From a virus, in the IMG/VR virus record IMGVR_UViG_3300013372_001340, positions 1-42,574 of that record: a stretch of DNA of 42,574 nucleotides. The stretch is one strand, 5' to 3'. Positions within the stretch are counted from its first letter, which is position 1. The number at the start of each line of letters is the position of its first letter. Of this stretch, positions 1 through 42,574 are shown one piece after another. The notes under the pieces were generated by a model. That model made no database searches, was not told where the DNA came from, and worked only from the letters and a program-made list of their open reading frames with translations. Both the position numbers and the translations under genes were made by a program.

Positions 1-3000
1 ATATCCAATTACTCTATTTATCACCGAATCTGTGACTATTTCGTTTATTCCTATGAATATTTTATTTTTAGCGTGTATGTAAGTCGATCTTCCTTTACAT
101 GTAGTATCATTAAACAGTAAAGCGTTCCTAAATATTTCTATATTATCCCACATTCTCTGTAGACTTCGATTATAAACCCAATTTTGGACATATTCTTCTT
201 TATCTATTAAAACGTCATTCAAATCCCAATAATAATCAGGGAAATCGGATATAAGTCTTTTCCTGTTCAATAAATCCACTATTTTTATTATCTTCTCTTT
301 ACTAGATATTAAAATGTTTCTAAATTCGTCTTGTGTGACAGATTTAACATCTTCAATACAAGATATTGTCCCGTCTAAAATATATGCTGCAAATACACCA
401 TTTTTAAAAAACTTTAAAACGTTATTGCCCACTATTAGATATATAGAAAGTTTATTATAACTAGAACTTAGTCTAGTAGGTGTTCCAGTAGAGTATTTTG
501 AAAAATTATAACTTGATATATAAACACCTTTAGATGTATAAATGCGAATTTCTTTGGAATTTAATACATGAATATTATTATCATCGTCCACAGTTAAACT
601 AATAGGAGGATTTTCTGAAAATTCCGAATTTGATATAGTCCTTAACCAAACACCACGATTAGTAAACATTTTAATGCAACTATTTCCTGTATCTGCAACC
701 AAAATATTGTCGTTCAAATCTATTGCCATATCAGATGGTGAACGGAATCTGCTATTAGCATTTAATCCACCTATTCCACCCCACACAATATTGGTTATCC
801 AATGATCAGTTGATGTATTAGATGGGGTGTATTCTAAACTTATTATCTTGCATAGTGTATTATCCAAAACGAATAATGTGCCTTCACTGTCTAATGCAAT
901 AGATTGAATGTTTTTAAACTTACTGAATCTTTTATCGTAATAACTTTTAACATTTACTTCTGTGGCTCCAAAATCCGACGATAACACTCTAATCTGTGTT
1001 TTAGTCGCAGAATATATAACATTTTCTTCGCTTGCCAAATCTACTGGATAGCAGTTAGAGTTGATCCCACTATTACAATCCACGTTTTTATAAAGCTCGT
1101 TAATGAAGCCATCTTGTGGTTCATTCAAATTCCATTGTCCTTCTACATTGCAAACTTGACTTACTATTACTTCCCCATCGCTAGACTCGCAATGTCCATC
1201 GTTCTCCCACTTCTTTCTTAAAACTCCTCCAGTCTTCATGTTTTTCCAAGTTGCGCCAGCTACAGTAGATGATTTCAATGCTGACCACTTCCAATTTAAA
1301 CAATGTAAACCTAAACAGTTTTGATTCCTGTTTATATTATCACAATTAAAATTTTCATATGGAGCACATGAAAATAAATATCCTTCCACTAAATCACCAT
1401 CAGAACAGGTGAAAGCATCCCATGACGTTTTATCCCCATTTTCACACGTTAGATCGTCCCATGTTTTATACACACATAAGTTAATAGGTGCAATTATAGC
1501 ATCCGAGATCGAATAAGACTGTCCATACCATCCGAAAAATTCGTCATAATCAGTATCTAATATTAGTGACCTAGTATATAGATATTTTAAATTGTCGAAC
1601 ATTTTCTCTATTACTGAATTTATATTATCTTCAACAACCCATTCATTAGGAGATATATATGGAGTAGCGGAAAACGGAACACTCAATGGTTCTCTAGCAG
1701 ACCTTAGTTCGCCAACCTCAACATCTGTAACATCATATTTGTCCACAACTTTTATTATGTTAGAGTAAGTAAAAACCACTGTTTTATCATCATTATTAAT
1801 AACAGAAATTTTTAAGCTTTTGTCTCCTATCGAATTGTAAGTAGTCTTATAAATATTCGAAGTTGGTATAGTGACATCATTGACACTAATACTTTTGACT
1901 TCGGATAAATCTAAACCAACAAACTCAAAAGTGACATAAGAATTTAATAACACGTATCTGTTAGGAGTATACAAAGTTAAATATGGGTAAGTCAAAACAT
2001 CGAAAGTTCCAGAATTTTTTATTGTCACAATACGAGGAACCCAATCTCCTCCGGGTGTTGGTATACTACAATTAACTTCAGCAACAACTTCTACTGTGAT
2101 ATTGGTATCATTATAGAAATCACATGTATATAAAGCTGTCCCAATTCCTTCATATTTCAAATTATATGGAAATGTTTGATTGTTATCATCGTCATATATT
2201 GTCAATGAAGGGGTTTCCCACCCATTATCACTATTAATAACCCAATTTATGGACGTTAAGGACTTCACTACAGGAGAAGTTACAGTAATAGATGTAGGAG
2301 ATTCATATCTCCATTTTTTCGGATATGCGCCAGTTAATGCTACTTGACCCCAAGTGAACGGCTTGTCAGTGAAATCGTTGTTAAGGTTGTTTACGTCTAC
2401 ATTATCCCATGTCCATATAGTATCATATAGACTATAGCATTTGTTCAGGCTAGAATCAACACCACCACTTAAAGCCAAAATAAACGATGCAGTAAACAGT
2501 GAATTGGAATAACTATTGTTAGCATCTCTATCAACAGTCAGATATATTTTATCGCCACCGCTGCCAGTATCGAAACTATATTGTATTTCACTGTCATATG
2601 TTAAAATTTTCACACTTTCAAACAGATATGTATTGGAGGAGTATTCTTGGCCATATGGAGTTACAGTAGAAACATAATGTGAATAATAAGTCTTATCTCC
2701 AGTGATGTCATCTCTATACACATTCGGGGAATTTATGGGGAAATCAGCATTTACTATTTTCAGTCCGATGGGAACATTATAAACATCTCCGAAAGAGTAA
2801 GAAGGGACATTTACAGTTGAATAGTTAGAGTTGACTTCTATAACATTCAAACTGCTAACTACCAATGATTGTGTTTCTTCTGTTGCGGATAGAGAAGTTA
2901 AGCTAAGACTCCAAGCGTAAGAGCAACCTGCTGGCAAAGCAGATAAAGCAGATAAATTTATAGTTTCTGTATGCCCTTCACCGATGAAAGAAACGCCTGT

Positions 3001-3423
3001 GCTAGATAAGCGATAATTACTTGAAGTCAAAGTTTCTTGTTGGTAGCCTAACGTAAATATATTCGTGGGAAAAGCCTCGAAAGTTCCAGCAGATAAGAAA
3101 TATCTAACGAATGATGCTGATATCTCACTGCTTACTAATGTAGTATTTGTGGATAACGTTATTACTATACTACAAAGCACTGGAGAGTTACATATAAAAG
3201 ATTCAGAAGATGATAATGTTGAAAGAGGAAGAACTGTTTTGGTTGAAATGTCGTGATTTAAAACATACCACAAGTCATATGGAGTGGAAGTGGACGAAAG
3301 CGTGAAAAGATACGAATATGCATTAATATTCACAGTATATGCAGTATTAGAGGTCAATCTATAAAATACTGTGGTATCCTCAGAAAGTTCATTGTTAGCT
3401 TTTATGTATATATCTATAGCCAT
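1..3423 (-). CDS. Giant NHL/propeller structural protein, C-terminus cut by window edge
   Basis: An open frame of 1141 codons runs without a stop from ATG at 3423 to base 1, so the C-terminus lies outside the window. The first ~500 residues are Ser/Thr/Val-rich and look like tandem beta-sandwich (Ig/PKD-like) modules. Two Cys/Trp motifs (C..W.W...TW...KKW) lie at residues ~329-371 and ~703-739. Residues ~790-1050 form an NHL-type beta-propeller; the clearest blade contains SPSDMAIDLNDNILVADTG. The visible end (YYWDLND, YNRSLQRMWDN) weakly resembles the C-terminal part of the 998-aa protein encoded at 13216-16212. It is the last visible gene of the baseplate/fibre block, 9 bases after the 816-aa gene, with a TTAAATAATA box 3 bases before ATG. 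I infer a virion-surface or baseplate-peripheral role; no specific homologue is recognised. Confidence 0.8.
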   Translation of the reverse strand, partial: MAIDIYIKANNELSEDTTVFYRLTSNTAYTVNINAYSYLFTLSSTSTPYDLWYVLNHDISTKTVLPLSTLSSSESFICNSPVLCSIVITLSTNTTLVSSEISASFVRYFLSAGTFEAFPTNIFTLGYQQETLTSSNYRLSSTGVSFIGEGHTETINLSALSALPAGCSYAWSLSLTSLSATEETQSLVVSSLNVIEVNSNYSTVNVPSYSFGDVYNVPIGLKIVNADFPINSPNVYRDDITGDKTYYSHYVSTVTPYGQEYSSNTYLFESVKILTYDSEIQYSFDTGSGGDKIYLTVDRDANNSYSNSLFTASFILALSGGVDSSLNKCYSLYDTIWTWDNVDVNNLNNDFTDKPFTWGQVALTGAYPKKWRYESPTSITVTSPVVKSLTSINWVINSDNGWETPSLTIYDDDNNQTFPYNLKYEGIGTALYTCDFYNDTNITVEVVAEVNCSIPTPGGDWVPRIVTIKNSGTFDVLTYPYLTLYTPNRYVLLNSYVTFEFVGLDLSEVKSISVNDVTIPTSNIYKTTYNSIGDKSLKISVINNDDKTVVFTYSNIIKVVDKYDVTDVEVGELRSAREPLSVPFSATPYISPNEWVVEDNINSVIEKMFDNLKYLYTRSLILDTDYDEFFGWYGQSYSISDAIIAPINLCVYKTWDDLTCENGDKTSWDAFTCSDGDLVEGYLFSCAPYENFNCDNINRNQNCLGLHCLNWKWSALKSSTVAGATWKNMKTGGVLRKKWENDGHCESSDGEVIVSQVCNVEGQWNLNEPQDGFINELYKNVDCNSGINSNCYPVDLASEENVIYSATKTQIRVLSSDFGATEVNVKSYYDKRFSKFKNIQSIALDSEGTLFVLDNTLCKIISLEYTPSNTSTDHWITNIVWGGIGGLNANSRFRSPSDMAIDLNDNILVADTGNSCIKMFTNRGVWLRTISNSEFSENPPISLTVDDDNNIHVLNSKEIRIYTSKGVYISSYNFSKYSTGTPTRLSSSYNKLSIYLIVGNNVLKFFKNGVFAAYILDGTISCIEDVKSVTQDEFRNILISSKEKIIKIVDLLNRKRLISDFPDYYWDLNDVLIDKEEYVQNWVYNRSLQRMWDNIEIFRNALLFNDTTCKGRSTYIHAKNKIFIGINEIVTDSVINRVIGY

Positions 3424-3426
3424 TGG

Positions 3427-3436
3427 TATTATTTAA
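3427..3436 (-). promoter_or_regulatory. Late-promoter-like box before the 1141-codon gene
   Basis: Minus-strand TTAAATAATA ends 3 bases before the ATG and overlaps the stop codon of the upstream gene. It differs from T4-type TATAAATA at the second base. Confidence 0.4.
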
Positions 3437-5883
3437 TCGATCCATTCGACTTCCAACAATTCTACATGTGATGGATTCGACAAATGTAATGCATCTTTAA
3501 CGTTTTCTTCTATTAATGCTCTAACATTATCATCTACAATATTAGACCCTGATATTTTTATTTTATAAAATGGACTTTTAGAGCCGGGAAGTTTATGTTT
3601 GAAAAACCTTTCAATTCTTTCAATATATTGTAAATCCGATGTTGGAACATCCCAAATTATATCATCCGACAGTAACACTTCCCTCACAAACAACATCTGA
3701 AAACTTTCAGCCAAAGCATAATCATACAATCTTACATTATTTATGTATCCATTAAATGTAAGATTGTTACTTGCGATTTCAGCATTCATGTTTTCTATTT
3801 TACCATTTGGTGTTCCTATATATAGGTCATTATTAACAGTTTTTATGTCGTAATTTCTAGGGATAACCCTTTCACCTAGTTTATAAGAATCTACATAAAG
3901 TTTCATTACGTTATTTTCGATAGTAGCAACAATAAGATGCCAATCTTTATCATGAACTTCATAAAACGGAGCGGAAATTTTATGATTTATCACCTCACCA
4001 TATCTCGAAAACGTTTCTTTATAATCCGTTAAAGTATTTAATTTTGTTGCAGATACTTTAAAATGTATTTGAGGTTTATTGTCATATTTCACCTTATTGA
4101 AAACTCTTTTCCATTCATATCCTGTAAAATCGCCCGAAAACGCAAAAGACAAATTCAGATTTTTAATTTGATCTGGAAATTCTAAAGAGTTTATAGACGT
4201 ATTCAGATTTACAACCTTTAATATATCTCCATCTAACGACAGTTTATATAAATTTTTATCTTTATACCCTGAATGTATCAATACCGCAACCCATTTATCA
4301 CTGTTAGTTTTTCTATCATATTCACAAAGAAAACTCAAGTTTTTACTTACAATATTTTCTAAATTTGCCACCCCTATATCAAAGGTTGATATTATTTCTC
4401 TGGTTATCGTATTTATTTTTATTATGTTCGTAAATCCGTTTAAAACCCATAGAACGTTTTCAGGGTCTACGACAATTGACTGAACAGATGAAATACCAGC
4501 AAATAAAGTATTTTCATCTCCATAATATAAATAACCATCAGTCCCAACCAACCATTTATTATTTGTGAAATCATATTTAATGTCTTTACACACCTCAGAA
4601 ACCATAACACCATTTAAGTTGAAGCATGTCTTTAAATTATTAGTATATATCAATCCAGTATCATAATTCAATAAATAGAGATTTTGATCCAATGTATAAG
4701 TCCCATAATCTGTTAAAACTATTACATTATCACCAGAAAGAGTTAATATTTTAGGTGTTGCCGTCAATCCATAATAAAACATCACATCACCCAAATGATT
4801 ATACTTTGTAACAGATTTTGAAATATCAGCGGAATCTATCATGAAGATTTCAAAATCTCCATTTATAGCTACCTGTGTTGGGTTACTGTTAATAAGTGGC
4901 GATATTTGTGTCCCACGATCATTATATACGTTAAATTCCGAATTGAATCCTATAATATGACCAAAATAAATTTCAGGGACAACGAAAAACGGATAATGTT
5001 TGAGATTATCGTAAAATATACCATATCCACTTTCGTTAGTAAAGTTTCCAATCAATTGTGACGAACTAGCTTTGTCCCAATTATTATGTTTCACGTTTAA
5101 ACTGATAGTGAATTCTTTCTTCAAATCTTTAACCGCATCAGATTTCACAGAAACTTTTAAATTTCCAGTATTATCAAGATTTAATGCTCCGTTAATAGGA
5201 TTGTAAACATCATACACGTATTTCTCATTGAAGTTATTAAATGCAATAGAGTTATTAAAAAAAGATGTGTCTTTTGGATAACCTGCCCATTGTTTAATCT
5301 CCAATTTCAGTCTGTTGTAATCATTTCCAGCAAAAGTTTTCACTATCTCTTTTGCTGTTTTCTCCCCAATATGATAATATGAATATAAAACACCAGCTTC
5401 TAAAGTCAAAGAAGAAGGAACATCAATAAAAAGATTTTCACTGTCTATGTAATCGGTGAAAAGTGCTTCACCTCTTAACGCTTCTTCATATAATATTCTT
5501 CCGGGATTGTAATACCTGTCCAACCATATAGGCTCATCTTCATTATTTGGGGCATACAACCAACTACATAATAAAGTGCCGTCCACAAGCCCTGTAGAGT
5601 TACCAAATGGGGTGTTTGTTCCATATCCTCCATTGTTTTTACACATTCTATCGGCCATTATAGGTATTGGCCCTGATGTAGCACCACTATATATCAAATT
5701 GGTGTCATTTAAAGCAACCGTATCAGAAAAATATGGATAGTGGAAATGTGTCAAACTGTCTTTTTTAAACTTGACTTCTGTTGTTCCAGATTCATACCCC
5801 AAATGGATTTTATCAGAACCATCAATTTGATTATGTCCTGTAAATATTTTATAATAATCTCGATGTTTCAAATTTTCTATCAT
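3433..5883 (-). CDS. LamG plus beta-propeller tail/adhesin protein
   Basis: 816 aa. Residues ~605-730 match the C-terminal half of a LamG/concanavalin-like jelly roll: DKDWHLIVATIENNVMKLYV, then LYIGTPNG, then FNGYINNVRLYDYALAE. The N-terminal half of the same fold (EFTISLNVKHNNW, GYGIFYDN) seems to lie at ~258-315. Between them, residues ~340-590 look like propeller blades (SIVVDPENVLWVLNGFTNII). The last ~60 residues are a separate mixed domain. LamG domains commonly bind glycans, so a tail-fibre or adhesin role is likely but inferred. Start and upstream stop overlap as ATGA (5880-5883), implying translational coupling. Confidence 0.75.
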   Translation of the reverse strand: MIENLKHRDYYKIFTGHNQIDGSDKIHLGYESGTTEVKFKKDSLTHFHYPYFSDTVALNDTNLIYSGATSGPIPIMADRMCKNNGGYGTNTPFGNSTGLVDGTLLCSWLYAPNNEDEPIWLDRYYNPGRILYEEALRGEALFTDYIDSENLFIDVPSSLTLEAGVLYSYYHIGEKTAKEIVKTFAGNDYNRLKLEIKQWAGYPKDTSFFNNSIAFNNFNEKYVYDVYNPINGALNLDNTGNLKVSVKSDAVKDLKKEFTISLNVKHNNWDKASSSQLIGNFTNESGYGIFYDNLKHYPFFVVPEIYFGHIIGFNSEFNVYNDRGTQISPLINSNPTQVAINGDFEIFMIDSADISKSVTKYNHLGDVMFYYGLTATPKILTLSGDNVIVLTDYGTYTLDQNLYLLNYDTGLIYTNNLKTCFNLNGVMVSEVCKDIKYDFTNNKWLVGTDGYLYYGDENTLFAGISSVQSIVVDPENVLWVLNGFTNIIKINTITREIISTFDIGVANLENIVSKNLSFLCEYDRKTNSDKWVAVLIHSGYKDKNLYKLSLDGDILKVVNLNTSINSLEFPDQIKNLNLSFAFSGDFTGYEWKRVFNKVKYDNKPQIHFKVSATKLNTLTDYKETFSRYGEVINHKISAPFYEVHDKDWHLIVATIENNVMKLYVDSYKLGERVIPRNYDIKTVNNDLYIGTPNGKIENMNAEIASNNLTFNGYINNVRLYDYALAESFQMLFVREVLLSDDIIWDVPTSDLQYIERIERFFKHKLPGSKSPFYKIKISGSNIVDDNVRALIEENVKDALHLSNPSHVELLEVEWID

Positions 5884-6812
5884 ACTGTTATGTTATCCAC
5901 TAGATTATTTGCCATTGATGGCGTATATCCAGTTTTAAGGTTTGCTAGATTTATATTTAGCACGTTTTCATAGTTTAATCCATTCACAGAAAAACTAGCT
6001 AAGAAATGAGTTGGCGGATTGGTTATAACTCTTTTAATAGTTGTTGTAGAATTTTCAGATTTATCGTCTAACCTCATATAATATGTAACCCAATCATTTC
6101 TGAAATATTCACTATTCAATATAGAGTTTTTAACGTCTTCTACGGTATTTTCAGTGTCGAATAAATACGAAGATATTTTACTGTCTCCAATATTAGTCAA
6201 ATTGTTCCCAAATGAAACACCAGTAGCTCTCAAAATATTATCATTGCCGAATTGTAAGAATCTTTGTCCCTGATTAGTCTCTACAGAAAAACTCATATAT
6301 CCAGAATTATAATATATATAAAATTTTCTAAGATATGATTCTTCAGTTAATACATCAGCAGTAGTAACAGAAACATCATATGGATATTCTTTAGATATTT
6401 GTAAATATCCCGAATCTTTCTTTATATAAACTTGGTTTCCTGATATAACACTTAAATTAAAATAACTAGTGGTGTCCCTTCCTAAAACAACTTTTTTAGT
6501 AACATTGTCAACAGTTGCATAATTATACTGACCTTTAGGCTTTAATTTAATGGAAGAAAAATACACCAAATTGTTTTTCACCCTATTCTCCGTTGAAAAC
6601 ATTGAAGACAATGTAATAGAATCAGTTAATATTATCCCATTTCCCCTGTTTATCACAAAATCATTAAAATCTTTAAAAATTGGGTTATAATATGCATTTA
6701 TGCCTTCACTGTAATAATTTAAATAATCCACAGTTTTCTCGTTTCTTTTATATTCATACTTCAACTTTATAGGCTGTAAAGCAGATAAAGATGCATATTT
6801 GATTAGACTCAT
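5880..6812 (-). CDS. Unknown structural protein in the tail/adhesin block
   Basis: 310 aa when started at ATG 6812 (MSLIKYASLSALQ). An in-frame ATG at 6851 would add 13 residues but would overlap the upstream gene and read through a TATAAATATTA box that ends 2 bases before the 6812 ATG, so the inner start is preferred. The protein is rich in Asn, Ser, Tyr and Thr and looks beta-rich, with no cysteine cluster, signal peptide or recognised domain. It ends in TGA followed at once by TAG and overlaps the next gene by ATGA. Position suggests a virion accessory or chaperone for the neighbouring adhesins; function unknown. Confidence 0.65.
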   Translation of the reverse strand: MSLIKYASLSALQPIKLKYEYKRNEKTVDYLNYYSEGINAYYNPIFKDFNDFVINRGNGIILTDSITLSSMFSTENRVKNNLVYFSSIKLKPKGQYNYATVDNVTKKVVLGRDTTSYFNLSVISGNQVYIKKDSGYLQISKEYPYDVSVTTADVLTEESYLRKFYIYYNSGYMSFSVETNQGQRFLQFGNDNILRATGVSFGNNLTNIGDSKISSYLFDTENTVEDVKNSILNSEYFRNDWVTYYMRLDDKSENSTTTIKRVITNPPTHFLASFSVNGLNYENVLNINLANLKTGYTPSMANNLVDNITV

Positions 6813-6814
6813 GT

Positions 6815-6825
6815 TAATATTTATA
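6815..6825 (-). promoter_or_regulatory. Late-promoter-like TATAAATA box before the 310-aa gene
   Basis: Minus-strand TATAAATATTA contains a perfect T4-type TATAAATA and lies 2 bases before the preferred ATG at 6812. Confidence 0.5.
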
Positions 6826-6837
6826 ATAGAAATCTTC

Positions 6838-8016
6838 TTATGACCTATCAATTTTCAATAAACTGAAATCATCCCCTATTTGAACACCATAAGTATTGCA
6901 ACCTTCCAAATTTCTAACCTTTAACAGCCCTATAGAACTAATAGAAGGATATGTAATTGGCCCAACCACTGTTTTAGCACTATCAAAATAAACAGAGTTC
7001 ATTCCATATACTCTTATCGAAGGATAAAACACGTTAGTAGAGCTTATTCGATAGGTATAAACCAGATCATAATTTCTAGGATCGTATATATCTGAACTTA
7101 TTGCTGAAGTATATGTAAAAACACTTTCTGGTGTATCATATCTACTTACAATCTTTTCTTCGCTTCCATCCCCAAAATCCCAAACTATTTTTTCTATTGG
7201 GAAGCTACCACATAAACTACTGGAAGGCGTAATTTGAACTGTCAACGGGTTTTCCCCATAACTAACTGTCTTACACGCTAAAAAGGCGACAGGTTTTATA
7301 TCAAATAGCGATATTATATTATGACGGGCTGTTTGTGCCACTTCTAAAGTGTAAACGGTTTGGTTTTGGTCTGTTCCGCCACATCCTTCTGATACATTTT
7401 TAATATCGTTCCAAGTAGATGTTTTACTTCCTAACACACTAACAATCCTCCAAGTTAGATTATTTACACTATCTGATTGTAAATTGTTCCAATTCCAGTA
7501 TGTGCAATATTTTCCCAAGCATTTAATGTTACTAATCCACTTTTTAGACTTAGAACCAGATGCTTTTGTCTGATCCCATGTTATATTTTGAGGTGGTGTA
7601 GAACTTGATAAACTTGATAACACACTGCTCCAATTCCAGTATACTCCGTTTCTGTCTTTACATGCTTCCGTATTAACAGGGAAATCTTTACGTTTTAATG
7701 TATTTCTAGTCAAAGTGACAGTATATACCCCCGGCATTATATATAAATGAGAAACAATATCACTGATAGATGTAGTATATGCAACATTAGTCGATTGATT
7801 ATAATAATCTCCGAAATTCCAAGTGAAGTAATTCAAATCGTTTATGTCGTCTATTGTAGAAGTATTAGAAAAAATAGCTGAAAGTCCGGGAGAATTTCCA
7901 CTAATAACTTCTCCTCCTACATATACGCTTGTATCCAAGGAAGGGTAATCGCCATCCCATCTATAATTAGTGGAGACTGTCGTAGCTGATATTACGGTGA
8001 ATGAAGTTGTTGACAT
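6838..8016 (-). CDS. PKD-domain protein with Cys/Trp repeats
   Basis: 392 aa. Two PKD-like domains: residues ~40-105 (FTWNFGDYYNQS ... MPGVYTVTLTRN) and ~270-355 (IEKIVWDFGDGSEE ... PSIRVYG), both with the W-[ND]-FGD signature. Between them lie two copies of an unusual module: C119...YWNW...TW...KKW160 and C166...YWNW...TW...STW202. PKD domains are extracellular beta-sandwiches found in surface and adhesion proteins. The gene sits 5 bases after the 1718-aa gene and before the 310-aa gene, in one co-directional run. Virion surface or fibre accessory is likely. No SD sequence precedes the ATG. Confidence 0.7.
   Translation of the reverse strand: MSTTSFTVISATTVSTNYRWDGDYPSLDTSVYVGGEVISGNSPGLSAIFSNTSTIDDINDLNYFTWNFGDYYNQSTNVAYTTSISDIVSHLYIMPGVYTVTLTRNTLKRKDFPVNTEACKDRNGVYWNWSSVLSSLSSSTPPQNITWDQTKASGSKSKKWISNIKCLGKYCTYWNWNNLQSDSVNNLTWRIVSVLGSKTSTWNDIKNVSEGCGGTDQNQTVYTLEVAQTARHNIISLFDIKPVAFLACKTVSYGENPLTVQITPSSSLCGSFPIEKIVWDFGDGSEEKIVSRYDTPESVFTYTSAISSDIYDPRNYDLVYTYRISSTNVFYPSIRVYGMNSVYFDSAKTVVGPITYPSISSIGLLKVRNLEGCNTYGVQIGDDFSLLKIDRS
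7411..7662 (-). repeat. Two tandem copies of a C...YWNW...TW...[KS]xW module
   Basis: Residues 119-160 and 166-202 of the 392-aa protein align on Cys, YWNW, [IL]TW and a final Trp after a Gly-Ser-Lys turn. The same pattern occurs twice in the 1141-codon protein at 2311-2439 and 1207-1317. Confidence 0.55.
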
Positions 8017-8021
8017 TAGAA

Positions 8022-11000
8022 TTAATTATTGTTTACTAACAGTTTAAATGTATATCCCACATTGCCATATGCGTTTCCAACAGATAGCGGAATAGAGTAA
8101 ACTCCTACAGTATTTGCTGTTACGGATATAGTTCCTGTTGACGGGTTTATATAAATCCAATCCAGTATTGTATCAAAGGAAAATGATGTCGGTGAATTCA
8201 ATGCTGATAGCGGGTAATCAAATGTAGATAATACAGGAACAGACAGATTCAAATTTGTTAATATTATAGGTAAAGCCTTATTTAATCCGCTAACTGCATT
8301 ATATACTGTAACACCATTTAAACTCATCCCGTTTAAATTATCTACGTAAATCTCTACTAAAGAAATGCTACTATTTTTATTCACTAAAGTCGAAAATAGA
8401 AACTGTTTAGTATCATAACTATAACTCAATACATTTCTTCCGATTAATCTATCTATCCCACTCAAAGACAGTAACAAATTCATGTCATCATCAGAAGGGA
8501 AGGATTTACGGAAAATGTTTTTGTTTATATCAAAATTATAAATCTCTGGAAATAATACACCACCACTAACATACGCCAAACTTATACACAACTCCTTTTC
8601 ATGTGGAAAGAACCATGTATCTCCCACGGTAGCATAGTTATATGAACTCAATTGAACTCCACTTAACTCTCTAGATAAAGACATCTCTGTTGGAACTGCC
8701 AAAGAAAGACTTTTCGTAGAATTGGTTTTAACTGATATAGATGCATCATCATAATCATATATTATTCTATCTAATATAATTGCTCCAGTGGTTTCCGCCA
8801 TGAAAGTGTCGAAAAATACATCTATATTTCTCACACCGTTTCCTGTCAATTCAGAATATATATTGGTGTTCTTATATGAAGAAAAAACTGAAGATAATGA
8901 TTCCGAACCGATACTTACAAATTGATTATTTTTTCTCGTCCAAATACTTCCCAACACTTCTTTCCTATCAATTGGGGAAACGCCTTTAATATTTTTATAT
9001 AGACCATATTGATTGCCAAAAATGTCATCACACCAAACATCAATTCGTTTATCTGTATTTTTAAGTATTTGTGAATCTGCCCAAATATCTACATTAACTT
9101 CACCAGAAAAACTAACGGGGTGATTATTAAAATCCATCCATTGACTATCATTCACACCACCCCAAGGACTATGTTTACTAGAAGGTGTTACCAATCCTAC
9201 ATTTCCTCCGTTGTGTGTTTCGTTGTGTGATTGATAAGGAGTAAATTTTTGATATTTTTTAGATATCACCCTATTAATATTTCCTGCTGCTTGTCCAGTT
9301 AAATATCCTTCCTTTAGCCATGAGTTATCGCGTTTTAATATTTCATAAGAGGTGTCTTGATCTTTTTCGGATAATCCTCTACCACCAATTCTAAAATTTG
9401 TAGGCTCTCCCAACAAAGATATTTTTTCCGATGATGTTTTATATGAATATGTATAATTTTTACCGTTGTAAATAGACGCTCCTAAATTATTGGGTGTAAA
9501 ATATCCCCCGCTTTGATCTTCAGTATATAAATCTTCAAGTGTTGGTATTAACGCAATAGAAGGATAATTCCTATTTGAAAGATTAGACCAAGGGGATTGT
9601 GCAACAATTTTAGAACTCAAAGAGGACATCGTTTGTGGAAGACTCGAATTAAATATCAGATTCGAGGAATCCGAATTGAATTCTATTGCATTTGAGTTTG
9701 CATCATTCTCTTTATATGCTGATATAGACCAGTTAAAGGAATTTACCGCATTATAGTATATTTCTACTGGTTTATTATCGATAAAATTGTGCAACACTAA
9801 ACTAGATGGTATATTAGTAGCCCTAGAATTGAAAATGATAGTTTGTATATTCGTTATTGCTGATAATGGAGATGCTACATTATCATCGAAAAATATTTCA
9901 TTCCAAACCTTTCTATTCACGAAATTTTTCACCGTTATAGGCTGATTCCACAATATGTTCGAATTATTGTTGAAATATTCAGTCTTTCTACCAGACTTGA
10001 AACGCAAATCTGAAATTTCTGGTTGTGTAATTATATTGTAAAGGTCTACGACATTTTTACCACCGCCCCAACTTTCAATACCCTTATAATTATTAGTTTC
10101 AGTTTTATCTGTATATCCAGTAGCCCAAATAGGTCTAGCACCATTAGATTTTCCATCGTAACCGTTCGAACCAAAATAATTCCATCCATACAATGGAGTC
10201 TGTAACACGAATCCGGCAGCAGGAGTTTTAAAAGATGATAAGGATGTTGCAAATATTTTTTCGGATATAGCAGATATAGAAGGTATATCAGAAAATTCAT
10301 AACTCCCTCCATTTGATAATACGTCATCATATAAACTGAGATATGCGGAGTTTATGTGTGCTGTCACTGTTACTGTATATGTCCCTGTAACGGTTGGGAC
10401 AAAACTGATATTAGAGTTAGAGTCTAATAAAGTATTAACTATTGTTATAGTTTTATTTCCTAGCCCACTATAACCAATTGTGCTGCTCACATTAGCAGTA
10501 GTCGAAGTCGTATCATAAACATCCCCACTAGGAGAAGATAAACTCCAAGAAAATGCTGATATATGATTCATTCTAACACTAGGATATTGTGCAGAAAGAA
10601 GTTCCTCATTAGCTTTAAAATTAGCTGGATATGATACTACCACTGTTGGTGATTGCTCAATGACAACTAAATCATAACTAGACCAAATACTACTCAGGTT
10701 CTTGCTTACATTGGATGGGAAATGTTGAACAGTTCCAGATAAATTGAAATTTAGTGTTGGAGTTTTTGAATATAAAATAAGCTCCTTTTCCCCAATCGTC
10801 ATATCAGTAGGGGTTTTAGAGGATTTCCAATTACCCTCTGCGTCTTTTTTAGCTTTCATCCATTTCACACCAGATTTGTCTTTATATTCGTATCTGACAG
10901 TCAAATCTGGCAGAGAAACATCTTCAGTTGTTTGCAGTGGTTCAATGCTCCTATAATAAAAATAGTTTTGTCCTCGTTTCAACGTCAACGTTCCATCTAC

Positions 11001-13178
11001 AGAACCATTAACCCACTTACCGTATCCCCAATTTGGCGAAGATAAAGAAGTTTTGAACCATGCAAACCCATCACTCTTATTATGGGGTTTATTATCCAAT
11101 CCTTTCCAAGAATTTAAATCGAATTCTGATGGAGATACTGTGTCTTCTGCTATGAAATCAGCAAATGCACCATTGTCCAAATAATTCGCACCGTTATGTC
11201 CGAATGGGGTAAATTGTATCTGTCTACATTCACATTTCACATTGTTTCTATAATCGAAGCTGTTAACATATGAACAATTATTTTCATGTTTAATCGATTT
11301 GAATACTTGATCTATTAATGTATCTTCATCAGTCCAAACAAATCTAATAAGTTCTCCAGCTTTGAAATTTACTGACAGCCCTAACTGTTTTACTGATATT
11401 AGATTATTTTTATGGACATATGATCCTAATAACCAAGCTGCTTCTGTAGCTTGAGAAGGTTTGTCTTTATAGTTTTTTATTTTGTATATTACATCAGATG
11501 AACTTAAATGATCGGATGCAGTAGCAAAAGGAACCCTTATGGAAGATAATTGCAACCTTTCACATATTCTAACATTATCAGGTAACAGATCAACAGAATT
11601 TAAACTTTTGTCTGTGATTTTAAAGTATGGCCAATATAAAACACTGTCATCATTTTCGGATATTGATAAATCTGTCTCATTTACTCTATACAACCAAGCT
11701 TCTTTTATTTCTCCGCTATATATAGAATCATCATAATTAGTAATTGTATCGAAAACCCTAACTTTATCTGCAAATTTATAAGAAGTATTAGCATAAGACT
11801 TCGACTCAGCTAATGTAGATTTATTGATTGGTAAATCTTCAACTGAACTTAGAACTATATTTGATGTCCAATAGACTGAATCTACCGCTGTTTTATATTC
11901 CAAATCAAGAACGTCATAATGTGAATCATACTTCAAAGATGGCCCTGTCCATGTCAATCCATCTCCACTCAAACCATAACCCATAAACGGATATTTGAAA
12001 GTAGTTTTATCACCACCTACAAAAAACCCTTCAATAATCCTCCCATCATCTATTTCATAATCTTCTTTTTTTAGCCATGCTCCTTCAACACCCCTGCTAG
12101 TTTTAACATATATAGTATCTGCTCCACTTATCATGACATTAGAAGTAGCGGTATTTTCTATGTCTGTCGAGCTTAATGGAATTCCTTTATATATAGGTCT
12201 TCCAACAGCTATTGTTTCATATACACCTTTCGGGAAATAGAAAAAATTATTCCCTTGTTGTAGTGGTATTTCGTAAATATCAGCAGATGAAGTTTCTATA
12301 CTGCTTTCCGAATTTAAACTGTTTACATTGGATATTAAATATTTCAAAGAGTTTCCATCCACTGTGGTATAATTCAAAATGTCTCTATTTTCTCCTAAAT
12401 ATTTCTCGGTAAAATCTTTGAACGAGTCTGATGATATATTAATAGTGCCAGATGAATATGCCCAATCTAAAGAAGATAATGATAAACCTCTACTAGCAAA
12501 AAAGTTTTCACTAGTTGTATCCGACATATCAACATAAGAAGATAGACTGACATCTACACTTCTGTCGAAATATTGATGATCGTCATAATATTCTTCCAGT
12601 TCTATTCTTATTGTATCCTTAACTGAACTTAATTCAGGCAAATTTTTCCAAACCGATGAAGGAACTGTAATGTAAGAATTATTCTTTTTAGTGTAATTTG
12701 TCAATATCAACTCTCTCAATTCCTTGACTGCTCCTATATTAGAACCTTTGAGGTTGTATTTCAATTTACTGTCCTTCAAAAGTTTTCTATAATTTAAATA
12801 ATATAAAGATATAGTCTTTAGCTTTTTAGCGAAAAATGGTATGGATAGTAGTAATTCCTTTTCATCGTTTAAATTTACTTTACTATACCAGTTTTCTCTT
12901 TCTGCCTCTGTTAAAAATATTTGCAAACCAGACAGCAAATTCAAATATTTTAACCTAATTACAGATAAAGCATCGAGTTTAGATACGTTTTTATCCTTAT
13001 ACCAATTTACTAAATATTGGTTATATTGGTTATATTCCTGTTCTGGTATTATACTTTTGTTACTAGCATACCAATCTCTGAATGACATTGGCGCATCAGA
13101 GTCCAAACCATTTGACGTTAATTGCTCTGGTTTTGTATATGACAATAATGGAATGGTTTGTTTATTAGTCTTTTGCAC
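8022..13178 (-). CDS. Giant multi-domain virion protein with Ig-like domains
   Basis: 1718 aa. The start is GTG at 13178, chosen because an ATAAATAATA box ends 6 bases upstream; the next in-frame ATG is 30 codons later. The N-terminal ~220 residues are helical and charged, with YNQYNQYLVNWYKDK, and may anchor the protein to the baseplate. The remainder is beta-rich and Ser/Asn-rich, with a PKD/Ig-like segment near residues 860-975 (TGTYTVTVTAH) and a C-terminal Ig-like (He_PIG/cadherin-like) domain at ~1660-1715 (IYINPSTGTISV, GVYSIPLSVGNAYG). A short Cys motif (KCECRQ) lies near residue 650. It follows the 998-aa gene by 37 bases. Probable baseplate-associated fibre or adhesin; no enzymatic motif seen. 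Confidence 0.75.
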   Translation of the reverse strand: MQKTNKQTIPLLSYTKPEQLTSNGLDSDAPMSFRDWYASNKSIIPEQEYNQYNQYLVNWYKDKNVSKLDALSVIRLKYLNLLSGLQIFLTEAERENWYSKVNLNDEKELLLSIPFFAKKLKTISLYYLNYRKLLKDSKLKYNLKGSNIGAVKELRELILTNYTKKNNSYITVPSSVWKNLPELSSVKDTIRIELEEYYDDHQYFDRSVDVSLSSYVDMSDTTSENFFASRGLSLSSLDWAYSSGTINISSDSFKDFTEKYLGENRDILNYTTVDGNSLKYLISNVNSLNSESSIETSSADIYEIPLQQGNNFFYFPKGVYETIAVGRPIYKGIPLSSTDIENTATSNVMISGADTIYVKTSRGVEGAWLKKEDYEIDDGRIIEGFFVGGDKTTFKYPFMGYGLSGDGLTWTGPSLKYDSHYDVLDLEYKTAVDSVYWTSNIVLSSVEDLPINKSTLAESKSYANTSYKFADKVRVFDTITNYDDSIYSGEIKEAWLYRVNETDLSISENDDSVLYWPYFKITDKSLNSVDLLPDNVRICERLQLSSIRVPFATASDHLSSSDVIYKIKNYKDKPSQATEAAWLLGSYVHKNNLISVKQLGLSVNFKAGELIRFVWTDEDTLIDQVFKSIKHENNCSYVNSFDYRNNVKCECRQIQFTPFGHNGANYLDNGAFADFIAEDTVSPSEFDLNSWKGLDNKPHNKSDGFAWFKTSLSSPNWGYGKWVNGSVDGTLTLKRGQNYFYYRSIEPLQTTEDVSLPDLTVRYEYKDKSGVKWMKAKKDAEGNWKSSKTPTDMTIGEKELILYSKTPTLNFNLSGTVQHFPSNVSKNLSSIWSSYDLVVIEQSPTVVVSYPANFKANEELLSAQYPSVRMNHISAFSWSLSSPSGDVYDTTSTTANVSSTIGYSGLGNKTITIVNTLLDSNSNISFVPTVTGTYTVTVTAHINSAYLSLYDDVLSNGGSYEFSDIPSISAISEKIFATSLSSFKTPAAGFVLQTPLYGWNYFGSNGYDGKSNGARPIWATGYTDKTETNNYKGIESWGGGKNVVDLYNIITQPEISDLRFKSGRKTEYFNNNSNILWNQPITVKNFVNRKVWNEIFFDDNVASPLSAITNIQTIIFNSRATNIPSSLVLHNFIDNKPVEIYYNAVNSFNWSISAYKENDANSNAIEFNSDSSNLIFNSSLPQTMSSLSSKIVAQSPWSNLSNRNYPSIALIPTLEDLYTEDQSGGYFTPNNLGASIYNGKNYTYSYKTSSEKISLLGEPTNFRIGGRGLSEKDQDTSYEILKRDNSWLKEGYLTGQAAGNINRVISKKYQKFTPYQSHNETHNGGNVGLVTPSSKHSPWGGVNDSQWMDFNNHPVSFSGEVNVDIWADSQILKNTDKRIDVWCDDIFGNQYGLYKNIKGVSPIDRKEVLGSIWTRKNNQFVSIGSESLSSVFSSYKNTNIYSELTGNGVRNIDVFFDTFMAETTGAIILDRIIYDYDDASISVKTNSTKSLSLAVPTEMSLSRELSGVQLSSYNYATVGDTWFFPHEKELCISLAYVSGGVLFPEIYNFDINKNIFRKSFPSDDDMNLLLSLSGIDRLIGRNVLSYSYDTKQFLFSTLVNKNSSISLVEIYVDNLNGMSLNGVTVYNAVSGLNKALPIILTNLNLSVPVLSTFDYPLSALNSPTSFSFDTILDWIYINPSTGTISVTANTVGVYSIPLSVGNAYGNVGYTFKLLVNNN

Positions 13179-13184
13179 TGTTTA

Positions 13185-13194
13185 TATTATTTAT
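13185..13194 (-). promoter_or_regulatory. Late-promoter-like box before the 1718-aa gene
   Basis: Minus-strand ATAAATAATA, preceded by TA, ends 6 bases before the GTG start. Confidence 0.45.
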
Positions 13195-13215
13195 TAGATA
13201 AAACCGCTTTAACAA

Positions 13216-16212
13216 CTATTGACTAAAAAGATTTTCAGTTAAGATATGATTGAAGAATTTTTCTATCAACCCATCTTCTTTATCCCAATCCGCAGACAGT
13301 GATTTATCAAGTGTGGTATATTCACTGTCCCAATCTATTATGTTATTTATATCTACACCGCTCAAAGTTGCACCCCAAAGTCTCTGGCGGCATATTGAAG
13401 CAAGGTTTAACATTCTACTAACATCCGAAGGAAATTCAACACCGTAATTGAAAGGTTCTTGCCCTATTTGAACTGCTAGAGATTTCAAGAAATTTATGTC
13501 ACAAGTATCTATGTTTGTAGTATTTATGTTAAAATTCGCTATTTTCTCATACGACTCTCTTCCAATATCGTCAAAAAGTTTGAAATTTTCCGAACCATCA
13601 CCTACAACTGCTGGTAAAAACTCGTCGAATAATTTGGGATTGTTATAAAGCAACTCAGGAAAAGCTACCGATTTCATATATTTAGCAGTGTTGAAACTGT
13701 CATTCACTTTTCTAATGTTATAATAAGAATCGAAGTCGTTTATTGTGAAGGGTTCTGAAACACCAACAACATCTACAGTGTCTAAAGTGTCTATTGCGTA
13801 TTTTTGATACCATACATTACCTGTCCAATCGCCTGTTGCTGCTGCTGACTTGTAATATATAGAACATAGAGGAGTTGAAAATGTATCATCACCATCAACA
13901 TAAAAAGATATGTTTGGTCGCTGTTTTATATTTATATGTGAAACATCCGTAAAATCAAAATCGGGATATGCATTAAAAATGTATGCATTGTTAGTTAAAG
14001 AATCTATGATCCATACTCTATCGTAAACATCTATGGCCAATCCCCCTAACTCTTCATCGCAAGCACTGGTTTCTATGAAAGATGTAGTGGAAAGAGATAT
14101 AATTCTTAAATTAGTAACATCACTTATCTCCGAGAAAGTCCATGCTGATAATGCTGACGTAACTCTATCAATATATCCGAAACTTCGAACCCCAAATGTA
14201 AACCAAACATTATTACTCCTATCTAATGCTATGTATGCAGGTTTAGGGAAATTCGAAACTGAACTTAATAATTGACCTGTAGAACCATCATATTTATTTA
14301 TTTGCCCACTATAATTGTTATCTGTAAAACGTTCTGTTACCCATATATCATTGTTTTTATCCACAGAAACATTAATAGGGGATGAACTTACAGGTATTGA
14401 AATGTTCAAACTTAGTGTTCCTCCACTAGTATATTTAGAAAGAGTGCTAGAAAGTTGATTTGAATATGTAACCCAAACATTATTATCCCTATCAGTTTCT
14501 ACAACTGTTGGTTTCATGTAATAATCGCCGTCTATTACACCCGAATTAGTTAACGGAATAGCAAATTGTAAGTTGAAATCTTTATCAAATTTTAAAACTG
14601 AGAGTCCATTTACCAAAGAAACCCAAATATTAAAATCGCCATCTAATGAAACATATGATGGTGTAAGACCAGAAACTTCTGGATTGCTAGTTCCAAACAA
14701 ATACGATAAATCTAATGTGCTCAATACAACACCTTCACTAGAAATTCGATATATTTTATCCTGTTCTCCATCCAGCCCTATTAAGCTATAATCTCTTGGG
14801 TCTATAGCTACACCATACATTCCAGTAGAGCTAGATGTCGCATAATTAACAGTAGATGTATTGGTAGATAAAGGAACATAAAATTTATCAACTCTCCCTT
14901 CTATTAATGTTCCACTTTCTCGATAATCTACAGATAAACATTCCTCGTTAGCAGATTGAGGTGTATATAAAATCTTACCTATCATTCCAATATCAGGAAC
15001 TGGAACATAAACAAACTGATTTGGGTTATAATGATAAGGAAACTGAAAAGATTCCTGCTCTGCTGTATTCGAGTTATATATTGTGGTGGATGCAACAATG
15101 GAAACAGTGGAAAATGCACTAGTGGAAGTTATACTAGTGAACAAATATCCTCCGTTTCTAAATCCTTTAGAATCATTATGAGACAAATACAGTGAACCAT
15201 CATCGCTATCTATTCTGGTGACACCAGAAGAACTCGAAAGACTTAAAACTACTTCTGATATCTTACCTAATTCATTGTCTGATGGGTATCCGAATATTAT
15301 ACTACTCGTGTCACTAGTGTCCCCATATAAAAAATAATCCCTACCATAAGAATGCAAAGTTATCATGGTCGGTATCTTAATATTGTTCCATTTTTCTTTA
15401 TATATTTCATCTATATAATTTCCTGTGACTTTGAGGAATAAAGGAAAATCGTCAATGACTCTCCAAGTTGTCGATGATTTTACTATTTTATTGTTAGACA
15501 AGCTCGAATATGAATATACCGCAGATAACGGATCGATAAACCGTGAGGAATCTAACGGGTTGATGAAATCTGAAGTTTTAAGTGTGGCTGATATTAATAT
15601 AGGACAGTCTTCCGTTATATCTTTTGTTCCTGTATCATCTATATAATAAAATTCCCCTTCTGCTGAAACACCAACTTGAATAGAATTTAAATATATTGGT
15701 GTAGCACTAAGAGAAAGAACATCTATTATATCACTGCCGTCATGGTTTTTACAAAATCTCCATGTAGGATTTAAAAAACTCCATTTATCATCTATTTGAT
15801 TATATGGAATAGATTTAGAGTTAGCAGCATATAACTGTAAATCTAAAGTATCGACTATTTGAGAACATTGCACCTGTATTTTAAAAGATTCGTCTGTTGC
15901 TCTACCAATTAGATTATATCTATTAGGAATCCTAGTAAATGCCACATAATCTTTAATATAAGAATTTGCTGTTATTTGAACCGATGTAGTAGAATACTGA
16001 TTATTAGTATCATATACGTTTAAAGAAACTGTATATATTCCCGGATAATCATATTTCTTTTTGATTGTCTTTTCATTATATACATAAGTTCCATCTCCGA
16101 AATTCCAAACTATTTGGCTGATATTGTCACCACTAGACGAATCAGTAAAAACATATTCAGTTTCGTATATGTTTCCGTTTTGGGTAGAGGCTGTAAAAAG
16201 TGCTGTTGCCAT
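13216..16212 (-). CDS. PKD + streptogramin-lyase-like propeller + tail-protein-I-like C-terminus
   Basis: 998 aa in three parts. Residues 1-82 are a PKD domain (IVWNFGDGTYVYN ... YPGIYTVSLNVYD). Residues ~460-750 are a propeller of repeated blades ending in NxxWV: DGDFNIWVS, DRDNNVWVT, DKNNDIWVTE, DRSNNVWFT, VYDRVWIID, as in Vgb/NHL-type propellers. Residues ~855-998 (FLKSLAVQIGQEP, PSDVSRMLNLASICRQRLWG) resemble the gpI-like tail proteins that attach beyond the baseplate J protein. Its place directly after the gp6/J-like gene (8 bases) supports that reading. I infer a baseplate-edge protein joining the wedge to the outer adhesins. The fusion is uncertain at the family level but the modules are clear. 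Confidence 0.75.
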   Translation of the reverse strand: MATALFTASTQNGNIYETEYVFTDSSSGDNISQIVWNFGDGTYVYNEKTIKKKYDYPGIYTVSLNVYDTNNQYSTTSVQITANSYIKDYVAFTRIPNRYNLIGRATDESFKIQVQCSQIVDTLDLQLYAANSKSIPYNQIDDKWSFLNPTWRFCKNHDGSDIIDVLSLSATPIYLNSIQVGVSAEGEFYYIDDTGTKDITEDCPILISATLKTSDFINPLDSSRFIDPLSAVYSYSSLSNNKIVKSSTTWRVIDDFPLFLKVTGNYIDEIYKEKWNNIKIPTMITLHSYGRDYFLYGDTSDTSSIIFGYPSDNELGKISEVVLSLSSSSGVTRIDSDDGSLYLSHNDSKGFRNGGYLFTSITSTSAFSTVSIVASTTIYNSNTAEQESFQFPYHYNPNQFVYVPVPDIGMIGKILYTPQSANEECLSVDYRESGTLIEGRVDKFYVPLSTNTSTVNYATSSSTGMYGVAIDPRDYSLIGLDGEQDKIYRISSEGVVLSTLDLSYLFGTSNPEVSGLTPSYVSLDGDFNIWVSLVNGLSVLKFDKDFNLQFAIPLTNSGVIDGDYYMKPTVVETDRDNNVWVTYSNQLSSTLSKYTSGGTLSLNISIPVSSSPINVSVDKNNDIWVTERFTDNNYSGQINKYDGSTGQLLSSVSNFPKPAYIALDRSNNVWFTFGVRSFGYIDRVTSALSAWTFSEISDVTNLRIISLSTTSFIETSACDEELGGLAIDVYDRVWIIDSLTNNAYIFNAYPDFDFTDVSHINIKQRPNISFYVDGDDTFSTPLCSIYYKSAAATGDWTGNVWYQKYAIDTLDTVDVVGVSEPFTINDFDSYYNIRKVNDSFNTAKYMKSVAFPELLYNNPKLFDEFLPAVVGDGSENFKLFDDIGRESYEKIANFNINTTNIDTCDINFLKSLAVQIGQEPFNYGVEFPSDVSRMLNLASICRQRLWGATLSGVDINNIIDWDSEYTTLDKSLSADWDKEDGLIEKFFNHILTENLFSQ

Positions 16213-16220
16213 AGTTTATA

Positions 16221-18050
16221 TTAATATCCAGAAAAATTCTTTACGCTTTTTACATTATATATACTGATTTTACTTAATAACGTATCTATGTCATGTAAAT
16301 ATGGATATTCAAACGACTTCAAGCTAATATTGTTGGCAGTCTGCATTTTATCGGCCACAGGATAATCTGGATTCCATACAAACAGTGATAGACCCTCGAA
16401 CAATGTATCGTCATCAACTCTTCCAGTATAAAACGTTTCCACTCCATCAACTTCAAATATTTTTTGGGATAATAACTTAACATCTACGATTTGCCCCAAC
16501 GATAGATTGGATTTAGAAAAATACGTTTTGAAAATGTTAACTACATCATTTATTATCGATTTATCATCTCTCCTAGAGGAGGTTTTCCTTTTTATGAACA
16601 GTTTGGCATTGGATTCATCAGAAACATTAAAATCTTTTCCCACACTATAAATACCCAACGCAATAGCTTTATAAATTGGGTCTATATAAGATACTTCGGT
16701 AGTTAAACATTTCAAATCTTGAACTGTAGTGCTTATAAGTTCCTTCTGAGCAGGTAACAAATATGATAATGTTTTATTATCAGTCGTTTTAGGGACTATT
16801 ATAAAATATACATTATTGAAATTACACGAATCCGCAAATTGTATTTGGTTGAATAACGCTCTTCCGTGTAAAGCTGGATCAGTTAGACCAACATTGTAAT
16901 AATATTGCAAATATTCTGTAGTATACACCCAATTATTAACAACTTTAACATCTGCTATTAAATTAGAAAAATTAGTTCTAATGAAAGAGGTATAATCCTC
17001 TTCGTTTACCAATCTATACTGACTTCTAAAGGATGAAGGTGCTGATTTTCTTATCTGGTCAGGCGTTTCTTCAGATTGAGTCGGTGTCGATGCCGTAATA
17101 TTAGATATTTTAATTTTTGATATATCATTACCATTTAATATATTGAAATATCTATTATCTAAAACATCTGCCATTATATCTGAATAATTGGTTAAACCTG
17201 ATGGGGCTGAAAGTGCCGTTTTCTTAAATGCGTTTTGTCCTATGACACCAGATTCACCACTACTCTCCAAGTAATATATTGCTACTTGATCGCCTTCTTG
17301 CAATTTTCTGCCGTTAATATCATCACCGAAAGTTATTTCGTATTGTTTATCACTGTTGAGTCTTATTTCGTATTTCTCCTCTGAACTATTTTCCAAATAT
17401 AAACTCACTGTTTTGCTATATTGCTTCCATTTTCCTGTGTTTATTGGTTTAACATAGACATCAATGTTGAAATGATCTATTATCGTGTTAGTGGAAACGT
17501 TCAATAACACAAATTCACCATTTTCTCCTGTTGCTGTATATGGATTATACTCCCTATAGTTCCCCTGATACATTAATTTTTGAGTGTTCACATCATCTAA
17601 CACTTCGCTGGTAGCAGATAACGATTTAATGAATGTAATTTCTTCATTGAATGAAAAACTTATGCCATTAACACTGACTGAAGAGTATCTTGGTATAGTG
17701 TATATATCTTTGGCTAGATTATCCACAGTAGCAGAAATAGATAAGGTGGATGTTTGATAACCTAAAGGATTGTAGTCCAATATTTTAACTATCCTGTTGA
17801 TGTTCTCATATATTTGTGCCTCAGTAAACATAGATTCTGATGCTGTTCTGTTGAGATAATAAATTAAAGTGTTATAGGAATATGCTACTATATCAATAAT
17901 GGATGCTAAATTACTACCTACGAAATTCTGATCGGTGAATACGTTTTGTTTGTTCAATCTATCCAAAATAAGCTGCCTTAAAGACATTGCATCAAATGCT
18001 ACATATCCTTCTTTTGGTATATCAAAATTGTTGAAATTATTTGTCGCCAT
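16221..18050 (-). CDS. gp6: Baseplate wedge protein, gp6/J-like
   Basis: 609 aa, close to T4 gp6 (660 aa). The N-terminus (SLRQLILDRLNKQNVFTDQN, then GSNLASIIDIVAYSYNTLIY) and the ILDYNPLGYQ region are typical of gp6/Baseplate_J proteins, as is the central IRKSAPSSFRSQYRLVNEED block (SAP..F....RLV...DY). In T4, gp6 forms the inner ring of the baseplate wedge with gp25 and gp53, which fits the gp25 gene ending one base upstream. C-terminal residues carry the LGQIVDVKLLSQKIFEVDGV segment common to J-like proteins. Starts at ATG 18050 with no SD. Confidence 0.88.
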   Translation of the reverse strand: MATNNFNNFDIPKEGYVAFDAMSLRQLILDRLNKQNVFTDQNFVGSNLASIIDIVAYSYNTLIYYLNRTASESMFTEAQIYENINRIVKILDYNPLGYQTSTLSISATVDNLAKDIYTIPRYSSVSVNGISFSFNEEITFIKSLSATSEVLDDVNTQKLMYQGNYREYNPYTATGENGEFVLLNVSTNTIIDHFNIDVYVKPINTGKWKQYSKTVSLYLENSSEEKYEIRLNSDKQYEITFGDDINGRKLQEGDQVAIYYLESSGESGVIGQNAFKKTALSAPSGLTNYSDIMADVLDNRYFNILNGNDISKIKISNITASTPTQSEETPDQIRKSAPSSFRSQYRLVNEEDYTSFIRTNFSNLIADVKVVNNWVYTTEYLQYYYNVGLTDPALHGRALFNQIQFADSCNFNNVYFIIVPKTTDNKTLSYLLPAQKELISTTVQDLKCLTTEVSYIDPIYKAIALGIYSVGKDFNVSDESNAKLFIKRKTSSRRDDKSIINDVVNIFKTYFSKSNLSLGQIVDVKLLSQKIFEVDGVETFYTGRVDDDTLFEGLSLFVWNPDYPVADKMQTANNISLKSFEYPYLHDIDTLLSKISIYNVKSVKNFSGY

Positions 18051-18051
18051 A

Positions 18052-18570
18052 TTAATTGTTATTGTTTGTGTTTTCGTGAACCACTGTAAAAGAGTCGGAT
18101 TTCATGTTAAAAACGAAAGGTGTTCTGAAAGATTTAAGGTTTAAAACTGGAATATCAATTATAATCTCTATAGTATATTGATTATCGTCTGGTTCTGCTA
18201 TAACATTAACCCTTTTAACCACTACTCTAGTCTCCCATTTCTCTATTCCCTCCAAAATAGTCCTTCCTATCAAAGCAGCCGTTCTTTCCACAATAGGTTG
18301 AAATATATATGCCCTCAAATTCAGTCCATATTCTGGAAATAATACTCTTTGTCCCTTACTAGTAGTGAAAAGATTTTGAAGAGAGTTCACAATAGCTGCC
18401 AAATCTTCACTTATTTGAATGTCTGCGCCTAAAACAGGGGTTGGGTATACTAAAACATTAGAGTTGTTTATTCTCTTCAGTCCAATATCCAACGTTAAAT
18501 CTCTGTATATTGAGTCATTCAGAGATTTATCTGCTGCAATTTTTTCCAAACTTTTGATTCTAATAGCCAT
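18052..18570 (-). CDS. gp25: Baseplate wedge subunit, gp25/GPW family
   Basis: 172 aa, somewhat longer than T4 gp25 (132 aa). The family signature is clear: ISEDLAAIVNSLQNLFTTSKG, then QRVLFPEYGLNLRAYIFQPI, followed by a C-terminal IEIIIDIPVLN strand. gp25/GPW proteins form the wedge core that joins gp6 to the sheath. The gene is immediately upstream of gp6 and divergent from the 181-aa plus-strand gene. A perfect TATAAATA box lies 7 bases before ATG. Confidence 0.9.
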   Translation of the reverse strand: MAIRIKSLEKIAADKSLNDSIYRDLTLDIGLKRINNSNVLVYPTPVLGADIQISEDLAAIVNSLQNLFTTSKGQRVLFPEYGLNLRAYIFQPIVERTAALIGRTILEGIEKWETRVVVKRVNVIAEPDDNQYTIEIIIDIPVLNLKSFRTPFVFNMKSDSFTVVHENTNNNN

Positions 18571-18577
18571 TTATCAC

Positions 18578-18588
18578 TATTATTTATA
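18578..18588 (-). promoter_or_regulatory. Late-promoter-like TATAAATA box before gp25
   Basis: Minus-strand TATAAATAATA, a perfect T4-type late box plus ATA, 7 bases before the gp25 ATG. Confidence 0.6.
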
Positions 18589-18598
18589 CTGGAAATGG

Positions 18599-18608
18599 TT
18601 AAATAATA
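18599..18608 (+). promoter_or_regulatory. Late-promoter-like box before the 181-aa gene
   Basis: Plus-strand TTAAATAATA, 9 bases before ATG 18618, divergent from the gp25 box with only 10 bases between them. Confidence 0.4.
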
Positions 18609-18617
18609 ACATAAACT

Positions 18618-19163
18618 ATGGAAACTAAATTTGATACGTTATATGAAAACACTCTTGGAAGATATCAACAAGGTGGTTTTATTGCTGGTGATAGAATAAG
18701 ATTTAAAAAAGATACATTAAAACACGACTTTTTCAAAGATAAGGGACAAAACTTCGTAGATTTAGTGAAAAGTTGTATGCAGGATGGATTCGATAAAATA
18801 ATGAGAGTAAGTGTATTGAAAAGTATATATCCCACAACAACCCAAAATTATAGAGGTGGAACCGAATCACCAGATAAAATATATGTGGATGTAGTAATTG
18901 AAACAAATCCCGGATTATATGTAAGTCCTATGACAGTTCCAATCGAAGTGTTAGATTTACAAGATGATGAAGGAGGAAGAGGGCCAGTTCCAGACAGTCT
19001 AAAGAGAAAAAGTGAATCCACAATGCCAGAGAAAACCGAGGCCAAAAAAACTTCAGGTGAAGACGATTCCAATATAAACCTAACAACTAAAAACACTGTT
19101 ATAAAAGGCGGGAAAAAGTGGGACGATAAAAAAGCTGGTGGTGGAAATTTCACAAAAAAATAA
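18618..19163 (+). CDS. Unknown conserved-looking 181-aa protein
   Basis: The N-terminal ~115 residues look folded: YENTLGRYQQGGFIAGDRIR, then FVDLVKSCMQ and a YVDVVIETNPG strand. The last ~65 residues are low-complexity, charged and Gly/Lys-rich, ending GGGNFTKK. No catalytic motif, signal peptide or membrane segment is visible and I do not recognise the family. It is divergent from gp25 and shares that intergenic region, with a late-type box, so it may be expressed late despite lying on the plus strand with the reductase. It ends 84 bases before nrdJ; no terminator is visible between them. Confidence 0.7.
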   Translation: METKFDTLYENTLGRYQQGGFIAGDRIRFKKDTLKHDFFKDKGQNFVDLVKSCMQDGFDKIMRVSVLKSIYPTTTQNYRGGTESPDKIYVDVVIETNPGLYVSPMTVPIEVLDLQDDEGGRGPVPDSLKRKSESTMPEKTEAKKTSGEDDSNINLTTKNTVIKGGKKWDDKKAGGGNFTKK

Positions 19164-19174
19164 AAAATAAATAT

Positions 19175-19202
19175 TTGAGAAATCTAAGAAAGGTTGTATA
19201 AT
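19175..19202 (+). promoter_or_regulatory. Sigma70-like promoter of nrdJ
   Basis: TTGAGA (19175-19180), 16-base spacer, TATAAT (19197-19202). This matches 5/6 and 6/6 of the sigma70 boxes. The predicted start near 19209 would give a leader of about 39 bases with no Shine-Dalgarno motif. Confidence 0.65.
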
Positions 19203-19247
19203 TATTACCACCAAAGACCGTAAAAAGTCTGCGATTTTAAAAATTTT

Positions 19248-22200
19248 ATGACAAAACAAACAACGTTCGAAGATGACTTCTCCAAAGAAGTTTGGGAAAC
19301 AACATATAAAGATCACAATGACAATAATGTAGATGATACATTCAGGAGAGTAGCTAAAGCTGTTGCTTCAGTTGAAAAAAACTCTCAACTTAGAGAAGAA
19401 TGGGAGGAGAAATTCTATGACATGTTATCAGAATTCAAAATAACCACTGGAGGACGAATATATTCCAATGCTGGAACAGAATTTACAGGGACTACACTCG
19501 CTAATTGCTTCGTTGGAACAAAACCGAAACAAGATCAAGATTCTCTGGATGGGATTTTAGAAGTTCTTAGAGCACAAGCTAAAACATTGAAAAGTGAAGG
19601 TGGTTGGGGGATGAATTTTTCCTTTATTCGTCCTCGTGGTGCATTCATTCATGGAATTGGAGTAGAAACGCCGGGAGCAGTCAAATACATGGAGTTATTC
19701 GACAAGTCTTCTGATATTATAACTGCTGGTTCAGGCTCAAAGTCTAAAAACAAGAAAGCTAAAGGGAAAATACGTAAAGGTGCAATGATGGGAGTCCTCT
19801 CAGTTTGGCATCCAGATATTGTAGAATTCATTGAAGCCAAATTAACAGATGGAAGATTAACTAAGTTCAACATTTCAGTAAATTGCACTAACGATTTCAT
19901 GGATAAAGTGATTCAGGCGAAAAAACTGAAGATTGAATCCGAAGAAAATCCAGAGAAAGTTAAAGAGTTTGAAGAATCTAATATATGGGAATTGATTTTC
20001 CCTGAAACCACACACGAAAAATATAAAAAGGAATGGGATGGAAATATTGCAACATGGAAAAATAAAGGATATCCAGTAAACGTATATAGAACTATTGGAG
20101 TATTAGAATTGTGGGATAAAATAATAAAATCTACTTACACCAGAAACGATCCGGGAGTTTTATTCTGTGATATTGGGAACAAAACACATTGTTGGAACTA
20201 CGGAAAAAATAGCGACATTCAGGCAACGAACCCTTGTTTTCATGGAGATACTATGGTCGCTGTAGCTGATGGTAGAAATGCTGTCACCATTAAACAACTA
20301 GCAGAAGAGGGCAAAGACGTTCCAGTTTACACAGTAAGTCCAATTACTGGAATGGTAGAGATAAAATGGGGGAGAAATCCTCGTGTGACAGGATATGATA
20401 AAGAATTGCTGGAGATTAAATTCTCTGACGGAACAGATGTAAAAGTTACACCAGATCACAGATTCTTATTGATGAATGGAGATACTAAAGAAGCAAAAGA
20501 TTTGATATTCGGTGATTCTATTCCAAGCTTCACGAAAAGGGCTGAACCTATAGTGAAAAATAAGAATAAATTATACTATAGGGTTCATTGTGATACTAAT
20601 AACCATAATAAGAATAAAGTATTTGAGCACCGTTTAATAAGTAAATTCCACCAGCCCGAAAAATGGGATTCAATATATAATGAAGGAAAAAAAGACGGTT
20701 GGATTAAAGGAGGTTTAGTAATTCATCACAAAGATTACAATGGATTAAATAACTCAATCGAAAATCTCGAAATTATGAGATTTAAAGATCATAACAAATT
20801 TCACGCAGAACATGACTTTAAAGGTGAAAATAATCCAATGTTCGGGAAAAAACATTCTGAGGAAACTAAAAATAAAATAGGAGCAGAAACAAAAAAAAGA
20901 AATGAAAATTCAGAATATAGGAGCACTTGGATAAACAAGATAAATGAATCCTTCACGGATGAACGAAAATCGAAAATATCTACACATAGAACCATATTCG
21001 AATTGAATAGAAGAATGGATTTAGCCGCAAAAACAGGACTTAAAGCTTTTCTAATAGATGGAGAATTAATGGTGGAAAAAACATGCGAATTTACAAACAC
21101 TAAATTCGTAGTTCCTTGGAATAGAAGAGAGGTGTGCTTAAATCCTTCAATTAATCCTATGGAGATAGAAGAATTGAAAGATAAATGCAAACAGAACTTG
21201 AAAAATGCCTTCACCGAAAAAGCTAAAATAAATCTACACAATCAAATAATGATATATAAAGATTTACAAGAAAAACTAGAAAGAACTCCATCGAAGAAAG
21301 AATGGGAAAATGAGTGCAAGTTGAAAAAAGTGAGTTTCAGATTTAATTCTTCTAGTGAGAATCCATATATATTAAAAGGATATAAAGATTTTCAAAACCA
21401 TTCACTCAACTATAATCATAGAATAGTTGGAATTAATAAGGTGAAAGGATTACATACAGTATATAACATAACAACAGAAGATAATCACACTGTTGGAATC
21501 ATAAATAACGTAGAATCAAACACATATAAAGGAATATTTACTTTCCAATGTGGGGAACAACTTCTACCTTTCGGAGGAATCTGCAATTTGGCATCTGTGA
21601 ATCTAACACAATTTATAAACAAGGACAGGACAGATTTCGATCATAAAAAACTTCAAAAGTATCTACCGATATTAACAAGGTTTTCCGATAACGTTAACGA
21701 TTATAGCAATGCTCCACTTGACGAATATATTGATTCTATGAGGAACAGAAGGCGTATAGGTCTAGGAGTTTCTGGTTGGGGTTCTGCATTATATTTACTC
21801 AAAACTAGATTCGCAAGTGAAGAAGCAGAAACCATTAAAGCGAGAATGATGAAAACCTTTACACATACTGTAGTAAAAACTTCAATCGAACTAGCAAAAG
21901 AAAAAGGAATGTTCAAAGAATGTGATCCCGCTAAACATGCATCGGCAAGTTTTTGGAAACAGATCAATTTACCACAAGATTTAATTGACGATATTGAGAA
22001 ATATGGTATTAGAAACTCTGCATTATTTTCAATTCAGCCTACTGGAAATACATCAATTTTAGCAAACATAATATCTGGTGGATTGGAACCACTATTTTTA
22101 AGTGAATATATCAGAACCGTAATAGTTCCATCGTGTCCAGAAGACTTTAAAGAATTCGTTCCTAAATATTGGGAAGGAGAGTTTAAGGAAAATCAATATT

Positions 22201-23120
22201 TCAAACTCCACAAAGAAGGAAACGATGACATATTAAAATATAAACATACTGATGGGATACTATATAAAATAGATAAAAATAGAGGTCTTACTAAAGAAGT
22301 TTTATGTGAAGATTATGCGGTTAGACATCTCAAAAAAACGGATGAATGGAATCCTGATGCAGATTGGGCAGTAACCACAATGAGTTTATCAGTGGATGAA
22401 CATGTAGCAGATATGTCTGGTTGGGGTAAATGGATTGATAGTAGTATGTCCAAAACTGTAAATGTTCCAAACGATTATCCGTTCGACAAATTCGAGAATT
22501 TATATCTAGATACATATAAGACAGGATATTTAAAAGGTATTACAACATACAGAGCAGGAACGATGACTAATGTTTTAGCTGCTAAAACGATAGAAAGTTC
22601 TGAAACTGGATGCAAAGTGTGTAAGAGAGAAAAAGACCTAATTGGAGATATATATCATACTAATGCCAAAGGTGTATCATATTTTGTAATAGTCGGTTTA
22701 GATAAAAACGGATTACCATATGAGATATTTGCAGGTAAAAACGGATTCTTCCCTAAAAGCATAGAAACTGGAACAATACACAAAGTCAAAAGAGGATTAT
22801 ATCAATTACTAGGAGAGAATGATAATGTTGTCATAGAATCTATAACTGAACATCTAGAAGAAGAGGAAGAGGCATTAACTCGCATGATAAGCATGAGTTT
22901 ACGTCATGGTGTTGATATAAATTATGTGGTTCACCAACTAGAAAAGGTTAAGGGTGCTCTAAACAGTTTATCTAAATGTATGTCCAGATGTTTGAAAAAA
23001 TATATTAAAAACGGAACTGCTGTTTCTGGAGAGGAATGTCCTTCTTGCGGAAAAGAGACTTTAATTAGAGCAGAAGGATGCAAAAAATGCATGAACTGTT
23101 CTAATAGTATATGCGGGTAA
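19248..23120 (+). CDS. nrdJ: Class II (B12-dependent) ribonucleotide reductase with intein
   Basis: 1290 aa: 852 aa of extein and a 438-aa intein (residues 330-767). The enzyme reduces ribonucleotides to deoxyribonucleotides for phage DNA synthesis. Seen: TLANCF (C87, redox Cys), KSEGGWGMNFSFIRPRG, GAMMGVLSVWHPDI, NP|CGE (radical Cys C768 after splicing), GGICNLASVNL (C779, partner of C87), IGLGVSGWGS and QPTGNTSIL. The C-terminal region (ALTRMISMSLRHGV) matches the TSCPD domain of NrdJ and ends with a CPSCG...CKKCMNC zinc/redox tail, which favours class II over class I. No ATP-cone is visible at the N-terminus. It has its own sigma70-like promoter and a strong terminator. Activity should require splicing, since the intein separates NP from the radical Cys. 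Confidence 0.9.
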   Translation: MTKQTTFEDDFSKEVWETTYKDHNDNNVDDTFRRVAKAVASVEKNSQLREEWEEKFYDMLSEFKITTGGRIYSNAGTEFTGTTLANCFVGTKPKQDQDSLDGILEVLRAQAKTLKSEGGWGMNFSFIRPRGAFIHGIGVETPGAVKYMELFDKSSDIITAGSGSKSKNKKAKGKIRKGAMMGVLSVWHPDIVEFIEAKLTDGRLTKFNISVNCTNDFMDKVIQAKKLKIESEENPEKVKEFEESNIWELIFPETTHEKYKKEWDGNIATWKNKGYPVNVYRTIGVLELWDKIIKSTYTRNDPGVLFCDIGNKTHCWNYGKNSDIQATNPCFHGDTMVAVADGRNAVTIKQLAEEGKDVPVYTVSPITGMVEIKWGRNPRVTGYDKELLEIKFSDGTDVKVTPDHRFLLMNGDTKEAKDLIFGDSIPSFTKRAEPIVKNKNKLYYRVHCDTNNHNKNKVFEHRLISKFHQPEKWDSIYNEGKKDGWIKGGLVIHHKDYNGLNNSIENLEIMRFKDHNKFHAEHDFKGENNPMFGKKHSEETKNKIGAETKKRNENSEYRSTWINKINESFTDERKSKISTHRTIFELNRRMDLAAKTGLKAFLIDGELMVEKTCEFTNTKFVVPWNRREVCLNPSINPMEIEELKDKCKQNLKNAFTEKAKINLHNQIMIYKDLQEKLERTPSKKEWENECKLKKVSFRFNSSSENPYILKGYKDFQNHSLNYNHRIVGINKVKGLHTVYNITTEDNHTVGIINNVESNTYKGIFTFQCGEQLLPFGGICNLASVNLTQFINKDRTDFDHKKLQKYLPILTRFSDNVNDYSNAPLDEYIDSMRNRRRIGLGVSGWGSALYLLKTRFASEEAETIKARMMKTFTHTVVKTSIELAKEKGMFKECDPAKHASASFWKQINLPQDLIDDIEKYGIRNSALFSIQPTGNTSILANIISGGLEPLFLSEYIRTVIVPSCPEDFKEFVPKYWEGEFKENQYFKLHKEGNDDILKYKHTDGILYKIDKNRGLTKEVLCEDYAVRHLKKTDEWNPDADWAVTTMSLSVDEHVADMSGWGKWIDSSMSKTVNVPNDYPFDKFENLYLDTYKTGYLKGITTYRAGTMTNVLAAKTIESSETGCKVCKREKDLIGDIYHTNAKGVSYFVIVGLDKNGLPYEIFAGKNGFFPKSIETGTIHKVKRGLYQLLGENDNVVIESITEHLEEEEEALTRMISMSLRHGVDINYVVHQLEKVKGALNSLSKCMSRCLKKYIKNGTAVSGEECPSCGKETLIRAEGCKKCMNCSNSICG
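20235..21548 (+). other. Intein in NrdJ with HNH endonuclease (RIR1-type site)
   Basis: 438 residues (330-767 of the ORF). Block A: C330 FHGDTMV. Block B: VTPDHRFLL. Homing endonuclease: IHHKDYNGLNNSIENLEIM with H493/H494, N506 and H515/H519 as HNH residues, followed by a NUMOD3-like motif NNPMFGKKHSEETKNKI (about 528-544). Block F: TVYNITTEDNHTVGI. The C-terminus is GIFTFQ followed by Cys+1 (C768), so the usual His-Asn end is replaced by Phe-Gln. A terminal Gln is known from the Chilo iridescent virus RIR1 intein. The boundaries follow from restoring the NPCGE motif. Confidence 0.88.
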
Positions 23121-23134
23121 TATAATATAATACG

Positions 23135-23179
23135 AAACAACAAAAAACCCACAATTAACTTGTGGGTTTTTTGTTGTTT
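23135..23179. terminator. Bidirectional intrinsic terminator
   Basis: A perfect 20-bp inverted repeat (23135-23154 and 23160-23179) with a 5-base loop, a core of ACCCACAA/TTGTGGGT and A/T tracts on both sides. It lies between the convergent nrdJ and RCC1 genes and can serve both. Confidence 0.88.
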
Positions 23180-23205
23180 TAGTCTTTCTTTAAATTTTTA
23201 AACCT

Positions 23206-24831
23206 TTAATATTTGTTAATAGTTCTAGGATTCTTATAAGAGCTTGCAGCAGAAGAAGGATGAACAATATACGAAGTGTTATAACCCCATACCCAAACTG
23301 CTCCGTTAGAATCTCTAGCTATTACACCCCTAACATCTCCAGCAGAACCGCTTCCGTCAGAACCATGACAATAAAAAGCTGCTTCTGTTACATCATTCAA
23401 TGGAGCTTTCTCATATCTGCGAAATTTATTAGTATGTTTATTGGAACTTTTATATTGTAACATAGTAATAGGAGTGAAAACATTAACACCAGCAAGAAAC
23501 AAATCCCCTGAATTAGATATTAAACCTATTGATCCTTGTCCTGTATTATTACATCCAAAAATAGCAGATATTGAAGGCATTGATGCTGTTGCAAGAGGTG
23601 TTTGTTGATATGTTGTTACCTGAGTTGGTGTTTTTATAGGTGTTGTAGCTACACCATTGCCAACTGTGCCATAAGCATTGTATCCCCACGCAAAAACTCT
23701 TCCATCATTTTGTAGTGCTGCTACTCCGGTGTTTGATTGCCACCCTGCTGTTACTATTTTTTCAACTCCTGATAATGAGCCTATTTGTTTGAATAGACGG
23801 GAATCTGTCACCGTGGTATCAGCTAGTTGTCCGGCAGAGTTATCGCCAACACCGTATAAATATTTTTGAGCACCAACGGTAACGTATCTGGTGTATCCAG
23901 CTTGCATCCCTGAGTTCATTATTTTCTGAACATTTGTTATGGGAACTCCACCAGTTGATGAACATTGGACAAATGATGTTTTATCATCCAAAGAATTTAT
24001 CGCCAATTGCCCGTTATTGTTTTTACCACATGCGTATAGTAGCCCATCAGTCGTTTTAACCATTATATTTCCACCAGAACCAGCGTCTCCACCACCTATA
24101 GATATTTGTTCGAATGTTTTGGAACCTATTGTTATTTTAACAGGCACATTTTTAGAATATGATGTTGCTGCTCCAGATGCCGTTGTTCCTATTTGACCAT
24201 ATCTATTATATCCCCAAGCATATGCTTCTCCAGTTCCAGAAACTATAACACCTATAGTAACATATCTATCATTTATTTCTGAAACGTCAAAAGAAGCTAT
24301 TTTTTTAGAAGATAAAGATGCTATGTTTAACGGTAAATATGTTCCGGAATAATTAGAAATATAATTAGGAGCAGTAGAATAATTAGGAGTTTCGCCAATA
24401 TAAACGTTTTGCCATTGTTCGTAATATCCTACCCCCCACAATGTCCCATCACTCAACAACACAAAAGAATTTAATATCCCACTATAAAATTGAGTTATTG
24501 TCAATGTAGGATTATCAACAAGATAATTGTTTATAAAATTTTCAGGAGTTGGTGCATTAGAATCATAATTATTGTCTGCTGCAATACTGTTGCCCCAAAC
24601 ATATATTTTATTTGTTGTGTAATATGCTCCATTATAAGCTGAATATCCACGTTGGCCTAATCCCACTGCTGGTTCTGAAAGTCCTGCATCTATACTAGTG
24701 TTAAGATTATTGACTACCGCGCTTAATTGATATATAGTTAAATCTAATAAACTGTCATTGTGATTTATAGTAGACAATGATGTTCCAATACATTCATTTG
24801 AGTTGATATTAATTACGCCGAAGTAGCTCAT
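23206..24831 (-). CDS. RCC1-repeat beta-propeller protein
   Basis: 541 aa. RCC1/ATS1-type blades recur: KIYVWGNSIA, TLWGVGYYEQW, EAYAWGYNRYGQIGT, LLYACGKNNNGQLAI, YLYGVGDNSAGQLAD, RVFAWGYNAYGTVGNG and VWVWGYNTS. Six to seven blades fit one seven-bladed propeller. The family is typified by eukaryotic RCC1 but is widespread in bacterial surface and phage tail proteins. No signal peptide. It is flanked by the probable small terminase upstream and a terminator downstream, and has a late-type box overlapping the upstream stop codon. A virion-surface binding role is inferred; a chromatin role is not suggested. Confidence 0.82.
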   Translation of the reverse strand: MSYFGVININSNECIGTSLSTINHNDSLLDLTIYQLSAVVNNLNTSIDAGLSEPAVGLGQRGYSAYNGAYYTTNKIYVWGNSIAADNNYDSNAPTPENFINNYLVDNPTLTITQFYSGILNSFVLLSDGTLWGVGYYEQWQNVYIGETPNYSTAPNYISNYSGTYLPLNIASLSSKKIASFDVSEINDRYVTIGVIVSGTGEAYAWGYNRYGQIGTTASGAATSYSKNVPVKITIGSKTFEQISIGGGDAGSGGNIMVKTTDGLLYACGKNNNGQLAINSLDDKTSFVQCSSTGGVPITNVQKIMNSGMQAGYTRYVTVGAQKYLYGVGDNSAGQLADTTVTDSRLFKQIGSLSGVEKIVTAGWQSNTGVAALQNDGRVFAWGYNAYGTVGNGVATTPIKTPTQVTTYQQTPLATASMPSISAIFGCNNTGQGSIGLISNSGDLFLAGVNVFTPITMLQYKSSNKHTNKFRRYEKAPLNDVTEAAFYCHGSDGSGSAGDVRGVIARDSNGAVWVWGYNTSYIVHPSSAASSYKNPRTINKY

Positions 24832-24835
24832 GTTT

Positions 24836-24845
24836 TATTATTTAT
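24836..24845 (-). promoter_or_regulatory. Late-promoter-like box before the RCC1 gene
   Basis: Minus-strand ATAAATAATA, 4 bases before ATG 24831, overlapping the stop codon of the upstream gene. Confidence 0.45.
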
Positions 24846-25437
24846 CTAAAATTTCCCCCTCTTCAATATTTTCCTCAACGTTTTCTTCTAAATCGGATTC
24901 TATTTCTATCAATTTAGGAACTATAGGTTCTGGTTCTTCTATCTCCAACATTTTTTTAAGTATTTCTTCTCTGGTAGCAACTAGAACATTTGTATTATTT
25001 GTTATGTTCATGGCTGGAAGGGACTTAGCTACCTCCTTCTTGTTTGTCCAATCTAATGCTTTAATCTCTTTTGTCATCTCATGTTTCCTTTTCAACATGT
25101 TAAGTTTATTGAGAGATTCTATAGCTCCAGTAGTTGAAGTTATCAAAGATGCCAATGCAGCTATTTCGTCTGGATTTTGGCCTTGAACAACAGATATCTT
25201 CAAATCTTCAACAGAGTCCATACTGAGTTCTATTAATTCACTTGATTTTTTTATTAAATATGCCCCAAGTTCTTCTTCTGTCAATTCTTTTTGTGTTGTT
25301 GTAGGTTTATTCTTAGGTATTTTGTTGTATCCATTAGATAAATCTGCTAGTAGTGCATCATCAGGGTTTTCACCTGTAGTATTTCCATAAGTATCACTAG
25401 ATAAGTTAGCGATTAAAGTATCTAAATCGTTGATCAT
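24838..25437 (-). CDS. Probable small terminase subunit, gp16-like
   Basis: 199 aa from ATG 25437 (MINDLDTLIANL); ATG 25443 is equally possible. A longer GTG start at 25548 is rejected because it overlaps the divergent 53-aa gene. The layout resembles T4 gp16: an acidic N-terminus, a central coiled coil (AYLIKKSSELIELSMDSVED, ASLITSTTGAIESLNKLNML), then MNITNNTNVLVATREEILKK, comparable with the MNIQN-type segment and ELMDEI-like helix of gp16, and a very acidic C-terminal tail. Small terminases form rings that recognise DNA and regulate the large subunit. Identification is by layout and short motifs recalled from memory, so it is moderate only. It is 13 kb from terL, unlike T4 where 16 and 17 are adjacent. 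Confidence 0.6.
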   Translation of the reverse strand: MINDLDTLIANLSSDTYGNTTGENPDDALLADLSNGYNKIPKNKPTTTQKELTEEELGAYLIKKSSELIELSMDSVEDLKISVVQGQNPDEIAALASLITSTTGAIESLNKLNMLKRKHEMTKEIKALDWTNKKEVAKSLPAMNITNNTNVLVATREEILKKMLEIEEPEPIVPKLIEIESDLEENVEENIEEGEILDK

Positions 25438-25497
25438 ACACATAATTAACAATAAATATATCATTTTACAACTGTTGATGTTAAATATATCAATATT

Positions 25498-25659
25498 ATG
25501 GAAACCACGATTCAAACAATTAATGGCACGTATATCGTCCCAAAACACAAAGAAGCAGAACTTTTACATTGGTTGCAAAGTAATGCAATTCGCCAAGGTC
25601 AGCAGAATTTAGGAGAGCTTAAAGGTAATTATAACGGTCAACAATTGATAGGGGAATAA
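25498..25659 (+). CDS. Small 53-aa protein
   Basis: ATG 25498 to TAA 25659. The sequence looks protein-like (INGTYIVPKHKEAELLHWL, then a Gln/Asn-rich tail), with one short strand and one amphipathic helix. It fills the gap between the divergent small-terminase gene and the clamp loader promoter and reads in the same direction as the clamp loader. No SD. Similar short proteins occur in T4-like phages, but I cannot name the family. Confidence 0.55.
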   Translation: METTIQTINGTYIVPKHKEAELLHWLQSNAIRQGQQNLGELKGNYNGQQLIGE

Positions 25660-25671
25660 TCTGTTGTGTTC

Positions 25672-25699
25672 TTGCTTTTATCCTGAAATGTGATATAAT
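25672..25699 (+). promoter_or_regulatory. Extended -10 sigma70-like promoter of the clamp loader
   Basis: TTGCTT (25672-25677), 16-base spacer, then TGA-TATAAT (25691-25699), an extended -10. The ATG at 25706 lies 7 bases after the -10, so the transcript would start at or next to the start codon. Confidence 0.65.
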
Positions 25700-25705
25700 G
25701 GCGGA

Positions 25706-26653
25706 ATGATAAAATCAGACGAATTTAAAAACCTTTGGATAGAAAAGTATAGACCTAAGCATTTTAAAGATTTAATTCTTAGTCCAGATGATAAAAGCTA
25801 TTTTGAATCTTTAAAAACGAAAGAGGAAATCCCCCATTTGTTGTTTACAGGGGCAGCAGGTATCGGAAAGTCTAGTTTGAGCAAGATTATTGTAACTGAT
25901 ATTTTAGATTGTCAATATTTGTATATAAATGCCTCAGATGAAAACGGCATAGACACAATAAGAAACAAGATTAACGGATTCGCCCAAACTAAATCTTTCG
26001 ATGGAAAATTAAAGGTTGTTATTTTCGATGAAGCTGACGCACTTTCAAATAATGCCCAAGATGCTCTGAGAAATGTAATGGAAGAATACTCAGCGAATAC
26101 TCGATTTGTATTCACTTGTAATTATCTACATAAGATATCAAACCCAATCCAATCTAGATGTAAGCCAATAATACATTTAAACCCCCCAATTAAAGAAATT
26201 GTATCTAGGATTATTTACATTTTAAAGGAAGAAGGCATAAAAGTCCCTGAAAGTGAAACTGGAAAACTTTTGAAATTGATAAAACAGACAACTCCAGATA
26301 TAAGAAGTATTATAGGGATGATTCAACAATATTCCCATTCTGGAACATTAAACATAAAAGAGAATGGCGTAAAGGACATAACAGATGAGGTTTGCAAGAA
26401 AATAGAATCTAAAACTGATGTTATAACAATCAGACAATATTTGATCGAGAGAGAACAAGATTTTGCATCTAATTACACAAGTATATTGAAGGGAATGTTT
26501 GAAAACTATTTTGAAAATCCTTCTATAGACAGCAACATGAAATCCGTAAAATTATTGGAGATATCAGAGGCTATCTACAGAGATTCTATTGTTTCCGATA
26601 AAGAAATAAACTGTTTTTCTTGCATTTTAAAACTAAATAAATGTAATGGCTAA
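25706..26653 (+). CDS. gp44: Sliding clamp loader ATPase subunit, gp44-like
   Basis: 315 aa, near T4 gp44 (319 aa). An AAA+ ATPase of the RFC small-subunit type: WIEKYRPKHFKDLIL at the N-terminus, Walker A GAAGIGKSS (K55), Walker B VVIFDEADAL (D108, E109), sensor-1 FTCNY (N139) and the arginine-finger SRC motif (R151). It loads the sliding clamp onto primer-template DNA during replication. Neither its T4 partner gp62 nor the clamp gp45 is in the window. It overlaps the following 88-aa gene by 8 bases, so the two are probably co-translated. Confidence 0.93.
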   Translation: MIKSDEFKNLWIEKYRPKHFKDLILSPDDKSYFESLKTKEEIPHLLFTGAAGIGKSSLSKIIVTDILDCQYLYINASDENGIDTIRNKINGFAQTKSFDGKLKVVIFDEADALSNNAQDALRNVMEEYSANTRFVFTCNYLHKISNPIQSRCKPIIHLNPPIKEIVSRIIYILKEEGIKVPESETGKLLKLIKQTTPDIRSIIGMIQQYSHSGTLNIKENGVKDITDEVCKKIESKTDVITIRQYLIEREQDFASNYTSILKGMFENYFENPSIDSNMKSVKLLEISEAIYRDSIVSDKEINCFSCILKLNKCNG

Positions 26654-26912
26654 TTATTTTACAGAAATATCTAAAGAAGATGGTTCATTTGTTGGTATAG
26701 TATATGATGAAAACACTACAGAAGAAGTGTTTAGAACCAATAAAAGTGAATCTAAAGAGTCAATAATTTCTGAAGTGAACATCTTCCTGTTACAAAAGGC
26801 AGCTAAAAATACATCCCCCAATAAATCTATGAAGAATACTGTCAAGGTTAAGGGAAATACCCAACAATCAAGTCCCCCATCTCACGTTCCTTGTAATACT
26901 TGCGGAAGCTAA
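26646..26912 (+). CDS. Unknown 88-aa protein with C-terminal CxxC
   Basis: Starts inside the end of the clamp loader gene (8-base overlap). Residues 1-60 look folded (YFTEISKEDGSFVGIVYDEN, then a short helix); the tail is polar and ends PCNTCGS. A single CxxC is too little to call a zinc site. Too short and unlike T4 gp62 to be the small clamp loader subunit. It ends 1 base before the convergent 586-aa gene, with no terminator between them. Function unknown; overlap suggests a replication accessory. Confidence 0.65.
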   Translation: MANYFTEISKEDGSFVGIVYDENTTEEVFRTNKSESKESIISEVNIFLLQKAAKNTSPNKSMKNTVKVKGNTQQSSPPSHVPCNTCGS

Positions 26913-26913
26913 A

Positions 26914-28674
26914 TTATAAAGAATTTTTCGATTTTGGTATAGGGAACCAATTATGTATTTTTATTGCTGTAATGTCGTTATAATAAGACGTTCCTTCAAA
27001 TATATGTTTAACATCTATCACAAAATACTGTCCCAATAATTTCTCGTCGTATAATGAATTGGAATCCGCTCCTAGATATTTATCTATTCCTATAAATCTT
27101 CCACTTGTTCTAAGTGTCAATCCCGGAACCCTAAAATTTATACCTTGATTTAAAAATATACCCATTTTTAGGAGATTTTGTATTCCTATAGATTGACGAA
27201 TAGGGTTATCTTCGATACCTCCATATAAAGAATATACGGGATTAATGTTATATAAATCCTTTGTCTTGTCTAACGAAACTAAAAAATAATCATCGTTTTG
27301 ACTCGACTCGTTTCCATATGCCCTATAAAGATTTTCTATGTAATTATCCGCTATAAATCTTTTAACGGTTTCTATCCTGTTCTCCATTAACTCCATTTTA
27401 AATTCTCCTGTTCTCATGTTATTGCTTATTACTGGAGTCGATTTAAACAATTGAGCGTTTGTCGATGCAGACATGTCCATTAACGCATATTTCACGATTT
27501 CCGAATACCCCTTTTGTTTAAAATCTTGGGGGATTTTATTTTCGATGTCTACTGGCGATCTGAGCGGTTCATATCCAGAGTTTATCATTTTTTGACCATC
27601 GGATAATAAAGAATCTGGCACAAAAAAATGTTCAACTTGAAATTTTCCCGGAGAATTATATTCGTTACCAGCATTTTCAAAATATTTCATCATCGGGATT
27701 AGTGATATTTCTCCCACATACATATCTTGAATTCCGTGATGTGTTTCTATATTATCTGAATTTGTCGATCTTTCAGAGTTTAATATACAAAAATCAAAAA
27801 CTTCAGCTTTACCACCAGATGCACCATTCAAATTGCTTTTCAACTCGTCTTTTTCAAAAACAACAGTTTTAGAAGTTTCGCTAGTATGATGACTATAAAT
27901 ATAATCTAAAATATCAGATGCTTTAGAGTCGGATGACGCAGTATAAAACATTTTACTCGATCCTATATCCCATGAATTTTTCGAATTCAATGGAGGCAAG
28001 GATTTACTAAAACCGCATAATCTGAATATATCTCTTATCATCAAACCAGTTTCTTTAAGTCCTTCTGGTCTTTGGTCAGCGGTTTCGTTTTCCGATGGGA
28101 AATAAGAAGAATATAACAATTTCTTACTTGCCATTAAATAATATTTATAATCTACTAAATACAATTTTTTACATCTGATTAAAGGCGTTGTAGGCAGTCC
28201 TTCTAGTCCAACAGGGCTATCTATATCAACAATATCACTAATAGCAAAAGTATATTCTAATTTCCAATCACTTTTCTTTGAACGTTGTCCGACAAAACTT
28301 ATATCGGATGGTATTATCTTAACATATAACAAATCACTACCGTCATTGTTGAACAGTTTAGTTGATTCAATGTTCAACTCTTTTAAAACATCATCACTAG
28401 GACTTTGGATTGTTAATTCTGCTGTTGTCACCCAATTAGCCAAACTATCTTTTATCGTGAAATTTATTATGCTGGTAGGACTCAGCCCAATTTTATATCT
28501 GACTTTGGGCGTAGAACTAGTAATAGGAAGAGGATCATTATTTTGGTGGTATGTATCTAACGCTAACTCCATTATATACAATTGAACATCATAATAATTA
28601 CTCGAATAATTATGTTGTATCTTTTTCTCAAACCTTAAATCGGTTTCGTTCTCAGATTTATTATTATCAGCCAT
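26914..28674 (-). CDS. Probable baseplate hub protein, gp27-like
   Basis: 586 aa. The order of beta-rich segments (LYIMELALDTYH; SIINFTIKDSLANWVTTAEL; YTFAISDIVDID) followed by GLMIRDIFRLCGF and SDSKASDILDYIYSHH fits hub proteins of the gp27/gpD type, in which tube-like domains are joined by a helical insert. The C-terminus (NQGINFRVPGLTLRTSGRFI, GQYFVIDVKHIFEGTSY) also matches hub proteins that end with a ligand-like beta domain. The 114-aa gp53/LysM-like gene just upstream fits. It is larger than T4 gp27 (391 aa). No lysozyme motif is seen. The call is by pattern and context. Confidence 0.55.
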   Translation of the reverse strand: MADNNKSENETDLRFEKKIQHNYSSNYYDVQLYIMELALDTYHQNNDPLPITSSTPKVRYKIGLSPTSIINFTIKDSLANWVTTAELTIQSPSDDVLKELNIESTKLFNNDGSDLLYVKIIPSDISFVGQRSKKSDWKLEYTFAISDIVDIDSPVGLEGLPTTPLIRCKKLYLVDYKYYLMASKKLLYSSYFPSENETADQRPEGLKETGLMIRDIFRLCGFSKSLPPLNSKNSWDIGSSKMFYTASSDSKASDILDYIYSHHTSETSKTVVFEKDELKSNLNGASGGKAEVFDFCILNSERSTNSDNIETHHGIQDMYVGEISLIPMMKYFENAGNEYNSPGKFQVEHFFVPDSLLSDGQKMINSGYEPLRSPVDIENKIPQDFKQKGYSEIVKYALMDMSASTNAQLFKSTPVISNNMRTGEFKMELMENRIETVKRFIADNYIENLYRAYGNESSQNDDYFLVSLDKTKDLYNINPVYSLYGGIEDNPIRQSIGIQNLLKMGIFLNQGINFRVPGLTLRTSGRFIGIDKYLGADSNSLYDEKLLGQYFVIDVKHIFEGTSYYNDITAIKIHNWFPIPKSKNSL

Positions 28675-29018
28675 TATTTTATTATTTGATTTAATACCTC
28701 TCTAACTATATTATTTTTAGGTATTTTTAAAATATCTCCAGATTGCAATTCCGATAACGGGTTTATTATATTATTAGCTAATGTTATAATCCACCAAAGA
28801 CTTATTGTTCCATAATTATTGTATGATATTAAAGACCATGCATCATTTGGTTTAATAACGTAAGAATCGAAGAATGAATCTAATAAATTGTCAGGGAATG
28901 CAATAGACTGAAGAATATTGTAGAAATATTTCTGTTCGTCATCAGTGTATACATTAAAAATATTTTCATATTTAGCAGTTTCTAATTTAGGCAAATCGTA
29001 TATTAAATTCTGTTTCAT
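28674..29018 (-). CDS. gp53/LysM-like baseplate protein
   Basis: 114 aa. The second half, YVIKPNDAWSLISYNNYGT followed by WWIITLANNI, NPLSELQSGDILKIP, matches the LysM-like fold shared by T4 gp53 and P2 gpX: a D-x-W-S-x-[IL]-S motif, WW, N-P and L-x-IP. In T4, gp53 joins the inner baseplate wedge; LysM-like gpX proteins stabilise the hub. It overlaps the next gene by one base and follows the 329-aa gene by one base. Which of the two families it belongs to is not settled. Confidence 0.65.
   Translation of the reverse strand: MKQNLIYDLPKLETAKYENIFNVYTDDEQKYFYNILQSIAFPDNLLDSFFDSYVIKPNDAWSLISYNNYGTISLWWIITLANNIINPLSELQSGDILKIPKNNIVREVLNQIIK
28680..28689 (-). promoter_or_regulatory. Weak late-promoter-like box before the hub gene
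   Basis: Minus-strand TCAAATAATA, 5 bases before ATG 28674. It matches AAATAATA but lacks the leading TATA. Confidence 0.25.
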
Positions 29019-29019
29019 T

Positions 29020-30009
29020 TTATTTTGTTGATGTCACAATTTTTTGCTGTTCGATATTTATTCTATTCAATAGATTCCTGCTAGGCATAACCATATCTTC
29101 TAAAGTCATTGTTACTAAATACGCATCTGGAACATTTACTTCTTGCAATCCTTCAAGTTTCATTCTTCTAATGTTTCCCACATTAGATATTTTCAAATTG
29201 GATACAAATGAACCAATTGATGAATATTGTCCTTTTATATCTACAGTATAGAAAACTGGAGGATATGCTGTTATAAACGAAATTTTAGAATATAAATTTT
29301 GATGGCAAAGATGATTACATAACTTCCAGTTTTTTATAGCATCTTCACTGTTAAGGGTGTTGAAAAGATAGAAAGATATAGTAACTGATTGAGGTGTAGT
29401 ATCTCCCCATATTTTAGTTTTATCTAAAAATCCTGTTTTAGGATATGCTAGTCCAGCTAATCCTTGTGCAGTAGTAGCAGCCCCCTGCATTATATCAGTA
29501 AAACTTTTTACAGCATTTCCAGCGGACTCTCCAAATAATCCTGCAATGTTTGATACATTAGTTACAGTTTTTTCTATTGCATCTAATGCTGTCCATGTAG
29601 ACGCTATACTGAAATTTTCCTCGCTGTAATACGGAAAAACATATTGATAATTGGTGGGACTATTATAATCAAATAATCCATCATATGCGGTATCTTTATT
29701 ATTAGAATTTGAAAAATGTTCTGTTTTACTCCTAGTCGCACTCGCAAACGCTCCTTTAATGTTACTCAAATAATAATTGACACCATTTGTGAGCATATTT
29801 TGAGTCATCTGATATTCATTTAAAAATATTCTAGGTATTTTATCTTTCAATAGAGAGTTTTTAATTGGTGATAATGTCCAAGTATAGTCTTCTACTACAT
29901 TAACATCTTCATGTGCTCCACTTTCTGTAGTGCGAACCATAGATTCTTTAACAGAATATTGTATCATATCTTCTTTTATTGTATTATATATAGATTGAAA
30001 GTCGAACAT
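29020..30009 (-). CDS. Probable baseplate/tail-tube junction protein, gp48/gp54-like
   Basis: 329 aa, near T4 gp54 (320) and gp48 (364). The C-terminal part has the tube-like pattern SVTISFYLFNTL, LCNHLCHQNLYSKIS, TAYPPVFYTVDIKGQYSS, SFVSNLKISNVGNIRRMKLE and VPDAYLVTMTLEDM. A Gly/Ala-rich segment at residues ~160-195 (NIAGLFGESAGNAVKSFTDI) could be a flexible or hydrophobic linker. In T4 these proteins cap the hub and start tube polymerisation, which fits a place between the tape measure and the hub genes. gp48 versus gp54 cannot be decided. Confidence 0.6.
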   Translation of the reverse strand: MFDFQSIYNTIKEDMIQYSVKESMVRTTESGAHEDVNVVEDYTWTLSPIKNSLLKDKIPRIFLNEYQMTQNMLTNGVNYYLSNIKGAFASATRSKTEHFSNSNNKDTAYDGLFDYNSPTNYQYVFPYYSEENFSIASTWTALDAIEKTVTNVSNIAGLFGESAGNAVKSFTDIMQGAATTAQGLAGLAYPKTGFLDKTKIWGDTTPQSVTISFYLFNTLNSEDAIKNWKLCNHLCHQNLYSKISFITAYPPVFYTVDIKGQYSSIGSFVSNLKISNVGNIRRMKLEGLQEVNVPDAYLVTMTLEDMVMPSRNLLNRINIEQQKIVTSTK

Positions 30010-30011
30010 GA

Positions 30012-32678
30012 TTATGATTGATATATTGATGATAGGAATTCGCTTCTTATTCCCTGTATAGCATTACTTATTGATTGTAATGCCTGTGCATCATTTTTTT
30101 GTTGTGGTTGTTGAGTCATAGTAGGATATACATTCACTCCTTGTTTGGAAGAATTTTCCCCTATTATACCCATTATCTTAAACATTGCTTCCGCTAGTTT
30201 AACTATTGATTTATTTGTATCTCCTGTATTGCTTTCTATGTCCCCCAATAGTTTAGAACCATCTAAAGTGGGAGACGGTTTAGATTCTTGTGTAAATGGT
30301 GCTGCAACAACTCCATCCGTTTTATCGAGTTGGAATATTTTCCCACTAGTTTGTGACGATACTATTAATCCGCCTTTAGGATCGATCATAGCATCACCAT
30401 GATGAGTGACTTCAGGAGATTTAATACCTGCTTTTACTCTTTCCGCTATTGACTTTTCTTGTTCACTTGCAAATGCTTTTTTCTCTTCGTCGGATTGTTC
30501 TGGTCGTTGATTGTCATTATCTAATGCTGATATTATAGAATCTGGTAATATCCTTCTAGCAAGCCATTGAAGATTGGTGTCTTTCCACCAAGCTCTAGCC
30601 TTTTCCAGTATCATATCTTTCAATTTCGCAAAAATTCCTTTTGGTTTTGGTGGAAGTGCTTGTCCGCTCTCTTGTTCATTGTCGTCCGAAAAGAACGATA
30701 TGATATTTCTCAATATAGGAACAGACATTCCCATTGTTTTCAGCCCCTTTAAAACATCTCCATCGTATATTTGACCTATTCCTTTTAGTAGTCCACCCAA
30801 AATAGGAACTTTCATAATTTTTTCCTTAATCCATTTACCTAGAGATGCAAACATTCCGCCGATACTTGTTATTCCTCCTGCAACGCCTTTAGCAACACCT
30901 CCAACTTCTTCATCCCCTAATAAAGCACCTAGAAGCTCAAAAGGTGGGAATATATAAGCCATCTGCTTCAAACCCTTTAAAAAGTTTCCTTGTGAGAATT
31001 CTCCAACTGCTTTCAATGCTGGCCCTATTATAGGAAGCTGTAAAACTAATTTCCCAATCTTTTCAGAGGCCCACGCACCTAGAGATTTAATTAGTCCCCA
31101 AACGCTTCCAAGAGCACCTTGAACCCCTTTAGTAGCAGGAACGTCTTCATCCCCTAATAAAGCACCTACAAGCTCAAAAATTGGGACTATATAAGCCATC
31201 TGCTTCAAACCCTTTAAAAAGTTTCCTTGTGAGAACTCTCCAATTGATCTAATTAATGGCCCAATAACTGGCAATGCGACTATCACATCACCAAACTTTT
31301 CACTTGCCCATTCACCTAGAGATTTAATCATGCCCCAAACGCTTCCAAGAGCACCTTGAACAGCAGGAGTAGCAGGAACGTCTTCATCGCCCAATAAAGC
31401 ACCTAGAAGCTCTAATGGTGGTAATATATAGGCCATCTGCTTCAACCCCTTTAAAAAGTTTCCTTGCGAGAATTCTCCAATCGACCTTGTTAATGGCCCT
31501 ATTACTGGCAATTGGACTATCACATCACCAAACTTTTTGCCCATCCATTTTCCAGCATCCTTAATCCAGCCCCAAATCATGGAGCCTTTGCCTTTCCCTC
31601 CTGCATCTGGTGTTCCTCCAGCTTTATAATCCAAAAACGCATTTAATGCATCTATCCCTAGAGATATCCCAAGTCCAATCAAATTCCCTCCTCCAAGCAA
31701 ATTTACCGCACCGGAAAGCAAGTCCAACACTCCACCCAACATATCACCCTTCATGAATCTAGATATTGCAAACCCTATACTGATAATCGTTCCCACAAAC
31801 GGAATAAACTTTGCAACCTTGGCAAATGCTTTTGCTATCCATCCACCCATTTTAGCGAATATTCCCTTTCCTGCACCCTTTCCAATTATTTCTACACCCT
31901 CCTTAGCTGCATCTTTTCCAGCAATGCCAAAGAAACTAGAAATACCTCTCAACATTCCACCAGCAAATTTTTCCAATCCATTAATAGCCATAGCCCCCAC
32001 TTTATGAAGCAGTGATAATCCACCTTGAACACCAAATCTGCTTACAAGTTTTAGCAAACCTTTGAATGGCCCATCGGTTTTTAACCCCTCATATAACGCA
32101 AATAAACCTCCTGCCAATAAAGCCAATCCTCCGAACATCATTTTAAATACCGTAGAACCCTTTTTAGGTTCTTCGTCTTTTTCCTTTTCCGTTTTATCTT
32201 TTCTTTTTGTTACGCTTTCCCCTATTATTTTATGCAACACCTTTTGAGCATTTGGAGATAACCCATCAATTATAGTTAATGCTGGTTTATTTTCTTCCTC
32301 TAGAGTTTTTTTCTCCCCGTCTTTAGTCTTATTAGACGCAAAAAATTGTCCGACATATGACAATAACTCCTTGTTATCTGGTTCTTTCTTATCTACAACT
32401 TTTTCTTTCTTATCTTCTTTTTTGCCTTTATCTTTAGATGTTAATCCTATATCCTCTAAAAGAGTTTTTAACATTCCTTTAGCTGTGGAATCTTTGGATA
32501 AACCCTTAATACCATCTGCCAATGTTTCAGATTTATCTTTAGAACCAGTAGATGCTTTTATAGCTAATATCTTCTTCCCTATGGAATTAGACAAATTTTG
32601 CATGAAACTATCAGCCAACCCTTCAAAAAATGAAGGAGGTAGATATTTTGACACATCAAGTGGAACAGAATCAGCCAT
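30012..32678 (-). CDS. Tape measure protein with tandem repeats
   Basis: 888 aa, the longest protein of the tail core. The N-terminal ~175 residues are charged and Lys/Glu-rich. A long hydrophobic, Gly/Ala-rich stretch begins at ~178 (MMFGGLALLAGGLFALYEGL) with several possible membrane-active segments up to ~355. Residues 365-603 hold three repeats of 79-80 aa (RSIGEFSQGNFLKGLKQMAY in each), then a degenerate fourth to ~670. The C-terminus has HHGDAMIDPKGGLIVSS and a coiled helix. Tape measure proteins set tail length and are ejected early in infection. It sits between the gp26-like genes and the gp48/54-like gene, as expected. Confidence 0.8.
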   Translation of the reverse strand: MADSVPLDVSKYLPPSFFEGLADSFMQNLSNSIGKKILAIKASTGSKDKSETLADGIKGLSKDSTAKGMLKTLLEDIGLTSKDKGKKEDKKEKVVDKKEPDNKELLSYVGQFFASNKTKDGEKKTLEEENKPALTIIDGLSPNAQKVLHKIIGESVTKRKDKTEKEKDEEPKKGSTVFKMMFGGLALLAGGLFALYEGLKTDGPFKGLLKLVSRFGVQGGLSLLHKVGAMAINGLEKFAGGMLRGISSFFGIAGKDAAKEGVEIIGKGAGKGIFAKMGGWIAKAFAKVAKFIPFVGTIISIGFAISRFMKGDMLGGVLDLLSGAVNLLGGGNLIGLGISLGIDALNAFLDYKAGGTPDAGGKGKGSMIWGWIKDAGKWMGKKFGDVIVQLPVIGPLTRSIGEFSQGNFLKGLKQMAYILPPLELLGALLGDEDVPATPAVQGALGSVWGMIKSLGEWASEKFGDVIVALPVIGPLIRSIGEFSQGNFLKGLKQMAYIVPIFELVGALLGDEDVPATKGVQGALGSVWGLIKSLGAWASEKIGKLVLQLPIIGPALKAVGEFSQGNFLKGLKQMAYIFPPFELLGALLGDEEVGGVAKGVAGGITSIGGMFASLGKWIKEKIMKVPILGGLLKGIGQIYDGDVLKGLKTMGMSVPILRNIISFFSDDNEQESGQALPPKPKGIFAKLKDMILEKARAWWKDTNLQWLARRILPDSIISALDNDNQRPEQSDEEKKAFASEQEKSIAERVKAGIKSPEVTHHGDAMIDPKGGLIVSSQTSGKIFQLDKTDGVVAAPFTQESKPSPTLDGSKLLGDIESNTGDTNKSIVKLAEAMFKIMGIIGENSSKQGVNVYPTMTQQPQQKNDAQALQSISNAIQGIRSEFLSSIYQS
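30873..31586 (-). repeat. Three tandem 237-240-bp repeats in the tape measure gene
   Basis: Units at 31586-31347 (80 codons), 31346-31110 (79 codons) and 31109 to ~30873. Matching DNA (AAGCCATCTGCTTCAA-type stretch) recurs at exact 237-base spacing, ending at 30960, 31197 and 31434. Identity is highest over GEFSQGNFLKGLKQMAY. A diverged fourth unit follows to about 30670. Confidence 0.85.
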
Positions 32679-32692
32679 ATAATAGTATTATA

Positions 32693-32702
32693 TATTATTT
32701 AT
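32693..32702 (-). promoter_or_regulatory. Late-promoter-like box before the tape measure gene
   Basis: Minus-strand ATAAATAATA, 14 bases before ATG 32678, the longest spacing in the set. Confidence 0.45.
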
Positions 32703-32723
32703 GGTAGAAACCTAGTTTAACAG

Positions 32724-33554
32724 CTATTCGTTAAAGAATGTCGTATCGAATGGTATCTTTTCTTCTAGTTTAACAACCTTACCTTCTGAATCGTAACACG
32801 TAAAATTGCAAGTTGTTATCTTTTCTGATATTGTCTTATATGCTTCCATATACTTCAAGATTTTGTTTATTATAGTAGATGGAAGTTTAGATACTATCGT
32901 AATTCTAGATTTAAAATCTAAAGCGTTAAAGTCTATGTTTTCAGCACTTAATGATATACTCTTAACATATTTAGTAATCTCATTTATGAAAGTATCACCT
33001 ACAAGCTGTCTAAGTTCTTCTGGTGTTTTAATCTCCACATCTAAGTTTTTATGAAGTTCATTCTCTAAAGTGTTCTCCACTTTTATATTAGGCAAGCAAC
33101 AAATCACTTTATACGGAGATATTTCAGATATTTCCAGTTCTTGAGGTGATTCTACAGTGTTCACAACATTTTCTACGTGATAATTCAAATCATAACCATA
33201 AGAATCATCGATAACCTTGGAATTCTCCGATAGATCAATGGTATAAATATCCGATATACTGTTAATTCTCAACTTTATAAAATATACCAATTTATCTAAG
33301 ATTGTAAAGTTGCTAACATCCTCATTCAAAATATTTTCCTCCATTATAGAGTTAAATGTTTGAGTAAAAAGAGAGGTTTGTGATGGAGATTCTATAATGC
33401 TCTTGAAAAGTCTCTTCAATTGATCAGTATTTAAAATTTTAGATGAGTATTCTTTGTCCGAAGATGGGACTGAAAAGGAGAATGTAATATCTTTGTTGAT
33501 ATCGTCCAGTGTTTTTAATACTGTATTAAGATATGTAGGGTTTTTCTGTGTCAT
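32724..33554 (-). CDS. gp26-like baseplate assembly protein (first of two)
   Basis: 276 aa. Mostly helical and acidic, with a central PYKVICCLPNIKVENTL strand pair and a helical segment DFKSRITIVSKLPSTIINKI near residues 210-230. This layout resembles the T4 gp26 group (hub assembly proteins), and the KLP motif recurs in the neighbouring 315-aa protein. It ends in a polar strand region (CNFTCYDSEGK). It lies between the 315-aa gene (8-base gap) and the tape measure. No catalytic motif. It may instead be a tail assembly chaperone, which also precede tape measure genes. Confidence 0.5.
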   Translation of the reverse strand: MTQKNPTYLNTVLKTLDDINKDITFSFSVPSSDKEYSSKILNTDQLKRLFKSIIESPSQTSLFTQTFNSIMEENILNEDVSNFTILDKLVYFIKLRINSISDIYTIDLSENSKVIDDSYGYDLNYHVENVVNTVESPQELEISEISPYKVICCLPNIKVENTLENELHKNLDVEIKTPEELRQLVGDTFINEITKYVKSISLSAENIDFNALDFKSRITIVSKLPSTIINKILKYMEAYKTISEKITTCNFTCYDSEGKVVKLEEKIPFDTTFFNE

Positions 33555-33562
33555 GGTATTAA

Positions 33563-34510
33563 TTAAGGGGTGAATTCACTATTTTCAACTGTTTGTTCAA
33601 AATTATTCATAGGGGAAGGTTCTATATTATTAACATTTTGTGGATTACTATTCTGCTGTTTAAGCTTGGATTCATATATTTTTATAAACATCCCAAATTC
33701 GCCGGGAGTGCAATTATCTAAATATTCTGGAGACATTTTTTCAGACATTGTGTAAAAACTCTCATACATAGACATCAAATCATCAGAAAACAACATTTTA
33801 ATTAAAAATGTAATGTTACGTATATTAAAGTCGAATGGAAGAATACATTTTTCTCCAATATCAGGATGATTTAAAAGGTTTATCAGGTTTATTTTCTTCA
33901 ATTTGTCATCCAATGCTTTTATATCCTTTACAACCTTTAAGGAATATTTTGCTGGCAATCTGTTAAACAATTCATTTCTATCATTGATCGGAAGATTCTT
34001 TTGTATTACACAAATATTTTCAGAATTGTGATATATTTTGTCTATGAATATTGTAGCATCTAACTCGAAACGATCATCATATTGACATGACTCCAACTCT
34101 GATAATGTAGGCAATCTGTATACTATTTCATATTTTCCGAAATTGTTTTTTTCACTTTTCAGAAAATCTTTTTTTATGTCATAGAACGTTTGTATCACAT
34201 CAGACAATGATAGATGTAAAGTTGCTATTTTTCCTTCATCGTCCATTCGTAATTTCAAAACACCACTCAAACTTATATTTCTGATTTTGGCTAATATAAT
34301 CAAATAATCTATGAAATCTAATTCTTCTATCTCATATAAATGCAAACTGCTGTATTTCTCCATTATTATATCAATATTCTCAAATAGGTTTTTCACGTTT
34401 GGTGTGTCACCCAACAAACACTTTAAGATGGTTCTATAATCTTTTAATAGAAGTTCTTTTATCCGAACTTCCTTTCCAAATACATCTAAAACATTAAAAA
34501 AACTATTCAT
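33563..34510 (-). CDS. gp26-like baseplate assembly protein (second of two)
   Basis: 315 aa. A beta/alpha N-terminus (VFGKEVRIKELLLKDYRTIL) of the kind that begins many phage tail assembly and hub proteins, then YEIVYRLPTLSELE, the segment NDRNELFNRLPAKYSLKVVK, and a C-terminal helix block: FLIKMLFSDDLMSMYESFY, MSPEYLDNCTPGEF. The last ~30 residues are a disordered Asn/Pro/Gln tail. Similar to the 276-aa neighbour in the central RLP/KLP region, suggesting distant paralogy. I read both as T4 gp26-like, with moderate confidence; a tape-measure chaperone is the alternative. Confidence 0.5.
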   Translation of the reverse strand: MNSFFNVLDVFGKEVRIKELLLKDYRTILKCLLGDTPNVKNLFENIDIIMEKYSSLHLYEIEELDFIDYLIILAKIRNISLSGVLKLRMDDEGKIATLHLSLSDVIQTFYDIKKDFLKSEKNNFGKYEIVYRLPTLSELESCQYDDRFELDATIFIDKIYHNSENICVIQKNLPINDRNELFNRLPAKYSLKVVKDIKALDDKLKKINLINLLNHPDIGEKCILPFDFNIRNITFLIKMLFSDDLMSMYESFYTMSEKMSPEYLDNCTPGEFGMFIKIYESKLKQQNSNPQNVNNIEPSPMNNFEQTVENSEFTP

Positions 34511-34524
34511 TTTTATTGTCTAGG

Positions 34525-35307
34525 TTATTTTTTGCCAAATAAGCCATTTAACAGTTTACCAGCAGCATTTCCTACTTCATTAGCAATAGTTCCCACTTTT
34601 ATTACTAAATTCTTACCCGCTTCAATTACGTTAATTGTATTTCCTCGGTTAGAATCTATAGTATAATAATTATACGCAAACTCGACTTGTCTTATTTGTG
34701 GGGCTGTAGTAGCACCATAGTTGTATTCTTCGCTTCCAACATTTATTGGACAAACGCCATAGTATGTAATTTTATGTCTTACGTATGGAGGTTCGTAGGG
34801 ATCGGTGACACCAATTTGATAAAACGTTACATTAGTTCTATATTGATTTTCAGAATCTTCAGGATAAGCTATCATTCCCAAATGTGCAGTGACGATAACC
34901 CACGGTCTTATAACGTTTTCCACGAAACTAACATTAGTGTCGATAAAACTAATTCTCAGATTCTCCGAATTTCTTCCTCCGCTGTTAATTGTGGGTCTTA
35001 ACAATCCTCCATATTGTGTTCCTTCATTAGTAGTTGCAAAAGAATCTCCCGGAACTGATACTGCGTGTGCTAACAAACACCCTTTTGTTTTTTGTATGGG
35101 GGCTGTTGTTATAGCGTCAAATGCAGCAGTATTATTCCATCTTGCGTTTTCAAATTCCGCTATCTTTTTTATAACAGCAGGAAATTTTTCAAATTCAACA
35201 ACCCATTGAGCACCTTTAGGTAATGAACTTGCTGGATTTCCTAAAATCTCAGATAGGAAAAAGGGTATTTGCCCTATAAATGATTTATCTGTTGTTTCTA
35301 ATGCCAT
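34525..35307 (-). CDS. Tail-tube-like protein
   Basis: 260 aa. The core LLAHAVSVPGDSFATTNEG, GGRNSENLRISFIDTNVSF, VENVIRPWVIVTAHLGMI and YYGVCPINVG follows the beta-barrel tube pattern of gp19-like proteins (a strand with P-G, then LRISF, then a long helix with RPW). A Gly/Ala-rich tail (GKNLVIKVG to the end) may be an extra helix. It follows the gp19-like gene by 36 bases with its own late-type box. It could be a second tube subunit or a tube-related hub/initiator component. Confidence 0.55.
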   Translation of the reverse strand: MALETTDKSFIGQIPFFLSEILGNPASSLPKGAQWVVEFEKFPAVIKKIAEFENARWNNTAAFDAITTAPIQKTKGCLLAHAVSVPGDSFATTNEGTQYGGLLRPTINSGGRNSENLRISFIDTNVSFVENVIRPWVIVTAHLGMIAYPEDSENQYRTNVTFYQIGVTDPYEPPYVRHKITYYGVCPINVGSEEYNYGATTAPQIRQVEFAYNYYTIDSNRGNTINVIEAGKNLVIKVGTIANEVGNAAGKLLNGLFGKK

Positions 35308-35309
35308 AT

Positions 35310-35320
35310 TATTATTTATA
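35310..35320 (-). promoter_or_regulatory. Late-promoter-like TATAAATA box before the 260-aa gene
   Basis: Minus-strand TATAAATAATA, a perfect T4-type box, only 2 bases before ATG 35307. Confidence 0.6.
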
Positions 35321-35343
35321 GCATCAATCCGTGATTTTAATTG

Positions 35344-35916
35344 TTATCCTACAGAATTACCTAATTCGGGGCATCTCCAATATTGATATGCTATAGTTGC
35401 TGCAATAGTAACAATAGAGCCACCATCTTTAATGTCATAAGCAAAATCTCCAAGAGATTGTAAATACGCTCCAATCAAGTAATAATTCCTTATGCCTTTC
35501 ATTTTGGAATCTACTAATTGTAGTTGTATCGTGTTCTCGGCTGCATTAGCCATATCACTAGTACCCGCGCCATCGCCAATCGAATAGTTTCCTGTGCTAG
35601 TATCATCATCAAATGTGTCAAACAGTTTACTTTCCAGTCTATCTCTCAAATTATAACTAGCATCGCATCTAAATGTAACTGGATATGAAGCAGAGCCGGG
35701 ATAATTTGCAGTTCCGGGAACATTGAATTGTAATCCCATAAAAGGAACTTGAACATTATTTATAGCACGTCCGGGAAGTGTTGCAGCTTCTACATATATT
35801 AGGTCGTCTGAAAATCTATCGTCGAAGAATTGAATCAATCTAAATTGAAACAGTCTCGCAAAGTCTAATCTTTGAACTTTATCATAAAAACTTGTAATTG
35901 GTGGTTGATCTGGCAT
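35344..35916 (-). CDS. gp19: Tail tube protein, gp19-like
   Basis: 190 aa (T4 gp19 is 163 aa). Typical tube features: FARLFQFRLIQF at the N-terminus, VEAATLPGRAINNVQVPFMG, then a PVTFRCDASYNLRD strand and YYLIGAYLQSLGDFAYDI near the C-terminus. Tube proteins stack as hexamers inside the sheath and carry DNA during ejection. The gene directly follows the sheath gene as in T4 (18 then 19), 26 bases away, with a late-type box 2 bases before ATG. Confidence 0.85.
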   Translation of the reverse strand: MPDQPPITSFYDKVQRLDFARLFQFRLIQFFDDRFSDDLIYVEAATLPGRAINNVQVPFMGLQFNVPGTANYPGSASYPVTFRCDASYNLRDRLESKLFDTFDDDTSTGNYSIGDGAGTSDMANAAENTIQLQLVDSKMKGIRNYYLIGAYLQSLGDFAYDIKDGGSIVTIAATIAYQYWRCPELGNSVG

Positions 35917-35918
35917 AT

Positions 35919-35928
35919 TATTATTTAT
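35919..35928 (-). promoter_or_regulatory. Late-promoter-like box before the tail tube gene
   Basis: Minus-strand ATAAATAATA, 2 bases before ATG 35916. Confidence 0.5.
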
Positions 35929-35942
35929 TGTTAATTTTTAGA

Positions 35943-38120
35943 TTATCCTATTAATTCTGCAAAATTAGCTGATGTTCTTGTTGCTATGAAGTTCACCAAT
36001 ATGAATTCTGCTGAACGAACTGCTTTAATGTAAATATCTACGTTCAATTCGTTGGCATCAATAGTGTCAGGTGTGTTGTTTCTTTCATCACACACAATCA
36101 AGTAATCATAAACACCTTCAGTGTTTTTAGCTCTCTCGAAAATAGGTGTTAATGAATTCACCAACCTAGCTCTGGTAAACACTGTGTTAGGTTCGAACAC
36201 AAAATATTTCAAATTCTGCATTGTAGCTTTTTCCAATGTTAAGAACAGTCTTCTAACGTTCACTCTGTCGAAAGCAGATGGTTTCTTTTGTAGAGTTTTC
36301 TGACCATATACTATGTATCCATCACTTGGGAAGAACACAACAGGGTTTATGGATATAGTATATAGGAAATCTCTCTGTTTTTGAGTTGGATTGAATGCCA
36401 AGTCTGTGATTCCTGTCACAACACCTCTAGTAAGTCCAGCAGGAGCAAACCAAGGATATGTGGCTCTATCACTATTTGCATATATTCCTGCGGCGAATCC
36501 AGAGAATGGCAACCAAACTTGCGTATCGCTAGTTTTGTCGTATGCTTTTACCCAATTAGCATAAGTAGCGCAATAATTGCTATTTGCACTGCCAAATGTG
36601 TTTTTAAGCGGCGTGTAAACGTATTGAGAAAAATTGTATGCGTTAACAGATGTAACTTTAGTGTTTTTTCCGTTGATGAAATTCTGTCTCAAAGGATCAA
36701 CAATAGCCATACAGTCTTTTCTCTGAACTCCTGCAAAGTTTTCGAACAAGTTATAGATAGAACTCCATCTATTGTAATATACTGAATAGTCTCCTTCAGG
36801 ATTTTGAAGCGTTGAAAGATTGTAATATGTTGTATCGTCGTATGATCCTGCTGAACAGTTAGCATAAACTGTTGTAAGACCAGAATCAGCTATAATATCC
36901 AAAGGATAAATTTCAGGATTTTCAACTAATGACAATGCTCTTTCAAGTTTGGATGGAACAGAACCTATAACTTTAGATGTCTGTTCGGTGATGTTACTAT
37001 TGAACACACCATCACCGAATAATCCATGTGCTGACAAATCAACCGTAACGGAATACGAAGGATTTACAGAACTTGCAGTCACCCAAGATGTTTTCTTAGA
37101 AATATTTGGATTTACCAATATTTTAACGTTTGGAGATTTATCATTTACAACGTCTTCAATGAAGAACGAAGTCTGAACACCACCACTATTAGATGCAGCC
37201 TTTTTAGAAGCATCTAAAGACCCTATATATGATTCAGCAAGACCTACAGATAGCAATTCTGGTTGATATATAGATGCGCGGATTTTGAATAAAGTGAATA
37301 CTAAACTGTCAGAATAATAAACATCACCGAAATTAAATTGTGGTATTTTTTCTATGTTTTCTGAAATACTGTTATTGTTTTGATTTGCAGTTCCAGAAAG
37401 ACTTACTGTTAATTTAGTAGTAGGCAGATTATACCAATTCACACCATTCGAGTTTGATGTTATAGAATTAACCGTTACAATAGAATTAAAATCTGAATTT
37501 GCGCCGAATTGTGAATTGTCTACTAATCCGACATAGTATCCTTCAAATCTTTCATTTATGATGGTCTGACTTTCGTTTATTACAACAATACCTGCGTTTA
37601 TGAAAGAATTATCTCCTCCCCATCCTTCTTGTGTAACCGCGCTTGCCCCATAAGAGTATAGCCCCGGCGCACTTAAACCTGTTAATGAAGATGAACGAAC
37701 TGTATCCCAAGTAAAATCATTCTGTTGTAATTTTTCAAATTGACTCTCGTTTAGTGAATAATGAGAAGGTTTTCCAATAGTGAAACCGCTTGCAGATGAA
37801 GCTACAGGGTAAAATAGTGCGCTATATTTGTCAGAGAAATCGGCACCGGAGGCAGAACCATATGGCATTCTAGTAACGTATAGATTACCTGCTGAATTTA
37901 AAACTTGTTTAGCGGAATGGTAAAAATATCTTTCTGCTGGTGTTGAAGGCACCCCATAAATCTGCTCAAATTCTGATAAAGTTGATACTGGTATTACCTC
38001 GTCTGTTGGCCCCTGAGAAGCAAATCCTGTGATGAAAATATTCGTTCCGACAACTTGTGTAGTCGTTTGTGATAAGTCAACTTCAGTAATTTGAACTCCG
38101 GGAGAATTAATTGTTCTCAT
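35943..38120 (-). CDS. gp18: Contractile tail sheath protein, gp18-like
   Basis: 725 aa (T4 gp18 is 659). The N-terminus NSPGVQITEVDLSQTTTQVV with FITGFASQGPTDEVI is the sheath start motif. The C-terminal polymerisation domain is clear: LYTISINPVVFFPSDGYIVY, GQKTLQKKPSAFDRVNVRRL, FLTLEKATMQNLKYFVFEPN, TRARLVNS and DEFL-type end strands (DIYIKAVRSAEFILVNFIAT). The middle (residues ~120-500) is a variable, probably surface-exposed insertion. Sheath contraction drives the tube through the host envelope. Its neighbours are the tube gene and a tube-like gene. Confidence 0.95.
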   Translation of the reverse strand: MRTINSPGVQITEVDLSQTTTQVVGTNIFITGFASQGPTDEVIPVSTLSEFEQIYGVPSTPAERYFYHSAKQVLNSAGNLYVTRMPYGSASGADFSDKYSALFYPVASSASGFTIGKPSHYSLNESQFEKLQQNDFTWDTVRSSSLTGLSAPGLYSYGASAVTQEGWGGDNSFINAGIVVINESQTIINERFEGYYVGLVDNSQFGANSDFNSIVTVNSITSNSNGVNWYNLPTTKLTVSLSGTANQNNNSISENIEKIPQFNFGDVYYSDSLVFTLFKIRASIYQPELLSVGLAESYIGSLDASKKAASNSGGVQTSFFIEDVVNDKSPNVKILVNPNISKKTSWVTASSVNPSYSVTVDLSAHGLFGDGVFNSNITEQTSKVIGSVPSKLERALSLVENPEIYPLDIIADSGLTTVYANCSAGSYDDTTYYNLSTLQNPEGDYSVYYNRWSSIYNLFENFAGVQRKDCMAIVDPLRQNFINGKNTKVTSVNAYNFSQYVYTPLKNTFGSANSNYCATYANWVKAYDKTSDTQVWLPFSGFAAGIYANSDRATYPWFAPAGLTRGVVTGITDLAFNPTQKQRDFLYTISINPVVFFPSDGYIVYGQKTLQKKPSAFDRVNVRRLFLTLEKATMQNLKYFVFEPNTVFTRARLVNSLTPIFERAKNTEGVYDYLIVCDERNNTPDTIDANELNVDIYIKAVRSAEFILVNFIATRTSANFAELIG

Positions 38121-38127
38121 ATTATAT

Positions 38128-38137
38128 TATTATTTAT
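38128..38137 (-). promoter_or_regulatory. Late-promoter-like box before the sheath gene
   Basis: Minus-strand ATAAATAATA, 7 bases before ATG 38120. Confidence 0.5.
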
Positions 38138-38154
38138 CAAAAACGGTAAATTTT

Positions 38155-38730
38155 TTATGTTATGGCTGGATTTATCAGTTTAAAATCTAATTTATTGAAT
38201 TGGAAAGTCGCATTAGATTCAATCCATGTGCTATCTCTGTAGTTATATGTTATCCCTCCTAGTCCTGTTATTGTGGCATTATAATAAGTCCATGATGCGA
38301 CTCTTTGATTATACTCATTGACTGCAAAAATTGAAAATATTGTTTGATATTCAGGCAATCCCATCTTAGAGGTAGGACTATCACCGCCATATATGCTACC
38401 ATGAGTAGTATTCAACACATTTAACCAATTCCAAAGTATCCAATAATTGAGAAACGTGTTATCCACTACAAAATTTAACGTTAAAGGAGCATAATTGGGT
38501 CTAGTATAACTAGTTACATTTAATGTTTGTCCAGCAAAAGGAACAGCTATTGTAGGAATTATAACATCTGGAACGATAGAACCGAAAACTGCGAATTCGA
38601 TTGGTGAAGTTCCTTGAGTTACAATAGGAGTGTAAACCCCTCCTCTCAAAGCATTAGGCAAATCTAGAACCAATATAAACTTGTCTTTACTGGCTTTATT
38701 TAAAACTGATTGTTGAGTAGGGTTAGACAT
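38155..38730 (-). CDS. Tail-tube-like / tail terminator-region protein
   Basis: 191 aa. The beta-rich pattern FILVLDLPNALR, FAVFGSIVPDVIIPTIAVPF, TSYTRPNYAPLTLNFVVDN, LNYWILWNWLNVLN, SWTYYNATITGLGGITYNYR matches tube-like proteins of the gp19 group (V-P-D-V/I strand, P-L-T-x-x-F-V-V-D, then the W..W.N helix). Its position between the terminase and the sheath also fits. In many T4-like marine phages a second tube-like gene lies here; a tail terminator (gp3/gp15-like) role cannot be excluded. No promoter box as clear as its neighbours. Confidence 0.6.
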   Translation of the reverse strand: MSNPTQQSVLNKASKDKFILVLDLPNALRGGVYTPIVTQGTSPIEFAVFGSIVPDVIIPTIAVPFAGQTLNVTSYTRPNYAPLTLNFVVDNTFLNYWILWNWLNVLNTTHGSIYGGDSPTSKMGLPEYQTIFSIFAVNEYNQRVASWTYYNATITGLGGITYNYRDSTWIESNATFQFNKLDFKLINPAIT

Positions 38731-38745
38731 TAATGATATTTAACC

Positions 38746-41013
38746 TTATGGGCGGAATATAGTATATCCTAAATCTGTTAAATCCTCCATGTTAAGATCG
38801 TCTTCTCCGTATATGTCCAAATTACCGAGTAAAGGTTCATACTTCTTTTGAACTTTTTCGTTGGATGGTATTACCACATTTCCACCTATTAAATCTTTCA
38901 ATTCATATAAACTCTCATCATTAGGGAAATATTCACCTCTAGTTATCTTCAAAGGCTTCTGTTGCTCGTCTGTCTCTTCTATGTTAAAATATTGCTGACA
39001 AACATCAGGGTCTAATGTAAACAATCCCCAAACTAATCCCATGACATAATCATCAAAAAATTTTTCGCCTTTTTTCCGATATGTTCCATTTGGATATCTA
39101 ATAAAAGTCTCTAATTCAGATATTGTTTGAGAATCGTATATTTTAACCACTTGTAAGAAATTGATCCAATATCTCAAATTGCTAACAGCATTAAACCTAA
39201 GATTGTTATGGCTAAAAATACCCAAATTTTTGGTGGATTTATATTCTCCAGTCTGAGTCAATTTACTATAACTTACCAATTTCTCGTAACTCAGTTCATG
39301 TGATAGTGCATCCAGCGTTTGAGCACCACAGTTATTTCTTTCAATCAACAATGGAGGATTACCCCAAGAAGAACAAAGGTTTATTAATCGATTTGCGAAA
39401 TGATATGGTTCTATCGTGTTTGAACCATAAACAGCAACTTGAGTTATATTAGATAAGTCTGTCACATCCAAAACCTGCGCTGTAGATGAAGCCCTCCCTA
39501 CGCCTTCGCCAACATCGCAACCCACAACATATAAATTATCCTTCTTAGGCATTTCATAAACTCTGTAAGAACCATCATCAGACTTCCATATAGGTGCTTT
39601 TTTATTAACCTTAAAAGCCTCTAAAACATCATAACCTACTGCGGCTGTTGCGGAATCCAAAAATACATTACCAAACTCTTGAGAAAAAGACTCTTCCGAT
39701 CCTAAAGTGTTAACCATGTCATTCTTCCACTTCTCGTTTCTTCCCGGAACATCCCACCAATCAATTCTTTCATTGTTCCACCCATTATCTCCCTTTTCAG
39801 CACCATTATACATCTCATAGAACTTGTTTCCTATTCCATTAGGTGTGCTAACCATGAAGATTTTCGATTTTTTACCAGATGATATAGTAGGAATAACAGA
39901 CTTCCAGAAATCATCTAAAAGGTGTGTATTATGATTTAAAATACCATTAGCATAATATCTGTGATTCTTTTCAACATCTACTATATCATATACATAATCC
40001 TCATCATCAATTTCTTCAACACTAATAACTTTATCTATTCCATTTTCTGTTATAATGTTCGAACCTAAAGAATTTACAGCGTGTATAATATCCCCCGATT
40101 CTAATATAAATCCATGTTTTTCAGAAACTATTATGTTTTTGCCGCACCCTAAAAGCACTTTCACCAATTTCTTTTTATCGTATTTCGAAACACCTTTAAA
40201 ATCTGACCATCCACAATCCGTCCACACTTCCAAATTTTCATTTGTTTCATAACATATTAAATCGTTTTCAATACCTGAAACATTAGTATTGAACTTAAAC
40301 ATTTCTCCGATCTTTTTCTCATATTCTTTTTTAGTAAATACATCTCTCAATTTCACAACAGATTCCCCATGTAAACATTCTATATGTGCAGCCTCATCTA
40401 TAAACAAACAATTTATTGACTGGCCACGAGCCGCTGTGGATGATGTAGTGCTAACTTTGATAGAACTTCCATTAGCTAACGCCATTCCTGTTTTTCCCCA
40501 CTCTTTTACTCCGGGTTTTAGGTAATTCGGAAGTAATTCATATGCTAGTCTTATTCTACTAAAAATTGATATTGCTGTGTCTTCTTTGTTCGCAACTATC
40601 AACATGCTTTGATCTGAAGAGAAACAGCAAATCCATAATGCGAAAATAGTAGCCAATGTGGAATTATGACTTAATATTCCATTCGTATAAAAAGTATGAT
40701 TTTCTGAATCTATAGACAAATCATACATATTCTCAGGAGGACAGTCTAATTTAACCACACTATTCACCTTCTCAATTCCATTTTCAGTTATTATACCATC
40801 ACCAACTTTTAAGTCTTTGACATATATCTCAATACCATCCTCTCCAATCACTATATGTTCATCAGCACACTCTAAAAAGAAATTTGAGGTTTCTATCCTC
40901 CAAACATCAAATGGCACTGTTTTATGCACTTCTTGAATGTCCACCCACCCTTCATCTGTCCATACTTCATAATCTTCAACTTTTTTAGAGTCTATAAACT
41001 TTTCTGCTTCCAT
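38746..41013 (-). CDS. terL: Large terminase C-terminal half, with split-intein C-fragment and a mini-intein
   Basis: 755 aa. Residues 1-117 are the C-terminal fragment of a split intein ending GILSHN. Residues 118-212 are extein, from the Ser of Walker A (STLATIFALW) to Walker B (CLFIDEAAHIE, D206/E207). Residues 213-362 are a second intein. Residues 363-755 are extein: SGKKSKIFMVSTPNG (coupling motif), then the RNase H-like nuclease with D500 (GCDVGEG), E558 (LLIERNNCG) and D654/D655 (FDDYVMGLVW). The gp17-type enzyme packages DNA with ATP and cuts concatemers. About 488 extein residues are here; the N-terminal ATPase part is encoded upstream (42428-42574 and beyond). Function needs trans-splicing at Walker A and cis-splicing after Walker B. 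Confidence 0.93.
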   Translation of the reverse strand: MEAEKFIDSKKVEDYEVWTDEGWVDIQEVHKTVPFDVWRIETSNFFLECADEHIVIGEDGIEIYVKDLKVGDGIITENGIEKVNSVVKLDCPPENMYDLSIDSENHTFYTNGILSHNSTLATIFALWICCFSSDQSMLIVANKEDTAISIFSRIRLAYELLPNYLKPGVKEWGKTGMALANGSSIKVSTTSSTAARGQSINCLFIDEAAHIECLHGESVVKLRDVFTKKEYEKKIGEMFKFNTNVSGIENDLICYETNENLEVWTDCGWSDFKGVSKYDKKKLVKVLLGCGKNIIVSEKHGFILESGDIIHAVNSLGSNIITENGIDKVISVEEIDDEDYVYDIVDVEKNHRYYANGILNHNTHLLDDFWKSVIPTISSGKKSKIFMVSTPNGIGNKFYEMYNGAEKGDNGWNNERIDWWDVPGRNEKWKNDMVNTLGSEESFSQEFGNVFLDSATAAVGYDVLEAFKVNKKAPIWKSDDGSYRVYEMPKKDNLYVVGCDVGEGVGRASSTAQVLDVTDLSNITQVAVYGSNTIEPYHFANRLINLCSSWGNPPLLIERNNCGAQTLDALSHELSYEKLVSYSKLTQTGEYKSTKNLGIFSHNNLRFNAVSNLRYWINFLQVVKIYDSQTISELETFIRYPNGTYRKKGEKFFDDYVMGLVWGLFTLDPDVCQQYFNIEETDEQQKPLKITRGEYFPNDESLYELKDLIGGNVVIPSNEKVQKKYEPLLGNLDIYGEDDLNMEDLTDLGYTIFRP
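39928..40377 (-). other. Contiguous mini-intein in TerL after Walker B
   Basis: 150 residues (213-362). Begins C213 LHGESVVKL (block A) and ends NGILNHN (block G), with Thr363 as +1 residue. Block B-like IIVSEKHGFI; block F YVYDIVDVEKNHRYYANGI. No endonuclease domain. Removing it joins IDEAAHIE to THLLDDFWKSVIP, which matches uninterrupted gp17-type terminases. Confidence 0.88.
40663..41013 (-). other. C-terminal fragment of atypically split TerL intein
   Basis: 117 residues starting at ATG 41013. It holds block B (LECADEHIVIG), block F (MYDLSIDSENHTFYTNGI) and block G (LSHN), with Ser118 as +1. The split lies before block B, so most of the intein is in the C-fragment, as in the AceL-TerL intein (about 25 + 104 residues). 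It closely resembles the downstream mini-intein. Confidence 0.88.
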
Positions 41014-41024
41014 ATAGGTATAAC

Positions 41025-42290
41025 TTATCCATTCCTTATGAAATTAATGCAGTCTTCTAAAACTTTCTGCTTGTTTTTATAGTAATATAATTCTTTAACT
41101 ACTAAAACATCAAAATCAGGTAAAGATTTTTTAATTTCGTTTAAACGGTTAATATCTTTATCCACTGTATAATCCACTTGTTTATTTGCAACACTATGCC
41201 AATATGCGCCATCGAATTCTATGCCTCTATTCACATCTTTAACATAAAAATCTAAAAACCTATAAGATTTTTCCGTCTCTATTTTATATTCATAATTTTT
41301 TCCGCTGTCGTCTCTCTCCCCATTCATTTTAGTGGCAAAGAATATTTCAGAATAGTCGTTTTTAATATTTTCGTATATATCCCAAAAAAGCTTTTGAGAT
41401 ACTAAAGAATATTTCAATCTAGGAAAAGATTTCAGCCATTTTTCTGTCATGTTTTTCCTTTTTATGATTGCCTCATCAATACTGCATTTCTCACGATTGA
41501 TTATACTATCCACAGAAGTCATGTTTTGATGTGAACTGACTAAAAGTTTAGATTGTTCTTCCGTATTTCCCTTTCGCATCCAGTATTCTTTTTTAGATGG
41601 CGTGTTTCCTTCTCTAAGGAGGGTTTCACTTATTTTATCACCGCAGCAATGTCTATTATCAATTTTATTATAATAGTTTACGTTGCAATTTGTGTTGTGA
41701 CAAAAATTGTCATATCCTTGAATTATCCCTTTGAATTTCATGTCTTTACCGCACCATAAACACATTCCGTCCTTTTCTCCGCTTTTAACATGTTTGTTGT
41801 AATATAATATAGGATCATGTTCACTGTTAACGTGCTTAGATAAATGTAATGTGTTGCCATATACGTTACCACATTCTAAACATTCGTGTTTATAATCTTC
41901 TTCCGTTAAAACACCTCCACGTATTTTACAGGATTGATTATAATGTAATACATTACATGCTCCCCTTTTGACCATATCAAAAGGAACATTATTACAACAA
42001 GAGGGTAAACAACATTTCGATTTTCGTTCAAAATATTTTCGGTAAATTTCCCTCTTATATTCAATATCCCCTACTTTATATATAGCTGCACTAACTGCCT
42101 TCCATGTATCAAAATACGAATTCAACTCTTCAACAAATGTGTATTTTTTCAATTCCTCTAGTGACTGATTAACATTTTTATTATTTTTCTTGTATACGCT
42201 TTTAACCAAAGACCCTGCAAACCTCCCATACGTTTTATGTTGATGTTCAGTAATACAAATTCCAGTAACTTTACAGTATAGATTTTTCAT
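41025..42290 (-). CDS. Vsr-like (EDxHD) homing endonuclease between the terL halves
   Basis: 421 aa. Residues ~90-205 hold zinc-finger-like clusters: CCLPSCC, C137-x2-C140 with H153/H158, C177-x2-C180 with C197 and C202, likely DNA-binding. The C-terminal ~85 residues are a Vsr-like nuclease: FLDFYVKDVNRGIEFDGAYW followed by His, with E358, D360 and H365. This matches the endonuclease family found inside fractured split-intein genes (I-Bth0305I-type, EDxHD). It probably cuts terL alleles lacking the intein at the Walker A site, spreading the whole unit. It begins 41 bases after the TerL-N stop and ends 11 bases before the TerL-C start. All three read in one direction. Confidence 0.85.
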   Translation of the reverse strand: MKNLYCKVTGICITEHQHKTYGRFAGSLVKSVYKKNNKNVNQSLEELKKYTFVEELNSYFDTWKAVSAAIYKVGDIEYKREIYRKYFERKSKCCLPSCCNNVPFDMVKRGACNVLHYNQSCKIRGGVLTEEDYKHECLECGNVYGNTLHLSKHVNSEHDPILYYNKHVKSGEKDGMCLWCGKDMKFKGIIQGYDNFCHNTNCNVNYYNKIDNRHCCGDKISETLLREGNTPSKKEYWMRKGNTEEQSKLLVSSHQNMTSVDSIINREKCSIDEAIIKRKNMTEKWLKSFPRLKYSLVSQKLFWDIYENIKNDYSEIFFATKMNGERDDSGKNYEYKIETEKSYRFLDFYVKDVNRGIEFDGAYWHSVANKQVDYTVDKDINRLNEIKKSLPDFDVLVVKELYYYKNKQKVLEDCINFIRNG

Positions 42291-42331
42291 ATAACTATAC
42301 TTATCAAACTTTAAGGAATTGTCTAACCTGT

Positions 42332-42574
42332 CTAAGATTTAATCGAACTATAAAACTCTCCGACAGTGATATTTTTAGATTCCAGTGTTTTTTTATTCCT
42401 GATTCGAACAATTGTATCATCTTTAAGTCATTTGCCTGCTTGTCTAGAACCCAATAAAACGACGAACCTATTGTTCTGCAAGCTCTTTAAAACCCTTTTT
42501 TGGGCTGGATAAAGTTCGATGGTTTCTTTACCTCTATCTAGATTTACAATCGTGAAATGATTTTCTGCGAAGTG
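42332..42574 (-). CDS. terL: Large terminase N-terminal half end plus split-intein N-fragment (in-frame TGA at intein residue 1)
   Basis: The frame is open from the window edge. The 48 visible residues include HFAENHFTIVNLDRG, ELYPAQKRVLKSLQNNRFVV and LLGSRQAGK, the gp17-type adenine-binding region and Walker A up to GK. The next codon, 42430-42428, is TGA. The frame then continues for 31 codons as an intein N-fragment (LKDDTIVRIRNKKTLE ... ITVGEFYSS) to TAG at 42334-42332. The missing Ser of GK[ST] is the +1 residue of the C-half. As read, translation would stop at TGA exactly at the intein Cys1 position. It may be mutation, sequencing error or recoding. The start lies beyond the window. Confidence 0.8.
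42335..42430 (-). other. N-terminal fragment of the split TerL intein
   Basis: 32 codons counting TGA as residue 1. DDTIV matches the block A GDTxV pattern, and KNITVGEFY matches the following block N2-like strand. Length is comparable with the 25-residue N-fragment of AceL-TerL. The first codon should encode Cys (or Ser) but reads TGA, one base away from TGT/TGC. Confidence 0.8.

What the first reader, a model, noticed from the sequence alone, without database searches (positions are those of the whole stretch)
38746..42574. Fractured terminase gene: atypically split intein with a Vsr-like homing endonuclease between the halves
Seen: the TerL frame stops inside Walker A (GSRQAGK), is followed by an intein N-fragment, then a free 421-aa EDxHD nuclease gene, then an intein C-fragment (GILSHN) that resumes TerL at STLATIF. 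Known: Dassa et al. (2009) described such fractured genes, with new split inteins and a Vsr-like endonuclease family, in metagenomes, and AceL-TerL is an atypically split terminase intein. Inferred: the unit is a homing cassette in a whole T4-like phage context, giving the arrangement together with its late operon and a second intein in the same protein. The split is 32 + 117 residues, so the short N-fragment carries only block A.
Basis: partly seen in the sequence, partly recalled or inferred. Interest (0 to 1): 0.88.

Follow-up and report, generated by a model that had tools for sequence, protein, structure and literature searches.

The report
Phage terminase gene split by intein
In this T4-like phage the gene for the DNA-packaging motor is broken in two at its ATP-binding loop, with a mobile DNA-cutting gene between the halves, and the two protein pieces are predicted to splice back together; the arrangement belongs to a known kind but is widespread at this site, although in this contig the key splicing cysteine codon reads as a stop, probably a contig-end error.

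Summary
On the minus strand, TerL breaks inside Walker A (GSRQAGK|), followed by an intein N-fragment, a free 421-aa endonuclease gene, and a C-fragment (GILSHN|STLATIF) that resumes TerL; TerL also carries a second, contiguous intein.

As recorded, this allele cannot make its intein N-fragment. A second contig (L006) with the same allele has TGC. The window has two private changes 23 nt apart near its end, and all 35 relatives checked have Cys1, so contig-end error or a defective copy is likeliest.

The joined fragments match one intein fold (VidaL, CatC). The nuclease domain folds like I-Bth0305I and Vsr. The cassette recurs at the same Walker A codon in dozens of phage contigs. Related TerL genes show empty, contiguous, split-without-endonuclease and endonuclease-split states, some in isolated phages.

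The window matches one relative 99.9% over 30.5 kb downstream, yet carries a 52%-identical endonuclease and different N-fragment. That is a cassette swap or an assembly join within a 180-nt shared stretch. This is a Dassa-type fractured gene at a TerL site different from GOS-TerL's, so a new member of a known kind.

The parts
42431..42574 (-). TerL N-extein (last 48 residues, cut by the contig end), ending in Walker A GSRQAGK
   Evidence: Translation; full 108-aa N-extein in L006
42428..42430 (-). TGA codon at intein position 1 (Cys1 in all relatives with a readable N-fragment); third base A here, C in L006
42335..42427 (-). Remainder of intein N-fragment LKDDTIVRIRNKKTLESKNITVGEFYSSIKS, then TAG
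   Evidence: homologous N-fragments in L002, L008, L031, L035
41025..42290 (-). Free-standing endonuclease gene (421 aa): Cys/His-rich N-terminal part with a C2H2-type zinc finger (~133-160) and C-terminal Vsr-like/EDxHD nuclease (~285-421)
40663..41013 (-). Intein C-fragment, 117 aa, ending ...TNGILSHN
   Evidence: TIGR01443; profile match to VidaL 6vgv and CatC 6dsl
38746..40662 (-). TerL C-extein (STLATIF... to stop), interrupted by the second intein
   Evidence: Terminase_6N above gathering score; relatives
39928..40377 (-). Second, contiguous mini-intein (150 aa, CLHGES...GILNHN|THLL) near Walker B; absent in L005, L008
   Evidence: PF14890 37-39 bits versus cut-off 35.8; empty-site alleles
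40897..41076 (-). 180-nt stretch identical between the L006-type and L002-type genomes; site of recombination or assembly join

Best explanation
This is a fractured terL gene of a T4-like phage. A split intein inserted between Lys and Ser of Walker A is broken at an atypical position after about 32 residues, and a free-standing Vsr-like (EDxHD-type) homing endonuclease gene sits in the break. In functional copies (L006 type), N-half TerL+IntN and IntC+TerL are translated separately, the intein halves associate, Cys1 and Ser+1 carry out trans-splicing, and the P-loop GK|S is restored; the second intein splices in cis, giving a TerL of about 596 aa. The endonuclease most likely cuts terL alleles that lack the cassette, so that repair copies IntN+HEG, sometimes without replacing IntC. 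Shown: anatomy, homology, recurrence, and allele states. Inferred: trans-splicing, cleavage, homing. In this contig the Cys1 codon is TGA. I take this as a contig-end sequence error or a defective individual, not the normal state.
For: ORFs and motifs. The same allele with Cys1 in an independent contig, L006. The cassette at the same codon in families A-E and further loci, with Cys1 in all 35 loci of the context set where the RQxGK motif and N-fragment were readable. IntN+IntC profile spans VidaL (E 6.6e-13) and CatC. Nuclease-domain model pLDDT 87, with I-Bth0305I (prob 0.99, TMt 0.66) and Vsr among the PDB matches. 35 of 42 downstream ORFs match a terminase PHROG. Intein-free Walker A TerL in more than 70 loci. 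Contiguous or split states in isolates. HEG A versus B 52% and IntN 34%, but IntC 96-100% and C-extein 100%; window equals L002 except 24 substitutions and one N-containing gap in 30.5 kb.
Against: As written, the window's N-half stops before the intein, so this copy should not splice. No experiment was done. The Pfam intein model scores the joined fragments below its cut-off (19.8 versus 35.8 bits), and the Pfam nuclease model is also below cut-off. The PDB fold E-value is weak (0.019). The window's HEG/IntC junction lies in a 180-nt stretch shared by two genotypes and could be a chimera.
Confidence: 0.85

Rival explanations
1. The TGA is a real mutation: this genome is a defective or decaying copy whose TerL is dead unless helped by a co-infecting phage.
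For: The sequence as given; a second non-synonymous private change 23 nt away.
Against: All other intein, HEG and TerL parts are intact and near-identical to functional alleles; two private changes near the contig end versus 24 substitutions in 30.5 kb elsewhere fit low coverage better.
Confidence: 0.25
2. UGA at position 1 is recoded (selenocysteine or Cys/Trp readthrough), making splicing conditional.
For: The codon sits exactly at the nucleophile position; one TGC>TGA change.
Against: No stem-loop behind the UGA (MFE -3.3 kcal/mol over 60 nt); 35 relatives have Cys; TGA serves as a normal stop with ATGA overlap at 5880 and long ORFs are free of internal TGA; no other contig carries the TGA form.
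Confidence: 0.02
3. The window is an assembly chimera: an L006-type upstream part joined to an L002-type downstream part inside 180 nt of shared sequence.
For: Window equals L006 from 42427 to 40897 and L002 from 41076 down to 39680 without a mismatch.
Against: Real recombination (homing) would give the same pattern; both parent types are separately complete fractured genes, so the arrangement itself does not depend on this.
Confidence: 0.4
4. The two TerL halves work as separate subunits without splicing, or an RNA intron is involved.
For: Essential genes split by endonuclease genes into working separate peptides are known (cited in PMC10448857); ICP1 terL has an RNA intron (same paper).
Against: The break separates Lys and Ser of the P-loop; intein blocks A, B, F, G and terminal HN are conserved; no Rfam match in 38700-42574.
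Confidence: 0.03

Closest known systems
Dassa et al. 2009 'fractured genes' (NAR 37:2560; paper not held, cited through PMC11766414, PMC10448857, PMC6892783)
   Same: Gene broken by a split intein with a free-standing Vsr-like endonuclease between the halves
   Different: Here the gene is terL at Walker A, with several endonuclease alleles at one codon and contiguous or uninterrupted relatives; I could not read the paper to check whether this site was listed
AceL-TerL and GOS-TerL atypically split inteins
   Same: Terminase host, short IntN (25-37 aa), large IntC, split after the first helix (PMC13014065, PMC11766414)
   Different: GOS-TerL uses Ser1/Cys+1 (PMC10189870); this uses Cys1/Ser+1 in the P-loop. 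GOS-like inteins in L117 and Vibrio VP-1 lie at a different TerL site (SHN|CEFLG, SHN|CSFLG)
VidaL (PDB 6vgv) and Cat (6dsl) split inteins
   Same: Best PDB sequence matches of the joined fragments; atypical split
   Different: VidaL IntN is 16 aa (S1 split, PMC13014065) versus 32 aa here
I-Bth0305I / EDxHD homing endonucleases
   Same: Nuclease-domain fold and invariant D, E, H pattern
   Different: Different N-terminal region with a C2H2-type finger and several further conserved Cys residues; lies between split-intein halves, not in a group I intron
Contiguous TerL Walker A mini-inteins of Ackermannviridae and Campylobacter phages
   Same: Same site, IntC 38-52% identical
   Different: One ORF, no endonuclease between the parts

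Membership tests
Fractured gene with split intein (Dassa type) | Host gene in two ORFs broken at an intein insertion site | tested here: met
   empty-site orthologues
Fractured gene with split intein (Dassa type) | Free-standing endonuclease ORF between the halves | tested here: met
Fractured gene with split intein (Dassa type) | Two fragments together make one intein | tested here: met
   Joined profile spans VidaL 16-150, E 6.6e-13
Class 1 intein | Nucleophile Cys1/Ser1 on the N-fragment | tested here: not met
   TGA in the window; TGC in L006 and Cys in all other relatives read
Class 1 intein | Block B His, block F, C-terminal HN and +1 Ser/Thr/Cys | tested here: met
   ADEH, ENHTFYTNGILSHN, +1 Ser
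Class 1 intein | Protein trans-splicing activity | not testable with these tools
   Needs co-expression and mass spectrometry
GOS/AceL TerL intein allele | Same insertion site and nucleophile pair | tested here: not met
   Cys1/Ser+1 at Walker A versus Ser1/Cys+1 for GOS; site differs in L117 and VP-1. AceL sequence itself not compared
EDxHD / Vsr-like homing endonuclease | Vsr-like catalytic fold | tested here: met
   pLDDT 87 model; 3r3p prob 0.99, TMt 0.66; 1vsr rank 8; E-values modest
EDxHD / Vsr-like homing endonuclease | Conserved catalytic Asp/Glu/His | tested here: inconclusive
   Invariant D63, E74, H81 and E116 in 47 sequences, not mapped residue by residue to 3r3p; Pfam MTES_1575 below cut-off
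EDxHD / Vsr-like homing endonuclease | Site-specific cleavage of cassette-free allele | not testable with these tools
   Needs cleavage assay
T4-type TerL | Terminase ATPase domain | tested here: met
   PF03237 27.2 bits versus cut-off 22

The most novel reading that the evidence does not exclude
The mobile unit is IntN plus endonuclease, not the whole intein: homing between already occupied terL alleles replaces the 5' block, from the intein insertion site to the endonuclease's 3' end, and leaves IntC in place, so one IntC splices with strongly diverged IntN partners (34% identical) in one phage species.
Probability: 0.35. Interest if true: 0.65.

Novelty: new member of a known kind. Interest (0 to 1): 0.5.

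Why it matters
One codon of one essential phage gene is found empty, with a contiguous intein (mini or LAGLIDADG-bearing), split without an endonuclease, and split by Vsr-like or T5orf172-like endonuclease genes, partly in cultured phages. That makes the origin of split inteins and the mobility of fractured genes directly testable. It also supplies a family of atypically split inteins with short N-fragments, useful as protein-ligation tools. Near-identical phages with different IntN partners for the same IntC bear on split-intein cross-reactivity.

Tried and rejected
Recoding of UGA: no downstream hairpin, TGA used as a stop, no other TGA copy. Intron: no Rfam hit. Own promoter or RNA hairpin before the HEG: promoter-like sites not above shuffles and only weak hairpins, dropped. 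T4 late-promoter octamers: near my own chance estimate. Full-length HEG model from 4 sequences: pLDDT 43, not used. Sequence search for I-Bth0305I in PDB with the nuclease profile: nothing; only the fold search found it. Scan with the truncated TerL paralogue: beyond the three close contigs the hits carrying the RQxGK motif were almost all full-length intein-free TerL, useful only as an empty-site count. Dassa 2009 and the VidaL paper are not held, so their lists of insertion sites were not checked.

Full report
Observation. The TerL frame reads ...NNRFVVLLGSRQAGK and stops; a free ORF of 421 aa lies at 42290-41025; the next ORF (41013-38746) begins with a 117-aa intein C-fragment ending TNGILSHN and continues as TerL, STLATIFALW. 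A second, contiguous intein of 150 aa follows the Walker B region and passes the Pfam intein cut-off.

The stop codon is not just 'inside Walker A'. It is a TGA at intein position 1, followed in frame by LKDDTIVRIRNKKTLESKNITVGEFYSSIKS and TAG. The contig L006 (IMGVR_UViG_3300017784_003688) carries the same allele, with TGC there. Window and L006 are identical over the first 1.6 kb except A>G at 42451 and C>A at 42428. An exact-pattern scan of the viral collection with any base at that position found only the TGC copy (the window's own record may be left out). In the context set, all 35 loci where the RQxGK motif and the N-fragment could be read have Cys there. Of 23 long ORFs in the window, 20 end in TAA, 2 in TAG and 1 in TGA, so TGA is an ordinary stop. 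No structure follows the UGA. Two private changes 23 nt apart near the contig end, against 24 substitutions in 30.5 kb elsewhere, point to a sequence error or a defective individual.

One intein. The joined N- and C-fragments of alleles A, B and C, aligned with the other inteins of these terL genes, give a profile that matches VidaL (6vgv, E 6.6e-13, spanning both fragments) and CatC (6dsl, 4.6e-12). Block B His, block F, terminal HN and +1 Ser are present. The split position, 32 residues in and ending at a predicted first helix, corresponds to the S2 position described for AceL and GOS TerL (PMC13014065). No RNA intron was found.

The endonuclease. Its N-terminal part is rich in conserved Cys/His, with a C2H2-type finger at about 133-160. 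A 47-sequence alignment of the C-terminal 137 residues has invariant D63, E74, H81 and E116 and gives a confident model (pLDDT 87, pTM 0.81). Its PDB neighbours include the I-Bth0305I catalytic domain (probability 0.99, TM-score 0.66 by target) and E. coli Vsr; among viral models it matches a 'putative VSR endonuclease' of Aeromonas phage Aes123. E-values are modest, so this is Vsr-like/EDxHD by fold, not by a sequence cut-off.

Recurrence. Scans with the endonuclease alignments found the same order (TerL N-half+IntN, endonuclease, IntC+TerL) at the same Walker A codon in families A (window, L006), B (L002, L004, L005), C (L008, L009, L030), D (L031-33), E (L034-45) and many more. Of 42 downstream ORFs tested, 35 match a terminase-large-subunit PHROG, 2 match SbcC and 1 a clamp loader. 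The sample was chosen by similarity to this nuclease domain, so the share is not unbiased.

States of the site. Empty Walker A TerL is common. A contiguous LAGLIDADG-bearing intein beginning with Ala occupies it in L013. Contiguous mini-inteins occupy it in Ackermannviridae (Kuja, VP-1, CRW-SP2, A221) and in Campylobacter CP20 and CP21. Delftia PhiW-14 is split there with no endonuclease, a 48-nt gap and an unannotated N-half. The isolate Campylobacter F379 is split there by a T5orf172-like gene. Other TerL sites are also fractured: Walker B in L010/L012 with a GIY-YIG gene, and the GOS-like site in L117 and VP-1. L004 holds three inteins in one TerL.

Mobility. Window and L002 are 99.9% identical over 10.6-41.08 kb, share IntC at 100%, and share the N-extein apart from the window's private change, yet their endonucleases are 52% and their IntN 34% identical. 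Trees agree at larger scale (E+H, F+G, A-D), which indicates long co-inheritance, but within A-B the endonuclease is replaced while IntC is not. The block edges are the intein insertion site and the last 15 codons of the endonuclease. Because L006 and L002 share 180 identical nt there, the window's own junction may be an assembly join. The A/B difference itself does not rest on the window, since L006 (A) and L005 (B) have nearly the same IntC (99%).

Verdict. A real fractured terL, new member of a known kind. Trans-splicing, cleavage and homing are inferred. The window's TGA should be checked in reads before this copy is used for anything.

Noticed in passing
L006:5419-6117, L002:3538-4236, L004:2098-2796 (+); L056:3409-4092 (+): A truncated, intein-free TerL ATPase paralogue of about 230 aa with intact Walker A and Walker B but no nuclease domain. 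It lies just upstream of the fractured terL in the window's clade and between endonuclease and IntC in L056. Absent in L008.
   Followed up: partly
L004:4561-7233 plus upstream N-half: One TerL with three inteins: split at Walker A, contiguous before Walker B (QSIN|C), contiguous after it (HIE|C).
   Followed up: partly
L010:5665-8886 and L012: TerL fractured at Walker B with a GIY-YIG endonuclease; its C-fragment ends NKQ|C rather than HN.
   Followed up: partly
L131 (Delftia PhiW-14) 1973-2440 and 2489-4246: Unannotated N-half shows gp17 is a natural split-intein terL with no endonuclease between the halves.
   Followed up: partly
L126 (Campylobacter phage CP21) 991-5277: terL in two annotated ORFs with a T5orf172 endonuclease gene between them; about three intein-like stretches in one TerL, although the genes are annotated only as terminase.
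   Followed up: partly
window:19248-23120: B12-type (NrdJ-like) ribonucleotide reductase with a contiguous intein carrying NUMOD3/HNH-like motifs.
   Followed up: partly
window:30012-32678: 888-aa protein with repeated segments of about 80 residues (..IGEFSQGNFLKGLKQMAYI..); DNA repeats near 30903-31547 align out of register with the relative G001, whose assembly has an N run there.
   Followed up: no
L103 and L121: Related Vsr-like endonuclease with the same type of IntC (SHN|ST) in an SbcC-like (gp46-type) ATPase gene, again just behind a P-loop-like site.
   Followed up: no

What the first reader, a model, noticed from the sequence alone, without database searches (positions are those of the whole stretch)
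42428..42430. In-frame TGA exactly at the catalytic Cys1 of the split TerL intein
Seen: SRQAGK is followed by TGA and then, in frame, by a well-kept intein N-fragment (LKDDTIV...) ending at TAG. The nucleophile codon should be TGT/TGC, one base away. The C-fragment keeps block B His and the HN|S junction, so the intein is not decayed. Options: sequencing error, a fresh inactivating mutation that leaves terminase in two unspliced parts, or recoding. TGA read as Cys or selenocysteine would give a splicing-competent residue; Trp would not. Wholesale TGA reassignment is not supported, since all other genes stay open with TGA as stop.
Basis: partly seen in the sequence, partly recalled or inferred. 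Interest (0 to 1): 0.82.

Follow-up and report, generated by a model that had tools for sequence, protein, structure and literature searches.

The report
Lone stop codon in split intein
A phage packaging gene split by a self-joining intein shows a stop codon where the reactive cysteine should be, but the nearest relative and every other copy with the same split intein have cysteine there, so this is most likely an error at the contig end or a one-off loss mutation, not a new way of reading the genetic code.

Summary
The TGA is in the sequence exactly as described (minus strand, codon 42430-42428). It sits at position 1 of a naturally split intein in the P-loop of a T4-type terminase large subunit (TerL): N-extein ...SRQAGK | IntN of 32 aa | 421-aa free-standing gene | IntC of 117 aa | Ser+1. 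The recoding reading fails. A sibling IMG/VR contig (3300017784_003688) matches window 40897-42574 at all but two bases: this codon, where it has TGC (Cys), and 42451, a Ser-to-Gly change 23 bases away. All seven related contigs with this split intein at this site carry TGC or TGT. Both private changes lie in the last 147 bases of a linear contig, and both alter the protein. No tRNA, no Rfam RNA, no SECIS-like fold and no other in-frame TGA (13,869 codons) was found. The simplest account is a contig-end error or chimera; next is a fresh null mutation in a rare or defective genome. The intein is a new member of the atypically split TerL inteins (best PDB match VidaL) in a fractured-gene arrangement. 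More interesting than the TGA: its N-intein plus nuclease cassette is exchanged between nearly identical TerL C-halves.

The parts
42431..42574 (-). TerL N-extein fragment ending ...LLGSRQAGK (P-loop up to the Lys); 5' part cut off by the contig end
   Evidence: intact 140-aa N-part in sibling L006 5134-5556; PHROG terminase large subunit E=5.6e-19 for the sibling's N-extein
42428..42430 (-). TGA at intein position 1 (Cys1); TGC in sibling 3300017784_003688, TGT in L002/L004/L005/L008/L009/L029
42451..42451 (-). second window-private base: rc G here, A in all four contigs that share this stretch (Gly instead of Ser)
42335..42427 (-). remaining 31 residues of the N-intein (LKDDTIV...SSIKS); TAG at 42334-42332
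   Evidence: identical in L006
41025..42290 (-). free-standing 421-aa gene between the intein halves, probably the homing endonuclease (Cys/His-rich N part, EFDGAYWH motif near the C end)
   Evidence: identical in L006, 51-53% in L002/L008; no Pfam, PHROG, NCBIfam or convincing PDB match, so 'endonuclease' is inferred from position and motif
40663..41013 (-). intein C-fragment, 117 aa, ending SHN; Ser+1 at 40662-40660
   Evidence: composite intein matches VidaL (PDB 6vgv) E=1.3e-6, CatC (6dsl) E=0.0053; TIGR01443 intein C-terminal splicing region
40378..40662 (-). TerL C-extein, ATPase part (Ser+1 to Walker B ...FIDEAAHIE)
   Evidence: Pfam Terminase_6N
39928..40377 (-). second, contiguous 150-aa mini-intein in TerL (C1 ... 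NHN|T), absent in L005 and L007
38749..39927 (-). rest of the TerL C-extein (end of ATPase and nuclease domain)

Best explanation
The locus is an ordinary fractured TerL gene: N-extein plus short N-intein, a free-standing endonuclease-like gene, then C-intein plus C-extein, whose protein halves splice in trans through Cys1 and Ser+1 to rebuild the P-loop GK|S. The window's TGA is a private single-base change of a TGC codon, found in this contig only. It is most likely a sequence or assembly error in the last 150 bases of the contig (about 60%), otherwise a recent null mutation in a rare or defective genome (about 35%). It is not read as Cys or Sec. Shown: codon, anatomy, siblings, absence of recoding signals in the sequence held. 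Inferred: splicing itself, and error rather than mutation.
For: Sibling 3300017784_003688 is identical to window 40897-42574 (1,678 bases, including the whole 421-aa gene and N-intein) except at 42428 (TGC) and 42451. All seven other contigs with this split intein at this site have TGC or TGT. A degenerate-codon scan of IMG/VR finds this N-intein only in that sibling, and the private 42451 base in none of four contigs. The two changes lie 23 bases apart within 147 bases of the contig end and both change the protein, whereas the 19 coding differences from the nearest 30-kb relative are 14 synonymous, 5 missense and 0 nonsense. That relative's own contig start holds 3 differences in its first 21 bases and then 1 in the next 11 kb, so contig ends are the unreliable part. 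The window is also mosaic: like 3300012012_000690 downstream of 41076, like 3300017784 upstream of 40897, joined in a 180-base stretch identical in both. No recoding signal: fold z=0.27 after the TGA, no tRNA, no Rfam hit.
Against: No reads were available, so error is inferred. Clustered private substitutions also occur inside the contig (39067/39078, both synonymous), so two close changes at the end are not proof of error. Only one sibling carries exactly this N-intein.
Confidence: 0.9

Rival explanations
1. Genuine recent null mutation. The TGA ends the N-half after ...SRQAGK, no splicing follows, and the P-loop (GK in one half, S in the other) is never rebuilt. The genome would persist only by co-infection with intact siblings, or as a dying lineage.
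For: C-to-A is a single base change; the population around it is highly recombining and intact copies exist.
Against: Terminal position and a second private coding change within 23 bases; no other nonsense change over 30 kb against the nearest relative.
Confidence: 0.35
2. Recoding: TGA read as selenocysteine or cysteine at this one site, giving a splicing-competent nucleophile.
For: A TGA aligned with Cys in homologues is the usual first sign of a selenoprotein (general knowledge), and the frame continues into an intact intein.
Against: The 61 nt from the TGA fold no better than shuffles (z=0.27, -3.3 kcal/mol). No tRNA gene in the window or sibling contigs. The downstream sequence is identical in the TGC sibling, so nothing has evolved around the TGA. 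No second TGA/Cys case in 13,869 codons. No conservation of the TGA.
Confidence: 0.02
3. Stop readthrough (UGA followed by C, a leaky context from general knowledge) by a near-cognate tRNA gives a little full-length N-half. Trp would not splice; rare Cys would.
For: The context is TGA C; readthrough of in-frame stops in prokaryotic genes has been argued from conservation (abstract of PMC7918605).
Against: No conservation of the stop; a lone variant needs no such account. UGA readthrough in bacteria mainly gives Trp (general knowledge).
Confidence: 0.03

Closest known systems
Atypically split TerL inteins (AceL-TerL, GOS-TerL, Cat, VidaL)
   Same: Short IntN (32 aa here; AceL 25, GOS 37, VidaL 16), large IntC (117 aa), Cys1 in all relatives with this split intein; composite intein matches VidaL 6vgv and CatC 6dsl (PMC11766414, PMC13014065)
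   Different: Ser+1 here, Cys+1 in AceL and GOS; position 1 reads TGA in this one contig
Fractured-gene arrangement with split intein and free-standing homing endonuclease (Dassa et al. 2009, PMC2677866, cited in PMC11766414; AceL NrdHF in PMC7891396)
   Same: N-half gene, endonuclease-like gene, C-half gene in one direction
   Different: The 421-aa gene has no family match with the libraries used, so its endonuclease family was not established
Campylobacter phage CP21 TerL (HE815464)
   Same: Sequenced named phage whose TerL is broken the same way: 35-aa IntN starting with Cys (CLENTRVQVRNKYTNKIETLTIKELYARLQELKKS), an intervening ORF, then a GTG-started IntC plus C-extein
   Different: Another insertion point in TerL; a different intervening gene (GIY-YIG-like by eye, not tested)

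Membership tests
Atypically split TerL intein | Intein in TerL, encoded as two separate genes with a short (about 16-37 aa) IntN | tested here: met
   32-aa IntN, separate 117-aa IntC at the start of the next TerL gene
Atypically split TerL intein | Sequence relation to characterised members | tested here: met
   Composite intein (sibling IntN plus window IntC) matches VidaL E=1.3e-6 and CatC E=0.0053
Atypically split TerL intein | Cys or Ser nucleophile at position 1 | tested here: not met
   TGA in the window; met in all seven other contigs with this split intein, TGC or TGT. The locus is related by descent, with position 1 broken or misread in this contig
Atypically split TerL intein | C-terminal HN followed by Cys/Ser/Thr+1, and trans-splicing activity | tested here: inconclusive
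   SHN|S present, TIGR01443 hit; splicing not testable here
Fractured gene with homing endonuclease | Endonuclease gene between the two halves | tested here: inconclusive
   A 421-aa ORF with Cys/His motifs and EFDGAYWH lies there; no family hit and no convincing PDB hit; AlphaFold model too poor to use (pLDDT 41.5)
Selenoprotein / recoded TGA | SECIS element just downstream of the TGA | tested here: not met
Selenoprotein / recoded TGA | TGA kept in relatives, or a tRNA-Sec / suppressor tRNA encoded | tested here: not met
   Cys codons in all relatives with this split intein; no tRNA in the window or sibling contigs. Host genome unknown, so host tRNA-Sec not testable
TGA-reassigned genetic code | TGA as sense codon across genes | tested here: not met
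   0 in-frame TGA in 13,869 codons; one gene ends in TGA, overlapping the next start as ATGA, with another stop right after it

The most novel reading that the evidence does not exclude
A split-intein phage terminase in which position 1 is specified by a recoded TGA (Sec or Cys), so that packaging depends on recoding or readthrough in the host.
Probability: 0.02. Interest if true: 0.9.

Novelty: new member of a known kind. Interest (0 to 1): 0.17.

Why it matters
As a recoding claim it does not hold, and knowing this prevents a false selenoprotein or suppressor report from one metagenomic contig. What remains of use is a set of natural split TerL inteins in which two IntN fragments (11 of 32 residues identical) occur with nearly the same IntC. 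That is a natural counterpart to the fragment interchange reported between GOS-TerL and AceL-TerL, and material for split-intein engineering.

Tried and rejected
Wholesale TGA reassignment: rejected from stop and codon usage. SECIS: rejected. Phage-borne suppressor or Sec tRNA: none found. Rfam elements: none. A second intact N-half in the same contig: none. Prokaryotic genomes for a host lead: no relative found. Structure of the 421-aa gene: AlphaFold with 4 sequences failed (pLDDT 41.5), so no fold search was made. Papers holding split intein, AceL-TerL and terminase together: none held; reviews found by other terms were used. A selenocysteine intein in a phage: the search returned nine papers, none of which looked relevant from title or abstract.

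Full report
Observation. On the minus strand the window ends inside a TerL gene. Translation gives ...FVVLLGSRQAGK*LKDDTIVRIRNKKTLESKNITVGEFYSSI..., with the TGA at 42430-42428 and the frame closing at TAG 42334-42332. A 421-aa gene follows (42290-41025), then a 755-aa gene (41013-38746) that starts with a 117-aa intein C-fragment ending SHN|S, and carries a second, contiguous 150-aa intein at 40377-39928.

What the locus is. The spliced product would rebuild the P-loop SRQAGK|S of a T4-type terminase (PHROG and Pfam terminase matches). The composite intein (sibling N-fragment plus window C-fragment) finds VidaL (PDB 6vgv, E=1.3e-6) and the consensus atypical intein CatC (6dsl, E=0.0053). Its geometry fits the atypically split TerL inteins: AceL-TerL has a 25-aa and GOS-TerL a 37-aa N-fragment (PMC11766414), VidaL 16 aa (PMC13014065). 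A free-standing gene between the halves is the fractured-gene arrangement, as described for AceL NrdHF (PMC7891396). Campylobacter phage CP21 shows the same design in its TerL, with a Cys-starting 35-aa N-fragment. Splicing itself was not tested.

Is the TGA a feature of the lineage? No. IMG/VR contig 3300017784_003688 (L006/L017/L018/L046) carries the same N-fragment and the same 421-aa gene. Over window 40897-42574 it differs at only two bases: 42428, giving TGC (Cys), and 42451, giving Ser instead of Gly. Contigs 3300012012_000690, 3300032223_001693 and 3300005582_001950 have TGT with a different N-fragment; 3300028854_000025, 3300029982_000194 and 3300029908_000371 have TGT with a third. 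A degenerate-codon scan of IMG/VR (TGN at this codon) found this N-fragment only in the TGC sibling. The scan allowing A or G at 42451 found four contigs, all with A. The collection may leave out the window's own record. Contig L013 has an unbroken intein starting with Ala at the same site, so position 1 is not Cys in every intein inserted here, but no relative has a stop.

Error or mutation? Both private bases are 124-147 bases from the end of a linear contig and both change the protein. In the 32,017 window bases covered by at least one of six relatives, 12 private bases were counted, only one of them (42451) in the last 147 bases; the TGA base is a thirteenth, missed by that count because relatives carry two different Cys codons. 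On a simple Poisson model, two such bases in the last 147 has probability about 0.001, but private substitutions elsewhere are clustered, so this overstates the case. The 19 coding differences from the nearest relative over 30 kb are 14 synonymous, 5 missense, 0 nonsense. That relative's contig shows 3 differences in its own first 21 bases and then 1 in the next 11 kb, which suggests that contig ends in this material are the less reliable part. The last 123 bases of the window are the same in the four close sibling contigs that reach there, and contig 3300005582_001950 begins six bases beyond the window's end, consistent with the contig stopping where strain variants branch (inference). The window also joins a 3300012012-like genome (downstream of 41076) to a 3300017784-like cassette (upstream of 40897) through 180 bases identical in both. 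That is either natural recombination or an assembly chimera. I put error or chimera at 0.6 and a real null mutation at 0.35.

Recoding. The 61 nt starting at the TGA fold at -3.3 kcal/mol, no better than shuffles (z=0.27). No tRNA is found in the window or sibling contigs and no Rfam family matches. TGA never occurs in frame in 13,869 codons while TGG occurs 198 times. The single TGA gene end at 5880 overlaps the next ATG. The sequence after the TGA is the same as in the TGC sibling, so nothing around it has adapted to recoding. Sec machinery in the unknown host cannot be checked.

If the TGA were real. The P-loop Lys is in one half and the Ser in the other, so an unspliced TerL cannot have an intact P-loop. 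The genome would depend on intact siblings. A 232-aa TerL ATPase-like paralogue with an intact P-loop lies just upstream of TerL in three sibling contigs; whether it could help is unknown, and the window does not reach it.

Side result. Contig 3300012012_000690 and the window have identical 755-aa TerL C-halves (100%) but different N-inteins (11 of 32 residues identical) and intervening proteins 51% identical. Independent of the window, the IntC variant shared by 3300032223, 3300005582 and 3300017784 occurs with both N-intein types. So the N-intein plus endonuclease-like gene appears to move as a cassette, which implies that one IntC tolerates both N-fragments; GOS-TerL and AceL-TerL fragments are reported to interchange (PMC11766414). 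This deserves more attention than the TGA.

Noticed in passing
window 41076-42437 against L002, L004, L005, L006: N-intein plus 421-aa gene exchanged as a cassette between nearly identical TerL C-halves: N-inteins 11/32 identical, intervening proteins 51% identical, C-halves up to 100% identical. Two N-extein bases (42437, 42434; synonymous) travel with the cassette.
   Followed up: partly
L006 4419-5117; L002 2538-3236; L004 from 2098: A 232-aa TerL ATPase-domain paralogue (39% identical to TerL, intact P-loop RQCGKTT, no intein, no nuclease domain) directly upstream of the fractured TerL; function unknown.
   Followed up: partly
window 39928-40377; L005, L007, L004: A second TerL intein just after Walker B (HIE|C...NHN|T) is present or absent among close siblings (empty site in L005 and L007); L004 has a further mini-intein just before Walker B (SIN|CLDGDS...HN|CLFIDE).
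   Followed up: partly
L013 1661 onward: A contiguous intein beginning with Ala at the same GK| insertion site, possibly class 2 or 3.
   Followed up: no
window 19248-23120 (+): Ribonucleotide reductase large subunit whose PHROG matches are broken by a stretch matching HNH endonuclease families (residues about 437-548), probably another intein.
   Followed up: no
window 30903-31658, in gene 30012-32678: Internal repeats in a large protein; copies cross-align and the sibling contig 3300012012 has an N gap here.
   Followed up: no
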